Below are positions 1 to 64,000 of a stretch of 64,000 nucleotides of DNA, piece by piece. The first letter of the stretch is position 1, and each line of letters starts with the position of its first letter. The notes under the pieces are model-generated. The model was not told the DNA's origin and did not search any database. It was given only the letters and a program-made list of their open reading frames with translations. The stretch is from the NCBI RefSeq assembly GCF_900187015.1, contig NZ_LT906479.1, positions 1,116,001-1,180,000 of the forward strand, in the 5' to 3' direction. Source of the stretch: Serratia ficaria. Lineage in GTDB: Bacteria; Pseudomonadota; Gammaproteobacteria; Enterobacterales; Enterobacteriaceae. The position numbers and the translations under genes were made by a program.

Positions 1-212
1 AACCAGTTGGTGACCCAGGCGGTATATTGCCAGGCCAGCCAGACGGCGAACCACAACAGCAGCGTCTCCAGCGCGCCGGTGGGCGTCAGGTGATGCAGCA
101 AATAGTGGGAAAGCTGGGTAACGGCAAAAACGTAGATCAGGTCGAAGAGCAGTTCCGAGAACGAAACCGAGGCGCCACGACCATCGCGCACACGCAGTAA
201 GGCTTGCGACAT
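1..212 (-). CDS. LtrA-family membrane protein, N-terminal part only
   Basis: The reading frame begins with ATG at 212 and runs off the left edge of the window, so only about 70 residues are visible. The start MSQALLRVRDGRGASVSF and the following motif SELLFDLIYVFAVTQLSHYL are typical of the low-temperature-requirement A (LtrA) family, a group of polytopic inner-membrane proteins of unknown biochemical role. Two hydrophobic stretches fall within the visible part. An upstream GAAG lies a few bases before the start as a modest ribosome binding site. Family assignment is by recognition of the motif; the rest of the gene cannot be judged. Confidence 0.75.
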   Translation of the reverse strand, partial: MSQALLRVRDGRGASVSFSELLFDLIYVFAVTQLSHYLLHHLTPTGALETLLLWFAVWLAWQYTAWVTNW

Positions 213-522
213 AAGCGTTCTTCCTGAAGTGATAAGTCACAGAAACAGCGTAGCTCAGCGGCGCGCGGCGGGTAAAAAATCTTAAAATCGCGTCAGGTTC
301 GCGCTTTGCGCCAAACCGTCTTTAATTCTTCATAAATTAGGGGTAAGGTTTCAATCATACGGCGCCCCCGGCATTAATTAAGACACACCCGCACGCACTT
401 CCTCCTTATTTTCCTCACAATGATTGATGTTCTTTACGTTGCATGACGTCCGTTTTCATTAATTAGCTGATAATTAACATCACTGACCACGAGCTAATAA
501 ACAAAAACATCTGGAGTCAATC
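213..522. other. Intergenic region with an AT-rich perfect inverted repeat
   Basis: This 310-base gap separates the divergent LtrA-family gene and the small exported protein at 523. It is clearly more AT-rich than its surroundings in the right half. A perfect inverted repeat TTAATTA-5-TAATTAA lies at 459-477, about 45 bases before the downstream start, and another TTAATTAA occurs near 374. No gene is seen. The repeat could be an operator or part of the promoter of the 523 gene; no regulator can be named. Confidence 0.4.
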
Positions 523-807
523 ATGAAACTATTACCCAGCATCGCAGCAGTCCTGATTGCCGCCGCTTCGTTTTCCACCTTCGCCGCGCCGCTGTCGTCG
601 GTAAAGCAGGTCAACAGCGAGCAGGCCAGCAATCTGCAAAGCATCGGCGTGGTGTCGATCTCCGGCGTCAGCGGTTCACCGGCTGACGCGATCCACGCGC
701 TGAAAGAAAAAGCGGCGGCGGACGGCGCCAGCCATTACCGTATTATCGGTCTGGACACCCCCGGGGATTCCAGCAACTGGCGCGGCAATGCGGAAATTTA
801 TCGTTAA
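523..807 (+). CDS. YdgH/BhsA/McbA-type (DUF1471) small exported protein
   Basis: This 94-residue protein has a clean Sec signal peptide (about residues 1-22, cleavage near STFAA-PLSS) and a mature domain of about 70 residues. The pattern SIGVVSISGVSGSPADA followed by LKEKAAADGASHYRI is the hallmark of the DUF1471/YdgH family. That family contains small periplasmic or outer-membrane-associated stress proteins of enterobacteria such as BhsA and McbA. The start is set by CTGGAG eight bases upstream. It stands alone and is followed by a strong hairpin at 858-929. Family members are often induced by envelope or oxidative stress; the role of this one is not known. Confidence 0.85.
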   Translation: MKLLPSIAAVLIAAASFSTFAAPLSSVKQVNSEQASNLQSIGVVSISGVSGSPADAIHALKEKAAADGASHYRIIGLDTPGDSSNWRGNAEIYR

Positions 808-857
808 TTCCCGCGTGGCGCTATATTGCTAACCGCATTAACGCGGTCAATAAAATA

Positions 858-929
858 AACGGCTGTAATAATAATCTGACCATAAGCGATTATCGGCTTA
901 TTTTCGGGTGATTATTACGGCCGTTTTTC
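858..929 (+). terminator. Long hairpin with T-run after the DUF1471 gene
   Basis: The arms AACGGCTGTAATAATAATC and GATTATTACGGCCGTT pair almost perfectly around a loop near 877-908 that itself contains a short inverted repeat (ATAAGCGATTATCGGCTTAT). The second arm runs into TTTTT. It fits a Rho-independent terminator for the 523-807 gene. Confidence 0.75.
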
Positions 930-1026
930 TTGCTGTCTGCCTGCGGACGGTTGCATTTTATTACAACTCTGTCGGTCGCTTTCGGAATCATGTTAATGAA
1001 TACTTAAGAAATTAGGCTCAGATTGA

Positions 1027-1046
1027 GGGGTCTCAACCCCAGGAGG
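1027..1046 (+). promoter_or_regulatory. Hairpin abutting a strong Shine-Dalgarno
   Basis: GGGGT (1027-1031) and ACCCC (1036-1040) can form a short stem whose base touches the perfect AGGAGG at 1041-1046, five bases before the ATG at 1052. Stacking of such a stem on the ribosome site may tune translation. This is an inference from a short stem only. Confidence 0.3.
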
Positions 1047-1051
1047 CCCTA

Positions 1052-1609
1052 ATGTTAAATGCGACCCGGCTGCAACTGAAGAACCACTTTTCCTATCTCC
1101 AGCAGTTTATGGCTTCACCGCGCACCATTGGCACGTTGGCGCCTTCTTCGCCCTGGCTGTGCCAGGCGATGCTGAATCAGGTCGAGTGGACCCGGGCGCT
1201 GTCGATCGCAGAGCTGGGCGCGGCGGACGGCGTGCTCACCAAACGTATTTTGGGGCGCATGCGGGCCGATGCCGCGCTGGAGGCGTTTGAGATCCAGCCC
1301 AACTTCGTGCATCGGCTGCGCAATATCGACGATCGCCGGCTGCAGGTGATGGCGCGCTCGGCGGAGGAAATGGAGGCCGATTACGACGTGGTGTTCTCCT
1401 GCCTGCCGCTGCTGTCGATCCCGATCAGGATCAGCATACGCATTCTGCAGCAGGCGCGGCGGCGCTTGCTGGCGCGCAGCGGCACGCTGGTGCTGTTCCA
1501 GTACAGCCATCTGTCGGAAAAGCTGCTGTCGCGCTACTTCCACTGGAAACGCGTGCGGGTGGTGCGCAACTTTCCGCCGGCGTTGGTGTATATCTGCACC
1601 CCGCGCTAG
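1052..1609 (+). CDS. Putative phospholipid N-methyltransferase-like SAM-dependent enzyme
   Basis: The 185-residue protein looks like a compact class I methyltransferase. Residues 20-32 (FMASPRTIGTLAPSS) match the N-terminal signature of PmtA-like phospholipid methyltransferases. The SAM-binding motif I is AELGAADGVLTKRIL near residues 53-67, followed by an acidic position in LEAFEIQPNF, and the motif IV-like stretch DVVFSCLPLLSIP replaces the usual DP/NPPY. The start is fixed by AGGAGG five bases before ATG. It is a single gene between a terminator and a convergent acetyltransferase whose stop codon abuts its own. Substrate is unproven; rRNA-adenine dimethylase-like enzymes share the fold, but the GTLAPSS motif favours a lipid substrate. 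Confidence 0.65.
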   Translation: MLNATRLQLKNHFSYLQQFMASPRTIGTLAPSSPWLCQAMLNQVEWTRALSIAELGAADGVLTKRILGRMRADAALEAFEIQPNFVHRLRNIDDRRLQVMARSAEEMEADYDVVFSCLPLLSIPIRISIRILQQARRRLLARSGTLVLFQYSHLSEKLLSRYFHWKRVRVVRNFPPALVYICTPR

Positions 1610-2071
1610 CTACAGTATTTTCTCCATCACCACCACTTCGCCGTCATCTTGTCGCCTGCGCTCGATAGGCCGCCAGCCCCAGGCGGCATACAGCGCCTCG
1701 GATTTGTCGGTGATCAGGTGCAGCAGGGGGTGATGGCGCCGGCGCGCCTGCCGCACGATTTCCGCTTCCAGCTGCTGGGCGATGCCCCGCCGGCGATGAT
1801 GCGGATGCACAAACACCCCGGCCAGCCAGGGGGACAGGTCCATGCGCTGACGATCGTCGCTTGGCCACAGGCTGGCCATGCCCAGCGGGCGTTCGCCGTC
1901 GACGGCCATCAGCGTCAGGTGGTCTTCGCTTGCCTGGGCGCACAGCAGGAAGCGCTGCCGGGTGCGGTCCAGCGAACCGCCGCGTTGCGACCCCCATTCG
2001 CCAAAGGCCCAGGCGGCGCAAACGTCGGCAAACTGCGGGCACTCGGTCAGCGGGATAATACGTAGGCTCAT
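1610..2071 (-). CDS. GNAT-family N-acetyltransferase
   Basis: The protein has 153 residues when started at ATG 2071, which sits five bases after a perfect AGGAGG (2082-2077); a GTG two codons upstream is less likely because it lies directly on that site. The acetyl-CoA motif A is visible as GVFVHPHHRRRGIAQQL (V-x-P-x-x-RRRGIA), followed by a C-terminal LYAAWGWRPIER typical of GNAT enzymes. The substrate cannot be told. It is transcribed convergently with the methyltransferase gene and has no visible operon partner. Confidence 0.85.
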   Translation of the reverse strand: MSLRIIPLTECPQFADVCAAWAFGEWGSQRGGSLDRTRQRFLLCAQASEDHLTLMAVDGERPLGMASLWPSDDRQRMDLSPWLAGVFVHPHHRRRGIAQQLEAEIVRQARRRHHPLLHLITDKSEALYAAWGWRPIERRRQDDGEVVVMEKIL

Positions 2072-2235
2072 GCACACCTCCTGTTTTTAACGCTCGGGTC
2101 TATTTAAGCGGTTTTCACACCGGTTTTTTAACTTTTTAAAGCCGCAATAGCAGCGGTTTTGCATGCATCTGCGCTGAAACTGCGTGATTCAACAGATTTC
2201 ATCGCGCAGGCATGGGTTGCGATTGAAAGTGCCAA

Positions 2236-2250
2236 TGAGAGTGATTATCA
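2236..2250 (+). promoter_or_regulatory. Candidate Fur box upstream of the siderophore uptake pair
   Basis: TGAGAGTGATTATCA matches 12 of the 14 fixed positions of the 7-1-7 Fur consensus TGATAATnATTATCA. It ends 33 bases before the start of the periplasmic binding protein gene, where repression by Fe-Fur would be expected. No convincing -10/-35 pair could be fixed around it. Confidence 0.65.
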
Positions 2251-2283
2251 TGCGCAGACTGTTTTTTACGTCTTGGCTCAATC

Positions 2284-3399
2284 ATGCGCAATCCCCTCAT
2301 TTTCCTGCTGCTTTCCCTGCTGTTTGGCCTTTTCCCCGCCTTGGCGAAAACGGTCACCGACATTACCGGCCGGCAGGTGGCGGTGCCGGACAACCCGCAG
2401 CGCATCGTGGTGGGGGAAAGCCGCATGCTGTACACGCTGGCTTTGCTGGAGCCGGGCAATCCGGCGCAGCGCATCGTCGGCTGGCCGGCGGATCTGGCGC
2501 GCTACGACGCGCAAAGCTGGCAGCTGTATACGCAAAAGTTTCCGCAGATCGCCGCCATCCCTGTCATCAGCGGCAATAACTTCCGCCAGGTCAATATCGA
2601 GAGCCTGCTGCAGCTGAAGCCGGATCTGGTGATCCTGGCGCGCTATGCGCGGGAAGATGGCGACCAGGATCTGCTGCTGCAGGCGCTCAGCAAGGCTGGC
2701 ATTGCGGCTATCTACGTCGATTTGCGCATCGATCTGTTGCACAACACCGTGCCCAGCGTGCGGCTGCTGGGCGAGGTGCTCAACCGTCAGCAGCGCGCAG
2801 AACGGTTCATCCGTTTCTATCAGCAGCACATGGCGGTGATCCAACAACGGCTGGCGGGCTATCAGGGGCCGAAGCCCAAGGTGATGCTGCATCTGCATCT
2901 GGGGCGGCGCGCCACCTGCTGCACCACCGCCGCGCACGGCAACCTCGGCGATCTGCTGGCCTTCGCCGGCGGCGATAACATCGCCGCCGCCAGCATCAAA
3001 GGGGTGTACGGCGAGCTGAACCCGGAAACCATCCTGACCGCCAACCCCGATATCTATATCGCCACCGGCATGGCCGGGCCGCAGGGCAAGCGGGTCTCCG
3101 ACCTGCGTTTGGGGCCGCTGGTCACCCAGCGGGACGCCGACGCCAGCTTCCGCCAGCTGATGGCCAAACAGCCGCTGCTCGGCAGCCTGCGGGCGGTGCA
3201 AAACCGCCAGGCCTGGAGCATCTGGCACAACTTTTATCTCAGCCCGTACCACGTGGTGGCGGTTGAGATGTTCGCCAAAACTTTTTATCCGGATCTGTTT
3301 GCCGACCTCAACCCGCAGCAGACCTTCAACCAGTTGTACCAACAGTTTTTGCCGTTACCTTTTTCAGGGACCTATTGGAGTCAGTTAGATAATGAATAA
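2284..3399 (+). CDS. Periplasmic iron-siderophore-type ABC binding protein
   Basis: A 371-residue protein with a Sec signal peptide (residues 1-21, ...LFPALA-KT). The mature part starts TVTDITGRQVAVPDNPQRIV, the usual opening of FecB/BtuF-like (cluster A-II) binding proteins, and contains the two-lobe pattern with LLQLKPDLVILA and ETILTANPDIYIA. An insertion LHLGRRATCCTTAAHG carries two adjacent cysteines. No permease or ATPase genes accompany it; instead it overlaps by eight bases the TonB-dependent receptor downstream, so the two are translationally coupled. A candidate Fur box precedes it. Binding of a ferric siderophore or heme-like ligand is inferred; inner-membrane transport must use components encoded elsewhere. 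Confidence 0.8.
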   Translation: MRNPLIFLLLSLLFGLFPALAKTVTDITGRQVAVPDNPQRIVVGESRMLYTLALLEPGNPAQRIVGWPADLARYDAQSWQLYTQKFPQIAAIPVISGNNFRQVNIESLLQLKPDLVILARYAREDGDQDLLLQALSKAGIAAIYVDLRIDLLHNTVPSVRLLGEVLNRQQRAERFIRFYQQHMAVIQQRLAGYQGPKPKVMLHLHLGRRATCCTTAAHGNLGDLLAFAGGDNIAAASIKGVYGELNPETILTANPDIYIATGMAGPQGKRVSDLRLGPLVTQRDADASFRQLMAKQPLLGSLRAVQNRQAWSIWHNFYLSPYHVVAVEMFAKTFYPDLFADLNPQQTFNQLYQQFLPLPFSGTYWSQLDNE

Positions 3400-5503
3400 C
3401 AACAAGCGTCGCTGGCTGAGCGCACTGCCGCTGGCGGCCTGTGCGGTTGCGCCGGCGATCGCGGCGGAGAAAGGGGAAACCCTGGAGGTGGTCGGCCAGC
3501 AAGACGCCGACGGCGTACAAAGCTATCAGCCGCTGACCAGCGTTACCGGCACCCGCAGCGAAACCTACCTGCTGAACGTGCCGCAGGCCATCGACGTGGT
3601 GCCGCCGCAGGTGATTGCCGATCAGGCGGTCAACAGTCTGGATGAGGCGCTGTACAACGTCAGCGGCATCACCCAGGCCAATACGCTGGGCGGCACCCAG
3701 GACGCCGTGATGAAGCGCGGTTTCGGCGATAACCGCGACGGCTCGATCCTGCGCGACGGCGTGCGTTCGGTGCAGGCGCGCAACTTTACCCCGACCACCG
3801 AACGGGTTGAGGTGCTGAAGGGGCCGGCTTCGATGCTCTACGGCATGGGCGAGCCGGGCGGGATGATCAACATGATCACCAAGAAGCCGCAGCTGCAGCA
3901 GCATACCCATGTGGAAGGCTGGGGCAGCAGTTTCAACGGCGGCGGCGGCCAGCTCGACGTGACCGGGCCGCTCGGCACCTCCGGCTTCGCCTACCGGATG
4001 ATAGTCGATCACGACGAGACCGATTACTGGCGCAACTTCGGCCGCAACCGCCAGACGGTGATCGCGCCCTCGCTGATGTGGTACGGCGAAAGCACCACCG
4101 TGCGCCTCGCTTACGAACATATGGAATACCTGGTGCCGTTCGATCGCGGCACCATTATCGATTCGCGCACCGGCAAGCCGGTGAATACGCCGCGCGACCG
4201 CCGCTTCGACGAAGGCTATAACGCCACCCGCGGCGATCAGGACAGCGTCACCCTGCAGATTGATCGGGTGCTGAACGAAAGCTGGAAGAGCTCGCTGACC
4301 TATGCCTACAGCCGCAACAGCTACAGCGACAATCAGGCGCGCGCCACGGCGCTGAACCCGGAAACCGGCGTGCTGACGCGCCAGGCCGACGCGACCGCCA
4401 ACGCCGTCAGCCACGCCAATGCGGTGCAGCTGACGCTCAACGGCGACCTCGACTGGGGCAGCGTCAATCACCAGATGCTGTTCGGCTTCGACTTCGAAGA
4501 CAACCGCACTTACCGCGGCGATATGATCCGCGGCAAGAAAAACAGCGATTTCAACATCTACCACCCGGTCTATGGGCTGATGCCGGCGTCGACCAGCGTC
4601 AGCGCGGCCGACAGCGACCAGCGCGAAAATCTCACCAGCTACGGCTGGTTCATGCAGGACTCCATTCAACTGACCGACAAATGGCTGGTGATGGGCGGCC
4701 TGCGTTACGATACCTTCGACGTGTTCGCCGGCAAGGGGCGGCCGTTCGTCACCAATACCGACAGCTCGGACAGCAAGCTGGTGCCGCGCGCCGGCGTGGT
4801 GTACAAGCTGACGCCTTACGTCTCGCTGTACAGCAGCTATACCGAATCCTTTAAGCCGAACTCTTCCATCGCCACCCAGATCGGCTCGCTGCCGCCGGAA
4901 CAGGGCAAGTCCTGGGAAGTGGGCGGCAAGGTAGCGCTGCCGAACGGCGTTACCGGCACCCTGGCGCTGTTCGACATCACCAAACGCAACGTGATGGTCA
5001 GCGAACTGGTGGATGGCGAAACCGTCACCCGCACCGCCGGCCGCGTGCGTTCGCAGGGCGTGGAGCTGGACGTGGCCGGCAACCTCACCGATTCGCTGAG
5101 CCTGATCGGCTCCTATGCCTATACCGACGCGCGGGTGGTGGACGATCCGGACAATAAAGGCAAGGAAATGACCAACGTGGCGCGCCATACCGCCTCGCTG
5201 TTCCTGACGCAGAATCTGGGATCGCCGGGCCTGTACAGCGGCGACGAGGTGCGCATCGGCGCCGGCGCGCGCTACGTGGGCCGCCGCCCGGGCGACGCCG
5301 CCAACAGCTTCTATCTGAGCAACTACACCGTCGCCGACGCCTTCGCCGCCTATACTATGCCGATCAACGGTTACCGGGTGAAATGGCAGCTGAACGTGAA
5401 AAACCTGTTCGACAAGACGTATTACCCTTCCAGCGGCGGCAATTTGCGCGTGGCGGTAGGGGAACCGCGCGAGGTGGTGCTGCGCGGCAGCATCGATTTC
5501 TAG
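3392..5503 (+). CDS. TonB-dependent siderophore receptor
   Basis: A 703-residue outer-membrane receptor with a signal peptide (residues 1-24, ...PAIA-AE). Next come a TonB-box-like ETLEVVGQ, a plug domain from about residue 50 to 165 (LNVPQAIDVVPPQVIADQ, then RVEVLKGPASMLYG-GEPGGMINMITKKP, the classical plug motif) and a 22-strand barrel that closes with an aromatic C-terminal residue (RGSIDF). The profile is that of ferrichrome/ferrioxamine-type receptors (FhuA/FoxA/FhuE group), but the exact ligand cannot be read from the sequence. The ATG overlaps the binding-protein gene, so the pair forms one iron-regulated operon. The gene ends before a short gap and a GNAT gene. Confidence 0.9.
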   Translation: MNNNKRRWLSALPLAACAVAPAIAAEKGETLEVVGQQDADGVQSYQPLTSVTGTRSETYLLNVPQAIDVVPPQVIADQAVNSLDEALYNVSGITQANTLGGTQDAVMKRGFGDNRDGSILRDGVRSVQARNFTPTTERVEVLKGPASMLYGMGEPGGMINMITKKPQLQQHTHVEGWGSSFNGGGGQLDVTGPLGTSGFAYRMIVDHDETDYWRNFGRNRQTVIAPSLMWYGESTTVRLAYEHMEYLVPFDRGTIIDSRTGKPVNTPRDRRFDEGYNATRGDQDSVTLQIDRVLNESWKSSLTYAYSRNSYSDNQARATALNPETGVLTRQADATANAVSHANAVQLTLNGDLDWGSVNHQMLFGFDFEDNRTYRGDMIRGKKNSDFNIYHPVYGLMPASTSVSAADSDQRENLTSYGWFMQDSIQLTDKWLVMGGLRYDTFDVFAGKGRPFVTNTDSSDSKLVPRAGVVYKLTPYVSLYSSYTESFKPNSSIATQIGSLPPEQGKSWEVGGKVALPNGVTGTLALFDITKRNVMVSELVDGETVTRTAGRVRSQGVELDVAGNLTDSLSLIGSYAYTDARVVDDPDNKGKEMTNVARHTASLFLTQNLGSPGLYSGDEVRIGAGARYVGRRPGDAANSFYLSNYTVADAFAAYTMPINGYRVKWQLNVKNLFDKTYYPSSGGNLRVAVGEPREVVLRGSIDF

Positions 5504-5557
5504 TCCGCCGGCGGTGAAATCTGGTTAAATGGCCGGCCCCGACGTTAAGGAGAACCC

Positions 5558-6076
5558 ATGAGCCTGCAGATTCGTTTGGCGCAGCGGCGCGATATCCCGC
5601 TGCTGATGGCGGTCGAACGCTCGGCGGCGCAGCTGTTCCGCCGGCTGCCTGAATGGCGGTTTATCGCCGATGGCGAGGTCATGAGCGCGCAACGGCACGC
5701 CGATTTTATCGAACGGCGGAGCGAGTGGCTGGCGGAAAGCCGGGAGGGGGCGATCGCCGGATTTATCGCCGTGCAGCCGCAGCAGGCCGACTGGCACATC
5801 GCCGAACTGTCGGTGGCCGATGACTGGCAGCGACGGGGCGTGGGGCGTCAGCTGATCGCCGCGGTGGCCGATGCGGCCAAGCGGCGGGGCGCCCACCGCC
5901 TGACGCTGACCACCTTCGCCGCGGTGCCGTGGAATGCGCCCTATTATCGGCGGCTGGGCTTCCTGCCGATCGAGGAGCCGCAGCTTTCGCCCGAACTGCG
6001 GCGGCACCTGGCCGCCGATGCGGCGCACGGATTCGCCGCCGACAGTCGCTGTGCCATGGAATTTACACTATCGTAA
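5558..6076 (+). CDS. GNAT-family N-acetyltransferase
   Basis: A 172-residue GNAT protein. The acetyl-CoA pyrophosphate loop is AELSVADDWQRRGVGRQLI (residues about 88-106; QRRGVG is the Q/R-x-x-G-x-G motif), followed by the conserved YYRRLGFLPIEEP. TAAGGAG stands eight bases before the ATG. It starts 54 bases after the receptor gene and could be the last gene of the iron operon, though no iron function is implied. Enzymes with this C-terminal layout act on small amines or protein N-termini; the substrate is unknown. Its stop codon lies within the candidate TyrR box of aroL. Confidence 0.85.
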   Translation: MSLQIRLAQRRDIPLLMAVERSAAQLFRRLPEWRFIADGEVMSAQRHADFIERRSEWLAESREGAIAGFIAVQPQQADWHIAELSVADDWQRRGVGRQLIAAVADAAKRRGAHRLTLTTFAAVPWNAPYYRRLGFLPIEEPQLSPELRRHLAADAAHGFAADSRCAMEFTLS

Positions 6077-6089
6077 ATATTGAAATACA
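6072..6089 (+). promoter_or_regulatory. Candidate TyrR box upstream of aroL
   Basis: CGTAAA-N6-AATACA matches 9 of 12 positions of the TyrR consensus TGTAAA-N6-TTTACA and has the invariant G and C at the required 14-base spacing. In E. coli aroL is repressed by TyrR, so the position about 100 bases before the aroL start makes sense. Confidence 0.5.
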
Positions 6090-6191
6090 GGCTGAGGGCG
6101 GTATGATGCAGCATCCACGCCATCGCACGCTCGGTTCGCCGGTATTTCGATATGCAATGCACTCAAGTCACCGTATAAGGGACAACCCGTA

Positions 6192-6716
6192 ATGACACAA
6201 ACCCTGTTCATGGTAGGCGCTCGCGGAGCCGGCAAGACCACGGTAGGCAGCGCGCTGGCGCTGGCGTTGGGCTATCAGTTCGTCGATACCGATCTGTTTA
6301 TGCAGCAGGCGGCGCAAATGAGCGTGGCGGAAATGGTCGAGCGCGAAGGCTGGCTGGGATTCCGCCGCCGCGAGAGCATCGCTCTGCAGACCGTGACAAA
6401 ACCGTCAACTATAATTGCCACCGGCGGCGGCGCGATCCTGGCGGAAGAAAACCGTCAGTTCATGCGCCGGCAGGGCACGGTCATTTATCTGCGCTCCCCG
6501 GCCAGCGTGCTGGCGCAGCGGCTGGAAGAGTACCCCGAGGATGCGCAGCGTCCGACGCTGACCGGCAGGCCGATCGCCGAAGAAATGCGCGAAGTGCTGG
6601 CGGCGCGTGAGGCGCTGTATCAGGAAACGGCGCATCATGTGATGGACGGCACCGGCAACCCGCAGCAGGTGGTGGCGCAGATCCTCGCGGTGCTGCAGCG
6701 CGAAACGGTAAAATAA
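6192..6716 (+). CDS. aroL: Shikimate kinase II
   Basis: A 174-residue kinase that phosphorylates shikimate at C3 in the cytosolic chorismate pathway. The Walker A loop is GARGAGKTT at residues 9-17. The shikimate-binding signatures are [14 protein letters not shown] and ATGGGAIL, and the lid region [10 protein letters not shown] with its arginine is present. The length equals that of E. coli AroL. It is preceded by a candidate TyrR box. In E. coli yaiA and aroM follow directly; here an oxidoreductase and three other genes are inserted before yaiA and no aroM is seen. Confidence 0.95.
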
Positions 6717-6817
6717 ACCCCGCCGCTTATTCCTTTGGGCGCCGCATGGGTGCCCAATCCCCGATCTGCTTTCCCGATGGCGCACAAAATGTTTGTCCAT
6801 GGCGCTTGCCTTTATAA

Positions 6818-6831
6818 ATGATGGGTGTCAT
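6818..6831. promoter_or_regulatory. Probable TetR-family operator, copy 1
   Basis: ATGA-N6-TCAT followed by an AT-rich flank (ATATAA). It lies 24 bases, centre to centre, before a second copy and 58 bases before the aldo/keto reductase start, overlapping a possible -10 (TATATA/TATAAA near 6831-6838) behind a TTGCCT at 6806. The same motif precedes the TetR gene. Confidence 0.5.
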
Positions 6832-6841
6832 ATATAAATAA

Positions 6842-6855
6842 ATGACAATCGTCAT
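6842..6855. promoter_or_regulatory. Probable TetR-family operator, copy 2
   Basis: ATGA-CAATCG-TCAT followed by CTATT. The core is a perfect inverted repeat ATGAC-AATC-GTCAT. It shares the longer string TCATCTATT at identical spacing with the copy before the TetR gene at 7948-7961. Confidence 0.55.
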
Positions 6856-6889
6856 CTATTAACCGTCATCCACGTTATGAGGCACCGGC

Positions 6890-7939
6890 ATGAAATACAC
6901 CACCTTTGGCCGCAATACCGGCCTGCGCGTTTCCGAACTGGCTTTGGGCACCGGCAATTTCGGCACCGGTTGGGGCTACGGCTCGGAAAAACACGAGGCC
7001 AAACAGGTTTTCGACCGCTATGCGGAAGCCGGCGGCAACTTTATCGACACCGCCGACGGCTATCAGTTTGGCCAGTCGGAGCAGATGGTGGGGGAGTTTA
7101 TCGCCGCCGAGCGCGACAGTTTCGTGGTCGCCACCAAATACACGCTGGACGCTTCGCCGGCCGGCGGCATCGGGCTGACCGGCAACAGCCGCAAGACGAT
7201 GATCGCTGCGGTCGAGGCCAGCCTGAAACGCCTGAATACCGATCGCATCGATCTGCTGTGGGCGCATTTCTCGGATAACCTGACGCCGATGGAGGAGATC
7301 GTGCGCGCCTTCGACGATCTGATCCGCGCCGGCAAGATCCAGTATGCGGGGTTGTCCAATTTCCCCGCCTGGCGCATCGCCCGGGCGGATACGCTGGCGG
7401 AACTGCGCGGCTGGTCGCGCATCGCCGGCATTCAGGTGGAGTACAGCCTGGTGGAACGCAGCGCGGAGCGGGAGCTGTTGCCGATGGCCGAAGCGCTGGG
7501 CATGGCCGCGGCGCTGTGGTCGCCGTTGGGCGGCGGCCTGCTGACCGGCAAGTATCGGCACAGCGACGCCGGCCGCCTGACCGGATTGGCGGGCCGGCTG
7601 GTGCATACCGAGCGCGATACCGGGCTGCTGGATGAGGTGCTGGCGATCGCGCAGGAGCTGCAGGCGCAGCCGGTGCAGGTGGCGATAGCCTGGCTGCGCC
7701 ATCGGGCGGCGAAGGCCGCCACCAGCCTGATCCCGATCCTCGGCTCACGCACCCGGGAACAGTTGGACGACACGCTGGCGGCGCTGGCGCTGACCCTCAG
7801 CGAATCGCAGGCGGCGCGGCTGGATCAGATCAGCGCCATCGAGCTCGGCACGCCGCACCGGCAAATTGCCGAAACGCTGGCGCGGGCGCAGGGCGGCGAC
7901 AGCAGCCGCTTCATCCCTTTGCTCGCGCCGCGCGCCTGA
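6890..7939 (+). CDS. Aldo/keto reductase
   Basis: A 349-residue NAD(P)H-dependent oxidoreductase of the (beta/alpha)8 aldo/keto reductase superfamily. The catalytic tetrad is visible: Asp and Tyr in FIDTADGYQFG, Lys in VVATKYTLD and His in DLLWAHFSDN. The cofactor-end signature PILGSRTREQLDDTL is at the C-terminus. The start is the ATG that gives the usual N-terminus MKYTTFGRNTGLRVSELALG. It is followed 80 bases later by a TetR-family regulator, and both genes carry the same operator-like motif upstream. This suggests a substrate-induced reductase under local TetR control, for example for a reactive carbonyl; the substrate is unknown. Confidence 0.9.
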   Translation: MKYTTFGRNTGLRVSELALGTGNFGTGWGYGSEKHEAKQVFDRYAEAGGNFIDTADGYQFGQSEQMVGEFIAAERDSFVVATKYTLDASPAGGIGLTGNSRKTMIAAVEASLKRLNTDRIDLLWAHFSDNLTPMEEIVRAFDDLIRAGKIQYAGLSNFPAWRIARADTLAELRGWSRIAGIQVEYSLVERSAERELLPMAEALGMAAALWSPLGGGLLTGKYRHSDAGRLTGLAGRLVHTERDTGLLDEVLAIAQELQAQPVQVAIAWLRHRAAKAATSLIPILGSRTREQLDDTLAALALTLSESQAARLDQISAIELGTPHRQIAETLARAQGGDSSRFIPLLAPRA

Positions 7940-7947
7940 CCTTTTTG

Positions 7948-7961
7948 ATGAAGGGCATCAT
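7948..7961. promoter_or_regulatory. Probable TetR-family operator, copy 3 (autoregulation)
   Basis: ATGA-AGGGCA-TCAT followed by CTATT, matching the copy at 6842-6855 in both arms, spacing and the 3' extension. It ends four bases before the -35 of the regulator promoter, consistent with autorepression. Confidence 0.55.
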
Positions 7962-7964
7962 CTA

Positions 7965-7993
7965 TTGAGCGGCATAGGAGGATGGCCTAAGAT
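7965..7993 (+). promoter_or_regulatory. Candidate sigma-70 promoter of the TetR-family gene
   Basis: TTGAGC (7965-7970), 17 bases, TAAGAT (7988-7993). The distance to the regulator start at 8020 leaves a short leader with AAGGAG as ribosome site. Confidence 0.45.
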
Positions 7994-8019
7994 GGTGCCT
8001 GATTGATAAGGAGAACAGC

Positions 8020-8592
8020 ATGGCCCGGGTGTCAAAACAGCAGATGGAGCGCAATCGCGAGGCGATTGAGCAGGTTTCCTCGCAACTGTTTCGCGAGCGC
8101 GGTTTGAACGGCGTCAGCGTCAACGATCTGATGGCGGCGGTGGGGCTGACCCACGGCGGTTTCTACGGCCATTTCGCCTCCAAGGACCAACTGGCGGCGG
8201 TAGCCAGCCGCCGGGCGGCCGAAGAGTCCAGCCGGCGCTGGGAAAACCTGCCGGGCGAACGCAGCCTGCAGGCGCTGGTCGACGGTTATCTGGATGTCAA
8301 ACACCGCGACTGCCCGGCGGAGGGCTGCATGGTCGCCGCATTGGCCGGCGATGTGGCGCGCGAGGGGGAGGACAAACCGGTGCGTCAGGCCTACCTCAGC
8401 GGGGTGCAAGCGATGCTGGCGCGGCTGCAATCGTTGTCGCCCGGGCAGGAGCGGCAGCAGGCGCTGGCGCAGATGGCGATGCTGGTGGGCGCCTTGACCC
8501 TGGCGCGCGCCACCCGCGGCGACGCGCTGTCTGAACAGTTTCTCGATGCGGCGCGTCAGGCGCTGACGTCGCCGGATCCAGAGCAGAAATAG
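8020..8592 (+). CDS. TetR/AcrR-family transcriptional regulator
   Basis: A 190-residue regulator with an N-terminal TetR helix-turn-helix (residues about 12-58: LFRERGLNGVSVNDLMAAVGLTHGGFYGHFASKDQL). A C-terminal ligand-binding domain includes the CPAEGCMVAALAGDVA stretch seen in the subfamily that controls oxidoreductase or efflux genes. ATAAGGAGAACAGC gives the start. It lies directly downstream of the aldo/keto reductase and shares an operator-like motif with it, so it most likely represses that gene and itself. Its 3' end overlaps the convergent AraC-family gene by 37 bases. Confidence 0.9.
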   Translation: MARVSKQQMERNREAIEQVSSQLFRERGLNGVSVNDLMAAVGLTHGGFYGHFASKDQLAAVASRRAAEESSRRWENLPGERSLQALVDGYLDVKHRDCPAEGCMVAALAGDVAREGEDKPVRQAYLSGVQAMLARLQSLSPGQERQQALAQMAMLVGALTLARATRGDALSEQFLDAARQALTSPDPEQK

Positions 8593-9305
8593 CTGCCCGG
8601 CGTGGTGCCGAAACGCTGGCGAAAGGCGGCGATAAAGGCGCTGACGTTGTCATAGCCGCATGCGCTGGCGACCCGGTTGACGGGTTCGCCGCGCGACAGC
8701 GGCTCCAGCGATCGCAGCACCCGCGCCTGCTGGCGCCAGCGCGCAAAGCTGACGCCGGTTTCGCGCATAAAACGGCGGCTCAGGGTGCGCGGGCTCAGCC
8801 CGGCCCAGCCGGCCCACGCGTTTTGGCTGCGTTCGCTGGCCGGATCGTTCAACAGCGCCCGGGCGATGTTCAGCAGCCGGGCGTCCTGCGGCAGCGGCAG
8901 CTGCAGCGGCGGGCTGTCTTCCCTGTGCATCTCATCCAGCAACACCTGCAGCATCCGCTGCTGCGGGGCGCCCGCCGGGCCCTCGGCAAATTGCGCGATG
9001 CGTTCGACCAGCGCCTGCATCAGCGGGGTGGCGGTGAGCAGCCGCGGCTGCGGCGGTAGCCCAGGCGCGCTATTCGCCGGCAGATACAGGCTCCAGCCCG
9101 CCACTCTGCCGCAGGCCAGCGCCTGATGCGCGCAGTGCGGCGGCAGCCAGCCGAGGTTGCCGGCGGTGATCGCCCACTGCCGGCCGGGCAGCTCCAGCGC
9201 CAGCATGCCGCGCGTCAGCAGGTAGATCTGCCCGTCGGCATGGCGATGCCACGGGGTCAGGTGCTTTTTTTCATGCTGCAGCCGTTGGCTGCGTATCGCC
9301 GTCAT
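8556..9305 (-). CDS. AraC-family transcriptional regulator with N-terminal cupin
   Basis: The 249-residue form starting at ATG 9305 (MTAIRSQRLQHEKKHLTPW) is preferred over a longer frame, because it begins just before a cupin fold (WHRHADGQIYLLTRG, about residues 19-35) that usually opens such proteins. The C-terminal AraC/XylS double helix-turn-helix spans about residues 140-245: LSPRTLSRRFMRETGVSFARW and VASACGYDNVSAFIAAFRQRFGTTPGSY. It is divergent from a small NTF2-like gene 97 bases away, its likely target. Its tail overlaps the convergent TetR gene by 37 bases. The inducer is unknown. Confidence 0.88.
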   Translation of the reverse strand: MTAIRSQRLQHEKKHLTPWHRHADGQIYLLTRGMLALELPGRQWAITAGNLGWLPPHCAHQALACGRVAGWSLYLPANSAPGLPPQPRLLTATPLMQALVERIAQFAEGPAGAPQQRMLQVLLDEMHREDSPPLQLPLPQDARLLNIARALLNDPASERSQNAWAGWAGLSPRTLSRRFMRETGVSFARWRQQARVLRSLEPLSRGEPVNRVASACGYDNVSAFIAAFRQRFGTTPGSYFCSGSGDVSA

Positions 9306-9402
9306 CTTTGGCCGTTTAGCGTTATTGAAAGTCTGAATGCGGTTATTATGCCAGCAAGGTTGCGCGATAGGATCATCATTCATCCCATTTCGGAGAAAAA
9401 GC

Positions 9403-9807
9403 ATGAACCCGCCAACCCCATTACATCGGGTGCTCGACGCCCTGCAGCAGATCGTCGCCCACCCGCAGCACCAGCCGGCGCTGATCGCCGAATTTTTCAG
9501 CGCGGATTATCGCCAGCGGGTAGACGGCCATACGCTGGACTACGCGCAGTTCGTTCGGCATATGGCGCTGCTGAAGCAGCAAACGCGCAGCATGGCGCTG
9601 GAGGTTATCGCGGCGGCGGCGCAGGGCGACGCGGTGCTGACTCACCATCGGGTGCGGGTGGAAAAACGCGACGGCACTCGCAGCCTGGTGCGGGTGCTGG
9701 CGCATTTCACCGTGCGTGACGGCCGCATCCGCGCCTGCGACGAGCTGACCGAGCTGCTGGAGGGCGCGCACGGCGATCGCGATCTCGGTTCACGCGTGTC
9801 GGACTGA
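9403..9807 (+). CDS. NTF2-like/SnoaL-type small protein
   Basis: A 134-residue protein starting at ATG 9403 behind GGAGAAAAAGC. The pattern LIAEFFSADYRQRVDGHTLDYAQFVRHMALL, then VLTHHRVRVEKRDG and VLAHFTVRDGRIRACDELTELLEG, is that of the nuclear-transport-factor-2-like fold (SnoaL/ketosteroid isomerase superfamily). This cone-shaped fold is used by many small isomerases and ligand-binding proteins. No catalytic role can be assigned. It faces the AraC-family gene across 97 bases and is likely under its control. Confidence 0.75.
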   Translation: MNPPTPLHRVLDALQQIVAHPQHQPALIAEFFSADYRQRVDGHTLDYAQFVRHMALLKQQTRSMALEVIAAAAQGDAVLTHHRVRVEKRDGTRSLVRVLAHFTVRDGRIRACDELTELLEGAHGDRDLGSRVSD

Positions 9808-9854
9808 GACCGGCTGCTATACTTGCTACTGTGTGGATCACAGGGGAGAACAGC

Positions 9855-10055
9855 ATGCGCGAAAATGACCAACCCGGCTACCCAAGAAGCGCCCGCGTGG
9901 TGGCGGTTTTTCGGGGAGACCCCAGTCTGCAAATGCGCCGTTTCGAAGTGCGCACCGACGACATTGAGCCGAATACGCTGCTCAGTGAACATGAAACCGA
10001 GCAGGAAGCGCTCGACGCCAAGCACCGTTATGAGGATCCGGCGTTGGAGGATTAA
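9855..10055 (+). CDS. yaiA: YaiA family protein
   Basis: A 66-residue protein started at ATG 9855, seven bases after GGGGAG. It matches the small E. coli protein YaiA in the pattern YPRSARVV near the start and LLSEHETEQEALDAKHRYED at the end (E. coli has ISEHPTAQEAMDAKKRYED). Its function is unknown. In E. coli it lies in the aroL-yaiA-aroM unit; here it is more than 3 kb from aroL and must have its own promoter or be read from the preceding gene 47 bases upstream. Assignment rests on remembered sequence plus synteny with ppnP and rdgC downstream. Confidence 0.8.
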   Translation: MRENDQPGYPRSARVVAVFRGDPSLQMRRFEVRTDDIEPNTLLSEHETEQEALDAKHRYEDPALED

Positions 10056-10067
10056 CCTGCCGCAATC

Positions 10068-10090
10068 GAAACCGGCGTCGTGCCGGTTTC
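10068..10090 (+). terminator. Hairpin after yaiA
   Basis: GAAACCGGC-5-GCCGGTTTC is a perfect nine-base stem 12 bases after the stop codon. The T-run is short (TTT within the arm), so termination may be partial. Confidence 0.5.
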
Positions 10091-10230
10091 CCATCGAGGC
10101 TTCACGCCGCTGAGGCCCGCCGTGCCTTACTCTGCGCCGCGATCGCATTTCGCGTCAAAAACCAGTGACAGATCAACCGTAATCCCCCAATATGGTTTTT
10201 CCATCAAGATGATTACGCGGGTGCCAGTCT

Positions 10231-10521
10231 ATGCTGAAAGTAAATGAATATTTTGCCGGAAAAGTGAAGTCTATCGGTTTTGACAGTAGCAGCATCGGTC
10301 TTACCAGCGTGGGGGTAATGGAAGAGGGCGAATACACCTTCAGCACCGCACAGCCGGAAGAAATGACGGTGATCACCGGGGCGCTGAAAGTGCTGCTGCC
10401 GGGGTCGCCGGACTGGCAGGTGTTTACGCAGGGTGAGAAGTTCTTCGTGCCGGGGCACAGCGAATTCAACCTGCAGGTGGCCGACGCGACCGCCTATCTG
10501 TGCCGTTACCTGAGCAAATAA
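10231..10521 (+). CDS. ppnP: Pyrimidine/purine nucleoside phosphorylase
   Basis: A 96-residue single-domain cupin protein of the PpnP (formerly YaiE, DUF1255) family. It catalyses phosphorolysis of diverse nucleosides to the base and ribose-1-phosphate. The family signature [17 protein letters not shown] at the N-terminus and [22 protein letters not shown] in the cupin core are clear, and the length is standard (94-96). It lies between yaiA and the convergent rdgC as in E. coli. Confidence 0.93.
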
Positions 10522-10542
10522 GGTCTTTGTTCGGCGGGAACG

Positions 10543-10568
10543 CAGGGCTCGGCAGACGCTGAGCCCTG
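10543..10568. terminator. Hairpin between convergent ppnP and rdgC
   Basis: CAGGGCTC-10-GAGCCCTG forms a perfect eight-base stem 21 bases after ppnP, followed on the plus strand by ATTGTTTC. The weak T-stretch makes it a moderate terminator; it stands 17 bases from the rdgC stop and may serve both genes. Confidence 0.45.
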
Positions 10569-10585
10569 ATTGTTTCTGGGGGCGG

Positions 10586-11497
10586 TTAACGCTGGGCTTC
10601 GCCGCCGAGCGCTTCGACGGTGTTTTTGATCAACGCCGCCAGCTCGCTGGTCATCAGGATAAAGTCGGCGTCGAAACGCTGGGCGAAGTCGTCGCGATCG
10701 ATATCGTCGTTCTGCTCACGCAGCGTGTCGGCGAATTTCAGGCGCTTCAGCGAGCCGTCGTCCGACAGCATCAGCTGAATGCGTTCCTGCCAGTCCACCG
10801 CCAGCTTGGTCACCAGCTTGCCGGCTTCGATGTGCACCGCGATTTCATCGCTGATCAGGTTTTGCTTCTTGCAGCGGATCACGCCGCCTTCTTCCAGAAT
10901 CGCCTTCAGCTCCGCTTCGTCCTGAATGGCGAAACCGGCCGGCATTTCGCCGGAGCGCACCCATTCGGTCAGCGTCAGCTCGATCGGGCTTTCCATGGTC
11001 AGGGGCACCACCGGCAACGAGCCCAGGCTCTTGCGCAGCAAAGCCAGGGTATCTTCGGCGCGCTTGGCGCTGGCGGCGTCGACCATGATCAGATCGTTGA
11101 CGGTGTCGATCCACATAAAGGTCTGGTTGAAGCGGCTGAAGGCGCGCGGCAACAGGCTGTGCAGCACTTCGTCCTTCAACGCGTCCTTCTCGGTTTTCTT
11201 CAGTTTGCGGTGCTGCTCGCCTTCCAGGCGTTCGATCTTGGCCTGCAGCTCCTGCTTGATCACCGGCGACGGCAGGATTTTTTCTTCCTTGCGCGCGCAG
11301 ATGACGATCTGGCCGTTGACCGAATGCGTCAATGCATCGCTGTGCGAACCCATCGGGGAGACCCAGCCGGTTTTCGCCATGTCCTGGCTGCCGCACGGGG
11401 TGAAGGCAAACGCGCTGAGCTGTTTTTCCATTTCATCCGCATTTAGCGCCACTTCGCGGCTCAAACGGTAAACCATCAAATTCTTAAACCACAGCAT
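10586..11497 (-). CDS. rdgC: Nucleoid-associated recombination protein RdgC
   Basis: A 303-residue protein starting [18 protein letters not shown], identical in layout to E. coli RdgC. RdgC is a ring-shaped dimeric DNA-binding protein that restrains RecA-promoted exchange. A longer in-frame start 11 codons upstream is rejected because homologues begin with MLWFKN. The N-terminal motif [15 protein letters not shown], a central charged coiled stretch and the C-terminal [16 protein letters not shown] are all present. It is convergent with ppnP, as in the backbone order; the sugar-island sensor kinase gene ends 88 bases upstream of its start. Confidence 0.95.
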
Positions 11498-11585
11498 AAT
11501 GTTATCCCTGGCTGGGCGTGCGTTTGGCACGCTGATTCGTCAAAAGCAGGGCGGCATGATAACGAATTGACGACGAAAAATCGCC

Positions 11586-14177
11586 TCATTCCCGCCTAAT
11601 TGCGTTTCGCCGGCGCGCCCGTTGCAGCGCCAGCACCAACTGCCGCTGGCTGAACGGCTTGCGCAGCAGCTCGATGTCCGGCAGATCGCCGGCGCCATGC
11701 CGGCGCATGTCCTGGCCGCTGATCAGCAGCGCGGTCAGCTGCGGATTGAGCGCGCGCGCCTGGGCGATCACCTGGGCGCCGTTCAGCTCGCCGGGCAGCA
11801 TCAAATCGCTGATCAACAGCCCGATGTCCGGCGTCTGGCTCAACAGCGCCAGCGCTTCCCGGCCGTCCGCGCAGTCCAGCGTCAGGTAGCCCAACTGATG
11901 CAGCTGTTCGCACAGCGTATGCCGCACGTCGTTTTCGTCTTCCAGCACCAGCACCAGATGATCGGCGCTGTCGCCGTCTTCTGCCGAGGGGGGAGGAGGC
12001 GCCGTCGCCGTTTGCGCGGGCGCGCGCGGCAGCTGCAGCCGCACCAGCGTGCCTTCGCCCGCCGCGGTTTCAATCTGCACCCGCCCGCCGGACTGGCGCA
12101 CGAAGCCGTACACCATCGACAGCCCGAGCCCGCTGCCGCGGCCGACCGCCTTGGTGGTGAAGAACGGCTCGAACGCCTGCGCCTTGACCTCTTCCGACAT
12201 GCCGCTGCCGCTGTCGATCACCTCCAGCGCCACCATGTCCTGCTTTTTGCCGTCGCTGCGCACCACCCGCTGGTTATAGATGCGGATCTTCACCTCGCCG
12301 CTGCGGCCCGCCATCGCATCGCGGGCGTTGACCACCAGGTTGATCAGCGCATTTTCCAGCTGATTGGCGTCGATCCACGCCGGCCAGCCGGGTTGCTGCG
12401 CTTCGATGGTCAGCGTCAGCGTCGCCGGCAGCGAATGGCTCAGCAGCTCCTGCAGGTTTTCCACCAGGCTGCGCAGCGCGATGGCCTGCGGATGCAGCGC
12501 CTGTTTGCGGGAGAACGCCAGCAGCCGCTGGGTGAGCTGCGCGCCGCGCTCGGCGGCCTTCAGCGCCCGGGCGATGCGCTGCTCGGTCTGTGCGTCCTGC
12601 GTCTGGCGGGTGGTCAGCTCGAGGCTGCCGATAATCACCGCCAGCAGGTTGTTGAAGTCATGCGCCAGGCCGCCGGTCAGTTGGCCGACCGCTTTCATTT
12701 TCTGGCTGTGCAGCAACGCCTCTTCCAGCGCCTTGCGCTCGGTGCGTTCAAGCACCACGTTGACCACCCCGCGGTTGGGCACCGGGCTGAAACGCAGCTC
12801 GACGGTGCGGCCGTCGCTTAGGCGCAGCTCCTGCGGCTGCGGCAGCTCGCTGGTCAGGTTGGCCAGCACCGCTTCCCAGCGCTGGCCCGGCGGCGGCGTC
12901 ACGTGCTGCAGCAGCTCGCGGTAGTGCTGGCCGCGGTGCAGCTGGTGCTCATGCAGCCCCAGCAGCAGCGGGTACTGCGGGTTCCACACCACCAGCTGGC
13001 CGGCGTTGTCGAACAGCGCAAAGCCGTCGCGCATCGCCAGAAAGGTGGTTTCCAGCTGGGTGCTTTTTTCTTTCAGCAGGCGGGAGGTTTGCTCCAGCGA
13101 AGCGGTGTTGCGCGCAAACACGTTAAACGCCCGCGCCAGTTCCCCCAGCTCGTCGCGGCGTTGCAACGCCGGTACGCCGACGTCGCGTTCGCCGCGCGCC
13201 AGCCGGGTCATGGCGTTGGCGATCGCCGTCAGGTTGGAGCCGAGGTTACGGTAGATGTACAGCCCGGCAAAACCGGTGATCACCAGCGCCAGCAGGGCGA
13301 ACAGGGCGATAAAAATGCTGATGGAGTTCAGCTCGCGGTGCGTCTGGTGGGTGCGCAGGTCCGATTCGCCGGCCACCTTCCGCACATAGAGGTTTATGTC
13401 GTCGTTGAGCATCGCGACCAGCGCCTTGATGTGGTAGGTGTAATAGGCCAGCGCCAGGTCGCTCTGTTCCAGCTCCAGGGTTTCAGGCAGCAGGCGCCGC
13501 TCGCTGGCGCGGAACTGCTGCATTTTTTCATTCATCAGCGCATCGGGGCTGTGCGGCGGCCAGTAGGCCATCACCGCGTCCAACTGCTGCGCGGCGGCCT
13601 TGGGCGTCGGGGTCTGGATGGCGATCGACAACAGCCGGTCTATCTGGCTGAGCAACGGCTGCGGCGGCGAGCCGAGCTGATTCAGCCCGGCGATATGGCG
13701 CAGCGTGCTTTGGGTCTGGTACAGCCCGCTGAGCAGGATATTGCGCTGCAGGTGGCGCGCGTGGCCGAGATCCAGCATGCGGGTGACGCTGGTTTCCAGC
13801 GCGTTGCTGCGGCTGATGATGCGCTGGACCAGCTCCGGCTCGCTGCGCGCCAGCGGGGCGTCCGCCAGCCGGGTGAGCGAGGCCTGCAGCGCCAATTGGG
13901 TCTGTTTCAGCCGGGCGGATTCGCTTTGGTATTCCAGCGCGCCGACCACCTGCGACAGCCGAATGGCGGCGGTCGCCACGTTCGAGGTGTCGCGGCTCAG
14001 CGCCATGCTGCCGTTCATTTCCTTCAGCGTTTGCGCCTGCACCTGCTCCTGCAGTTTGCCCGCATGGTTAAAACCGACGATCGCCACGCCGCTGACCATC
14101 AGCGTTACCGCCACCACCAGCAGGTTGAACATCAGCAGGCGCCCGCGCGCACCGGCTAGGAAAGGCAGTCTGCGCAT
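11586..14177 (-). CDS. Hybrid sensor histidine kinase with C-terminal receiver
   Basis: The 863-residue protein starts at ATG 14177 (MRRLPFLAGARGRLLMF). Layout: TM1 about 13-36; a mostly helical periplasmic domain about 40-285 resembling TorS-type sensors; TM2 about 287-310; HAMP 311-360; PAS about 375-480; HisKA with His506 in GGLAHDFNNLL. The ATPase domain spans about 600-718 (NQLENALINLVVNARD, DSGSGM, GRGSGLGLSM), and a receiver about 740-855 has the phosphoacceptor Asp791 in LLISDLMLPG. No HPt domain follows, unlike TorS. It is divergent from a sugar ABC operon whose far end carries an OmpR-type regulator gene, so the three units probably form one regulatory system. It may sense a sugar-loaded binding protein; this is inference. 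Confidence 0.9.
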   Translation of the reverse strand: MRRLPFLAGARGRLLMFNLLVVAVTLMVSGVAIVGFNHAGKLQEQVQAQTLKEMNGSMALSRDTSNVATAAIRLSQVVGALEYQSESARLKQTQLALQASLTRLADAPLARSEPELVQRIISRSNALETSVTRMLDLGHARHLQRNILLSGLYQTQSTLRHIAGLNQLGSPPQPLLSQIDRLLSIAIQTPTPKAAAQQLDAVMAYWPPHSPDALMNEKMQQFRASERRLLPETLELEQSDLALAYYTYHIKALVAMLNDDINLYVRKVAGESDLRTHQTHRELNSISIFIALFALLALVITGFAGLYIYRNLGSNLTAIANAMTRLARGERDVGVPALQRRDELGELARAFNVFARNTASLEQTSRLLKEKSTQLETTFLAMRDGFALFDNAGQLVVWNPQYPLLLGLHEHQLHRGQHYRELLQHVTPPPGQRWEAVLANLTSELPQPQELRLSDGRTVELRFSPVPNRGVVNVVLERTERKALEEALLHSQKMKAVGQLTGGLAHDFNNLLAVIIGSLELTTRQTQDAQTEQRIARALKAAERGAQLTQRLLAFSRKQALHPQAIALRSLVENLQELLSHSLPATLTLTIEAQQPGWPAWIDANQLENALINLVVNARDAMAGRSGEVKIRIYNQRVVRSDGKKQDMVALEVIDSGSGMSEEVKAQAFEPFFTTKAVGRGSGLGLSMVYGFVRQSGGRVQIETAAGEGTLVRLQLPRAPAQTATAPPPPSAEDGDSADHLVLVLEDENDVRHTLCEQLHQLGYLTLDCADGREALALLSQTPDIGLLISDLMLPGELNGAQVIAQARALNPQLTALLISGQDMRRHGAGDLPDIELLRKPFSQRQLVLALQRARRRNAIRRE

Positions 14178-14319
14178 GGTATTCCCCCGTAACCGACTGT
14201 TCGCAGTATAAATCCGCGCTCCATTAACAATATGACAAAGATGAACGGATGCTGACATTTTGCATTTATCTGCCCGTGGTTAACTGCGCTTAATCCGAAC
14301 CGCAACCCGAGGGATGACA

Positions 14320-15843
14320 ATGAGCGCGACGCCGATCCTGGAAATGCACGGCATCTCCAAGCGTTTTGGTCAGTTCTATGCCCTGAAGGGCGTCGACCTG
14401 ACGGTGTATCGCGGTGAGATCCACGCGCTGATGGGGGAAAACGGCGCGGGTAAAAGCACCTTAATGAAAATATTGGCCGGCGCCTATATCGCCAGCAGCG
14501 GGGAAATCTTTATCGATGGGCAGCCGTTCGCCATCAAAGGGCCAAAAGACGCCCTGGCGGCAGGCATCACGCTGATTTATCAGGAAATGAACCTGGCGCC
14601 TAATCTGACGGTGGCCGAGAACATCTTCCTGGGCAGCGAGATCCAGCGCGGCGGCCTGGTGCAGCGCCGGCAGATGCTGCTGGAGGCGCAACAGGTGATC
14701 GACCGGCTGGGCGCGCAGTTCAGCGCCGGCGACCGGGTGATGAAGCTGACCATCGCCGAACAGCAACAGGTGGAAATCGCCCGCGCGCTGCACCGCAACA
14801 GCCGCATTTTGGTCATGGACGAACCGACGGCGGCGCTGTCTTCGCGCGAGACGCAGCGGCTGTTCGCGCTGATCAAACGGCTGCGCGACGAGGGCATGGC
14901 GATCATTTACATCAGTCACCGGATGGCCGAAGTGTACGAGCTGTCGGATCGCGTCAGCGTGCTGCGCGACGGCCAGTACGTCGGCAGCCTGCTGCGCGAC
15001 CGGCTTTCCGCCGGCGAACTGGTGCGCATGATGGTGGGGCGGCCGCTGAGCGACCTGTTCAACAAGGCGCGGGGCGTGGCGGTGGGCGAACCCCGGCTGA
15101 CGCTGCAGGGCCTGACCGACGGCAAGAAGATCGGGCCGGTCAGCCTGCAGGTGCGCGCCGGCGAGATTGTCGGCCTGTCCGGGCTGGTGGGCGCCGGGCG
15201 CTCCGAGCTGGCGCAGCTGATCTTTGGCGTGCGCAGCGCCACCGGCGGCACGGTGGCGATCGACGGCAAACCGGTGCGCATCGGCTCGCCGCGCGACGCC
15301 ATCGCCCTCGGCATCGGCTTCCTGACCGAGAACCGCAAGGAGCAGGGGCTGTTCCTCGATCTGGCGGCGCATGAAAATATCGTGATGGCGACGCTGGAGC
15401 GCGATGGCCGCTACGGCCTGCTCAACCGGCGCAAGGCGCAGGACATCTCGCGCGACGCGATTGGCCTGCTGAACATTCGCGTGCCGCACGCGCAGGTGCG
15501 GGCCGGCGGGCTTTCCGGCGGCAACCAGCAAAAATTGCTGATCTCGCGCTGGGTGGCGATCGGCCCGCGCATTCTGATCCTCGACGAGCCGACGCGCGGC
15601 GTCGACGTGGGCGCCAAGAGCGAGATCTACCGGATCATGAGCCAGATGGCGCAGCAGGGCGTGGCGATCCTGATGATCTCCAGCGAGCTGCCGGAGGTGG
15701 TCGGCATGAGCGATCGGGTCTACGTGATGCACGAAGGCGGCATCGTCGGTGAGCTGAGCGGCGCGGACATCAGCCAGGAAAACATCATGACGCTGGCCAC
15801 CGGCGTCGAAGCCGGCCAGCCGCAGGCGATCCCCCATGAATAA
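14320..15843 (+). CDS. Sugar ABC transporter, double ATPase subunit (RbsA/MglA type)
   Basis: A 507-residue ATPase made of two nucleotide-binding halves, as in RbsA, XylG and AraG. The first half has Walker [10 protein letters not shown], signature region [15 protein letters not shown] and Walker [11 protein letters not shown]. The second half has the usual degenerate Walker [18 protein letters not shown] and [14 protein letters not shown] place the start at ATG 14320, six bases after GAGGG; ATG 14314 would touch that site. It energises uptake of a pentose or hexose through the permease encoded immediately after. First gene of an importer-isomerase operon divergent from the sensor kinase. Confidence 0.92.
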
Positions 15844-15871
15844 TTCCACCCCTACGCTCAAGGAGCCTGTC

Positions 15872-16861
15872 ATGACTTCAAATCCGCTGCCGCCAGGCGC
15901 CAAAGCCCCGACGCTCAAACGAGCATTGTTGGGCGATATGATGCAAACCGTCGGCATTTTGCCGATATTGATCCTGATCGTCGCCGTTTTCGGCTTTGTC
16001 GCCCCCAACTTCTTTACCGACGCCAACCTGCTGAATATCGCCCGGCAGGCGTCGATCAATATCGTGCTGGCGGCGGGGATGACCTTTATCATTCTGACCG
16101 GCGGCATCGATCTGTCGGTGGGCTCGATGCTCGGCACCACCGCGGTGGTGGCGATGGCGGTTTCGCTGATGCCCGGCATGGCCGGGCTGTCGATTCCGCT
16201 GGCGCTGCTGGCCGGCCTGGGCATGGGGCTGTTCAACGGCATTCTGGTGGCTTACGCCGGGCTGCCGCCGTTCATCGTCACCCTGGGCACCTATACCGCG
16301 CTGCGCGGCGCCGCCTATCTGCTGGCGGACGGCACCACCATCATCAACTCCAACATCGGCTTTGAATGGATCGGCAACGCCTATCTGGGGCCGATCCCCT
16401 GGTTGGTGATCATCGCCTTTGCGGTGATCGCGCTGTGCTGGTTCATCCTGCGCCGCACCACGCTGGGCGTGCACATCTACGCGGTGGGCGGCAACATGCA
16501 GGCGGCGCGCCTGACCGGCATCAAGGTCGGCGCGGTGCTGCTGTTCGTTTACGGCATGAGCGGCCTGCTGTCCGGCCTCGGCGGGGTGATGAGCGCCTCG
16601 CGGCTGTACAGCGCCAACGGCAACCTCGGCATGGGTTATGAGCTGGACGCCATCGCCGCGGTGATCCTCGGCGGCACCAGCTTCGTCGGCGGCATCGGTA
16701 CCATCACCGGCACGCTGGTGGGGGCGCTGATCATCGCGACGTTGAACAACGGCATGACGCTGATGGGCGTCTCTTACTTCTGGCAATTGGTGATCAAAGG
16801 GGCGGTGATCATCATAGCGGTGCTGATCGACAAATACCGTACCCGCAACTATCAACATTAG
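15872..16861 (+). CDS. Sugar ABC transporter permease (RbsC type)
   Basis: A 329-residue permease of the BPD_transp_2 family with about nine to ten membrane segments. The family signature ILTGGIDLSVGSMLG is near residue 85, and the EAA-like region RLTGIKVGAVLLFVYGMSGLLSGLGG and the ending VIKGAVIIIAVLIDKYR are typical of ribose/xylose-type permeases. The ATG at 15872 has AAGGAG six bases upstream and is preferred. An earlier ATG at 15836 overlaps the ATPase stop and would add 12 residues. It forms the channel for the binding protein encoded next. Confidence 0.92.
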   Translation: MTSNPLPPGAKAPTLKRALLGDMMQTVGILPILILIVAVFGFVAPNFFTDANLLNIARQASINIVLAAGMTFIILTGGIDLSVGSMLGTTAVVAMAVSLMPGMAGLSIPLALLAGLGMGLFNGILVAYAGLPPFIVTLGTYTALRGAAYLLADGTTIINSNIGFEWIGNAYLGPIPWLVIIAFAVIALCWFILRRTTLGVHIYAVGGNMQAARLTGIKVGAVLLFVYGMSGLLSGLGGVMSASRLYSANGNLGMGYELDAIAAVILGGTSFVGGIGTITGTLVGALIIATLNNGMTLMGVSYFWQLVIKGAVIIIAVLIDKYRTRNYQH

Positions 16862-16903
16862 GCAGCAGAGCTTCAAACACCGGATAATAACGAGGAAAAC
16901 ACT

Positions 16904-17845
16904 ATGCGTTTCAAGCCATTGATTACCGCCTTGCTGGTGACCGCCGCGCTCGGCGGCGCCTCGCTGGCGCAGGCGAAAGAGCTGAAGTCGATCGGGGTGA
17001 CGGTGGGCGATTTGGCCAACCCGTTCTTTGTGCAGATCACCAAGGGCGCCGAAATGAAGGCGCGCGAGCTGGCGGGCGACAAGGTCAACGTCACGCTGGT
17101 GTCGAGCGGCTACGATCTCGGCCAGCAGGTGGCGCAGATTGATAACTTCATCGCCGCCAAGGTCGATATGATCATCCTCAACGCGGCGGACTCCAAGGGC
17201 ATCGGCCCGGCGGTGAAACGCGCCAAAGACGCCGGCATCGTGGTGGTGGCGGTCGACGTGGCGGCCGAAGGCGCCGACGCCACCATCACGTCGGACAACA
17301 CCCAGGCCGGGGCGATGGCCTGCAAATACATCAGCGATCGCCTGAAGGAGCAAGGCAACGTGGTGATCATCAACGGCCCGCCGGTCTCTGCGGTGCAAAA
17401 CCGGGTGGAAGGCTGCATGACCGAGCTGAAAAAGCACCCGCAGATCAAGCTGCTGTCTTATAACCAGAACGCCAAGGGCAGCCGCGAGGGCGGCCTGGAG
17501 ATCATGACCTCGCTGCTGGCGGCCAATCCGAAGATCGACGGCGTATTCGCCATCAACGATCCGACGGCGATCGGCGCCGATCTGGCGGCCAAGCAGGCGC
17601 AGCGCAGCGAGTTCTTTATCGTCGGCGTGGACGGTTCGCCGGACGGCGAAGAGGCGCTGAAGCGCGGAAATTCGCTGTTCGTGGCGACGCCGGCGCAGGA
17701 TCCGCAGGTGATGGCGGCCAAGGCGGTCGAGATCGGTTACGACATTCTGCAGGGCAAGCCGGCGCCGACCGCCCCGGTATTGATCCCGGTGACGATGATC
17801 GACAAAAACAATATCGCCACCTACAAGGGCTGGACGGTGAAATAA
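16904..17845 (+). CDS. Periplasmic sugar-binding protein (RbsB type)
   Basis: A 313-residue substrate-binding protein with a signal peptide (residues 1-24, ...LAQA-KE) and the two-domain periplasmic-binding-protein fold of the ribose cluster. Landmarks are GVTVGDLANPFFVQITKGAE at the start of the mature protein, VDMIILNAADSKGIGPAVKRA, ATITSDNTQAGAMACKYI, VFAINDPTAIGADLAAK and IVGVDGSPDGEEALK. GAGGAAAAC precedes the ATG. With the two preceding genes it makes a complete importer; the downstream isomerase suggests D-lyxose or a related aldose as ligand. It may also present the sugar to the hybrid kinase. Confidence 0.92.
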   Translation: MRFKPLITALLVTAALGGASLAQAKELKSIGVTVGDLANPFFVQITKGAEMKARELAGDKVNVTLVSSGYDLGQQVAQIDNFIAAKVDMIILNAADSKGIGPAVKRAKDAGIVVVAVDVAAEGADATITSDNTQAGAMACKYISDRLKEQGNVVIINGPPVSAVQNRVEGCMTELKKHPQIKLLSYNQNAKGSREGGLEIMTSLLAANPKIDGVFAINDPTAIGADLAAKQAQRSEFFIVGVDGSPDGEEALKRGNSLFVATPAQDPQVMAAKAVEIGYDILQGKPAPTAPVLIPVTMIDKNNIATYKGWTVK

Positions 17846-17859
17846 CCTCCTGCCGCTCG

Positions 17860-17880
17860 GGGCCTGCGCGCAGCGGGCCC
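17860..17880 (+). other. Intercistronic hairpin between binding protein and isomerase
   Basis: An eight-pair stem (GGGCCTGC with GCGGGCCC, one G-T pair) closes a five-base loop in the 58-base gap after the binding-protein stop. No T-run follows, so it more likely stabilises the upstream mRNA or reduces downstream expression than terminates. Binding-protein genes in sugar operons often have such structures. Confidence 0.45.
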
Positions 17881-17903
17881 GCTTTACCGCTTCCGGAGGT
17901 GCC

Positions 17904-18590
17904 ATGAATCGTTCCGAAGTGAACCGGATCCTGCAGCAAACCCAGCACTTCTTCGCCCGTTTCGATGTCCATTTGCCGCCCTTTGCCCACTTCAGCCCGC
18001 CGGCATGGCGCCGGCTCGACAGACAGTCGTGGCAAGAGGTGTTCGACCTGAAGTTGGGCTGGGACGTCACCGCCTTTGGCGACGAGGATTTCGCCCGCTG
18101 CGGGCTGACGCTGTTTACCCTGCGCAACGGCTCGCCCGGCGGCCAGCCCTATGCCAAAGGCTATGCGGAGAAGGTGATGCACTGCCGCGAGGCGCAGGTG
18201 ACGCCGATGCATTTTCACTGGCGCAAGCGGGAAGACATCATCAACCGCGGCGGCGGCAACCTGATCGTGGAGCTGCACAACGCCGATGGGCAGGAGCGGC
18301 TGGCCGAGGGGGCGGTGACCGTTACGCTGGACGGCTGCCGCCAGACCCATGCCGCGGGGTCGCGCCTGCGGCTGGCGCCGGGGGAAAGCATCTGCCTGAC
18401 GCCGGGGATTTACCACAGTTTCTGGGGCGAGGAAGGCTTTGGCGACGTGCTGGTGGGCGAGGTGTCTTCGGTGAACGACGACGACCACGATAACCGCTTC
18501 CTGACGCCGCTTTCCCGCTATAGCCCGATTGAAGAGGACCAGCCGCCGCAGTGGCTGCTGTGCCATGAATATTTGCGCTTTATCGACTGA
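17904..18590 (+). CDS. D-lyxose isomerase (sugar isomerase, cupin type)
   Basis: A 228-residue protein of the D-lyxose ketol-isomerase family, a cupin enzyme interconverting D-lyxose and D-xylulose (and D-mannose and D-fructose). Metal-binding residues are visible in TPMHFHWRKREDIINRGGG (His-x-His plus Glu/Asp) and GIYHSFWGEE. The family markers EVFDLKLGWDVTAFG and GEVSSVNDDDHDNRF are present, and the length is standard (about 227). CGGAGG lies a few bases before the ATG. It is the last gene of the importer operon, so the imported sugar is probably isomerised to a ketose and then phosphorylated by a kinase encoded elsewhere. Confidence 0.88.
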   Translation: MNRSEVNRILQQTQHFFARFDVHLPPFAHFSPPAWRRLDRQSWQEVFDLKLGWDVTAFGDEDFARCGLTLFTLRNGSPGGQPYAKGYAEKVMHCREAQVTPMHFHWRKREDIINRGGGNLIVELHNADGQERLAEGAVTVTLDGCRQTHAAGSRLRLAPGESICLTPGIYHSFWGEEGFGDVLVGEVSSVNDDDHDNRFLTPLSRYSPIEEDQPPQWLLCHEYLRFID

Positions 18591-18645
18591 AGGACGACGA
18601 GAGGGCGCTGATTTCACCGGCGCATGCCGGAGCGGCCGGGCGCTA

Positions 18646-19380
18646 TCAGGCGGCGGCCACCGGTTGGCTGACGTCGGCGGCGAACACGTAGCCCAATCCG
18701 CGAATGGTGCGGATCAGCTCAGGCTGGTGGGGATTGATCTCGATCTTGCGCCGCAGCCGCATGATCAGCACGTCGATGGTGCGATCGAACACCTCGAGCG
18801 TTTCGCTGTGGGTCAGTTCCAGCAGACGATCGCGCGTCAGCACCTTGCGGGCGTGCTGCACCAACGCCAGCAGCAGGCCATATTCGCCCTGGGTGAGATC
18901 GACGGTTTGCCGCTGCGGGTTCCGCAGGGTGCAGCGGGCGGTATCCAGGCACCAGCCGTTGAACTGCCAACCCTCGGCCTTGTGGCCGGCGGCCGGTTCC
19001 AGCGCCAGCGCGCCGGTGCGGCGCAGCACCGCCTTGGCGCGGGCGACCACCACGCGCGGGTTGAACGGCTTGGCGATGTAATCGTCGGCGCCCATTTCCA
19101 GGCCGACCACCATATCTGATTCGGCACCGAGGCCGGTCAGCATCACCACCGGCAGATCCGGCCGCTGGCGGTGGATCTGCTGCAGCACCAGCAGGCCGTT
19201 GGTGTCCGGCAGGATCAGATCGAGCAGCACCAACGCGATGTCCGGCTGCTGATCGAGCAAGGTTAAAGCGTCGCTGCCCCGGTGGCAGGCGTGAACGGTA
19301 AAGACGTGCTCATTGAGCACGTCGCGGAGCACGTCACAAATGGCGGGATCGTCATCGACGATCAATACGGCAGGTTTCAT
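18646..19380 (-). CDS. OmpR-family response regulator
   Basis: A 244-residue regulator. The receiver domain covers residues 1-120 with the acidic pair in IVDDDPA, phosphoacceptor Asp54 in VLLDLILPD, Thr in VVMLTGLG and Lys in IAKPFNP. The winged-helix output domain spans about 140-236 (LTQGEYGLLLALVQHARKV, then RTIDVLIMRLRRKI and IRTIRGLGYVF). It resembles TorR and other OmpR-type regulators. It is transcribed toward the sugar operon, and the nearest sensor gene is the hybrid kinase on the other side of that operon. Pairing with that kinase is inferred from location; whether phosphate is passed directly or through an HPt protein is unclear. Confidence 0.9.
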   Translation of the reverse strand: MKPAVLIVDDDPAICDVLRDVLNEHVFTVHACHRGSDALTLLDQQPDIALVLLDLILPDTNGLLVLQQIHRQRPDLPVVMLTGLGAESDMVVGLEMGADDYIAKPFNPRVVVARAKAVLRRTGALALEPAAGHKAEGWQFNGWCLDTARCTLRNPQRQTVDLTQGEYGLLLALVQHARKVLTRDRLLELTHSETLEVFDRTIDVLIMRLRRKIEINPHQPELIRTIRGLGYVFAADVSQPVAAA

Positions 19381-19514
19381 CGCTGCTCTCCGGATTTTAT
19401 TATGAAGAATGTTATCGGATGGTTAAAAACAGTGTACCCGATGGCTAATTAATAAGCGGTAGCCGGGCGGGGATCTGATGCGGAAATTGCCATCGCCGTC
19501 ACACTCGACGGTAA

Positions 19515-19542
19515 TTGAGTGATCCCGAAAGCCGGTTACATT
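19515..19542 (+). promoter_or_regulatory. mak: Candidate promoter of mak
   Basis: TTGAGT (19515-19520), 16 bases, TACATT (19537-19542), 39 bases before the GTG start. The region is embedded in an imperfect inverted repeat (ACTC...GAGT). Confidence 0.4.
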
Positions 19543-19581
19543 AGGCTGTGGCAACGCTGTGGTGCATTGAGGAGAAAAAAC

Positions 19582-20490
19582 GTGCGCATTGGTATCGATT
19601 TGGGCGGCACTAAAATTGAAGTGATCGCGCTGGCGAACGACGGGCGGGAGCTGTTCCGCCATCGTATCGCCACGCCGCGCCACGACTATCGGCAAACGCT
19701 GGAGGCTATCGTGAGCCTGGTGAGGCTGGCGGAGGACAGTACCGGCCAGCAGGGCTCGGTCGGCGTCGGCATTCCCGGCACGCTGTCGCCGTTTACCGGG
19801 CTGGTGAAAAACGCCAACTCGGTGTGGCTCAACGGCCAGCCGCTGGATAAGGACCTGTCGGCGATGCTGGCGCGGGAGGTGCGCATCGCCAACGACGCCA
19901 ACTGCCTGGCGGTATCGGAGGCCACCGACGGCGCCGGCGCCGGCAAGAAAACCGTGTTTGCGGTGATTATCGGCACCGGCTGCGGTTCCGGAGTGGCGCT
20001 TAACGGCCAGGCGCATTCGGGCGGCAACGGCATCGCCGGCGAGTGGGGGCACAATCCGCTGCCCTGGATGGATGAAGACGAGCTGCGTTACCGCAGCGAA
20101 GTGCCGTGCTACTGCGGCAAACAGGGCTGCATCGAGACCTTTATTTCCGGCACCGGCTTCGCCACCGACTATGCGCGCCTGAGCGGCAATCCGCTGCCGG
20201 GCCATGAAATTATGGCGCTGGCCGGGCGCGGCGATGCCCTGGCGGAGCGGGCGATCGGCCGTTATGAAATGCGCCTGGCGAAATCGCTGGCTCAGGTGAT
20301 CAATATTCTCGATCCCGACGTGGTGGTGCTCGGCGGCGGCATGAGCAATGTGGATCGCCTGTATCAAAACGTCCCGCAGCGGGTGAAGTCCTGGGTGTTC
20401 GGCGGTGAATGCGAGACGCCGATCCGCAAGGCGGTCCACGGCGATTCCAGCGGCGTGCGCGGCGCGGCCTGGCTGTGGCCGCAGCTGTAA
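19582..20490 (+). CDS. mak: Manno(fructo)kinase, ROK family
   Basis: A 302-residue sugar kinase that phosphorylates fructose and mannose at C6. It starts with GTG at 19582, six bases after GGAG and exactly where E. coli Mak begins ([10 protein letters not shown]). ROK signatures are present: the phosphate loop [10 protein letters not shown], the catalytic Asp in [26 protein letters not shown], and the zinc site [20 protein letters not shown] with [10 protein letters not shown]. In E. coli it is followed by araJ and sbcC; here five other genes intervene. A ketohexose kinase near an isomerase that can make fructose from mannose may be useful, but mak is a backbone gene. Confidence 0.93.
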
Positions 20491-20587
20491 TTCCGGCTTA
20501 AGGCGCGGGCCCGCTCGCGCTTCTTGTTCGCGCCAACAGGCACGCAGCCAAATCCACTCAGCGCGCGTCGGCGGGCATCGCCGAAGA

Positions 20588-21430
20588 TTATTTCACCTCG
20601 CTTTCGCTGCGCACCCGTTCGATATGGATGGTCAGGAACATCGTCTCTTCGCTGGTCAGCCGGTGCTGATAATTTTTTTCGACGTGCCGGTTAATTTTTC
20701 CGGCGCAGGCGAATGACTCGCGGTATTTTTCCTTCACTACCTGATAGAGCGAATCGTCGTCGCTGTCGACGTAGTTTTTCCCCAGCAGCCGTTGGGCGAA
20801 GAATTTCAGATGGGTGACAAAGCGGTGGTAGCTCAACGCCTCTTCGTTGTAATCGAAACGGAAATGGTATTTGACGATGTTGAGGATCTCTTGCATCACG
20901 CGGGTGATGTGCAGGGTGTTGTGCATTTCGTCGTTGAGCTGGGCGTTGACCAGGTGCAGCGCGATAAAGCCGGCTTCGTCTTCCGGCAGGGCCGTTTCCA
21001 GCCGCTGGGCAATCAGCGCCAGGGCCTCCCGCCCGACGGCGAATTCGGCCGGATAGAGCTTTTTAATCTCCCACAGCAGCGCGTTCCTGATATCCAGCCC
21101 CTGCGCATGGCGCTGCAGCGCGAAGTGGATATGGTCGGTCAGCGTGATGTAGACGATGTTGTGCAGCTTGCCCGGCAGGCGCTGGCGGGCGAGGGTGATG
21201 ATCTGGTCGGCGGTGGCCACGCAGGCCAGCGGGATCTCCGCCAGCAGCTCCTTGTAGCGTTCGGCCATCTCGCCGCCATTGAGGGAAAACACCTTTTCGA
21301 TCAGGCTTTCGTCCAGCGCGTCGCCGGCCTTCTTTTTAAAGCCGATGCCTCGCCCCATCACCACCGTCTCTTCCTGACGGTCGTTCAGCGTAATCACCAC
21401 GTTATTATTGAGTATTTTAGCGATTTTCAT
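20588..21430 (-). CDS. BglG/LicT-family transcriptional antiterminator (orphan)
   Basis: A 280-residue protein starting MKIAKILNNNVVITLND at ATG 21430. Residues 1-56 form the co-antiterminator RNA-binding domain (MGRGIGFKKKAGD). Two PTS regulation domains follow (about 65-170 and 175-278) with the conserved histidines in TLTDHIHFALQRH, FIALHLVNAQLN, LSYHRFVTHLKFFAQRL and MFLTIHIERV. Such proteins bind a ribonucleic antiterminator and are controlled by phosphorylation from HPr and an EII. A textbook antiterminator element and terminator lie in its own leader. No EII or glycosidase gene is nearby, so it probably autoregulates and acts on a remote operon. Confidence 0.93.
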   Translation of the reverse strand: MKIAKILNNNVVITLNDRQEETVVMGRGIGFKKKAGDALDESLIEKVFSLNGGEMAERYKELLAEIPLACVATADQIITLARQRLPGKLHNIVYITLTDHIHFALQRHAQGLDIRNALLWEIKKLYPAEFAVGREALALIAQRLETALPEDEAGFIALHLVNAQLNDEMHNTLHITRVMQEILNIVKYHFRFDYNEEALSYHRFVTHLKFFAQRLLGKNYVDSDDDSLYQVVKEKYRESFACAGKINRHVEKNYQHRLTSEETMFLTIHIERVRSESEVK

Positions 21431-21463
21431 GGTTATTCCCGGATGTTTCAGCGCGCTGAAAAC

Positions 21464-21500
21464 CAAAAAACCCGACGCCCGGAAGCGATCCCGGGCGTCA
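21464..21500 (-). terminator. RAT-linked intrinsic terminator in the bglG-type leader
   Basis: On the minus strand GACGCCCGG-8-CCGGGCGTC is followed by GGGTTTTTT. The left arm starts inside the antiterminator element, so folding of that element excludes the terminator, as in the bgl and lic operons. Confidence 0.85.
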
Positions 21501-21539
21501 GGTTTTGCCTGTATCTTGGGTTATCTACAGTAACAATCC
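21498..21539 (-). promoter_or_regulatory. Ribonucleic antiterminator (RAT) of BglG type
   Basis: On the minus strand the 5' segment GGATTGTTACTG and the 3' segment CAGGCAAAACCTGA are identical to what I recall of the E. coli bgl RAT halves. The middle is longer (16 rather than 6 bases), giving a stem CTGTA/TACAG with a 12-base loop. It overlaps the terminator at 21464-21500. Confidence 0.88.
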
Positions 21540-21540
21540 T

Positions 21541-21579
21541 GTTATCAAGGCATGATAACCCTTGGCGATGCCGGCTCAA
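21541..21579 (-). promoter_or_regulatory. Candidate promoter with inverted repeat before the bglG-type gene
   Basis: Minus-strand TTGAGC (21579-21574), 16 bases, TATCAT (21557-21552). The -10 lies in a perfect inverted repeat GTTATCA-5-TGATAAC (21541-21559), which may be an operator. Transcription from here would start just ahead of the RAT. Confidence 0.4.
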
Positions 21580-21616
21580 CGGTTTTCACCGCGGACTGCC
21601 GCCGCGGTCACATTTC

Positions 21617-22984
21617 TCAGTCACTGCCGGACAGCATCAGGTCCCGGGGCGCATTGCGACGCTGGTTTTTGGTCAGCAGGAAATAGAGGTAGCCGCAGGC
21701 CATCAGAGCAATGAACAGCCCACCAATGACCGGGTTAAACCACAGCATGGCGATCAGACAGATCAGCGCTAATACCAGCGCGATCGCCGGCACCAACGGA
21801 TACCCGGGAGCCAAAAAGCTGCGATCCAGTTCCGGTGCGATACGGCGCAGTTTGAACAGGCTAAGCATGCTCATCAGATACATTACGATGGCGCCGAACA
21901 CCGCCATCGTGATCATCGCCGCGGTCAGGCTCATGCCCTGGAGATTGATCCAGCCATCGCTGAAGATGGCGGCGATGCCGATCGCGCCGCCGGCCAGGAT
22001 TGCGCGGTGCGGCGTTTGAAATCGTGACAGTTTGGCCAAAGAGGTCGGCAGATACCCGGCGCGCGCCAGTGCGAAGAACTGGCGTGAATAGCCGAGAATA
22101 ATGCCATGGAAGCTGGCTACCAGGCCGAACAGGCCAATCCATACCAGCATGTGCATCCAGCCGGAGTTTTCACCGACAACCATTTTCATCGCCTGCGGCA
22201 GCGGATCGTTGATGTTTGACAGCTTGCTCCAGTCACCGGCGCCGCCCGCCAGCAGCATCACGCCCAAGGCCAATACCACCAGCGTCAGAATACCGGATAT
22301 ATAGGCGCGTGGAATGGTGCGCTTGGGATCCTTCGCCTCTTCCGCCGCCATGGCTGCCCCTTCGATAGCCAAGAAGAACCAGATGGCGAAAGGGATGGCG
22401 GCGAAGATGCCGGATAACGCAGCGCCGCCGAAATGATCGCTGCCCGCCCAACCGTTGAGAACGAAATTGCTGAAACTGAAGCCCGGTGCCACAACGCCCA
22501 TAAATACCAGCAGTTCGAATACCGCCAATACCGTGACGCACAGTTCAAACAGCGCCGCCAGTTTTACGCCGAGAATATTCAGCGTCATAAAGATTGCATA
22601 GGCGCCTACGGCCGCCCATTTGGGATTGAGCGCCGGGTATTGCACGTTGAGGTAAGCTCCGATCGCCACGGCGATCGCCGGCGGCGCGAATACGAACTCC
22701 ACCAGCGTCGCCAGTCCGGCGATCAGGCCGCCGGTTTCGCCAAAGGCGCGACGGCTGTAGGCGAAAGGCCCGCCTGCGTGAGGAATGGCGGTGGTCAACT
22801 CGGTAAAGCTGAAGATAAAGCAGCCGTACATGGTGGCGACCAGCAGGGTAGTGATCAGAAAACCGAGCGTTCCCGCCACCCCCCAACCGTAGCTCCAGCC
22901 AAAATACTCCCCGGAAATCACCAGCCCAACGGCAATCCCCCAAAGGTGCAGGGTGCCCAGAGTGGGCTTAAGTTGCATTGTCAT
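21617..22984 (-). CDS. APC-family amine permease, ethanolamine permease type
   Basis: A 455-residue transporter started at ATG 22984 behind GGGAG (MTMQLKPTLGTLHLWGIAVG). It has about 12 membrane segments. Markers of the ethanolamine/amino-acid APC subgroup are VISGEYFGWSYGWGVAG in helix 1, SFTELTTAIPHAGGPFAYSRRAFG after helix 2, and FLAIEGAAMAAEEAKDPKRTIPRAY. It lies 62 bases downstream of the class III PLP enzyme on the same strand and is probably cotranscribed with it. Import of ethanolamine or a related amino alcohol is inferred from family and context. Confidence 0.85.
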   Translation of the reverse strand: MTMQLKPTLGTLHLWGIAVGLVISGEYFGWSYGWGVAGTLGFLITTLLVATMYGCFIFSFTELTTAIPHAGGPFAYSRRAFGETGGLIAGLATLVEFVFAPPAIAVAIGAYLNVQYPALNPKWAAVGAYAIFMTLNILGVKLAALFELCVTVLAVFELLVFMGVVAPGFSFSNFVLNGWAGSDHFGGAALSGIFAAIPFAIWFFLAIEGAAMAAEEAKDPKRTIPRAYISGILTLVVLALGVMLLAGGAGDWSKLSNINDPLPQAMKMVVGENSGWMHMLVWIGLFGLVASFHGIILGYSRQFFALARAGYLPTSLAKLSRFQTPHRAILAGGAIGIAAIFSDGWINLQGMSLTAAMITMAVFGAIVMYLMSMLSLFKLRRIAPELDRSFLAPGYPLVPAIALVLALICLIAMLWFNPVIGGLFIALMACGYLYFLLTKNQRRNAPRDLMLSGSD

Positions 22985-23046
22985 GTCGCTCTCCCGATCG
23001 AAAAGGGTGCATAACCGGCCGAAGCGCTGCGCCGGCGCCGTGGTTG

Positions 23047-24354
23047 TCATTTGCTCAACACTTTCTCCAGACTGCTCACCAGAATCTCCGCGTGCTCACA
23101 GTTAAACACCAGCGGGGGGCGGATTTTCAATATGTTGGCATCGGGGCCCGAGGCGCCGATCAGCACGCCTTCTTCCCGCAGGGCGTTCACCGTCCTGAGC
23201 GCTGCCGCAGAGTCCGGTCGGCCCTCGGCGTCAACAAAATCTACGCTGACGAACAGCCCGGCGCCTCGAACATCGCCAATGGCAGCAAAACGCGACTGCA
23301 GTGCGCGAATGCCCTCGACAATCGCGTTACCTGCGCGCCGCACGCTCGGGATCAGGTTTTCCTGCTCGATCACTTCCAGCACCGCCAGACCGACCGCCGA
23401 AGAAACGGTATTGCCGGCAAAAGTGTTGAAGTAGCTCGATTCGCTGCCGAAGCGCTGCAGGATCTCCGGCTTGATGGTGATGCCCGCCATCGGATGGCCG
23501 TTGCCCATGGGCTTGCCCAGCGAGACGATGTCCGGCACCAGCCCATGGCGCTGGAAGCCCCACATATGTTCGCCGGAGCGGCCGTAGCCCGGCTGCACTT
23601 CATCGGCGATATACAGCCCCCCGGCCTGGCGAACCGCGTCCACCGCCTCGCGCAGAAAACCTGGCGGATCGAAAAAACCCCCATCGCTGGTAAAGAAGGT
23701 GTCCACCAGCAATGCTGCAGGTTTTATGCCATGACGGCGCATGTCCTCCAAAGCGGTGCGTACGTCGGCGGCGAAACGTTTGCCCACCTCGGCAGGATTA
23801 GCGGGATTATGCACCGGTGCCGGGATCACTCTGGCGTCACGCCCCACCTTTACGTAGGGGCCCATAGAGGCGGAAAGCGCCGCGATAGAGGCGGTCATGC
23901 CGTGATAGGAGTACTCGGTGACGATCACGCCGGTACCGCCGGTGTAGTCTTCCGCAATGCGCAGAGCCAGATCGTTGGCCTCGCTGCCGGTGCAGGTAAA
24001 CATCACCTGGCTCAACGCCGGCGGCATGGTGCCAAGCAATTTCTCGGCGAAGTCCAGTACGTTCTCATGCAGATAGCGGGTATGCGTGTTGAGCAGCGAG
24101 GCTTGGCGACACAGCGCCGCCACCACGTGCGGATGGCAGTGGCCAACCGACGGCACGTTGTTGTACACGTCCAGATAACGCCGCCCCTCGGCGTCATGCA
24201 CCCAGACGCCTTCGCCGCGCACCAGATGCAACGGGTTCTGATAAAACAGCTCGTAGGCCGGGCCGAGCAGTCGGCGGCGGCGTTCGATCATCGCCAGGGT
24301 GGCCGGCGCGAGACCGCTACCGGCGGCCGCGTCAAAGGCATTGGTTTTCAGCAT
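23047..24354 (-). CDS. Class III PLP enzyme, probable amino-alcohol-phosphate phospho-lyase
   Basis: The 435-residue protein starts at ATG 24354 (GGAG eight bases upstream). It has the class III aminotransferase fold: DVYNNVPSVGHCHP, the PLP phosphate-binding CTGSEANDLALRIA, the Asp pairing with the pyridine nitrogen in IADEVQPGYGRSGEHMWGF, and the Schiff-base Lys in SLGKPMGNGHP. That last motif, plus YNNVPSVGH, is the pattern I associate with ethanolamine-phosphate and hydroxylysine-phosphate phospho-lyases (AGXT2L group) rather than true transaminases. It is divergent from an APH-fold kinase and cotranscribed with an ethanolamine-type permease. Together these suggest uptake, phosphorylation and phosphate elimination of an amino alcohol. 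A genuine omega-transaminase is the alternative. Confidence 0.82.
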   Translation of the reverse strand: MLKTNAFDAAAGSGLAPATLAMIERRRRLLGPAYELFYQNPLHLVRGEGVWVHDAEGRRYLDVYNNVPSVGHCHPHVVAALCRQASLLNTHTRYLHENVLDFAEKLLGTMPPALSQVMFTCTGSEANDLALRIAEDYTGGTGVIVTEYSYHGMTASIAALSASMGPYVKVGRDARVIPAPVHNPANPAEVGKRFAADVRTALEDMRRHGIKPAALLVDTFFTSDGGFFDPPGFLREAVDAVRQAGGLYIADEVQPGYGRSGEHMWGFQRHGLVPDIVSLGKPMGNGHPMAGITIKPEILQRFGSESSYFNTFAGNTVSSAVGLAVLEVIEQENLIPSVRRAGNAIVEGIRALQSRFAAIGDVRGAGLFVSVDFVDAEGRPDSAAALRTVNALREEGVLIGASGPDANILKIRPPLVFNCEHAEILVSSLEKVLSK

Positions 24355-24450
24355 GGGGAAATCTCCAGTTTGTAGGTCCGCAAGGCAAAGATGAAGGCTT
24401 GCCCCCATCGAGGCGGGTCGTTTGATAATGCCCATGAGGCAAGGGCAAGA

Positions 24451-24550
24451 CTTGACCCCGGATGGGCGACCGGCGGCATTGGCGGTCAACTTTTGTCCGA
24501 TCCGCCGATCGCTGGGCCATAAAGTCAAAATTTGGGGTTCCGAGGTCAAG
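24451..24550. promoter_or_regulatory. Divergent control region with inverted TTGACC half-sites
   Basis: Between the divergent phospho-lyase and kinase genes, CTTGACCCCGG (24451-24461) and CCGAGGTCAAG (24540-24550) are inverted copies matching at 10 of 11 positions, 78 bases apart. Two further GTCAA copies lie at 24485 and 24533. They may be sites for the AraC-family regulator at 25766. Confidence 0.35.
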
Positions 24551-24606
24551 CGAGGTGAGAGGGGGCATTTCATGCTGGAAGGCCACTGATTCATGGAGTA
24601 CGCCCT

Positions 24607-25617
24607 ATGACAGCAACACAGTACGACACTTTGGATAACCAGACGCTGCAGCAGCTTGCCGAACGGGGCCTGCGGCATTACCCCTTATCGCTCAATGGCC
24701 GGCTGAGGTTGCTGTGCCGTTCTGAAAATGCCACCTTCCGGCTGGATAGCGATGATGGTCGGCGTTTTGCGCTGCGCCTTCACCGCGCTAATTACCATCG
24801 GCGCGATGAGATCGAAAGCGAGTTGAGCTGGCTGGACGCGCTGAACGAACAGGGCATCCAGGTGCCACAGGCGGTTCGCGGAGCCGACGGCGAGCGGGTG
24901 CAAAACGTGGTTCTGGAGGATGGATCCGTGCGCCACCTGGTGATTTTCGATTGGATCGACGGTGAAATGCCGACTACCGGGGTTGATCCCCGAGCCTTCT
25001 TGCGGCTTGGCGAGATCACCGCGCAGTTGCATCAACATAGCCGCACTTGGCGGCCGCCGGCGGGGTTCAGGCGGATTGTCTGGGATCATCCCTCGATGAT
25101 CGGAGAAAAAGGGCACTGGGGTTGTTGGCGGGAGGCGCCGTATCTGGCGAGGGCCAGCCATCGGCTCATTGAAGAAGCGCTGGTGCGGGTGAATGACGAA
25201 CTGTTGGCCTATGGTCAGGCACCCCAGCGTTACGGGCTGATCCACGCCGACCTGCGGTTGAGCAATCTGCTGTTGCAAGGGGAGGAAACGCGGGTCATTG
25301 ACTTCGATGACTGTGGTTTTGGCTGGTATTTGCATGATCTGGCGGCGGCGATCAGCTTTGTCGAACATCATCCGCGGGCGCAGGAGTGGGTCGCGCATTG
25401 GTTGGCAGGCTATCAACATATCTGCCCGTTAGATGAGCGCGATCTGGCTATGGTGCCAACGTTTATCATCCAGCGGCGCATTCAGCTTTTAGCCTGGGCG
25501 GGTTCCCATGCGGAAACTGAAATGGCGCGTAGCCTGGGCGATGGTTGGGCGACGGACAGCGTGCGCTTGTGTCGCCGCTACCTGGAAACCGACCTTCTGC
25601 CCGTCGGCTCCCTCTAA
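24607..25617 (+). CDS. APH-fold kinase, probable amino-alcohol or hydroxylysine-type kinase
   Basis: A 336-residue protein of the aminoglycoside-phosphotransferase/choline-kinase superfamily. The nucleotide-anchoring lysine region is replaced by FALRLHRANYHRRDEIESELSWL. The Brenner catalytic loop is YGLIHADLRLSNLLL (HxDxxxxN) and the metal-binding motif is VIDFDDCGFGWYLHDLA. This layout fits hydroxylysine kinase, homoserine kinase II and SrkA relatives. It is divergent from the phospho-lyase and permease genes and followed by an AraC-family regulator, so I infer that it phosphorylates the amino alcohol on which the lyase acts. It could instead act on a protein or an antibiotic; context argues against that. 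Confidence 0.78.
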   Translation: MTATQYDTLDNQTLQQLAERGLRHYPLSLNGRLRLLCRSENATFRLDSDDGRRFALRLHRANYHRRDEIESELSWLDALNEQGIQVPQAVRGADGERVQNVVLEDGSVRHLVIFDWIDGEMPTTGVDPRAFLRLGEITAQLHQHSRTWRPPAGFRRIVWDHPSMIGEKGHWGCWREAPYLARASHRLIEEALVRVNDELLAYGQAPQRYGLIHADLRLSNLLLQGEETRVIDFDDCGFGWYLHDLAAAISFVEHHPRAQEWVAHWLAGYQHICPLDERDLAMVPTFIIQRRIQLLAWAGSHAETEMARSLGDGWATDSVRLCRRYLETDLLPVGSL

Positions 25618-25622
25618 GAGCG

Positions 25623-25667
25623 CACCAAAAGTAGGCGGCACGGCGGCGAAAATGCGCATTTTTGGTG
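25623..25667. promoter_or_regulatory. Nested palindromes before the AraC-family gene
   Basis: CACCAAAA (25623-25630) and TTTTGGTG (25660-25667) are perfect inverted arms. The right arm overlaps a second, perfect 14-base palindrome AAAATGCGCATTTT (25649-25662). No T-run follows, so an operator is more likely than a terminator of the kinase gene. Confidence 0.4.
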
Positions 25668-25765
25668 ATTTGTCTTCCGCCGGTGAGAGGCTCAAGAGTG
25701 GCGCGCCAAGCTGGTATGGAAGTTGCTTTTCTTTCTGCAACCTGACAACCACCGTGGGGTGAAAC

Positions 25766-26830
25766 ATGCAGACGGCGCTTTCCCGCCAACCGGGAGTGGT
25801 CACTCATCTGGAAGCCGGCCTGATGCAAGGCAATCGCGGCGTTCTGGCCGCCGCCGCCAGCGGCCTGAGCGAGTTTATTCGGCACAAGGGAGGGGATGCC
25901 GATCGGATTTTCGGCATTGCCGGCATTGACGAGCGGATGCTGAGTTGCCCGACACTCAGCATTGGTCTGAGCAACTATTGTCAGGCGCTGGAGCAGGCGG
26001 CGCGCTATTCCGGTTGTGATAATTTCGGTTTGCACTACGGGCAGCAGTTCAGGCCGCAATCGTTAGGCCTGATCGGCTATGTCGGCCTGTGTTCGCCTAC
26101 CGTGGAGTCGGCGTTGAAGAATCTGGTGGCGGCTTTCCCCCATCATCAGCACAGCACGCTGACGCGCTTGGTGGACCGGGGAGATCACTATCGCTTCGAC
26201 TACCAGGTACAGCATGGCGGAATTTTATGTAAGCGGCAGGATGCCGAACTGACATTGGGGATGGTGATGAATCTGATTCGCCACTCACTGGGTAAACGCT
26301 GGTCGCCGCGAGAGGTCCATTTTGAACATCCGCGCCCGGCCAGTTGGCATGAGCACTGTAAACGGTTCGACGCGCCGGTGTATTTCGATCAACCCTATAA
26401 TTCGTTGCTTCTGCCGAAGCGCGATCTCGGTAGGGCGATGCCGGAACAAGACGGTATTTTGTTGATGGTGGTACAAGACGCTATCTGCCGGCTGAATGCC
26501 CATACGCCGGCACAGACGCTGGTGGACGGCACCCGCGCACAGCTGCGCCTGGCATTGTTGAGCGGCGAGCCGGTATTGGAAAACATCGCCGAAAAGCTCG
26601 GCATGTCTGCCGGCTCGCTGCAACGCCGCTTGCGCGAACAGGGGCTGACTTTCACCTCGCTGGTGGATAAGGTGCGCTGTGAGCTGGCGACCCATTATTT
26701 GCAACAGCGGCACCTGCCGATTTCCGAACTGGCGCTGCTGTTGGGCTATTCCGAGGTCAGCGCGTTTTCGCGGGCCTTTCGCCGTTGGTTTGGCATCAGC
26801 CCGCGCCAGTGGCGACAGGCGCCGGTTTGA
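25766..26830 (+). CDS. AraC-family transcriptional regulator (OruR/ArgR-like, long N-terminal domain)
   Basis: A 354-residue regulator with the long N-terminal arabinose-binding-like domain typical of OruR-type AraC proteins (YCQALEQAARYSGCDNFGLHYG; PQSLGLIGYVGLCSPTVESAL). The C-terminal double helix-turn-helix has ENIAEKLGMSAGSLQRRLREQG and ISELALLLGYSEVSAFSRAF, ending FGISPRQWRQ. Such proteins usually control catabolism of amino acids or amines. It follows the kinase gene by 148 bases containing nested palindromes and is the likely regulator of the amino-alcohol locus. Its stop is four bases from that of the convergent sbcC. Confidence 0.88.
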   Translation: MQTALSRQPGVVTHLEAGLMQGNRGVLAAAASGLSEFIRHKGGDADRIFGIAGIDERMLSCPTLSIGLSNYCQALEQAARYSGCDNFGLHYGQQFRPQSLGLIGYVGLCSPTVESALKNLVAAFPHHQHSTLTRLVDRGDHYRFDYQVQHGGILCKRQDAELTLGMVMNLIRHSLGKRWSPREVHFEHPRPASWHEHCKRFDAPVYFDQPYNSLLLPKRDLGRAMPEQDGILLMVVQDAICRLNAHTPAQTLVDGTRAQLRLALLSGEPVLENIAEKLGMSAGSLQRRLREQGLTFTSLVDKVRCELATHYLQQRHLPISELALLLGYSEVSAFSRAFRRWFGISPRQWRQAPV

Positions 26831-26834
26831 ACTG

Positions 26835-29800
26835 CTATTCCAGTCGGAACTGAGGCTCCAGCCGGCTGATGCCGAGGCCGTTGACCTTTTTCACCTTGAT
26901 TTGCACCGGAATACGCTCCTTCATCGCTTCGACGTGGCTGATCACGCCGATGGTCTTGCCGGAGGCGTTGAGGCTGTCCAGCGCATCCAGCGCGGTATCG
27001 AGGGTTTCGGCGTCCAGCGTGCCGAAGCCTTCGTCGAGGAACAGCGAGTCGATGCTGGTTTTGTGGCTCACCAGGTCGGACAGCGCCAGCGCCAGCGCCA
27101 GGCTGACCAGGAAGCTCTCGCCGCCGGACAGGGTGCGAGTGTCGCGCAGCGCATCCGCCTGCCAGGTATCCACCACCTGCAGCTCCAGCGCGTCGCTGGT
27201 TTTGCGTTGCAGCAGGTAGCGCCCGTGCAGCCGGCCGAGTTGGTTATTGGCCAGGTAAACCAGATGATCGAGCGTCAGCCCCTGGGCGAAGCGGCGGAAT
27301 TTGTCGCCCTCTTTGGAGCCGATCAGCTGGTTGAGATAGCTCCAGTCGTCGTACTGCCGTTGGCTCTGGGTGATTTGCTCGAACAGCGACTGCTGATTGA
27401 GGCGGCGGGCGGCATCGCTCTCCAGCTGGTTGCGCACCTCGCCTTGCCGCAGCTGCAGCGCCTTCAACTGCTGCGCCAGTGCGGCCAGCGCCTGGTTGAG
27501 GGCGTCGGCGTCGGCGACGGTTTCATCCATCCCTTCAGGGCGGTTTTGCAGCAGCTGCTCCAGAGACTGCGCGGCCTGCGCCAACAGCGCGGCGGCCTCC
27601 ACCTGCCGCTGTTGCAGCCGCTCTTTGCGCTGCTGCAATTCGCGGCGCAGGGCGTCGTCCAGCAGTGCGGCGCTAAAGGCGGCTTCGTCGGCGAATTCGC
27701 TGTCGGCCAGCGCCTGCAGCCAGTGCTGTTCCGCCTGTCGCAGCCGCTCCTGCATCTGGCTGTGCTGTTGTTGCAGCCCGGCCTGCTGGCCGGCCAGGCG
27801 TTCGCGCAGTTCCTGCGCCTTTTGCCACTGCTCGGCGGCCTGAGCACTGGCCTGTTCGCAGGTGGTTTGTTTGGCGCGCAGCTGTTCGCGCACCTGAGCG
27901 ACCTGCTGTTCGCCGAACAGCGCCAGCCGCTGTGCGCGACGTTCGGCGAGGGTTTTCTCGCCTTCTTGCCAGCGTTGTTGCAGGTCTTGCTGCTGTTGCA
28001 GGCTGTCGGCATGGGTTTTCTGCAGCAGCGTAAAGCGCTCTTCGAGCAGCGCCAGCTGTTGCTGCGCCTGCTGCTGTTGCGTTTGCAGAGCGGCGAGCGC
28101 GTCTTTCGCCTGTTGTACCGCCTGTGCCGCCTGTTCATGCTGCTGCAGCGCCTGTTGCCCGCGCCGCTCTTCATCGTCGCAGCCGTTCAGCCAGGCGCTG
28201 AGTTGCTCGCCATCCGCCAGCGCAAAGTCGAATGCCAACGGCGCGCTGAGCTGCTGCCACTGTTGCCGTTGGGCGGCCAGCTGCTGTTCATCCTGCGCGA
28301 TAGCCTGTTGCTGGCGCTGCAATTGCTGTTGCAAGTTGTCGTAACGGGCTCGCAGTTCGACGCCCTGTTTTTGCAATGCTTCGGTCTGGATTTTCATTTG
28401 TTCCAGACGTTGCGCAGTTTCTGACAGCTTTACCTCTTGATATTGTTCTACCGCCGGATGCCGGCACGAGCCGCACAGTGGGCAGGGAGCGTCGGGCTGC
28501 AAACGTGCGCGCTCGGCTTCCAGACCAACGATCCGTTGTTCCAGCGCATACGTTTTTTCAACATCGGCCTGATGGGTTTTCTGCTGCTTAAATTGCTGAC
28601 GGACGAGTTCCAGCTGTGGCTCCAACCGGGTCAGTTCACTTTGACCGGTGTGCAACTCTTGCCGCTGCTGTTCCAGTCGTTTAACGGTTTGCTGTGATAA
28701 GGAAGAGAGCGTGAACAGCTGCTGGCGCGTCGGGCGCAGATCCGCCAGGGCGCTCAGGCGCTGGCGCAGCGGGGCCAGCGGCGTTTGCGTCTCCAGCGTT
28801 TGCTGCTGCCGTTGTTGAACGGCCAGCGCTTCGGTCAGCGCGTTCAGGCGCTGCTGATGCTGCGCCCCCTGCGTCGTCAGCTGGCCGCGCTGGACGCTGA
28901 GCTGCTCCAGCGCCGCCCGCTGCTGGGCGCACTGCTGCGCGGCGGTATCGCCGGCCTGCCGCCGCTCGGCCTGCGTCGACTGCAGTTGGGCTATCTGGTG
29001 ATCGAGCGGCGCGACCTGCTCATCGATCAGTCGTTGCTGTTGCCGCATCCGTTCGGCATGGGCTTGCTGCGCCAGGCGGGTTTTCTCCACCGCCTGCTGC
29101 AGCGGCGTCAGCTGCGCCGAGTGCCGTTCCTGTTGCTGCGTCAGCAGGGCTGCCTGCTGTTGTATCGTCTGCAGCTCGGCACGGCAGCGATCGCGTTCGT
29201 TGCGCAGCGGGCGCAGCTGTTCGGCCGGTTCGCTGCGCGCCAATTGCCGCAGCTGCGGGGCGGCGTCGGCCTGTTCGCGCTGCACGCCGTCCAGCTGCCG
29301 TTGGCTGTTATCCCGCTGCAGCCGGAGGCGCTGCCACTGCTGCAGCCAGCCCAGCGCCTGTTGCTGCCGCTGATTCTGCCGGCTGAGCGCCTGCTCCTCC
29401 GTCGCCAGCTCCGCCTGCAGGGTTGCCAACCGTTGGCGCTGCTCGTCGTTCAGCAGCTCGATGCCGCTGGCGCGCTGGTGCAGCGCATCCAGATCGGCCT
29501 TGGCCTGCTTGTGCCGTTCGAACACCTGCTCCGACAGGCGGCCGTAAATCTCGGTGCCGGTCAGCTCTTCCAGCAGCTCGGCGCGGTCATTGGCGTCGGC
29601 GTTGAGGAAGGCGGCGAACTGCCCCTGGGACAGCATCATCGACTTGGTGAAGCGGCCGAAATCCAGCCCGGTGATGGCGGCGGTCAGCTCCAGCTTGTCG
29701 CGCACCTTGTCCGCCAGGATCTTGCCGTCCTCGCGCAGCGCCAGCTCGACCTTCGGCGCCTGCAGGTTGCCGTCCGGGGCGTTTTTGGCCCGGCGCTGGC

Positions 29801-30086
29801 TCCAGAAGGCGCGGTAGCCGATCCCCTTCACCTCAAACTCCACCTCCGCCAGCGACTCGGCGGTGTGGCGGGTCATCAGTTCGTTCTGGCTCGGGGTCAC
29901 GTTGAGGCGCGGCGTCTGGTGATACAGCGCCAGGCAAATGGCGTCCAGCAGGGTGGTCTTGCCCGCGCCGGTCGGCCCGGTGATGGCGAATAACCCATTG
30001 CTGGCGAAAGGTTCGGCGGTGAAGTCGATTTTCCACTCACCCTGCAATGAGTTGAGGTTCTTTAACCGCAGGCTGAGAATTTTCAT
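26835..30086 (-). CDS. sbcC: Exonuclease SbcCD, ATPase subunit SbcC
   Basis: A 1083-residue SMC-like ATPase (E. coli 1048). It has the N-terminal Walker [10 protein letters not shown], long glutamine-rich coiled-coil arms, a zinc-hook CPLCG near residue 533 and the C-terminal signature [20 protein letters not shown] with Walker [13 protein letters not shown]. With SbcD it forms the Rad50-Mre11-type nuclease that opens DNA hairpins and processes protein-blocked ends. The start ATG overlaps the sbcD stop (ATGA), so translation is coupled. The gene runs to within four bases of the AraC gene. Confidence 0.97.
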
Positions 30087-31315
30087 TGGTCCGCCTCCCG
30101 TTGAGGATGCCGCACCTCATCGACCACCTGATGGAACATCTGGCGCATCCGCTGCTGACGCGCTTCGGCCATCTCCGGCTCCTGCGCCAGCCGCCGTTCA
30201 AACACTTCGCTGACGCTCAGCTCGTTGAGCGTTTCCTTATCCTGCTGTTCGATCGCCTGGCGGCGCTGCTCCTTGCTGCGCCGCAGCAGCACCACCTCCA
30301 CCGGCAGCTCATCCGCCAGCAGCTGGATGCGGCGCTGAATGTCGCTGAGGTAGTCCTGGGTCGCCACCTCGATATCCAGCCATACCGGCAATTCGCCTTG
30401 ATAATCGGCGAACTGCCGCAGTTGTTGCTCTATCTGCGGCAAATCGCCCTTGATCAGCCGCATAGGCTGGAAGCTGGGGATCTCCAGCGGCGTCACCTGC
30501 TGCAGGGCGCCGGCGGCGAAGTCGACCATGAACACGCTTTTGGCCTTGCCCAGTTCATCGAAGCTGAGCGGGATAGGCGAGCCGCTGTAGCGAATATGCT
30601 CCGACTTGGCGACGTTTTGCGCGCGATGAATATGGCCCAGCGCAATGTAGTCGGCGGGGGGAAACGCCTGCGCCGGGAAGGCGTCCAGCGTGCCGATGTA
30701 GATATCGCGCACCGAGTCGGAGGCGGTGACGCCGACGGTGGTCAGGTGGCCGGTGGCGACGATCGGCAGCGGCAATCCCAGTTGGTCGCGGCGGTCGCAG
30801 GCCGCCCGATACAGCGCCTGATAATGTTCGGCGATCGCTTCCTGCAGCGCCAGCTGCTTCTGCGCGCCGGATTCGCCGGCGCGGCTGGTGAGCAGGTCGC
30901 GCGGCCGCAGGAACGGGATGGCGCACAACACCGCGCCCGGCTGGCCGTCGCGTTGGTTCAGCACCAGAATTTGCCGTTCGATGTCGCTCTGCGCGTTGGC
31001 GATCACCGTCGCGTTCAGGCAGGAAAGCAGCTCGCGCGATTCGTTCAGCGTCGCCACCGAGTCGTGGTTGCCGCCCAGCACCACCAGCTGGCAGCCGGTG
31101 CGCCGCAGCTCCACCACAAAGCGGTTATACAGCTCGCGGGCGTAGCTGGGCGGGGAGCCGGTATCGAACAGGTCGCCGGCGACGATCAGCGCATCCACCT
31201 GCTGTTGTTCGATCCGTTCGATCAGCCAGCGCAAGAAAGCCTGATGCTCGGCGGCGCGGCTCTTGGTGAAAAAGTACTGGCCAAGATGCCAGTCAGAGGT
31301 GTGGATCAGGCGCAT
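30083..31315 (-). CDS. sbcD: Exonuclease SbcCD, nuclease subunit SbcD
   Basis: A 410-residue Mre11-type metallophosphoesterase. The metal-binding motifs come in order: DWHLGQYF (I), [11 protein letters not shown] (II), LGGNHDSVA (III), VATGHLT and GHIHRAQ (IV/V). A C-terminal capping domain follows. It nicks and degrades DNA from hairpins and double-strand ends together with SbcC. It is the first gene of the sbcDC operon, divergent from phoB across about 220 bases, as in E. coli. Confidence 0.97.
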
Positions 31316-31469
31316 GACACTCCCGGGGCGATAAGGTAATGGCGAGGATTATAAAGGGCGCGGCAGCGGCTGTCGTGACGCAATCATTATGACAACCGAA
31401 TGATTTTTCTTTTATGTAAAAAATAATCGCTATGCTTACTGCCTATAACCATCCCTTTTTTTCATAAAA

Positions 31470-31492
31470 GTGTCACAAAACTGACGCATAAT
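31470..31492 (+). promoter_or_regulatory. phoB: Pho box and -10 of phoB
   Basis: GTGTCACAAAACTGACGC (31470-31487) is a two-repeat Pho box, preceded by a third, weaker repeat (TTTTTCATAAAA). The following CATAAT (31487-31492) is the -10. The arrangement copies the autoregulated E. coli phoB promoter almost base for base. Confidence 0.88.
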
Positions 31493-31539
31493 GGCGCCCG
31501 CAATCAACTGTGATCGCTAACACATTGGCAGGATTGACG

Positions 31540-32229
31540 ATGGCAAGACGCATACTGGTGGTGGAAGACGAAGCGCCGATCCGTGAGATGGTGTGCTTTG
31601 TGTTGGAACAGAATGGTTACCAACCGTTGGAAGCCGAGGATTATGACAGCGCCGTGACGCGCCTGTCTGAGCCGTTCCCTGATTTGGTGTTGCTCGACTG
31701 GATGTTGCCCGGAGGTTCCGGCATTCAGTTTATCAAACATATGAAGCGCGAAGCGCTGACCCGCGACATTCCGGTGATGATGCTGACCGCGCGCGGCGAA
31801 GAAGAAGATCGGGTGCGCGGCCTGGAAGTGGGGGCGGACGATTACATCACCAAACCTTTCTCGCCCAAGGAGCTGGTGGCGCGCATCAAGGCGGTAATGC
31901 GCCGCATCTCCCCGATGGCGGTGGAAGAAGTGATTGAAATGCAAGGGCTGAGCCTGGACCCTTCCTCACACCGCGTGATGGCCAACGATCAGGCGCTGGA
32001 TATGGGGCCGACCGAGTTCAAACTGCTGCACTTCTTTATGACCCATCCGGAGCGTGTTTATAGCCGCGAACAGTTGCTTAATCACGTCTGGGGCACTAAC
32101 GTTTATGTGGAAGACCGTACCGTTGACGTGCATATCCGTCGGCTCCGCAAGGCGTTAGAGACCAGTGGTCATGATAAAATGGTTCAAACCGTTCGGGGCA
32201 CCGGCTACCGGTTCTCAACGCGCTACTGA
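31540..32229 (+). CDS. phoB: Phosphate regulon response regulator PhoB
   Basis: A 229-residue OmpR-type regulator beginning [20 protein letters not shown], as in E. coli. Receiver: acidic pair at residues 9-11, phosphoacceptor Asp53 in LLDWMLPG, Thr in MMLTARG, Lys in ITKPFSP. Output: winged helix with the recognition-helix region [14 protein letters not shown] and GTGYRF. Under phosphate limitation it is phosphorylated by PhoR and binds Pho boxes, including the one in its own promoter. A longer in-frame start ten codons upstream is rejected by homology. Confidence 0.97.
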
Positions 32230-32253
32230 TCGCGCCGCGCTGGAGAATATGCC

Positions 32254-33570
32254 GTGTTAGAACGTCTGTCGTGGAAGAGGCTGGCCCTGGAGCTGGCCCT
32301 TTTCTGTCTGCCCGCCTTGCTGCTGGGCCTGATTTTCGGTTATCTGCCCTGGTTCCTGCTGGCGTCCGCGCTGGCGGCGCTGGCCTGGAATTTTTATAAC
32401 CAACTCAAACTCTCTCACTGGCTGTGGGTCGATCGCAGCATGACGCCGCCCCCGGGGCGCTGGAGCTGGGAGCCGCTGTTCTACGGGCTGTACCAGATGC
32501 AGCAGCGCAATCGCCGCCGCCGCCGCGAGCTGGCCTTGTTGATCAAGCGTTTCCGCAGCGGAGCCGAATCGCTGCCCGATGCGGTGGTGATGACCACCGT
32601 CGAAGGCAACATCTTTTGGTGCAACGGGCTGGCGCAACACCTGCTGGGCTTCCGCTGGCCGGAAGACAACGGCCAGCATATCCTCAACCTGCTGCGTTAC
32701 CCCGAATTCACCCACTACCTGCAACAGCAGGAGTTCTCGCGCCCGCTGACGCTGCAGCTGAATAACGAACACTACGTCGAATTCCGCGTGATGCCCTATT
32801 CCGAGGGGCAGCTGCTGATGGTGGCGCGCGACGTCACCCAAATGCGCCAGTTGGAAGGCGCGCGGCGCAACTTCTTCGCCAACGTCAGCCACGAGCTGCG
32901 CACGCCGCTGACGGTGCTGCAGGGCTACCTGGAGATGATGAGCGACGAAGAGCTGGACGGCTCGCTGCGCGGCAGGGCGCTGGGCACCATGCAGGAGCAG
33001 ACCCGGCGCATGGACGGGCTGGTCAAGCAGCTGCTGACGCTGTCGCGCATCGAGGCGGCGCCCAACGTGGAAATGAATGAACGGGTGGACATTCCGCTGA
33101 TGCTGCGGGTGCTGCAGCGCGAAGCGCAGTCGCTGAGCGGCGGCAACCACGAAATCACCTTCCGGGTGAACGAGCAGCTTAAGGTGTTCGGCAACGACGA
33201 TCAGCTGCGCAGCGCGGTGTCGAACCTGGTGTATAACGCGGTCAATCACACGCCGAAGGGCACCAATATCGAAGTGAGCTGGCAGCAGACGCCGCAGGGC
33301 GCGCAGTTCCAGGTCAGCGACAACGGGCCGGGCATCGCCGCCGAACATATACCGCGCCTGACCGAGCGCTTTTACCGCGTCGACAAGGCGCGCTCGCGCC
33401 AGACCGGCGGCAGCGGGCTGGGGCTGGCGATCGTCAAGCACGCGCTCAGCCACCACGATGCGCGGCTGGAAATCCTCAGCGAGCCGGGGAGCGGCACGCG
33501 ATTCATCTTTACCTTGCCTAACCGGTTGATTGTTCCCGCCGCTTTATCAGAGAATGCGGTGAAAAATTAA
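32254..33570 (+). CDS. phoR: Phosphate regulon sensor kinase PhoR
   Basis: A 438-residue kinase with a GTG start nine bases after TGGAG. It has two N-terminal membrane helices (about 10-30 and 32-50) with almost no periplasmic loop, a charged linker [16 protein letters not shown] and a PAS domain (about 105-195). The kinase core has His213 in [10 protein letters not shown], the N box [10 protein letters not shown] and G boxes DNGPGIA and GSGLGLAIV. As in E. coli it senses phosphate through the PstSCAB-PhoU complex rather than directly. It forms an operon with phoB and, 17 bases downstream, a PstS-like gene. Confidence 0.97.
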
Positions 33571-33586
33571 CGCGCGAGACACCGGT

Positions 33587-34525
33587 ATGACCCGAATTTC
33601 CCGATGGCTGTTGCTTTGCCTGGCGCTGCTGGCCGGTCGCGGCGCATTGGCGCAGCCTGACGGCATGCTGTCGGGCAACCTGTCCAGCGTCGGTTCCGAT
33701 ACCCTGGCCAATCTGATGGCGCTGTGGGCGCAGGATTTCAGCCAGCATTATCCCAACGTCAATCTGCAGATCCAGGCCGCCGGTTCCTCGACCGCGCCGA
33801 CCGCACTGGCGGCGGGCGCCGCTCAGCTTGGGCCGATGAGCCGGCCGATGAAGGCGGCGGAGGTGTCGGCGTTCGAACACCGTTACGGCTATGCGCCGCT
33901 GGCGGTGCCGGTGGCGGTGGACGCGCTGGTGGTGCTGGTGCATCAGGACAATCCGCTGCGCGGCCTTAATCTGCCGCAGCTCGACCGGATCTTCTCCGCC
34001 ACCCGGCGCTGCGGCGAAAGCCGCCCGCTGACGCGCTGGGGCGAGCTGGGGCTCAGCGGCGACTGGGCGCCGCGCGCGCTGCAGCGCTTCGGCCGCAACT
34101 CCGCTTCCGGCACCTACGGTTATTTCAAGCTGCGCGCGCTGTGCGGCGGGGACTTCATGCCGCGGGTCAACGAGCTGCCGGGCTCGGCTTCGGTGGTGCA
34201 GGCGGTGGCGGGGTCATTGAACAGCATCGGTTACGCCAGCATCGGTTTCCGCGCCAGCGGCGTGCGCCTGCTGCCGTTGGCCGAGTCGGGCGAGGATTAC
34301 ATCGCCCCCACCGACGCCAACGTGCGCAACGGCAGCTATCCGCTGTCGCGTTATCTGTATATCTACATCAACAAGGCGCCCAGCCAGCCGTTGGAGCCGC
34401 TGACCGCCGCCTTCCTCGACCGGGTGCTGTCGGACGCCGGGCAGGGGCTGGTCAACCACGACGGCTATCTGCCGCTGCCGCCCGCCACGCTGCAGAAAAC
34501 CCGTCAGGCGCTGGGACTGAAATAA
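33587..34525 (+). CDS. PstS-like periplasmic phosphate-binding protein
   Basis: A 312-residue exported protein with a signal peptide (residues 1-22, ...GALA-QP). Phosphate-binding landmarks of the PstS family are [55 protein letters not shown] and [25 protein letters not shown]. It is more divergent than the PstS of the main pst operon (about 320-346 residues), and no pstC, pstA or pstB follows. It begins 17 bases after phoR, so it is almost certainly cotranscribed with phoBR and phosphate-regulated. It may be an auxiliary binder or a sensor linked to PhoR; this is inference. Confidence 0.88.
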
Positions 34526-34637
34526 CGTCGCGCCTTCCTGAGGCCGCCGCCCGGCGGCCAACATGAATTCTTCTCAACAGCGATGAAATTTCTTCCATTG
34601 CCGCCCGCCGATGCGCATGACAGGATGCCCTTCAATA

Positions 34638-34661
34638 AGACTTTTAGACGTCCGGATGTCC
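34638..34661 (+). promoter_or_regulatory. Three tandem MetJ (met) boxes
   Basis: AGACTTTT, AGACGTCC and GGATGTCC stand in exact 8-base register and match the met-box consensus AGACGTCT at 6, 7 and 5 of 8 positions. They lie 85-108 bases before the methionine synthase-like gene. MetJ dimers bind two or more adjacent boxes, so repression by methionine/SAM is expected. Confidence 0.72.
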
Positions 34662-34745
34662 ATGATAACCCGGCGTAATAGTTCAACCTGTAAATCATTG
34701 AAGCGGACGGTTCGTTCCGGCCGCGCGTCTTCGGGAGTTCAAAAA

Positions 34746-35852
34746 ATGTGCAACTGCAATCACGCCTTTCACGCCGACGTCGTCGGCAGCCTGCTGCGCC
34801 CCGCGGCGCTGAAAACCGCTCGTCAGCAGTTCCAGCGCGGTGAAATCGACGCCGCACGGCTGCGGGCCGTTGAGGATGAGCAGATCCGCCTGGCGGTGAC
34901 GAAACAGCAAGATCTCGGCCTGGCGGTGGTGACCGACGGTGAATTCCGCCGCGCCTGGTGGCACTTTGATTTCCTGGAAGGGCTGGACGGGGTGGAGGGC
35001 TACGATGCGCCGCAGGGGATCCAATTCAGCGGCGTGCAAACCAAGGCGCGCAGCATCAAGGTGGTCGGCAAGCTGGGCTTTAACCCGCAGCATCCGATGT
35101 TGGCGGATTTTCGTTTCCTGAAGGCGGTGGCCGGCGACGCCGTACCGAAAATGACCATTCCCAGCCCGAGCGTGCTGCACTTCCGCGGCGGGCGCGAGGC
35201 GATCGACAGCCGGGTCTACCCGGATCTCCAGGCCTATTTTGATGATTTGGCGCAGACCTATCGCGATGCGATCAAGGCGTTCTATGACGCCGGCTGCCGC
35301 TATCTGCAGCTGGACGACACCGTCTGGGCCTACCTGTGTTCCGACGATCAGCGCCGCCAGATCCGCGAACGCGGCGAGGATCCGGATGCGCTGGCGCGCA
35401 TTTACGCCGGGGTGCTGAACGCGGCGATCGCCGGCAAGCCGGAGGATCTGACCATTGGCCTGCACGTTTGCCGCGGCAATTTCCGCTCCACCTGGATCTC
35501 TGAAGGCGGCTATGAGCCGGTGGCGGAGATCCTGTTCGGCCAGGTCAATATCGACGCCTTCTTCCTGGAATACGACAATGAGCGCTCCGGCGGTTTCGAG
35601 CCGCTGCGCTTTATCAAACCGGGCAAACAGCAGGTGGTGCTGGGCCTGATCACCACCAAGAACGGCGAGCCGGAGGATATCGAGCAGGTGAAACAGCGCT
35701 TCGAAGAGGCCGCGCAGTTCGTCGATCGTCGCCAGCTGTGCCTGAGCACCCAGTGCGGTTTCGCCTCCACCGAAGAAGGCAACAGCCTGAGCGAGCAGCA
35801 GCAGTGGGATAAGCTGCAAAGCGTGGTGACGCTTGCCGGCCAGCTCTGGTAA
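34746..35852 (+). CDS. MetE C-terminal-type (core) methionine synthase family protein
   Basis: A 368-residue protein corresponding to only the C-terminal catalytic barrel of cobalamin-independent methionine synthase (MetE is about 750 residues). The start is ATG 34746, nine bases after GGGAG. Zinc ligands expected for the family are visible: His and Cys in GLHVCRGN, Glu in FFLEYDNE and Cys in LSTQCGFAS. The homocysteine-side motif VVTDGEFRRAWWHFDF is present. Such short MetE proteins (like Bacillus YxjG/YxjH) use a methyl donor other than polyglutamyl-methyltetrahydrofolate. MetJ boxes upstream support a role in methionine synthesis. The donor is unknown. Confidence 0.88.
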   Translation: MCNCNHAFHADVVGSLLRPAALKTARQQFQRGEIDAARLRAVEDEQIRLAVTKQQDLGLAVVTDGEFRRAWWHFDFLEGLDGVEGYDAPQGIQFSGVQTKARSIKVVGKLGFNPQHPMLADFRFLKAVAGDAVPKMTIPSPSVLHFRGGREAIDSRVYPDLQAYFDDLAQTYRDAIKAFYDAGCRYLQLDDTVWAYLCSDDQRRQIRERGEDPDALARIYAGVLNAAIAGKPEDLTIGLHVCRGNFRSTWISEGGYEPVAEILFGQVNIDAFFLEYDNERSGGFEPLRFIKPGKQQVVLGLITTKNGEPEDIEQVKQRFEEAAQFVDRRQLCLSTQCGFASTEEGNSLSEQQQWDKLQSVVTLAGQLW

Positions 35853-35870
35853 GGGCAAAAAACCAGCGCA

Positions 35871-35913
35871 TACCGCGCGAAAATGGCGGATTTATTGGCG
35901 TTTTCGCGCGGTA
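35871..35913. other. Large perfect hairpin after the MetE-like gene
   Basis: TACCGCGCGAAAA (35871-35883) and TTTTCGCGCGGTA (35901-35913) are perfect 13-base inverted arms around 17 bases, 19 bases after the stop codon. On the minus strand it is followed within 11 bases by TTTTTT; on the plus strand the right arm has no T-run. It probably insulates the MetE-like gene from brnQ. Confidence 0.55.
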
Positions 35914-36300
35914 ACTGGGGATATGCTTCACGTTTCGTGAGGCGGTTGCTCAAAAATGATACAAATCATGTAGTGTATATTTATTGATAGCCAATATGAT
36001 CGACTAGTGGTGAAAGTTTATCTGGTCGATAACTCTGCTTTTCGCCGTGCGCCTTGCCTTGAAGCGCTATAAACGTTTAACTTACCCCTCGTTGTCGGAC
36101 TAAACCTCCATTTTATAACTCCTAAAACTCTGTCCATCATCATGAGCGGTCACTTTCGAATAAGGACTAAACGCCGGACGTCATGCGTTTTTTGCCCTTA
36201 TGGTTCTCGCGATGAAGCGGCAAGCCGGCAACCGGGTGGGGCGTAACGCCACCACGCTATCGGGCACTTTTTTTCATTTGAACAGGCAACACGACATCGT
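35914..36300 (+). promoter_or_regulatory. Long AT-rich leader region of brnQ
   Basis: This 387-base gap has no recognised gene. It is much more AT-rich than its neighbours. Two small hairpins precede T-runs: AAACGC-10-GCGTTT running into six T (36169-36193), and GTGG-GGCG/CGCC-CCAC (36236-36255) followed 12 bases later by seven T (36268-36274). A 34-codon frame from ATG 36142 to 36246 lacks a ribosome site. The layout suggests a long untranslated leader, possibly attenuated. I do not recognise a known riboswitch. Confidence 0.4.
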
Positions 36301-37620
36301 ATGAGTCATCGTTTAACGTCAAAAGATATTATGGCATTGGGTTTCATGACCTTTGCCTTATTCGTCGGCGCCGGGAACATCATTTTCCCGCCGATGGTCG
36401 GCTTACAGTCCGGTGAACACGTCTGGACCGCGGCGTTCGGCTTCCTGATCACCGCCGTCGGTCTGCCGGTGATCACCGTGATCGCGCTGGCGCGCGTCGG
36501 CGGCGGCATCGACGCCCTGAGCACGCCGATTGGCCGCAGCGCGGGCCTGCTGTTGGCGACCGTCTGTTATCTGGCGGTCGGGCCGCTGTTCGCCACGCCG
36601 CGCACCGCCACCGTGTCCTTTGAGGTGGGCATCGCCCCGCTGACCGGCGACGGCGCCATGCCGCTGTTTATCTACAGCCTGGTGTATTTCGCGCTGGTGA
36701 TCGGCATTTCCCTGTATCCGGGCCGCCTGCTCGACACCGTCGGCCACGTGCTGGCGCCGCTGAAAATCGTGGCGCTGGGCGCGCTGGGCATCGCCGCGCT
36801 GCTGTGGCCGGCGGGTGCGCCAATTCCGGCGACCGATATCTATCAAAATGTGCCTTTCTCTTCCGGCTTCGTTAACGGCTATCTGACCATGGATACCCTG
36901 GGCGCGCTGGTGTTCGGCATCGTCATCGTCAATGCGGCGCGTTCCCGCGGCGTGAAAGACGCCGGCCTGCTGACCCGTTACACCATTCTGGCCGGCCTGA
37001 TCGCCGGCGTCGGCCTGACGCTGGTGTACCTGAGCCTGTTCAAGCTGGGTTCCGGCAGCGGCGTGTTGGTGCCGGACGCCACCAACGGCGCGCAGATCCT
37101 GCACGCTTACGTACAGAATACCTTCGGCGGCCTGGGCAGCTTCTTCCTGGCGGCGCTGATCTTTATCGCCTGCATGGTGACCGCGGTGGGCCTGACCTGC
37201 GCCTGCGCCGAGTTCTTCGCCCAATACCTGCCGTTCTCCTACAAAACGCTGGTGTTCATTCTGGGCCTGTTCTCAATGGTGGTGTCCAACCTGGGCCTGA
37301 GCCATCTGATCCAGATCTCCATTCCGGTGCTGACCGCGATTTACCCGCCGTGCATCGTGCTGGTGGTGCTGAGCTTCACCCTGCGCTGGTGGAACAGCGC
37401 GCCGCGCATCATCGCGCCGGTGATGTTAGTCAGCCTGTTGTTTGGTATCCTTGACGCGGTGAAAGGGTCAAGCCTCCAGCATCTGCTGCCGGCCTGGGCC
37501 CATCATCTGCCGCTGGCGGAACAGGGTCTGGCATGGTTGTCGCCTTCGCTGTTGATGCTGGTGCTGGTCGCGATTTATGATCGGGTGTGCACGCGTTCTG
37601 AAGTGACCGCGCACCAGTAA
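36301..37620 (+). CDS. brnQ: Branched-chain amino acid transporter, LIV-II
   Basis: A 439-residue sodium-coupled carrier for leucine, isoleucine and valine (LIVCS family) in the inner membrane, with about 12 helices. It starts [20 protein letters not shown] and has [18 protein letters not shown] in helix 1-2 and [21 protein letters not shown], the family signature. Length equals E. coli BrnQ. The ribosome site is weak (CAGG), which fits control through the unusual leader. proY follows behind a strong terminator, as in E. coli. Confidence 0.96.
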
Positions 37621-37640
37621 CACACCGGTCTGAATTTTGG

Positions 37641-37667
37641 GCCACGGACTTGTCCGTGGCTTTTTTA
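37641..37667 (+). terminator. brnQ terminator
   Basis: GCCACGGA-4-TCCGTGGC followed by TTTTTT, 20 bases after the brnQ stop: a clear Rho-independent terminator. Confidence 0.9.
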
Positions 37668-37691
37668 CGTTTAAAACTACGGGTCATTTCC

Positions 37692-39098
37692 ATGCAACAA
37701 CAGTCACCCACCACCCCTCCCGCCAATAGGCTGAAACGCGGTCTCAGCACGCGCCACATTCGCTTTATGGCGCTCGGCTCGGCGATCGGCACCGGGCTGT
37801 TTTACGGTTCGGCGGACGCCATCAAAATGGCCGGCCCCAGCGTGCTGCTGGCTTACCTGATCGGCGGCATCGTGGCCTTTATCATCATGCGCGCGTTGGG
37901 AGAAATGTCGGTCCACAACCCGCAGGCCAGCTCGTTTTCCCGCTATGCGCAGGATTACCTCGGGCCGATGGCCGGGTATATCACCGGCTGGACCTACTGT
38001 TTCGAAATTCTGATCGTCGCCATCGCCGACGTGACCGCCTTCGGCATTTATATGGGCGTCTGGTTCCCGGAGGTGCCGCACTGGATCTGGGTGCTGAGCG
38101 TGGTGTTGATCATCGGCGCCATCAACCTGATGAGCGTCAAGGTGTTCGGTGAGCTGGAGTTCTGGTTCTCGTTCTTCAAGGTCGCCACCATCATCATCAT
38201 GATCGCCGCCGGTATCGGCATCATCATCTGGGGGATTGGCAACGGCGGGCAACCGACCGGCATCCATAACCTGTGGTCCAACGGCGGCTTCTTCAGCAAC
38301 GGCTTCATCGGCATGATCCTGTCGCTGCAACTGGTGATGTTCGCCTACGGCGGCATCGAAATCATCGGCATCACCGCCGGCGAAGCCAAGGACCCGAAAA
38401 AGTCGATTCCGCAGGCCATCAACTCGGTGCCGTGGCGCATTCTGGTGTTTTATGTCGGCACGCTGTTCGTCATCATGTCGATCTATCCGTGGGATCAGGT
38501 GGGCACCAACGGCAGCCCGTTCGTGCTGACCTTCCAGCACATGGGCATCACCGTGGCCGCGGGCATTCTCAACTTCGTGGTGATCACCGCGTCGCTGTCG
38601 GCGATTAACAGCGACGTGTTCGGCGTTGGCCGCATGCTGCACGGCATGGCCGATCAGGGGCATGCGCCGAAGATCTTCAGCAAGGTCTCCAAACGCGGCA
38701 TTCCGTGGGTGACGGTGATGGTGATGATGCTGGCGCTGCTGCTGGCGGTGTATCTCAACTACATCATGCCGGAAAACGTGTTCCTGGTGATCGCGTCGCT
38801 GGCTACCTTCGCCACCGTGTGGGTATGGATCATGATCCTGTTCTCACAGATAGCCTTCCGCCGCAGCCTGAGCAAAGACCAGGTGAAAAAGCTGGCGTTC
38901 CCGCTGCGCGGCGGGGTGTTCACTTCCGCTGTGGCGATCATTTTCCTGGTGTTTATCATCGGCCTGATCGGCTACTTCCCGACGACCCGCATCTCCCTGT
39001 ATGCCGGGTTAGTGTGGGTGGCGGTGCTGTTGGCGGGATACTACTTCAAGGTTAACCGCCAGAAGAAGCGGGCGTTGCTGGCGCAACAGCAGGACTGA
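37692..39098 (+). CDS. proY: Proline-specific permease ProY
   Basis: A 468-residue APC amino-acid permease with 12 membrane helices (E. coli 457). It starts at ATG 37692 ([20 protein letters not shown]); an earlier in-frame ATG would sit inside the brnQ terminator. Family features are [22 protein letters not shown], the helix 2-3 region [16 protein letters not shown], and [25 protein letters not shown]. coli ProY is cryptic under normal conditions; whether this copy is expressed cannot be told. A terminator follows directly. Confidence 0.92.
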
Positions 39099-39106
39099 AA
39101 ATAACA

Positions 39107-39133
39107 ACACCGGCCGGGCGCCGGTGTTTTTTT
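39107..39133 (+). terminator. proY terminator
   Basis: ACACCGGC-5-GCCGGTGT followed by a run of seven T, nine bases after the proY stop. It abuts the 3' end of the convergent small lipoprotein gene. Confidence 0.9.
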
Positions 39134-39395
39134 ATCGCTTTTCCTCCGGCTCATCGTCACCCGAAGCGCGCGCTTCGAGACGCGGGCAGCCGTCGTTCAG
39201 CCGTTCCTCGCTATCCTCGCCGGCGCAGCGCGCCAGCACTTCGCGGATATCCTGCATGCTGTTGCTGAGGGCGCTCAGCGCCGGCTGCAGGTTGTGGCTC
39301 ATGCGGCTTTCATCCAGCGAGGCGCTGTGCAGACAGCCGACGAACAGCAGGGTGGCCAGCAGGGTAAACAGCCGGTGACGTAACCGTTTCAGCAA
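39132..39395 (-). CDS. Small putative lipoprotein
   Basis: An 87-residue frame. I prefer the TTG at 39395 (MLKRLRHRLFTLL), which has GGAGG eight bases upstream. The alternative ATG at 39425 adds ten residues and places that GGAGG inside the coding region. The sequence has a basic start, a hydrophobic segment LFTLLATLLFVG and a Cys (residue 21) in a lipobox-like LFVGC, then a charged, probably helical domain (SLDESRMSHNLQPALSALSNSMQDI) with two further cysteines. No family is recognised. It lies between proY and the mechanosensitive channel gene, and convergence with the proY terminator limits its size. Confidence 0.6.
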   Translation of the reverse strand: MLKRLRHRLFTLLATLLFVGCLHSASLDESRMSHNLQPALSALSNSMQDIREVLARCAGEDSEERLNDGCPRLEARASGDDEPEEKR

Positions 39396-39515
39396 TCCTC
39401 TTTCCTCCGGTCGGCGATAATGCACGCATTAACGCCGTTTTTACGCCGAAAGAGAAGCGGCACGAGACATCCGTTTGCCGTCGATTGAGGATCGTTACCG
39501 ACGGAAACCATTTTG

Positions 39516-40775
39516 TCAGTTGGCGTCAGGAAGCGTCTGTCGCAGCATGCTGCGCATATCGTTGCCGGTCGGCGTCTGGTGAATGCGCAGATCGAATTCG
39601 CCGATCACCGCCAGCATATGATCGAAGATATCCGCCTGGATGCTTTCGTACTCCGCCCAGACCGTGGTGTTGGTGAAGGCGTAAATTTCCAGCGGCAGGC
39701 CTTCCGGCGTCGGCGCCAACTGGCGCACCATCAGGGTCATATTCTGGTGAATGCGCGGATGAGCGCGCAGGTAAGCCGTCAAATAGGCGCGCAGCGTGCC
39801 GAGGTTGGTCAGGCGGCGGCCGTTGAGCGGCGAAGCCAGGTCCACCTCAATTTGTTGATTATGTTGGCTCAGCTCCTGGTCTTTATCGTGCAGGTAGCTT
39901 TGCAGCAGCGGGTTGCGCTTCAAACGCAGCTGTTCTTCATCCGACAGGAAATGCACGCTGGCGGTATCGATATTGATGCTGCGCTTGATGCGTCGCCCGC
40001 CGGATTCCGCCATCGAACGCCAGTTCTTGAACGAGTCCGAGATCAGCGCGTAGGTGGGAATGGTGGTGACGGTGTTGTCCCAATTTTTCACCTTGACGGT
40101 GGTCAGGCCGATATCGGTGACCGCGCCGTCCGCGCCGTATTTCGGCATTTCCAGCCAGTCGCCGATCTTCAGCATGTCGTTGGCGGAAAGCTGAATGCCC
40201 GCCACCAGCCCGAGGATCGGATCCTTGAACACCAACATCAGCACCGCGGTCATGGCGCCAAGGCCGCTGAGCAGCAGCAACGGTGACTTGCCCATCAGCA
40301 GCGAGACGATCATGATGCCGATCAGGATCGCCGCCACCAGCTTCAGCCCCTGGAAAATGCCGCGCAGCGGCAGCTGGTTGGAGATGGGATTCTGCCGCAG
40401 CATCGCCAGCAGGGTATCCAGCAAGGAGAACAGCGACAGCAGGGCGAAGCCGAGGATCCATACCTGCGCGGCGGTGGCGATCACCGCCTGGGTCTGGCTG
40501 CCGGCCTGCAGCCACAGCATCGCCTGCACGTTGATGATCACCCCCTGCAGCAGCAGCGCCATGCGCTGGAACAGCTTGTACTGGGTGATGGCCTGCTGCC
40601 AGACCCGCTGCGACTGCCGGCCGCGGCGCTGGATGGCGGCCAGCACCACGCGGTGCAGCACCAGGTGTATCACCACCGAAATCAGCAGAATCAACCCCAG
40701 CACCATCAGCAGAGACATCATCCCGCCGAATTCCAGCCCAAACTGCTCCAGCCAGCGCGTTATCCGTTGTTGCAT
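39516..40775 (-). CDS. ybdG: MscS-family mechanosensitive channel, YbdG type
   Basis: A 419-residue inner-membrane protein (E. coli YbdG 415). It has about five N-terminal helices, then the pore-lining TM3 ([26 protein letters not shown]) and the MscS beta domain ([45 protein letters not shown]). A C-terminal domain specific to the YbdG subgroup follows. It opens under hypo-osmotic stress at low conductance. AAGGAGCGGCA precedes the ATG. In E. coli ybdG is elsewhere; here it sits between proY and malZ. Confidence 0.9.
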
Positions 40776-40911
40776 TGCCGCTCCTTAAAAAATACGCAAA
40801 AAATATCCACTACACTCGAAACGCGTTAGCCTAAAGGTTAAGCCGTACTATTTGTCGCTGTTTACCTTTTTTTACATAGGGTTATCGCTGTTTTTCGCTC
40901 TCCGCCCCCCG

Positions 40912-40944
40912 GCTCATCCCTGGGTTTTGCGGCCAGAGAGGAGG
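40912..40944. promoter_or_regulatory. malZ: Candidate MalT boxes before malZ
   Basis: On the minus strand AGGGATGAGC (40921-40912) and on the plus strand AGAGAGGAGG (40935-40944) each match the MalT consensus GGGGAKGAGG at 8 of 10 positions. They lie about 80-110 bases before malZ, a member of the maltose regulon in E. coli. Orientation is opposite, so one may be fortuitous. Confidence 0.35.
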
Positions 40945-41022
40945 GGGCGCCGCACGCAACGTGGCATTGTTCGTGGCACTGAAGAACATCGTCGATTTCG
41001 TTTGCTACAGCAGGAGAACAGT

Positions 41023-42846
41023 ATGCTTAACGCCTGGCATCAACCGGTCCCGCCTTTCGTGGTGAAGAAGGGGCAACGTCTGGATATCACGCTGTGGTTA
41101 CAGGGTGATGAAGTTCCCGAGCAGGTGTTTTTACGCGCCGAGCCGGATAACGAGGAGTGGCTGCTGCTCATGAAGGCGCATCGCCACGACGGCATGCATC
41201 GCTATCAGGCCAGCCTGACCTTGCAGGAAGGCGAACCGACCCGCCGCTATTGCTTCAAGCTGCTGTGGGCCGACCGCCAGCAGTGGTTTGGCCCGCAGGG
41301 CCGGTCGCCGACGCCGCCGGGCCAGCTGGCGCAGTTCGCCGTCGATGAGCCGGACCGCGGCCCCGCCTGGGTGGCGGATCAGCTGTTTTACCAGATTTTC
41401 CCCGATCGCTTCGCCAGCAGCGGCGGCGAGCACGGCATCCAAAGCGGCAGCTACCGCCATCATGCGGCGGGGGCCGAGACGGTGCGCCGCGACTGGCAGC
41501 ACCCGCTGGAGGACCATCACGCCGCTTCCACCTTCTACGGCGGCGATCTGGACGGCATCAGCCAAAGGCTGCCGTATCTGCAGCAGTTGGGCGTGACGGC
41601 GCTGTATCTGAATCCGATCTTCACCGCGCCGAGCGTGCACAAATACGATACCGAGGACTATTACCGGGTCGACCCGCACTTCGGCGGCAACGCGGCGCTG
41701 CAGCGTTTGCGAGTGAGCACTCACAAGGTGGGCATGAAGCTGGTGCTGGACGGGGTGTTCAACCATACCGGCGACTCACACCCCTGGTTCGATCGGCACC
41801 GGCAGGGCGAGAGCGGCGCCTGCCATCACCCGGACTCCCCTTACCGCAACTGGTTCAATTTCTACCCTGACGGCCGGGCGCTGTGCTGGAAGGGCAACGC
41901 CAGCCTGCCGAAGCTCAACTTCGCCGAGCCGCAGGTGGCGGAAGCGATTTACCGCGGCGAAGGCAGCGTGGTGCGCCACTGGCTGCGTCCGCCGTACAGC
42001 ATCGACGGCTGGCGGCTGGATGTGGTGCATATGCTGGGGGAAAACGGCGGCGCCGCCGGCAACCTGCGGCATCTGGCGGGCATCTATCGGGCGACAAAGC
42101 AGGAAAACCCGCAGGCCTACGTGCTGGGCGAGCACTTCGGCGACGCGCGCCGCTGGCTGCACGCCGGGGTGGAAGACGCGGCGATGAACTATATGGGCTT
42201 TGCGCTGCCGGTGCGCGCCTTTTTGGCCGGGCTGGACGTGGCGCATCACCCGGTGCGGCTGGACGCCGCCGACTGCGCGCGCTGGATGGACGACTACCGC
42301 GCGGGGTTGCCGCACGGCCGCCAGCTGATTCAGTTCAACCAGCTGGACAGCCACGACACCGCGCGTTTTATCACTTTGCTGCAGGGCAATCAGGCGCGCA
42401 TGCGCATGGCGGCGGTGTGGCTGCTGAGCTGGATCGGCGTGCCCTGTCTGTACTACGGCGATGAAATCGGCCTGGACGGCGCCAACGATCCGTTCTGCCG
42501 CCGGCCGTTTCCCTGGGACGAAAGCCGCTGGGATCGGCCGTTGCTGGCGCTGTTCCAGCGCATGGCGGCGCTGCGCAAACGGAGCCTGGCGCTGCGGCGC
42601 GGCGGCTGCCAGGTGCTGCATGCCGAGGGCGAAACGCTGGTGTTCGTGCGCATGTATCAGCAGGAGCAGGTGCTGGTGGCGTTGCGGCGCGGCGGCGACG
42701 GTGAGCTGGCGTTGCCGCTTAGCCCGCTGCTGGCGGCGGGGCCATGGCGACGCCTGGAAGGGGAAGGGGAACTGAGCGAGCGGCAAGGCGCCATCGGCCT
42801 GCGGTTGGCGGAGGAGTCGGTCACCCTGTGGCGGCGTGAAGGATAA
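41023..42846 (+). CDS. malZ: Maltodextrin glucosidase
   Basis: A 607-residue cytoplasmic GH13 enzyme (E. coli 604) removing glucose from the reducing end of maltodextrins. It starts at ATG 41023 behind AGGAG (MLNAWHQPVPPFVV). Conserved GH13 regions are KLVLDGVFNHTG (I), GWRLDVVHMLG with the nucleophile Asp (II), YVLGEHFGDA with the acid/base Glu (III) and FNQLDSHDTAR (IV). An N-terminal beta-sandwich carries the MalZ-type SPTPPGQLAQFAVDE linker. The long in-frame extension upstream lacks homology and a ribosome site and is rejected. Confidence 0.95.
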   Translation: MLNAWHQPVPPFVVKKGQRLDITLWLQGDEVPEQVFLRAEPDNEEWLLLMKAHRHDGMHRYQASLTLQEGEPTRRYCFKLLWADRQQWFGPQGRSPTPPGQLAQFAVDEPDRGPAWVADQLFYQIFPDRFASSGGEHGIQSGSYRHHAAGAETVRRDWQHPLEDHHAASTFYGGDLDGISQRLPYLQQLGVTALYLNPIFTAPSVHKYDTEDYYRVDPHFGGNAALQRLRVSTHKVGMKLVLDGVFNHTGDSHPWFDRHRQGESGACHHPDSPYRNWFNFYPDGRALCWKGNASLPKLNFAEPQVAEAIYRGEGSVVRHWLRPPYSIDGWRLDVVHMLGENGGAAGNLRHLAGIYRATKQENPQAYVLGEHFGDARRWLHAGVEDAAMNYMGFALPVRAFLAGLDVAHHPVRLDAADCARWMDDYRAGLPHGRQLIQFNQLDSHDTARFITLLQGNQARMRMAAVWLLSWIGVPCLYYGDEIGLDGANDPFCRRPFPWDESRWDRPLLALFQRMAALRKRSLALRRGGCQVLHAEGETLVFVRMYQQEQVLVALRRGGDGELALPLSPLLAAGPWRRLEGEGELSERQGAIGLRLAEESVTLWRREG

Positions 42847-42848
42847 GG

Positions 42849-42875
42849 GAAAAAGGGGGCGTTGAACCGCCCCCT
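42849..42875 (-). terminator. ggt terminator
   Basis: On the minus strand GGGGGCG-6-CGCCCCC is followed by TTTTT. It lies between the convergent malZ and ggt stops and fits a Rho-independent terminator for ggt; the plus strand has no T-run here. Confidence 0.75.
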
Positions 42876-42901
42876 GGTAGGGTGAGTGGGCGTTTACATC
42901 A

Positions 42902-44665
42902 TTAGTAACCGACTGCCGAGCCCGCCGGGCGGCGTACGTCGTTGGCGCCATACAGGTAGCCTTCGCGCACCTTGCCGGATACGGCCGAATCGTTGCCGGA
43001 GTTGGCCGGGCTCACGCCCGCCGCGCCCGGCAGGCCGACCAGAATCAGTTCGGCGGCGCCCCATGGCGTCTGCTCGACCATCTTGTAGCCCATGCCGCTC
43101 AGCAGTTTCAGCGTGTCGGCGGACACCCCGCGTTGTTCGTAATACACCTCATCCGGCAGCCACTGATGATGGATGCGCGGCGCATCCACCGCTTCCTGCG
43201 GCGCCATGCCGTGGTCGATCACGTTCAGCGCGGTCTGCAGGGTGATGGTGATGATGCGCGAACCGCCCGGCGAACCCAGCACCATGAAGATTTTATTGTC
43301 TTTGGTCACCAGCGTCGGGCTCATCGACGATAGTGGGCGCTTACCGGGGGCAATGCTGTTGGCGGTGCCCTGCACCAGGCCGTACAGGTTCTTCTCGCCC
43401 ACCTTCACGGTGAAGTCGTCCATCTCGTCATTGAGGAAGAAGCCGGTGCCCGGCGCGATCACCACCGCACCGAAGCGGCCGTTGACGGTGTAGGTGGTGG
43501 AGACCGCATTGCCGTCGTGATCGACGATCGAATAATGGGTGGTTTCCGGTTTTTCATGCGGTTCCATGCCCGGCTGCACCTTCTCCGACGGCGTGGCCTT
43601 GTCGGCGACGATTTTCTTGCGGATCTCTTCGGCGTAGCTTTTGCTGACCAGGCGATCGATCGGGTTTTTGATGAACTCGGGATCGCCGAGATAGGTGTTG
43701 CGGTCCATATAGGCGTGGCGCATCGCTTCGATTAGGGTATGAATAGCCGCCGCCGAGTTGAAGCCCATGTTTTTCAGGTCGTAGCCTTCCACCACGTTGA
43801 GGATTTCGCACAGCGTCACGCCGCCGGAGCTCGGCGGCGGCGCCGAAACGAACTTATAGCCGCGGTAGCTGCAGGCGATCGGCGGGGTTTCGGTGACCTT
43901 GTAGTTGGCGAAATCGGCCGCCGTCAGAATGCCGCCGCCCTGTTTGGCCGCCGCCTCTACCGCCTGCGGGATTTTGCCTTTATAGAAGGCGTCGGTGCCG
44001 CCTTTGGCGATGGCTTCCAGCGTATTGGCCAAATCGCTTTGCACCAGCCGATCGCCCGGCTGCAGCGGCGTGCCGTCCGGGCGCAGGAAGATTTTGGCGG
44101 ATTCGGGGTCCTGCTTGAAGCGCGCGATGGTGGTGTCGAGGATATCGGTGTCGGCGCGGGTCAGCACAAAGCCTTCGCGCGCCAGCTTAATCGCCGGCGC
44201 CAGCACCTGCTCGCGGCTCAGCTTGCCGTATTTCTGGCGCGCGGTTTCCATGCCCAGCACGGTGCCCGGCACGCCCGAGGCCAGATAGCCGTACAGGCTG
44301 GCGTCTTTCTTCACCTTGCCGTCGGCATCCAGGTACATGTTGGCGCTGGCCGCCGCCGGGGCGGTTTCACGGAAGTTGATAAAGGTATCTGTGCCGTCGG
44401 CCAGGTGCACGGTCATAAAGCCGCCGCCGCCGATGTTGCCGCAGCAGGGGTTGACCACCGCCTGGGCATAGCCGACCGCCACCGCCGCATCGATGGCGTT
44501 GCCGCCCATTTTCAGAATGTCGACGCCAACCTGCGAGGCTAGGTGCTGCGAGGTCACCACCATGCCGTTCCTGGCTTCTACCGCCGGATTGGATGCCGCA
44601 TACAGGCTGCCGCTGACCAACAGCGCCGCCATGGTCAGGGGCTTGCTCCATTTCTGTAAAAACAT
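42902..44665 (-). CDS. ggt: Gamma-glutamyltranspeptidase
   Basis: A 587-residue periplasmic Ntn-hydrolase that cleaves glutathione and transfers gamma-glutamyl groups. It has a signal peptide (residues 1-23, ...LYA-AS). The large-subunit motif is GGNAIDAAVAVGYAQAVVNPCCGNIGGGGF, and the catalytic Thr375 opens the small subunit in PETTHYSIVD, where autocleavage occurs. Substrate loops RPLSSMSPT and GSPGGSRIIT are present. Length and order match E. coli Ggt (580). In this genome it is inserted between malZ and a peroxiredoxin gene rather than at its E. coli position. Confidence 0.96.
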   Translation of the reverse strand: MFLQKWSKPLTMAALLVSGSLYAASNPAVEARNGMVVTSQHLASQVGVDILKMGGNAIDAAVAVGYAQAVVNPCCGNIGGGGFMTVHLADGTDTFINFRETAPAAASANMYLDADGKVKKDASLYGYLASGVPGTVLGMETARQKYGKLSREQVLAPAIKLAREGFVLTRADTDILDTTIARFKQDPESAKIFLRPDGTPLQPGDRLVQSDLANTLEAIAKGGTDAFYKGKIPQAVEAAAKQGGGILTAADFANYKVTETPPIACSYRGYKFVSAPPPSSGGVTLCEILNVVEGYDLKNMGFNSAAAIHTLIEAMRHAYMDRNTYLGDPEFIKNPIDRLVSKSYAEEIRKKIVADKATPSEKVQPGMEPHEKPETTHYSIVDHDGNAVSTTYTVNGRFGAVVIAPGTGFFLNDEMDDFTVKVGEKNLYGLVQGTANSIAPGKRPLSSMSPTLVTKDNKIFMVLGSPGGSRIITITLQTALNVIDHGMAPQEAVDAPRIHHQWLPDEVYYEQRGVSADTLKLLSGMGYKMVEQTPWGAAELILVGLPGAAGVSPANSGNDSAVSGKVREGYLYGANDVRRPAGSAVGY

Positions 44666-44838
44666 AGTTATTCCTACCCTGTCAGTTTTCTTATTGTGTT
44701 CGCCTTGCCTGCAAAGCGCGGGCCAGCGTTATTGATAGTAGCCACTGATGAGGGATTACGCGGTAATCAGGCTGGGAAATGTGAGCGGAAACAGGGAAAT
44801 GAAGCACGGAATGCGGGCAGGGTGCCCTAAAAAAGGGC

Positions 44839-44866
44839 AAAAAAAAACCGGCCGCGCGGGCCGGTT
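44839..44866 (-). terminator. Peroxiredoxin gene terminator
   Basis: On the minus strand ACCGGCC-5-GGCCGGT is followed by nine T. It lies 20 bases after the peroxiredoxin stop; a second smaller hairpin (GCCCT/AGGGC) follows immediately. Confidence 0.9.
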
Positions 44867-44885
44867 ATTCACCTGCAGGCTGAAA

Positions 44886-45488
44886 TTACAGCTTGGAAGC
44901 GTTTTCGGACAGGTATTTAGCGACGCCGTCTGGAGACGCGCCCATGCCCGCTTTGCCTTTTTCCCACTGCGCCGGGCAAACTTCACCGTGCTCTTCGTGG
45001 AACTGCAGTGCGTCGACGGTACGGATCATCTCGTCGATGTTACGGCCGATTGGCAGGTCGTTAACGATCTGAGAGCGAACCACACCCTCTTTGTCGATCA
45101 GGAAAGAACCGCGCAGCGCAACGCCGGCTTCCGGGTGCTCGATGCCGTAAGCTTTCTGGATTTCGCGCTTGATGTCGGCAACCATTGCGTATTTCACTTC
45201 GCCGATGCCGCCGTTTTCGACAGGGGTTTTACGCCATGCGTTGTGGACGAACTCTGAGTCGAAGGAAACGCCAACCACTTCAACGCCACGCTTCTGGAAC
45301 TCTTCATAACGCTTATCGAAAGCGATCAGCTCAGAAGGACAGACGAAAGTGAAGTCCATTGGCCAGAAGAACAGGACGGCCGGTTTGCCGTTCAGGTGCT
45401 TCTTCAGGTTGAAGTTTTCAACGATTTCGCCGTTGCCCAGTACGGCAGCAGCAGTGAAGTCAGGGGCTTGACGAGTTACCAGGACCAT
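44886..45488 (-). CDS. Two-cysteine peroxiredoxin (AhpC/Prx1 type)
   Basis: A 200-residue peroxiredoxin that reduces hydrogen peroxide and organic peroxides in the cytoplasm. It starts at ATG 45488 behind GGAGTAATT. The peroxidatic Cys50 is in FTFVCPSELIAF, the resolving Cys171 in GEVCPAQWEKG, with the GGIGEVKYAMVAD and FLIDKEGVVR motifs of typical 2-Cys enzymes. It is closer to the thioredoxin-dependent tsaA/Prx1 group than to E. coli AhpC (187 residues), and no ahpF is adjacent. An OxyR half-site pair lies about 100 bases upstream, and a strong terminator follows, so it is a single-gene unit. Confidence 0.93.
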   Translation of the reverse strand: MVLVTRQAPDFTAAAVLGNGEIVENFNLKKHLNGKPAVLFFWPMDFTFVCPSELIAFDKRYEEFQKRGVEVVGVSFDSEFVHNAWRKTPVENGGIGEVKYAMVADIKREIQKAYGIEHPEAGVALRGSFLIDKEGVVRSQIVNDLPIGRNIDEMIRTVDALQFHEEHGEVCPAQWEKGKAGMGASPDGVAKYLSENASKL

Positions 45489-45536
45489 AATTACTCCTGT
45501 AATAGGTGTTAAAGGGTTGATGTAAAAGCAGGGGCC

Positions 45537-45542
45537 AGTATA
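45537..45542 (-). promoter_or_regulatory. Candidate -10 of the peroxiredoxin gene
   Basis: Minus-strand TATACT, 49 bases before the start codon, without a good -35. That is usual for promoters that need OxyR. Confidence 0.45.
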
Positions 45543-45587
45543 GGGGCCGTGACTTGGCGAATAAAGGGTAAAAGACCAATCGATGAG

Positions 45588-45602
45588 ATAGTTTTTACCT
45601 AT
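45588..45602. promoter_or_regulatory. OxyR-type half-site pair upstream of the peroxiredoxin gene
   Basis: ATAG-TTTTTAC-CTAT fits every fixed position of one half of the OxyR consensus (ATAGnTnnnAnCTAT). The adjoining second half is poor. It ends 46 bases from the -10 on the minus strand, the place where OxyR contacts RNA polymerase. Confidence 0.6.
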
Positions 45603-45716
45603 CAAAGTCGTTAATTAATTTTAGCGAGCTTTAAAAATAACCTTTTCTCATAAAAGGGCAAGGGCGAAAACGTATTTTCTTGCAAGGCGCTGCAATTTCA
45701 ACATGTTGGCCTTGAC

Positions 45717-46298
45717 CTACAGCGCTTTGCTTTTCGCCAGCTGCATCATCTGCGGATAAAACTGCCAGAACTCTGTTTCAAGCTGATGATAGTGGCGTTC
45801 GACGTCGGCGAAGGAGCCCGCCAGGGCGGCGAGTCGCGGACGGCGGCTGGCCATGCCCCGCAGCACCTCGGCGATAAACGGCAGCTCGGCGTAGCGCTCC
45901 AGCCAGCGTTCCGACCACAGGTAGCCGTTCAGATTCTGGAAGCGCGGCGGGGTCTGGGGCAGCTGGGGCACAATCTGGCCGCGCGCCTCTTGAACGAAGC
46001 CGTGCAGGCTGCGCGACGGTTCTAACTGCTGCCAGTGGCGCGCCAGGAAATGGTCCCACACCACGTCGAGGGTGATCGGCGCCACCCGGCGATGCGCGGC
46101 GCTGAAGTAGTCGCGGCAGGCTTTCACCTGCGGCAGGCCGTCGGTCAGCACGTCGACGCGGCGGTGCATCATGATGCCGGCGACCACCTCGGGGGCATAC
46201 TCGCCCGCCGGGTTGCCGCGCACGAAGTCCGCCAGCAGGTTGCCCAGCAGCGAGCTGTCGGCCAGCATGGCCAAATGGAGATGAGCGAGAAAATTCAT
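45717..46298 (-). CDS. acpH: Acyl carrier protein phosphodiesterase
   Basis: A 193-residue HD-like hydrolase that removes the 4'-phosphopantetheine group from holo-ACP (E. coli AcpH, formerly YajB, 193 residues). The start [28 protein letters not shown] with its His and Asp residues, and the motif [16 protein letters not shown], are diagnostic. It is divergent from queA with 120 bases between, as in E. coli. Confidence 0.95.
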
Positions 46299-46418
46299 CC
46301 GGCAACTATACCTGAAGTCAGGTAAATCCTCCTTATTTCTTGCTGCTGACCGCCCGCGGCTTTAGACTAGGCCGCCTGTTTTTTACCAACCCGTCCCATA
46401 TTGAAGAAGTGAATACCC

Positions 46419-47489
46419 ATGCGCGTCGCCGATTTTTCGTTTGAACTTCCCGAATCCCTGATTGCCCGTTATCCCCAGCCTGAGCGCAGCGGTTGCCGCT
46501 TGCTGCAGCTGGATGGGCCGAGCGGGGAGCTGAAGCACGGCGTATTCACCGATCTGCTGGACAATCTGGAAGCCGGCGACCTGCTGGTGTTCAACAATAC
46601 CCGGGTGATCCCGGCGCGCATGTTTGGCCGCAAGGTCAGCGGCGGCAAGATTGAAGTGCTGGTGGAGCGCGTGCTGGACGACCATCGCGTGTTGGCGCAC
46701 GTGCGCGCCTCCAAGGCGCCCAAGCCGGGCGCCGAGCTGCTGCTGGGCGATGACGAAAGCATCGCCGCCACCATGGTGGCGCGTCACGATACCCTGTTCG
46801 AACTGCGCTTCAACGACGATCGCGACGTGTTCGGCATCCTCAACGCCGCCGGCCATATGCCGCTGCCGCCGTATATCGATCGCCCGGACGACGCCGCCGA
46901 TCGCGAGTTGTATCAGACGGTATACAGCGAGAAGCCGGGCGCGGTCGCCGCGCCGACCGCCGGTCTGCACTTCGACGAACCGCTGCTGGCCGCGCTGCGC
47001 GCCAAAGGCATCGAGATGGCCTTCGTGACCCTGCACGTCGGCGCGGGCACCTTCCAGCCGGTGCGGGTGGAAACCATCGAAGAACACGTGATGCACGCCG
47101 AGTACGCCGAGGTGCCGCAGGAGGTGGTTGACGCGGTGCTGGCCTGCAAGGCGCGCGGCAAGCGCGTGGTCGCGGTGGGCACCACCTCGGTGCGTTCGCT
47201 GGAAAGCGCCGCCAACGCCAGCGAAGGGGCGCTGATTGCGCCGTTCTTCGGCGACACCAGCATCTTTATTTATCCGGGTTACCGCTATCAGGTGATCGAC
47301 GCGCTGGTGACCAACTTCCACCTGCCGGAATCGACGCTGATCATGCTGGTGTCGGCCTTTGCCGGCTATAAAAACACCATGAACGCCTATCGGCAGGCGG
47401 TGGCCGAGCAATACCGGTTCTTCAGCTACGGCGATGCGATGTTCATCAGCCGCAACCCGCAGGCGGAAAACGAGTCCGTCGGCGGCTAA
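46419..47489 (+). CDS. queA: tRNA preQ1(34) S-adenosylmethionine ribosyltransferase-isomerase
   Basis: A 356-residue enzyme of queuosine biosynthesis that transfers and isomerises the ribosyl part of SAM to preQ1 in tRNA. It starts [20 protein letters not shown], has [13 protein letters not shown], the family signature [14 protein letters not shown] and [18 protein letters not shown] [10 protein letters not shown], and ends with [19 protein letters not shown]. Length equals the E. coli protein. First gene of queA-tgt-yajC-secD-secF. Confidence 0.97.
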
Positions 47490-48686
<1,197 letters not shown>

Positions 48687-48719
48687 TCTAATAATTGATA
48701 ACTTAATGAGGGAATTTCA

Positions 48720-49052
48720 ATGAGCTTTTTCATTTCTGACGCCGTCGCATCCGCAGGGGCTCCGGCTCAGGGAAGCCCGTACTCTCTGATCATTATGCTG
48801 GTTGTGTTCGGCCTGATTTTCTATTTCATGATCCTGCGTCCACAGCAGAAACGCGCGAAAGATCATAAAAAACTGATGGACTCGATCGGCAAGGGCGACG
48901 AAGTGCTGACCACCGGCGGCCTGATTGGCCGCGTGACCAAGGTGGCCGACACCGGCATCATCGCCATTGCGCTGAACGACACCACGGAAGTGATGATCAA
49001 GCGTGACTTCGTGGCGGCCGTTCTGCCGAAAGGTACCATGAAGGCCCTGTAA
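48720..49052 (+). CDS. yajC: Preprotein translocase accessory subunit YajC
   Basis: A 110-residue single-span inner-membrane protein of the SecDF-YajC complex. The hydrophobic helix is about residues 22-42 (SLIIMLVVFGLIFYFMILRP), followed by QQKRAKDHKKLMDSIGKGDEV and a small beta domain. Spacing to secD is 24 bases. Confidence 0.97.
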   Translation: MSFFISDAVASAGAPAQGSPYSLIIMLVVFGLIFYFMILRPQQKRAKDHKKLMDSIGKGDEVLTTGGLIGRVTKVADTGIIAIALNDTTEVMIKRDFVAAVLPKGTMKAL

Positions 49053-49076
49053 TTTTTTTTCCCTAAGGGAATTGCC

Positions 49077-50924
49077 GTGCTAAACCGTTATCCTTTGTGG
49101 AAGTATCTGATGTTGATCGTGGTGATCCTCGTCGGTCTGCTTTATGCGCTTCCCAACATCTACGGTGAGGATCCGGCCGTACAAATCACTGGCGCGCGCG
49201 GCGTCGCCGCCAGTGAAACTACGCTGGACCAGGTCCGTACCGTATTAGAAAAAGACCATATCGCGAGCAAGTCGATTGCGCTGGAAAACGGCGCCATCCT
49301 GGCTCGCTTTAAAGATCCCGACGTTCAGCTGCGCGCCCGTGAGGCCCTGATGGCGGAGCTGGGTGACAAATTCGTCGTCGCGTTGAACCTGGCCCCGGCC
49401 ACGCCAACCTGGCTGGCGATGCTGGGCGCAGAGCCGATGAAACTCGGCCTTGACCTGCGCGGCGGCGTGCACTTCCTGATGGAAGTCGACATGGACACCG
49501 CCCTGAGCAAGCTGCAGGAACAGACCATGGATACCCTGCGCAGCGAGCTGCGCGAGAAGGGCATTCCTTACGCGTCTATCCGCAAGCTGGACAACAACGG
49601 CGTGGAAGTTCGCTTCCGTGACGACGCCGCCCGCGATCAGGCCATCAGCTACATCGGGCCGCGTCAGCGCGATCTGGTGCTGTCAGCCAACGGCAGCAAC
49701 ACCCTGAAAGCCAACCTGACGGACGCCCGCCTGAGCGAAGCGCGTGAATATGCGGTGCAGCAGAACATCACCATCCTGCGTAACCGCGTTAACCAGCTCG
49801 GCGTTGCCGAACCGCTGGTGCAGCGTCAGGGCGCCGACCGCATCGTGGTCGAGCTGCCGGGTATCCAGGACACGGCGCGCGCCAAGGAAATCCTGGGCGC
49901 TACCGCGACCCTGGAATTCCGTCTGGTGAACACCAACGCGGATGCGACTGCGGCGGCCAGCGGCCGCGTGCCGGGCGACTCCGAGGTGAAATACTCCCGC
50001 GACGGCCAGCCGATCGTGCTGTACAAGCGCGTGATCCTGACCGGTGATCACATCACCGATTCCACCTCGAGCACCGACGAGTACAACCAGCCGCAGGTTA
50101 ACATCTCGCTGGACAGCGCCGGCGGCACCTCGATGTCCAACTTCACCAAGGACAACATCGGCAAGCCGATGGCGACCCTGTTCGTGGAGTATAAGGACAG
50201 CGGCAAGAAAGACGCCAACGGCCGTGCGGTTCTGGTGAAGCAGGAAGAAGTGATCAACGTGGCGAACATTCAGTCGCGTCTGGGCAACAGCTTCCGCATT
50301 ACCGGCATCGGCAACCCGAACGAAGCGCGTCAGCTTTCGCTGCTGCTGCGCGCCGGTGCGCTGATTGCGCCGATTCAGATCGTTGAAGAGCGCACCATCG
50401 GCCCAACCCTGGGGCAGCAGAACATCACCCAGGGCCTGGAAGCCTGTCTGTGGGGCCTGGTGGCGTCCATCGTCTTCATGGTGGTCTGGTACCGCAAATT
50501 CGGCATGATCGCCACCACGGCGCTGGTCGCCAACCTGGTGCTGATCGTCGGCGTGATGTCCCTGTTGCCGGGGGCGACGCTGACCATGCCGGGCATTGCC
50601 GGTATTGTGCTGACGCTGGCGGTGGCGGTAGACGCCAACGTACTGATAAACGAACGTATCAAGGAAGAGCTGAAGAACGGGCGTTCCGTTCAGCAGGCGA
50701 TCCACGAGGGCTATAAAGGCGCGTTCTCCAGTATCGTCGACGCCAACATCACCACCCTGATCACCGCGATCATTCTGTACGCAGTGGGCACCGGTTCGAT
50801 CAAGGGCTTTGCGATTACCACCGCAATCGGTGTGGCGACGTCCATGTTCACCGCGATTGTCGGTACCCGTGCCATCGTCAACCTGCTTTACGGCGGCAAA
50901 CGCATTAACAAGCTGTCTATCTGA
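49077..50924 (+). CDS. secD: Protein translocase subunit SecD
   Basis: A 615-residue RND-type membrane protein (E. coli 615) using the proton gradient to pull proteins across the membrane on the periplasmic side. GTG start behind TAAGGGAATT. It has an N-terminal helix, a large periplasmic P1 domain ([17 protein letters not shown] is the conserved D1 motif) and five C-terminal helices with [18 protein letters not shown] carrying the functional Asp. secF follows after ten bases. Confidence 0.98.
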
Positions 50925-50934
50925 GGAGTGCGTT

Positions 50935-51903
50935 GTGGCACAGGATTATACTGTTGAACAACTCAACTACGGCCGTAAAGTCTATGACTTTATGCGCTGG
51001 GATTACGTGGCCTTCGGCATCTCATTGCTGCTGCTGGTCGCGTCAATCGCCACCATGTCGGTGCGCGGGTTTAACTGGGGCCTGGATTTTACCGGCGGTA
51101 CGGTAATTGAAATCAACCTGGAAAAACCGGCCAACCTCGACCTGATGCGCGATACGCTGGAGAAAGCCGGGTTCCAGGACCCGATTATCCAGAACTTCGG
51201 CAGCAGCCGCGACGTGATGGTGCGTATGCCACCGGCGACCGGCACCGCAGGCCAGGAACTGGGCAATAAAGTGATCGGCGTGATCAACGACGCGGTGGAT
51301 AAGAACGCCACCGTGAAACGCATCGAGTTCGTCGGCCCGAGCGTGGGCAGCGAGCTGGCGCAAACCGGCGGCATGGCGCTGCTGGTGGCGTTGATCTGCA
51401 TCCTGATTTACGTCGGGTTCCGCTTCGAATGGCGCCTGGCGCTGGGGGCGGTTATCGCGTTGGCGCACGACGTGATCATCACCATGGGCGTGCTGTCGCT
51501 GTTCCGCATCGAGATTGACCTGACCATCGTCGCTTCACTGATGTCGGTTATCGGTTACTCGCTGAACGACAGCATCGTGGTTTCCGACCGTATTCGTGAA
51601 AACTTCCGCAAGATCCGCCGCGGAACGCCTTACGAAATCATGAACGTGTCGTTGACCCAGACGCTGAGCCGTACGCTGATGACCTCCGGTACCACCCTGA
51701 TGGTGGTGCTGATGCTGTACATCTTCGGCGGCGCGATGCTGCAGGGCTTCTCGCTGGCGATGCTGATCGGCGTGTCGATCGGTACCGTCTCCTCCATCTA
51801 CGTGGCGTCCGCGCTGGCGTTGAAGCTGGGGATGAAACGCGAGCACATGCTGCAGCAGAAAGTGGAAAAAGAGGGTGCGGATCAGCCTTCGATTCTGCCG
51901 TAA
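50935..51903 (+). CDS. secF: Protein translocase subunit SecF
   Basis: A 322-residue partner of SecD with six membrane helices. The GTG at 50935 lies a few bases after GAGGAG and gives the usual start ([20 protein letters not shown]). The D1 motif is [15 protein letters not shown] and the C-terminal signature is [24 protein letters not shown]. Last gene of the queA-to-secF unit, followed by a strong terminator. Confidence 0.98.
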
Positions 51904-51926
51904 GCAAAGCGGCATTCAGCGAAACG

Positions 51927-51958
51927 AAAAGGAGCGCCGGTTGGCGCTCCTTTTTTTT
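51927..51958 (+). terminator. secF terminator
   Basis: AAGGAGCGCC-4-GGCGCTCCTT followed by eight T: a strong Rho-independent terminator, 25 bases after secF. Confidence 0.93.
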
Positions 51959-51979
51959 GCACGCCTGGCGGGCCGGGGC

Positions 51980-52540
51980 TCAGTGCTGCCGCACCACCGC
52001 CGGTTGAGCGGTCGGCACCACGCCGTGCAGGCGAACATAGCCGAGCTGGTCCGGCGTCAGGCCGCTGAAACGCAGTTCGAACGCCTGCGCGGGCTTCGGC
52101 AGCAGCGAGTCTGCGCTGGCGATCGGCTGAGTCAGGGCGTCGGCGGTCAGCGGCTTGCCGGTGGCGGCGTCCAGTTGGCCCCATTCCACCACCGCTTTGA
52201 AGGCCGGCAGCCTGGCCTGAGAGAGGATGCGCACGTGCAGCTGCGCCTGAGTGCCGTTGGCCTCGTTCTTGACGTGGCTCAGCGATACGCTCAGCTCGCC
52301 GATGGCGCTGTTCAGGCGGGCGGCGTTGCCGGCGGCCGGCAGCAGATAAACCCCGTCCTCTGAATCCAGATTCAGCCGGTTCTGCTGCTCCAGCGCGGTG
52401 GCCTGGTCGGTCAGCTGGCTCACTTTCTGGTTCAGTTCGATCACCTGGCTGCGCAGCTTCGGCGCCTCAGGGTTTTTGGCACAGCCCGCCAGCAGAACGG
52501 CGGCGGCGAGCAGGCAAACTTTCGGATAACTGATTGTCAT
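51980..52540 (-). CDS. yajI: Lipoprotein YajI (DUF3251 family)
   Basis: A 186-residue lipoprotein starting at ATG 52540 behind GAGGGAA. The signal ends in LLAAAVLLAGC (lipobox LAGC, Cys near residue 20). The mature domain has a short coiled segment (ELNQKVSQLTDQATALEQQNRLN) and then GVYLLPAAGNAARLNSAIGEL, which matches E. coli YajI (QQNRLN...GVYLLPGAKTPARLESQIG). Function unknown. It is next to nrdR, as in E. coli, and divergent from it. Confidence 0.85.
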   Translation of the reverse strand: MTISYPKVCLLAAAVLLAGCAKNPEAPKLRSQVIELNQKVSQLTDQATALEQQNRLNLDSEDGVYLLPAAGNAARLNSAIGELSVSLSHVKNEANGTQAQLHVRILSQARLPAFKAVVEWGQLDAATGKPLTADALTQPIASADSLLPKPAQAFELRFSGLTPDQLGYVRLHGVVPTAQPAVVRQH

Positions 52541-52715
52541 GGCGGCGATTCCCTCTTCCGTGGCTCCTGTTATCAGCTTAGTCCGCCCGGCGGGGAAAGT
52601 CATGCCGGCGGGCGGTTCGGCGCGGCCGATCGCAACAAATGGCCGGCGGCCTTTGTTGTGGCTGCACTTCGGGTTAAACTGTTCTTAACTATGAAAACGT
52701 TTATCAGGACGTGTT

Positions 52716-53165
52716 ATGCATTGCCCTTTCTGCGCCGCCGTTGATACCAAAGTAATTGATTCCCGCCTGGTGGGCGATGGCTCTCAGGTGCGCCGCCGCC
52801 GCCAGTGCCTGGTGTGCAACGAGCGCTTCACCACCTTTGAGGTGGCCGAGCTGGTGATGCCGCGGGTGATTAAAAGCGATGAGGTGCGCGAACCGTTCAA
52901 TGAAGACAAGCTGCGCCGCGGCATGCTGAAAGCGCTGGAAAAGCGGCCGGTCAGCTCGGACGACGTGGAAAACGCGATCAACCATATCAAATCCCAACTG
53001 CGCGCCACCGGCGAGCGGGAAGTGCCGACCAAGCTGGTGGGCAATCTGGTGATGGACGCGCTGAAAAAGCTGGATAAGGTCGCCTATATCCGCTTCGCGT
53101 CGGTTTACCGCAGTTTTGAAGATATTCGCGAGTTCGGCGAAGAGATCGCCCGCCTGCAGGACTGA
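52716..53165 (+). CDS. nrdR: Ribonucleotide reductase regulator NrdR
   Basis: A 149-residue repressor of ribonucleotide reductase operons that senses ATP/dATP. The zinc ribbon is [15 protein letters not shown]...[13 protein letters not shown], and the ATP-cone domain begins [20 protein letters not shown]. Length equals E. coli NrdR. It precedes ribD by nine bases in the nrdR-ribD-ribH-nusB group. Confidence 0.97.
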
Positions 53166-53174
53166 GGAGCTTTC

Positions 53175-54284
53175 ATGCACAACGACGAATTTTACATGGC
53201 GCGCGCCTTTGAACTGGCGCGGCTGGGGCGTTTTACCACCGCGCCCAACCCGAACGTCGGCTGCGTTATCGTGCGCGATGGCGAAATCGTCGGTGAAGGT
53301 TACCATCTGCGCGCCGGCGAACCGCACGCGGAAGTGCACGCGCTGCGCATGGCGGGCGAGAAGGCGCGCGGCGCGACCGCCTATGTGACGCTCGAACCCT
53401 GCAGCCACCATGGCCGCACGCCGCCCTGCGCCGATGCGCTGGTGGCCGCCGGGGTCAGCCGGGTGGTCGCGGCGATGCAGGATCCCAATCCGCAGGTGGC
53501 GGGGCGCGGGCTGTACAAGCTGCAGCAGGCCGGCCTGGAGGTACGCCATGGGCTGATGCTGGCCGAAGCCGAGGCGGTGAACCTGGGGTTCCTGAAGCGC
53601 ATGCGCACCGGTTTCCCCTATCTGCAGCTGAAGCTGGGCGCTTCGCTGGACGGCCGTACGGCGATGGCTTCCGGCGAGAGCCAGTGGATCACCTCTGCGC
53701 AGGCGCGGCAAGACGTACAGCGTCTGCGCGCGCAAAGCGCCGCCATTCTCAGCACCAGCGCCACCGTGTTGGCGGACGATCCGTCGCTGACGGTGCGCTG
53801 GGACGAGCTGGATGCCGAAACGCAGCGCATTTATCCGCGAGAGCACCTGCGCCAGCCGCTGCGCATTATTCTCGACAGCCAAAACCGGGTCACCCCGCAG
53901 CACCGGGTGGTGCAACAGGCGGGCGCCACCTGGCTGGCGCGCCTGCAGCCGGACCAGCAGGCGTGGCCGCCGGAGGTGGAGCAGCTGACTTTCCCGGCGC
54001 ACGGCGGCGGCGTCGATCTGGTGGTGATGATGATGCAGCTGGCGAAGCGCCAGGTGAATTCCATCTGGGTCGAGGCGGGTGCTCGGTTAGCCGGCGCGCT
54101 GCTGCAGGCCGGGTTGGTGGATGAGCTCATTTTGTACATCGCGCCAAAACTGTTGGGCGATAATGGCCGGGGCCTGTGCCATCTGCCGGGGCTGGAGCGG
54201 CTGGCCGACGCCCCTGAGTTTGTCTTCAGCGAAGTGCGGCAGGTTGGCCCCGATCTGCGCCTGATCCTGCGGGCCAAACACTGA
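53175..54284 (+). CDS. ribD: Riboflavin biosynthesis deaminase/reductase RibD
   Basis: A 369-residue bifunctional enzyme. The N-terminal deaminase (about 1-145) has the zinc motifs PHAEVHALRMAGEKARGATAYVTLEPCSHHGRTPPC. The C-terminal reductase (about 150-369) has LKLGASLDGRTAMASGESQWITS and SIWVEAGARLAGALLQAGLVDEL. It carries out the second and third steps from GTP to riboflavin. GAGGAGC sets the start. A repeat-bearing 231-base gap separates it from ribH, unlike the short spacing in many enterobacteria. Confidence 0.97.
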   Translation: MHNDEFYMARAFELARLGRFTTAPNPNVGCVIVRDGEIVGEGYHLRAGEPHAEVHALRMAGEKARGATAYVTLEPCSHHGRTPPCADALVAAGVSRVVAAMQDPNPQVAGRGLYKLQQAGLEVRHGLMLAEAEAVNLGFLKRMRTGFPYLQLKLGASLDGRTAMASGESQWITSAQARQDVQRLRAQSAAILSTSATVLADDPSLTVRWDELDAETQRIYPREHLRQPLRIILDSQNRVTPQHRVVQQAGATWLARLQPDQQAWPPEVEQLTFPAHGGGVDLVVMMMQLAKRQVNSIWVEAGARLAGALLQAGLVDELILYIAPKLLGDNGRGLCHLPGLERLADAPEFVFSEVRQVGPDLRLILRAKH

Positions 54285-54346
54285 TTGCCACCTTTGCCTG
54301 CCGGTTGGGTTGCCCCGTGGCAAAACCGCCCGCGCAGGCAGCGGCG

Positions 54347-54454
54347 CCCTAAATAATTGAAGTTGCGGCCAGGCGGCCAAGGCGCTTATCCCGATGAGTT
54401 TAGCCGGGTAAGCGCGCGCAGCCAACACAGATGCAGCTTCAAGTATGACGGGTA
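54347..54454. repeat. Intergenic palindromic repeat element
   Basis: About 108 bases with inverted ends TTGAAGTTGC (54357-54366) and GCAGCTTCAA (54433-54442), flanked by CCCTAAATAA and TATGACGGGTA. The reverse strand (TACCCGTCATACTTGAAG...) is a pattern I recall from intergenic repeats found many times in Serratia, Yersinia and relatives. No gene is inside. It looks like a non-autonomous miniature element. Confidence 0.6.
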
Positions 54455-54515
54455 TAAAGAATATGATAGAATCCGCCCCCCTGCGGGGTATTGAACCCAT
54501 TTTTAAGGAAAGCCC

Positions 54516-54986
54516 ATGAAAGTTATCGAAGGTGTTGTTGCTACTCCAAATGCCCGTGTGGCGATCGCAATTGCACGTTTTAACAATTTCATCAACGACA
54601 GCCTGCTGCAAGGTGCCATCGACGCACTGAAGCGCATCGGCCAGGTTGCTGACGACAACATCACCGTTGTCTGGGTCCCGGGCGCTTACGAGCTGCCGCT
54701 GACTGCGCGCGTGCTGGCCAACACCGGCAAATACGACGCGGTTATCGCGCTGGGTACCGTTATCCGTGGGGGCACCGCGCACTTCGAATATGTGGCGGGC
54801 GAAGCCAGTTCCGGCATCGGCAATGTTTCTCTGAACACCGAAATCCCGGTTGCCTTTGGCGTGCTGACCACCGAGAGCATCGAACAGGCTATCGAACGTG
54901 CCGGCACCAAAGCGGGCAACAAGGGCGCTGAAGCTGCTCTGACCGCACTTGAAATGATTAATGTTATCAAAGCTATTAAAGCCTGA
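54516..54986 (+). CDS. ribH: 6,7-dimethyl-8-ribityllumazine synthase
   Basis: A 156-residue lumazine synthase (called ribE or ribH) that joins the pyrimidine and butanone phosphate in riboflavin synthesis and assembles into icosahedral capsids. Motifs are [50 protein letters not shown] and [13 protein letters not shown] [23 protein letters not shown] precedes the ATG. No FMN riboswitch is seen upstream. nusB follows after 20 bases. Confidence 0.97.
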
Positions 54987-55006
54987 ATTTAGTTAAGGGG
55001 AATTCC

Positions 55007-55423
55007 GTGAAACCTGCTGCTCGTCGCCGCGCTCGTGAGTGCGCTGTTCAAGCGCTTTACTCTTGGCAGTTGTCTAAAAATGACATTGCCGATGTTGAAC
55101 ACCAGTTCCTGACGGAGCAGGATGTCAAAGATGTTGACGTCGCCTATTTTCGCGAGTTGCTGTCCGGCGCGGCGGTGAATGCAGGTATGTTGGACGAGCT
55201 GATGGCTCCCTACCTGTCGCGCCAGCTCGATGAACTGGGCCAGGTGGAGCGTGCGGTTCTGCGCATTGCGCTGTTTGAGCTGAAAATGCGTGAGGATGTC
55301 CCTTACAAAGTGGCTATCAACGAAGCGATCGAACTGGCGAAAACCTTCGGCGCTGAAGACAGCCACAAGTTTGTGAACGGCGTGCTGGATAAAGTGGCAC
55401 CCACCATTCGCAAGAAAAAATAA
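55007..55423 (+). CDS. nusB: Transcription antitermination factor NusB
   Basis: A 138-residue all-helical protein that with NusE binds boxA RNA for rRNA antitermination. It begins with GTG and the near-invariant [20 protein letters not shown], and ends [20 protein letters not shown] terminator hairpin follows before thiL, which is in the same direction. Confidence 0.97.
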
Positions 55424-55425
55424 AA

Positions 55426-55458
55426 AAATTAAGGCCGGTATCCCCGGCCTTAATTTCT
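55426..55458 (+). terminator. Hairpin between nusB and thiL
   Basis: TTAAGGCCGG-5-CCGGCCTTAA, followed by TTTCTTC. It begins three bases after the nusB stop and ends 18 bases before thiL, so it is probably a partial terminator inside the gene group. Confidence 0.75.
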
Positions 55459-55476
55459 TCTAGTGGAATATCGACC

Positions 55477-56469
55477 ATGGCATGCGGCGAATTTGACCTC
55501 ATTGCCCGCTATTTTGACCGGTTTAAGAGCGTACGCCGGGACGTACAGTTGGGCATTGGAGATGACTGCGCACTTCTGACAGTGGCAGAAAAACAGCTTT
55601 TGGCCGTCAGTACCGACACCCTGGTGGCTGGCGTTCATTTCCTGCCGGATATCGATCCGGCCGATCTCGGCTACAAGGCGCTGGCGGTAAATCTGAGCGA
55701 TCTGGCGGCGATGGGCGCCGATCCGGCCTGGCTTTCGCTGGCGCTCACCCTGCCCGACGTGAATGAGGCCTGGCTGAAGGCCTTCAGCGATAGCCTGTTC
55801 GAACAGCTTAATTACTACGGCATGCAGCTGATCGGCGGCGACACCACGCGCGGCCCGTTGAGCATGACGTTGACCATTCAGGGACTGATCCCGGCCGGCC
55901 GGGCCCTGACCCGCAGCGGCGCGCGCATCGGCGACTGGATCTACGTGACCGGTACGCTGGGCGACAGCGCCGCCGGCCTGGCGATCATTCAGGATCGCCT
56001 GCAGGTTGCTGATGCGACGGCGCGCGGCTACCTGATCGGCCGCCACCTGCGGCCGCAGCCGCGGGTATTGCAGGGCCAGGCGCTGCGCGATTTGGCCAGC
56101 TCGGCGATCGACATCTCCGACGGCCTGATCTCCGACCTGAAGCACGTGCTGAAGGCCAGCGAGTGCGGTGCGCGCATCGATCTGGATGAGCTGCCGCTGT
56201 CGCAGGCGCTGAGCAGCCAGGCGGATGCCGACCAGGCGTTGCGCTGGGCGCTGGCCGGCGGCGAAGACTACGAGCTGTGCTTCACCGTGCCGGAAATCAA
56301 TCGCGGTGCGCTGGAGGTGGCGCTGAGCCATCTCGGCGCGGATTACACCTGCATCGGCCAGATTGGCCCGCTGGCGGAAGGCATCAAGTTTTACCGCAAC
56401 GATGAGGCGGTAGAGCTGGCGTGGAAAGGTTTCGACCATTTCAATGCGGAGCAGGGCAACCATGGATGA
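55477..56469 (+). CDS. thiL: Thiamine-monophosphate kinase
   Basis: A 330-residue PurM-like kinase making thiamine diphosphate from thiamine monophosphate. Conserved regions are [56 protein letters not shown] and [17 protein letters not shown]. It overlaps pgpA by eight bases, so the two are coupled. Confidence 0.96.
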
Positions 56470-56956
56470 GGCCAAACGCCGCCTGCGGATGAGCAATCCG
56501 TGGCACCTGCTGGCCACCGGCTTCGGCAGCGGTTTGTCGCCGATAGTGCCGGGCACCATGGGCTCGCTGGCGGCCATCCCGTTCTGGCTGCTGCTGATCC
56601 AGCTGCCGTGGCAACTGTATTCGCTGGTGGTGATGTTCAGCATCTGCATCGGCGTGTATCTGTGCCATCAGACCGCCAGAGACATGCGGGTACACGATCA
56701 CGGCAGCATCGTTTGGGACGAATTCGTCGGCATGTGGATCACGCTGATGGCGCTGCCGGTCAACGACTGGCGCTGGGTCGCCGCCGGCTTCGTGATTTTC
56801 CGCATTCTGGATATGTGGAAACCCTGGCCGATCCGCTGGTTCGATCGCAACGTGCACGGCGGCATGGGCATCATGATCGACGACATCGTCGCCGGGGTGC
56901 TGTCCGCCGGCATCATCTACCTGATTGGCCACCACTGGCCGGTAGGGTTGTTCTGA
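56462..56956 (+). CDS. pgpA: Phosphatidylglycerophosphatase A
   Basis: A 164-residue inner-membrane enzyme that dephosphorylates phosphatidylglycerophosphate. The ATG 56462 has GGAG suitably upstream and gives the usual start before [34 protein letters not shown]. The family motif VWDEFVGMW is present with four hydrophobic segments. Length is close to E. coli PgpA (172). Confidence 0.95.
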
Positions 56957-56989
56957 TAGCAGGGCGCGGTGCGCCGCGCCCTGTCTGCG

Positions 56990-57964
56990 TTATTCAAACC
57001 CCGTCACGCGGTGCGGCACATAGGCCGTCTCCAGTTCAGCCACTTCTTCCGGCGTCAGGCTCAGATCGACGGCGGCGATGGCGTCCGCCAACTGCTCGCT
57101 GCGCGAAGCGCCGACGATCGGCGCGCTGACCGCCGGTTTGCTCAACAGCCAGGCCAGGGCGATCTGCGCGCGCGACACGCCGTGCTCTTCGGCGAGGGTG
57201 GCCACGCGCTCGGCGATGATGCCGTCGATGCCTTCGGTTTCATCGTACAGCTCTTTGCCGACCCGATCGGAGACCAGCCGCGCGGTGGTTTCCCCCCAGG
57301 GGCGGGTTAACCTGCCGCGCGCCAGCGGGCTCCAGGGCAACACGGCGATGCCTTCGGCGGCGCACAGCGGGTGCATCTCGCGCTCTTCTTCGCGCTGGAT
57401 CAGGTTGTACTGGTCCTGCATGCTGACAAAGCGCGTCCAGCCGTGCAGATCGGCGGTATACAGCGCTTTGGCGAACTGCCAGGCATACATCGAGGATGCG
57501 CCGATATAACGCGCCTTGCCGGCTTTAACCACGTCGTGCAGCGCTTCCAGCGTTTCTTCCAGCGGCGTTTCATAGTCCCAGCGGTGGATCTGCAGCAGGT
57601 CGACATAGTCGGTGCCCAGCCGCCGCAGGCTGTCGTCGACGGACTGCATGATTTTGCCGCGCGACAGGCCGCGTTCCAGGTTGCTCAGCGGGAAATAGAC
57701 CTTGGTGGCGATCACCACCTCATCGCGGCGCGCGTAATCGCGCAGCGCCTTGCCGACGATTTCCTCGCTGCTGCCGTCGGAATAGCTGTTGGCGGTGTCG
57801 AAAAAGTTGATGCCGGCATCCAGCGCCTGCTTCAGCAGCGGGCGGCTGCTCTCCTCCGGCAGCGTCCAGGCGTGGTTGCCGCGGTCCGGCTCGCCATAGG
57901 TCATGCAGCCCAGACAGATGCGCGAGACGTTCAGATCGGTATTGCCCAGTTTCAGGTACTTCAT
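56990..57964 (-). CDS. yajO: Aldo/keto reductase YajO
   Basis: A 324-residue AKR-family oxidoreductase. Catalytic residues are Asp and Tyr in NFFDTANSYSDGSSEE, Lys in VVIATKVYFP and His in LLQIHRWDYE. The start MKYLKLGNTDLNVSRICLGCMTYGEPDRGNHAWTL matches E. coli YajO closely. It lies between pgpA and dxs, as in E. coli; a role in thiamine or xylulose metabolism has been proposed there but is not evident from sequence. Confidence 0.92.
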   Translation of the reverse strand: MKYLKLGNTDLNVSRICLGCMTYGEPDRGNHAWTLPEESSRPLLKQALDAGINFFDTANSYSDGSSEEIVGKALRDYARRDEVVIATKVYFPLSNLERGLSRGKIMQSVDDSLRRLGTDYVDLLQIHRWDYETPLEETLEALHDVVKAGKARYIGASSMYAWQFAKALYTADLHGWTRFVSMQDQYNLIQREEEREMHPLCAAEGIAVLPWSPLARGRLTRPWGETTARLVSDRVGKELYDETEGIDGIIAERVATLAEEHGVSRAQIALAWLLSKPAVSAPIVGASRSEQLADAIAAVDLSLTPEEVAELETAYVPHRVTGFE

Positions 57965-58024
57965 GCTAGCCTCCCATTTACGGCTCAGACATTAACTGTA
58001 GCGCGGATCTCGGGCGGCAGAGAC

Positions 58025-58050
58025 GAAAACGCCCCCGCAAGCGGAGGCGT
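58025..58050 (-). terminator. dxs terminator
   Basis: On the minus strand ACGCCTCCGC-TT-GCGGGGGCGT is followed by TTTTC, 20 bases after the dxs stop and before yajO in the same direction. Confidence 0.75.
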
Positions 58051-58070
58051 CGGCCCGGCGGAGGGGAAAA

Positions 58071-59936
58071 TTACTGCGCCAGCCAGCTTTCGATCCGGCG
58101 TTGGATGCCGGCGGCGTCCAGGCCCAAATCGACGCGAACTTCTTCCTGGCTGCCCTGCGGCACGAAGCTGTCCGGCAGGCCGATATTCAGCACCGGCACC
58201 GCACGGCGCTTGGCCATCAGCAGTTCGTTGACGCCGCTGCCGGCGCCGCCCATGATGGCGTTCTCTTCCAGCGTGACCAGCACCTCGTGGCTGGCGGCCA
58301 TCTCCAGCACCAGCTGCTCGTCCAGCGGTTTGACGAAGCGCATGTCCACCAGCGTGGCGTTGAGGGCCGCCGCCGCCTGTGCGGCTTCCGGCAGCAGGGT
58401 GCCGAAGTTGAGGATGGCAATCTTCTCGCCTTCGCGGCGCACCACGCCTTTACCGATAGGCAGCGCGCTGAGCGGTTCCAGCACGGCGCCGGTGCCGGTG
58501 CCGCGCGGGTAGCGCACCGCGCTCGGGCCATCGTTGTAGTGATAGCCGGTGTACAGCATCTGGCGGCATTCGTTCTCGTCGCTCGGCGTCATGATCACCA
58601 TGGTCGGGATACAGCGCATAAACGACAGGTCGAAGGCGCCCTGGTGCGTCTGGCCGTCGGCGCCGACGATGCCGCCGCGGTCGATGGCGAACATCACCGG
58701 AAGTTTTTGGATCGCCACGTCGTGGATCAGCTGATCGTAGGCGCGCTGCAGGAAGGTGGAATAGATCGCCACCACCGGCTTGTAGCCGCCGATCGCCAAT
58801 CCGGCGGCGAAGGTCACCGCATGCTGCTCGGCGATCGCCACGTCGAAATATTGCTGCGGATAGTCACGCGAGAACTGCACCATGCCGGAACCTTCGCGCA
58901 TCGCCGGCGTGATGGCCATCAGGGCGCTGTCTTTGGCGGCGGTTTCGCACAGCCAATCGCCGAAGATTTTCGAATAGCTCGGCAGGCCACCGGCGCTCTT
59001 CGGCAGGGTGCCGCTGGCCGGATCGAACTTGGGCACCGCGTGGAAGCTGATCGGATCCTTTTCCGCCGGCGCATAGCCGCGGCCTTTCTTGGTCATGATG
59101 TGCAGCAACTGCGGGCCTTTCAGGTCGCGCATGTTCTTCAGCGTGGCGACCAGTCCCTGAACGTCGTGGCCGTCGACCGGGCCGATATAGTTGAAGCCCA
59201 GCTCTTCGAACAGCGTGCCGGGGACCACCATGCCTTTCAGGTGCTCTTCGGTGCGTTTCACCAGCTCCTTGATCGGCGGCAGGCCGGAAAGCACTTTTTT
59301 GCTGCCTTCGCGCAACGTGGAGTAGAGCTTGCCCGAAAGCAGCTGCGCCAGGTGGTTGTTCAGCGCGCCGACGTTTTCCGAGATCGACATTTCGTTGTCG
59401 TTCAGCACCACCAGCATGTCCGGATCGATATCCCCGGCGTGATTCATCGCTTCAAACGCCATGCCGGCGGTGATGGCGCCGTCGCCGATCACGCAGACCG
59501 TTCGGCGGCCTTTGCCTTCACGCTCCGCCGCCACCGCCATGCCGAGACCGGCGCTGATCGAGGTCGACGAATGGCCGACCGACAGCACGTCGTATTCGCT
59601 TTCGGCGCGCCATGGGAAAGGGTGCAAACCGTTTTTCTGGCGGATGGTGGCGATGCGATCGCGGCGGCCGGTCAGAATTTTATGCGGGTAGGCCTGGTGG
59701 CCGACGTCCCACACCAGGTGATCGAACGGCGTATTGTAGACGTAGTGCAATGCCACCGTCAGCTCGACGGTACCCAGCCCGGAGGCGAAGTGGCCGCTGG
59801 AGCGGCTGACGCTGTCCAGCAGGTATTGCCGCAGTTCGTCACACAACTTCGGCAGACTCTCTTTGGGCAGCGAGCGGAGTTCATCGGGATTTTCCGCTAG
59901 CGCCAAGGTCGGGTATTTGGCTATATCAAGACTCAT
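58071..59936 (-). CDS. dxs: 1-deoxy-D-xylulose-5-phosphate synthase
   Basis: A 621-residue thiamine-diphosphate enzyme, the entry to the MEP isoprenoid pathway and to thiamine and pyridoxal synthesis. Landmarks are [28 protein letters not shown], the ThDP motif [18 protein letters not shown]...NDNEMSIS, the transketolase central motif [17 protein letters not shown] and the end [18 protein letters not shown]. Last gene of the xseB-ispA-dxs operon. Confidence 0.98.
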
Positions 59937-60027
59937 TCGATACTCATATCAGAGGAGTTTACCCTCCATCTTTCACGCTGCAGCGGCGTTGGCCGCCCGT
60001 GAAATCTTTTGGGCATAACGTCACACG

Positions 60028-60948
60028 TTAATTGTCGCGTTCAATAATGAAGCTGGCTAACGCTCGCAATGGCGCTGTGTTATAAGATTGCGCTGCCAAA
60101 GTATCCAATGCAGCTAATGCTTCCTGATAGAGATCCCACGCTTTTGCTTTCGCGCTGTCAAGCCCGAGCAAAGCTGGATAGGTACTCTTTCCGTGTTGTT
60201 GGTCCGCTCCCTGGCGTTTGCCGATTTTTTCGGTTTCGCCGACAACGTCCAGAATGTCGTCCTGCACCTGAAACGCCAGGCCGATGGCGGCGGCGTAACG
60301 GTCGAGCTGCGGCAGCGCCGCCCGGCCGGGTTCACCGGCGGCCAGCGCGCCCAGGCGGATCGCCGCGCGGATCAGCGCGCCGGTCTTGTGGCGGTGGATC
60401 TGCTCCAGCGCCGCCAGGCCGATTTGCTTGCCTTCGGCAGCCAGATCCAGCGATTGGCCGCCGCACATGCCGGCTACGCCGCTGGCGGCCGCCAGTTCGG
60501 ACACCATCGCCAGGCGATCGCGCAGCGCCACCTCGGGCATCTCGGCGTCGGCCAGAATGGAGAACGCCAGGGTTTGCAGCGCATCGCCGGCCAGAATCGC
60601 GTTGGCCTCGCCAAATTTGATATGGCAGGTCGGCTGGCCGCGGCGCAGATCGTCATCGTCCATCGCCGGCAGATCGTCATGGATCAGCGAGTAAGCATGA
60701 ATGCACTCTACCGCAGCGGCCGGCGCATCCAGGTTATTCAACGCCACGCCAAACATCTGCCCGGTGGTATAAACCAGGAACGGGCGCAGGCGCTTGCCGC
60801 CCAGCAGCGCGCCGTGACGCATGGCCGCCACCATATTACCGTCATTGAACGGCAGTGGCGCGATGAAATCCAACAGCGTGCGATCGGCACGCCGGCGGAA
60901 AGCCTGCAGCCGATCGGCAAAGGCGGCGGATTGGGCGATCTCAGACAT
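60028..60948 (-). CDS. ispA: Farnesyl diphosphate synthase (geranyltranstransferase)
   Basis: A 306-residue prenyl transferase that condenses isopentenyl diphosphate with dimethylallyl and geranyl diphosphate. First aspartate-rich motif LIHDDLPAMDDDDLRRGQPTCH; second motif FQVQDDILDVVGETEKIGK. The chain-length-determining region before the first motif (CIHAYSLIHDDL) is of bacterial FPP type. It starts five bases after xseB. Confidence 0.97.
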   Translation of the reverse strand: MSEIAQSAAFADRLQAFRRRADRTLLDFIAPLPFNDGNMVAAMRHGALLGGKRLRPFLVYTTGQMFGVALNNLDAPAAAVECIHAYSLIHDDLPAMDDDDLRRGQPTCHIKFGEANAILAGDALQTLAFSILADAEMPEVALRDRLAMVSELAAASGVAGMCGGQSLDLAAEGKQIGLAALEQIHRHKTGALIRAAIRLGALAAGEPGRAALPQLDRYAAAIGLAFQVQDDILDVVGETEKIGKRQGADQQHGKSTYPALLGLDSAKAKAWDLYQEALAALDTLAAQSYNTAPLRALASFIIERDN

Positions 60949-60953
60949 GGTGG

Positions 60954-61217
60954 TTACTCGGCATCCGGAGTGAAAGGCGCCAGAGGGGCATCTTCGGCGC
61001 TGTCGTTAAGTAAAATTTGCACGCGTTGCTCCGCCTGCTGCAGCTTTTGCTGGCCCTGGCGCGCCAGCTGTACGCCGCGTTCGAACTCATTCAGCGCGTC
61101 TTCCAGCGGCAATTCACCTGATTCCAGACGCGTGACGATGCTTTCCAGTTCGCTGAGGGAGCTTTCAAAGCTGACATTTTGCTCTGTACTGTCTGATTGT
61201 GCTGGTTTTTTCGGCAT
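60954..61217 (-). CDS. xseB: Exodeoxyribonuclease VII small subunit
   Basis: An 87-residue subunit (E. coli 80) of exonuclease VII. The family pattern [35 protein letters not shown]...[11 protein letters not shown] is complete. It opens the operon with ispA and dxs and is divergent from thiI across 160 bases. Confidence 0.97.
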
Positions 61218-61377
61218 AATTTTCTTTTTACGTCATCATGTGAACAGTGGCGCCAGAGCCTATCCTAGCGGATCTTGATTAGCAAATCATGGCGCGCTTG
61301 TATGGTTTTGTGCGCAGAGCCCGGCGATATGGTGATATACTCCGCGCCGTAATTCTTATCTGACAACAAAGACCGCC

Positions 61378-62826
61378 ATGAAGTTTATCATTAAATTGTT
61401 CCCGGAAATCACCATCAAGAGCCAATCTGTGCGCTTGCGCTTTATCAAGATCCTCTCGACCAATATTCGCAACGTCCTGAAGCAGTATGATGAAACGCTG
61501 GCGGTAGTCCGTCACTGGGATCATATCGAAGTTCGCGCCAAAGATGAAAATCAACGGCCGGTGATTGCCGACGCGCTGACGCGCATTCCCGGCATCCACC
61601 ATATCCTGGAAGTGGAAGACCGCGCCTACCGCGATATTCACCACATCTTCGAGCAGACGCTGGAAGCTTACCGCGAACAGCTGGAAGGGAAAACCTTCTG
61701 CGTGCGGGTTAAACGCCGCGGCAAGCAGGATTTCAATTCGCAGGACGTAGAACGCTACGTTGGCGGCGGGCTGAATCAGCACATCGACAGCGCGCGGGTG
61801 AATCTTTCCCGCCCGCAGGTGACGGTGAACCTGGAGATCGAAGACGACAAGCTGATGCTGGTCAAGGCGCGCCGCGAGGGCATCGGCGGCTACCCGGTCG
61901 GCACCCAGGAAGACGTGCTGTCGCTGATCTCCGGCGGCTTTGACTCGGGCGTGTCCAGCTATATGCTGATGCGCCGCGGTTGCCGCGTGCATTTCTGCTT
62001 CTTCAACCTGGGCGGCGCGGCGCATGAAATCGGCGTAAAACAGGTGGCTCATTACCTGTGGAACCGCTTCGCCAGCTCGCACAAGGTGCGTTTCGTCGCC
62101 ATCGACTTCGAACCAGTGGTGGGCGAGATCCTGGAAAAGGTCGACGACGGCCAGATGGGCGTGGTGCTCAAACGCATGATGGTGCGCGCCGCTTCCCGGG
62201 TGGCCGAGCGCTATGGCGTACAGGCGCTGGTGACCGGCGAAGCGCTGGGGCAGGTATCCAGCCAGACGCTGACCAACCTGCGCCTGATCGACAACGCTTC
62301 CGATACGCTGATCCTGCGTCCGCTGATTTCTCACGACAAAGAGCACATCATTAAGGTGGCGCGCGAGATCGGCACCGAAGACTTCGCCAAGACCATGCCC
62401 GAATACTGCGGCGTGATTTCGAAAAGCCCGACGGTGAAGGCCATCAAAGCCAGAATCGAAGAAGAAGAAAGCCATTTCGATTTCGCCATTCTCGATCGGG
62501 TGGTGAGCGAAGCGAAGAACGTCGACATCCGCACCATCGCCGAGCAGGCGCAGGAGCAGGTGGCCGAAGTGGAAACCGTCGCGGCCTTCGGCGCCGATGA
62601 GGTGATCCTCGACATTCGTTCGAACGACGAACAGGAAGACAAACCGCTGCAGCTGGAGCAGGTGGAGGTCAAACCGCTGCCGTTCTATAAGCTCGGCACC
62701 CAGTTTGGCGACCTGGATCAAAGCAAGACCTACCTGCTGTACTGCGAGCGCGGCGTGATGAGCCGCCTGCAGGCGCTGTACCTGCTGGAGCAGGGCTTCA
62801 CCAACGTCAAAGTCTATCGCCCTTAA
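61378..62826 (+). CDS. thiI: tRNA 4-thiouridine synthetase / thiazole sulfur transfer protein ThiI
   Basis: A 482-residue protein. An N-terminal ferredoxin-like and THUMP region (about 1-165) is followed by a PP-loop adenylation domain with [19 protein letters not shown], and the Cys in [18 protein letters not shown]-terminal rhodanese domain (about 400-482) carries the persulfide Cys in [10 protein letters not shown]. Length equals E. coli ThiI; enterobacterial ThiI has this rhodanese tail, needed for thiamine synthesis as well as s4U8 in tRNA. Confidence 0.97.
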
Positions 62827-62930
62827 ATCCCCATCGTGCTTAAAGCGGCAACCGCATCCCGTTCACTGACTCAGCTCAGTGAACGGGGTGAGATCAGCCA
62901 ATAACGCTACGGCTCGGAAGGCGAAGGGAT

Positions 62931-63521
62931 TTAGTCGCGGAAGTCGTACATCCCCGGGATCAGCACCAGCTGCGCCGCTATTTCCGCCGCTTTGGCCTTG
63001 CCGAGCAGCAGGTCGATCAGTTTCAGCGCAAACTCCATCGCGGTTCCCGGCCCCTGGCTGGTGAGCAGGTTGACGCGCGGGTCGTACACCACCCGGCGCT
63101 CGATCCATTTATCCGCCGGAATTTTATCCTTCAGCCCCGGGAAGCCGGTCATATTCCCGATCGGGAACAGATCGTGATGCTGCAACACCAGCGCCGGCGC
63201 CGCGCAAATGGCGGCGACGATGTTGCCCTGCAGGTGCATTTGGCGCACCTTCTCGACCAGCAGCGGGCTGTCGCGGAAGCATTCCGCCCCCTGCAGGCCG
63301 CCGGGCAGCACGATGGCGTCGAACGGGTCGTCGACGATAGACACCAGCGTCGCGTCGGCCAGCAGCTTAACGCCGCGCGAGCAAACGAGGGTCAGATCGC
63401 CGTCGCCGGCCACGCTGGCGGTGGTGACGTTGACGCCCGCCCGCACCAGCAGATCGATGACGGTGACGGCTTCGATTTCTTCGCTACCAGGTGCCAGGCA
63501 AACCAGCGCCGATACGCTCAT
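62931..63521 (-). CDS. yajL: Protein deglycase/chaperone YajL (DJ-1 family)
   Basis: A 196-residue DJ-1/PfpI-family protein. I take ATG 63521 ([20 protein letters not shown]), eight bases after AAGGA, over an ATG two codons earlier that touches that site; E. coli YajL begins [15 protein letters not shown]. The reactive Cys106 is in AAICAAPA, with the acidic partner in the N-terminal motif GSEEIE. It acts as an oxidative-stress protein repairing glycated or sulfenylated proteins. It overlaps panE by 38 bases. Confidence 0.95.
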
Positions 63522-64000
63522 ATTCATTTTCCTTTCGCTTAATCAGTTCAAACAGCCGCGCATTTTCCGGCAGGGTGACGCCGTGGCTGCGTGCGCGGCG
63601 CAGCAGATAACCGGTAATATAGTCGATCTCGGTGTGTCGCTGGCTGCGGATATCCTGCAGCATCGACGATACGTTGTCCGCGGTGCTCTGGATCACTTCC
63701 ATGATGTACTGCATCAGCCCTTCGCAGGAGGTGTGATAGCCCTCCATTTCCATCACGCCGGCGACTTCACGGCACACCGCCTCGATCTGTTCGGGGTAAC
63801 GCTGCAGATCGCCGTTGCGGCAATCGTACAGCGCCGTCAGCGGGTTGATCACGCAGTTGACCGCCAGCTTGCGCCAGTTTGCCGAGGCGATATTGTTGTG
63901 CCAGGCGACGTCGGGCAGGGCCTGATGCAGCACCTCCGCCAGATGGCTGAGGGGCTGCGCCGCCGGCGACGTCGGGCCGATATGGGTGGTGCCGCCGGCG
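63484..64000 (-). CDS. panE: 2-dehydropantoate 2-reductase, C-terminal part
   Basis: About 172 residues of the C-terminal half are visible; the gene continues past the right edge. The sequence [41 protein letters not shown] and [23 protein letters not shown] match ketopantoate reductase, which makes pantoate for coenzyme A with NADPH. The catalytic Lys is in NWRKLAVN and the conserved Glu in RHTEIDY. The 3' end overlaps yajL, so the two are coupled. Confidence 0.96.

Follow-up and report, generated by a model that had tools for sequence, protein, structure and literature searches.

A permease, a class III PLP enzyme, an APH-fold kinase and an AraC-family regulator are encoded side by side in the 64,000-nucleotide stretch of Serratia ficaria DNA analysed here (the window), which raises the question of what substrate they handle together and by what chemistry. 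A sequence-only reading had placed a four-gene set for amino-alcohol breakdown at 21617..26830, and all of its ORFs were found there, intact. The features are as follows.

21617..22984, minus strand: APC-type permease of the ethanolamine permease family, 455 aa (TIGR00908; Gibbsiella quercinecans relative).
23047..24354, minus strand: predicted PLP-dependent amino-alcohol-phosphate phospho-lyase, class III fold, 435 aa (PDB sequence search, tree, diagnostic residues).
24355..24606, no strand: intergenic region between the divergent lyase and kinase genes.
24452..24549, plus strand: candidate AraC operator array, TTGAC at 24452 and GTCAA at 24485, 24524 and 24545 (spacing match).
24607..25617, plus strand: APH-fold small-molecule kinase, probable amino-alcohol kinase, 336 aa (6ef6 match, HADLRLSN and DFD motifs).
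25766..26830, plus strand: AraC-family regulator with Arabinose_bd and HTH_18 domains, 354 aa (domain models, neighbourhood).

Between mak and sbcC, licT and the genes for the permease, lyase, kinase and AraC protein were recognised, with no BMC shell gene among them, and the four-gene span encodes no aldehyde dehydrogenase, as had been said before. Judged from sequence, the locus is very probably a shell-free amino-alcohol catabolic module for uptake, phosphorylation and elimination of phosphate and ammonia to an aldehyde.

The start of the PLP enzyme is assigned to 24354, giving a 435-aa protein that opens with MLKTNAF; its relatives in set A1 begin with MLKTNAF or MLKVNAF in 13 of 13 cases, and its database copy (P0001) also has 435 aa. 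The lyase motifs quoted earlier lie at residues 64 (YNNVPSVGH) and 278 (SLGKPMGNGHP). When the PDB was searched by sequence, this protein matched 5g4i, presumably (with 5g4j) a phospholyase from Arthrobacter, at 369 bits and human ETNPPL (6tor) at 342 bits, whereas all remaining solved chains scored at most 166 bits. We built a tree of 79 rows that included both PDB chains, the window enzyme and 7 other class III-type matches from the same genome. The window enzyme and both solved chains fell in a 72-row clade with support 100/100 and the 7 other matches fell outside it, although long branches, including 5g4i and the join of the clade to L004/L005, were flagged as possibly false, and 6tor was flagged for an odd letter make-up. 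Because the first split within the clade separates human ETNPPL from the Arthrobacter enzyme plus the window enzyme, the latter is bracketed by characterised phospho-lyases. Position 410 is Lys in all 72 clade rows and Arg in 4 of the 7 outsiders, and the Glu of QGEGG is missing from all 5 clade members displayed, while 4 of 5 displayed outsiders from the window's own genome have it. The PLP lysine K281, together with N65, N66, R93, R132, P282, F309 and K410, is common to the window enzyme, 5g4i and 6tor. The signatures NNV, GKPMGNG and LK.(R/K)PP are likewise shared with the ethanolamine-phosphate phospho-lyase family, which we take to be EC 4.2.3.2; within it, the window enzyme belongs to a gammaproteobacterial subfamily that adjoins kinase, permease and AraC genes and whose activity is predicted. 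Clustering with omega-transaminases, which would have spoken against the earlier proposal, was thus looked for in the tree, and neither such clustering nor an Arg at 410 was found for the window enzyme.

The kinase, whose domain family is APH, had its best PDB sequence match in 6ef6 at 264 bits, the next chain scoring 68.5. We take 6ef6 to be the (S)-1-amino-2-propanol kinase of the Mycobacterium RMM/Aaum microcompartment. The motifs quoted in the earlier reading were confirmed, HADLRLSN at residue 213 and DFD at 232 (DFDD), and with this kinship and intact APH catalytic motifs the protein is a probable amino-alcohol kinase.

To what extent kinase and lyase travel together was examined in 343 genomes of the family. 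The lyase was present, often unlinked, in 46 of the 47 kinase-bearing genomes (Fisher p 9e-47, in a test that ignores shared ancestry), and the sole exception, G875, has stop codons within its kinase. Conversely, a kinase of the window type was missing from 9 of 55 lyase genomes in the family sample and from 15 of 28 in the order sample. An APH kinase gene lay within about 2.5 kb of the lyase in 78 of the 80 named lyase loci, and other lyases of the family were paired with a distant kinase type and had different neighbours. Fifteen regions were fetched in which the lyase lies elsewhere, and 13 of them still hold the kinase, permease and AraC genes as a group; this arrangement argues for uptake with subsequent phosphorylation.

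The permease scored 623.8 bits against TIGR00908 (ethanolamine permease; curated cut-off 381.75) and is 94% identical to a 455-aa "ethanolamine permease" of Gibbsiella quercinecans. Its ORF opens at 23050, which would give 477 aa; since the relatives listed are mostly 453–460 aa long and span 95–96% of that ORF, the most likely start is 22984.

These assignments suggest a route in which the permease would import ethanolamine or 1-amino-2-propanol, the kinase would phosphorylate the substrate hydroxyl with ATP, and the PLP enzyme would eliminate phosphate and then ammonia to yield acetaldehyde or propionaldehyde, the last step falling to an aldehyde dehydrogenase encoded elsewhere. An aldehyde product is supported by a Pseudomonas toyotomiensis cluster, which carries between lyase and permease an ALDH exceeding the cut-off for ExaC acetaldehyde dehydrogenase, and by an ALDH in the microcompartment region of Rhodococcus jostii RHA1.

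The kinase–lyase pair might be real and yet act on an amino alcohol that is neither ethanolamine nor 1-amino-2-propanol, for instance a hydroxylysine-like or plant-derived one. Sequence cannot tell the substrate of the pair, some lyases of the family keep the other partners described above, and a human sister-enzyme pair reportedly divides its specificity between phosphohydroxylysine and phosphoethanolamine. We nevertheless consider another substrate unlikely, as the permease score far above the ethanolamine-permease cut-off, the ExaC-type ALDH and the presumed amino-propanol specificity of 6ef6 all count against it.

The history of the site bears on a second alternative. At the thresholds used, neither kinase nor lyase was detected in any of the 29 other species of the genus, and recent transfer into one species was therefore considered. 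It was ruled out as the main story by the common site and by remnants in sister species: the module lies in the sbcC–mak neighbourhood also in Rouxiella (L030, L031) and, apart from a missing lyase, in Gibbsiella (L276), and among the 16 sister species read, two retain the permease but have neither kinase nor lyase. In these two, the permease shows 87.5–87.6% DNA identity, its flanks show 83–88%, and a lyase remnant of 81–83 bp is left, together with the end of araC in one of them (L270). The chromosomal site is thus common to several genera, with losses of the module, and an older transfer between genera may have taken place. EutB, which belongs to the B12-dependent ethanolamine enzyme, was found in 25 of 30 genus genomes including that of the window, providing a second route for ethanolamine. 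The permease could then serve B12-dependent ethanolamine ammonia-lyase only, with lyase and kinase recycling internal amino-alcohol phosphates. Retention of a lone permease in two species that have EutB, and the apparently separate, DeoR-like control of unlinked lyases, would fit; however, a substrate that is already phosphoethanolamine needs no kinase, and kinase, permease and AraC genes stay together despite a distant lyase, so that we regard this as very improbable. That the PLP enzyme is instead an omega-transaminase for an amine or amino alcohol, the kinase being unrelated or acting later, is favoured by a Pfam assignment that goes no further than Aminotran_3, by public names of relatives that are mostly "aspartate aminotransferase family protein" and by the aminotransferase proposed for Rhodococcus/Mycobacterium microcompartments in PMC6620236, but has hardly any standing against the bit-score gap, the clade, its diagnostic residues and the co-occurrence with the kinase.

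We then analysed how the amino-alcohol module might be controlled. The regulator had been called OruR-like; its AraC membership held, whereas the best NCBIfam model was QhpR (310.6 bits; cut-off 250) and no OruR model was among the listed matches. Its gene adjoins kinase and permease in many loci. The GTCAA array, with steps of 33, 39 and 21, has no mismatch and is the only match in the genome at its spacing when up to 3 mismatches are allowed; the reversed pattern, used as a control, gave 3. A second array that might mark an aldehyde dehydrogenase was thus not found at this spacing and tolerance. Equal spacing was found 5′ of the kinase in other loci, and, of 40 regions upstream of the kinase, 36 carry the rigid four-site array in strong form. 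It is probably the operator of the AraC protein, which would sense the substrate or its phosphate and act between the divergent kinase and lyase–permease units. By contrast, none of 21 unlinked lyases had the array upstream (top score 14 of 20; a score of 15 is attained by 3 and a score of 16 by 5 of 2,000 random pieces), and the idea that unlinked lyase and kinase belong to one regulon was rejected. Most unlinked lyases examined show the word TGTGTATTT, and a DeoR gene adjoined the lyase in 4 of 4 cases checked, so that kinase and lyase are there without one visible control; the unlinked lyase may serve a different purpose.

Pathways of this type are already known from other systems. Turner and colleagues reportedly described an amino alcohol kinase and an aminopropanol-phosphate phospho-lyase in Erwinia carotovora in the 1970s, and the reactions proposed for the window enzymes would be alike. 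Mallette and Kimber are said to have characterised in 2018 a kinase of this family from a Mycobacterium microcompartment, to have reported it beside candidate phospho-lyases and to have linked it to the Erwinia enzymes. The suggestion that the locus is their "genetic counterpart" is accordingly not a new idea; its Erwinia link fits two probable Pectobacterium genomes with an araC–kinase–permease–lyase cluster, whose lyase is of a different subfamily, 47% identical to that of the window. Together with the lyase clustering and the co-occurrence, these clusters support the amino-alcohol kinase/phospho-lyase interpretation. The RMM/Aaum kinase is the closest solved relative of the window kinase and has like catalytic motifs, but the window locus lacks shell genes and has an AraC regulator, whereas the microcompartment cluster has a GntR regulator according to PMC6620236. 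The RMM/Aut-type region of R. jostii RHA1 (pRHL2, L182) shares with the window a kinase, a phospho-lyase-family PLP enzyme and an ethanolamine permease, and differs by its BMC shell proteins and ALDH. Newly reported here are the four-site array as a candidate control switch and the distribution of these genes.

A wider model, which we hold tentatively and a little short of an even bet, is a B12-independent regulon of Enterobacteriaceae in which an AraC activator at a GTCAA array (33, 39–40, 21) would turn on permease, kinase and any linked lyase. In many genera the lyase would stand apart under DeoR-like control, one phospho-lyase would serve both imported amino alcohol and internal phosphoethanolamine, the kinase–lyase pair would be gained and lost as a unit, and AutA of the Rhodococcus-type microcompartment would be a phospho-lyase.

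The analysis provides gene candidates, in lineages including probable Pectobacterium, for the enzyme activities reported from E. carotovora decades ago, and a candidate operator that can be tested. The tree suggests that clade genes named "aspartate aminotransferase family protein" encode phospho-lyases, and the microcompartment "aminotransferase" of PMC6620236 merits re-examination. If the proposal is true, these bacteria would obtain nitrogen and carbon from ethanolamine or 1-amino-2-propanol by means of PLP and ATP, without vitamin B12.

The four genes for which the sequence-only reading had proposed import of an amino alcohol (ethanolamine or 1-amino-2-propanol), its phosphorylation, and elimination of phosphate and ammonia to an aldehyde were all intact and lay where it had placed them; its account of the locus was right in substance. 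The genes are arranged divergently, with permease and lyase reading leftward and kinase and araC rightward:

21617-22984, minus strand: permease, start trimmed to 22984, 455 aa; ethanolamine permease TIGR00908 (NCBIfam), 624 bits against a cut-off of 382
23047-24354, minus strand: PLP-dependent lyase, start trimmed to 24354, 435 aa; Aminotran_3 (Pfam)
24607-25617, plus strand: kinase; APH (Pfam)
25766-26830, plus strand: AraC regulator; best NCBIfam model QhpR, 311 bits against a cut-off of 250

The module and mak are separated by a gene for a LicT/BglG-type antiterminator (20588-21466); the eight window ORFs scanned with Pfam and NCBIfam included no PTS protein.

Among solved chains, the PLP enzyme matched the Arthrobacter 'phospholyase' best (5g4i/5g4j, 369 bits), followed by human ethanolamine-phosphate phospho-lyase (ETNPPL; 6tor, 342 bits), and the remaining matches did not exceed 166 bits among the best 60 of 191 listed. 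In a tree of 79 rows (the window, two PDB stretches and 76 loci chosen among those fetched), a 72-row clade (support 100/100) united the window with both phospho-lyases and excluded seven class III-type matches from the window's own genome, bearing out the earlier assignment of the enzyme as a phospho-lyase. The first split within the clade separated human ETNPPL and 8 rows from 63 rows including 5g4i and the window (97/93, 97/92); the tree program flagged long branches (including 5g4i and the outsiders), with some joins possibly false, and an odd letter make-up for 6tor. Among the tree's genomic rows, a profile built from the window and named loci gave scores of at least 433 inside the clade and at most 202 outside it. 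The clade is marked by residues that at least 97% of its rows share and no more than one of the seven outsiders carries, among them N65, N66, R93, R132, W265, P282, N285, F309, N310 and K410. Position 410 is Arg in four of the seven outsiders. In GABA transaminase, the equivalent Arg binds the substrate carboxylate and is gated by the Glu of QGEGG; loss of both fits an enzyme working outside the two-substrate transaminase cycle. Lyase relatives in other families also occur in open frames of ~780-1040 aa (L012, L021, L022, L024, L122 and L128), which are possibly kinase-lyase fusions resembling PRK06148/PRK06149.

The closest solved chain to the kinase was 6ef6 (264 bits; the runner-up, amicoumacin kinase, reached 68.5 bits), and the surroundings of the HADLR and DFDDCGFGW motifs were nearly identical between the two. 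The PDB title of 6ef6 is 'aminoglycoside phosphotransferase'; we take it to be the (S)-1-amino-2-propanol kinase of Mallette & Kimber 2018. Their abstract reportedly describes this kinase as widespread and commonly beside a candidate phospho-lyase, and the activities as first described in Pseudomonas and Erwinia.

The pairing of kinase and lyase was examined across genomes. In a scan of named-species genomes with the lyase, an APH kinase gene lay within ~2.5 kb in 78 of the 80 loci kept (the best 80 of 583), 12 of these kinases matching the window type and 66 belonging to a distant one; the other two were L057, where the stretch begins at the lyase, and L058, where none was visible. Neighbors recurring in the distant-kinase loci (L040-L108), named by eye, were an ABC-transporter ATPase (27), a deacetylase-like protein (13) and an M20-type peptidase (10). 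Because of these other neighbors and the distant kinase, such lyases may act on a different substrate. In the family sample of 343 genomes (E-value thresholds of 1e-80 for the lyase and 1e-60 for the kinase), the lyase was present in 55, the kinase in 47 and both in 46 (Fisher p 9e-47; such p-values overstate the association because related genomes are not independent). Nine lyase genomes were without a window-type kinase; in the one read, G930, the distant kinase type adjoins one lyase copy (L223). In G875, the single kinase genome without the lyase, the kinase gene is interrupted by two stops; the G827 lyase carries six stops, and G804 shows partial matches to both, as if kinase and lyase decayed jointly. 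In the order sample (394 genomes, overlapping the family sample, with G000, G496, G525, G637 and G666 positive in both), all 13 kinase genomes had the lyase, and 15 of 28 lyase genomes were without a window-type kinase. The two genes need not be adjacent: among 20 kinase regions, the lyase adjoined the kinase in five and lay outside the fetched stretch in 15, 13 of which had permease and AraC genes beside the kinase and all of which had a lyase encoded elsewhere in the genome.

As the sequence-only reading had stated, the window locus has no aldehyde dehydrogenase gene. In Pseudomonas toyotomiensis (L036), such a gene lies between lyase and permease and matches the ExaC acetaldehyde dehydrogenase model (942 against a cut-off of 900); in the Rhodococcus jostii region, another lies among microcompartment shell genes. 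These genes support an aldehyde as the pathway product. The ExaC-type enzyme hints at acetaldehyde, and hence at ethanolamine as a possible substrate, without settling it.

Upstream of the kinase, four sites form an array within 24452-24549: TTGAC at 24452 and GTCAA at 24485, 24524 and 24545 (steps 33, 39 and 21). We analyzed 40 kinase upstream regions, from the window and 39 loci with a window-type kinase (L037, L048, L182, L183, L225, L230, L279 and L293 were left out); these regions are not independent, L029/L221 and L180/L292 being near-copies. They contained 161 GTCAA/TTGAC words, against a mean of 28 and a maximum of 43 in 200 Markov resamples. With fixed steps of 33, 38-40 and 21, all 20 letters matched in 29 of the 40 regions, at least 17 in 36 and at least 16 in 38, the array being weak in L181 (13) and L035 (12); among 2,000 segments drawn at random from nearby DNA, five reached 16 and none reached 17. 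Searching the genome with the window spacing and up to three mismatches returned one array, at the locus and with zero mismatches, and the reversed control pattern gave three matches. A 21-bp step resembles AraC half-site spacing, and we infer that AraC binds the array as a candidate operator.

The array was absent from all 21 unlinked lyases and from all four lyases of kinase-less genomes. The motif TGTGTATTT, chosen by eye from the same lyase upstream regions, occurred upstream of 22 of these 25 lyases and in none of the 40 kinase upstream regions (300 bases each versus 450 for lyases). A DeoR-family gene adjoined second-subfamily lyases outside the module in all four cases checked (L215, L217, L229 and L010). 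Array-free lyases with TGTGTATTT and DeoR neighbors speak against a single regulon shared by kinase and unlinked lyase.

Kinases 93.7-94.6% identical to the Pectobacterium aroidearum enzyme mark three genomes of the samples, G525, G876 and G1062, as probable Pectobacterium. In G525 (L212) and G876 (L290), araC, kinase, permease and lyase form one cluster; the G525 lyase belongs to the second subfamily, 47% identical to the window lyase. The sister branch of this subfamily (support 99/97) is a lyase-like enzyme from the microcompartment plasmid of R. jostii RHA1, an 'aspartate aminotransferase family protein' (L182:6147-7754) to which the phospho-lyase profile gave 612 bits and which fell inside the phospho-lyase clade. 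Kinase and phospho-lyase activities are said to have been found in old biochemical work on Erwinia carotovora, the former name for Pectobacterium.

Within the genus (30 genomes grouped with the window), the lyase (E 1e-60) and the kinase (E 1e-30) were each found in the window's own genome alone, and sbcC was present in 27. Among the 16 sister sites read, from the 26 other sbcC genomes, 14 showed no match to any of the four module genes. DNA similarity ended at 21616-21620 and restarted at 26836-26847 in 13 of these; in the fourteenth, L271, licT was missing too. The other two, L270 and L275, retain the permease (97% protein and 87.5-87.6% DNA identity, with flanks at 83-88%); behind it lies what is left of the lyase, 81-83 bp, and in L270 the tail of araC as well (L270:8406-10040; L275:8493-10090). 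EutB was found in 25 of the 30 genomes, including those of the window, L270 and L275, and may be the reason why the permease alone was kept. In L274, the EutB gene (8285-10509) lies in a short cluster, and no permease or shell genes were seen by eye in the 19 kb read. In Gibbsiella (L276, whose kinase is 98% identical to that of the named G. quercinecans), licT, permease, kinase, araC and sbcC follow the window's order; the lyase is missing here, lyases being encoded elsewhere in the genome, and sbcC is preceded by ~2.4 kb of different DNA. In Rouxiella (L030 and L031), the interval from sbcC to mak holds one or two extra ORFs next to sbcC and then araC, kinase, lyase and permease. Most simply read, these sites point to an old module that has been lost from this position repeatedly; among the genomes sampled, the window species alone retains it in full.

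Our literature searches on the pathway found no account of this locus; the pathway type is already known. Passages of PMC6620236 predict a microcompartment using 1-amino-2-propanol, call the PLP enzyme an aminotransferase and place the phosphotransferase last; an amino-acetone or aminopropanol role is cited in passages of PMC8156839, PMC6787980 and PMC8007038. According to passages of PMC8154272, only two lyases of this subgroup had been documented before the one described there: ethanolamine-phosphate phospho-lyase and a close relative of it. The present analysis contributes a test of how kinase and lyase co-occur, the cluster in probable Pectobacterium, the history of module losses and the GTCAA array.
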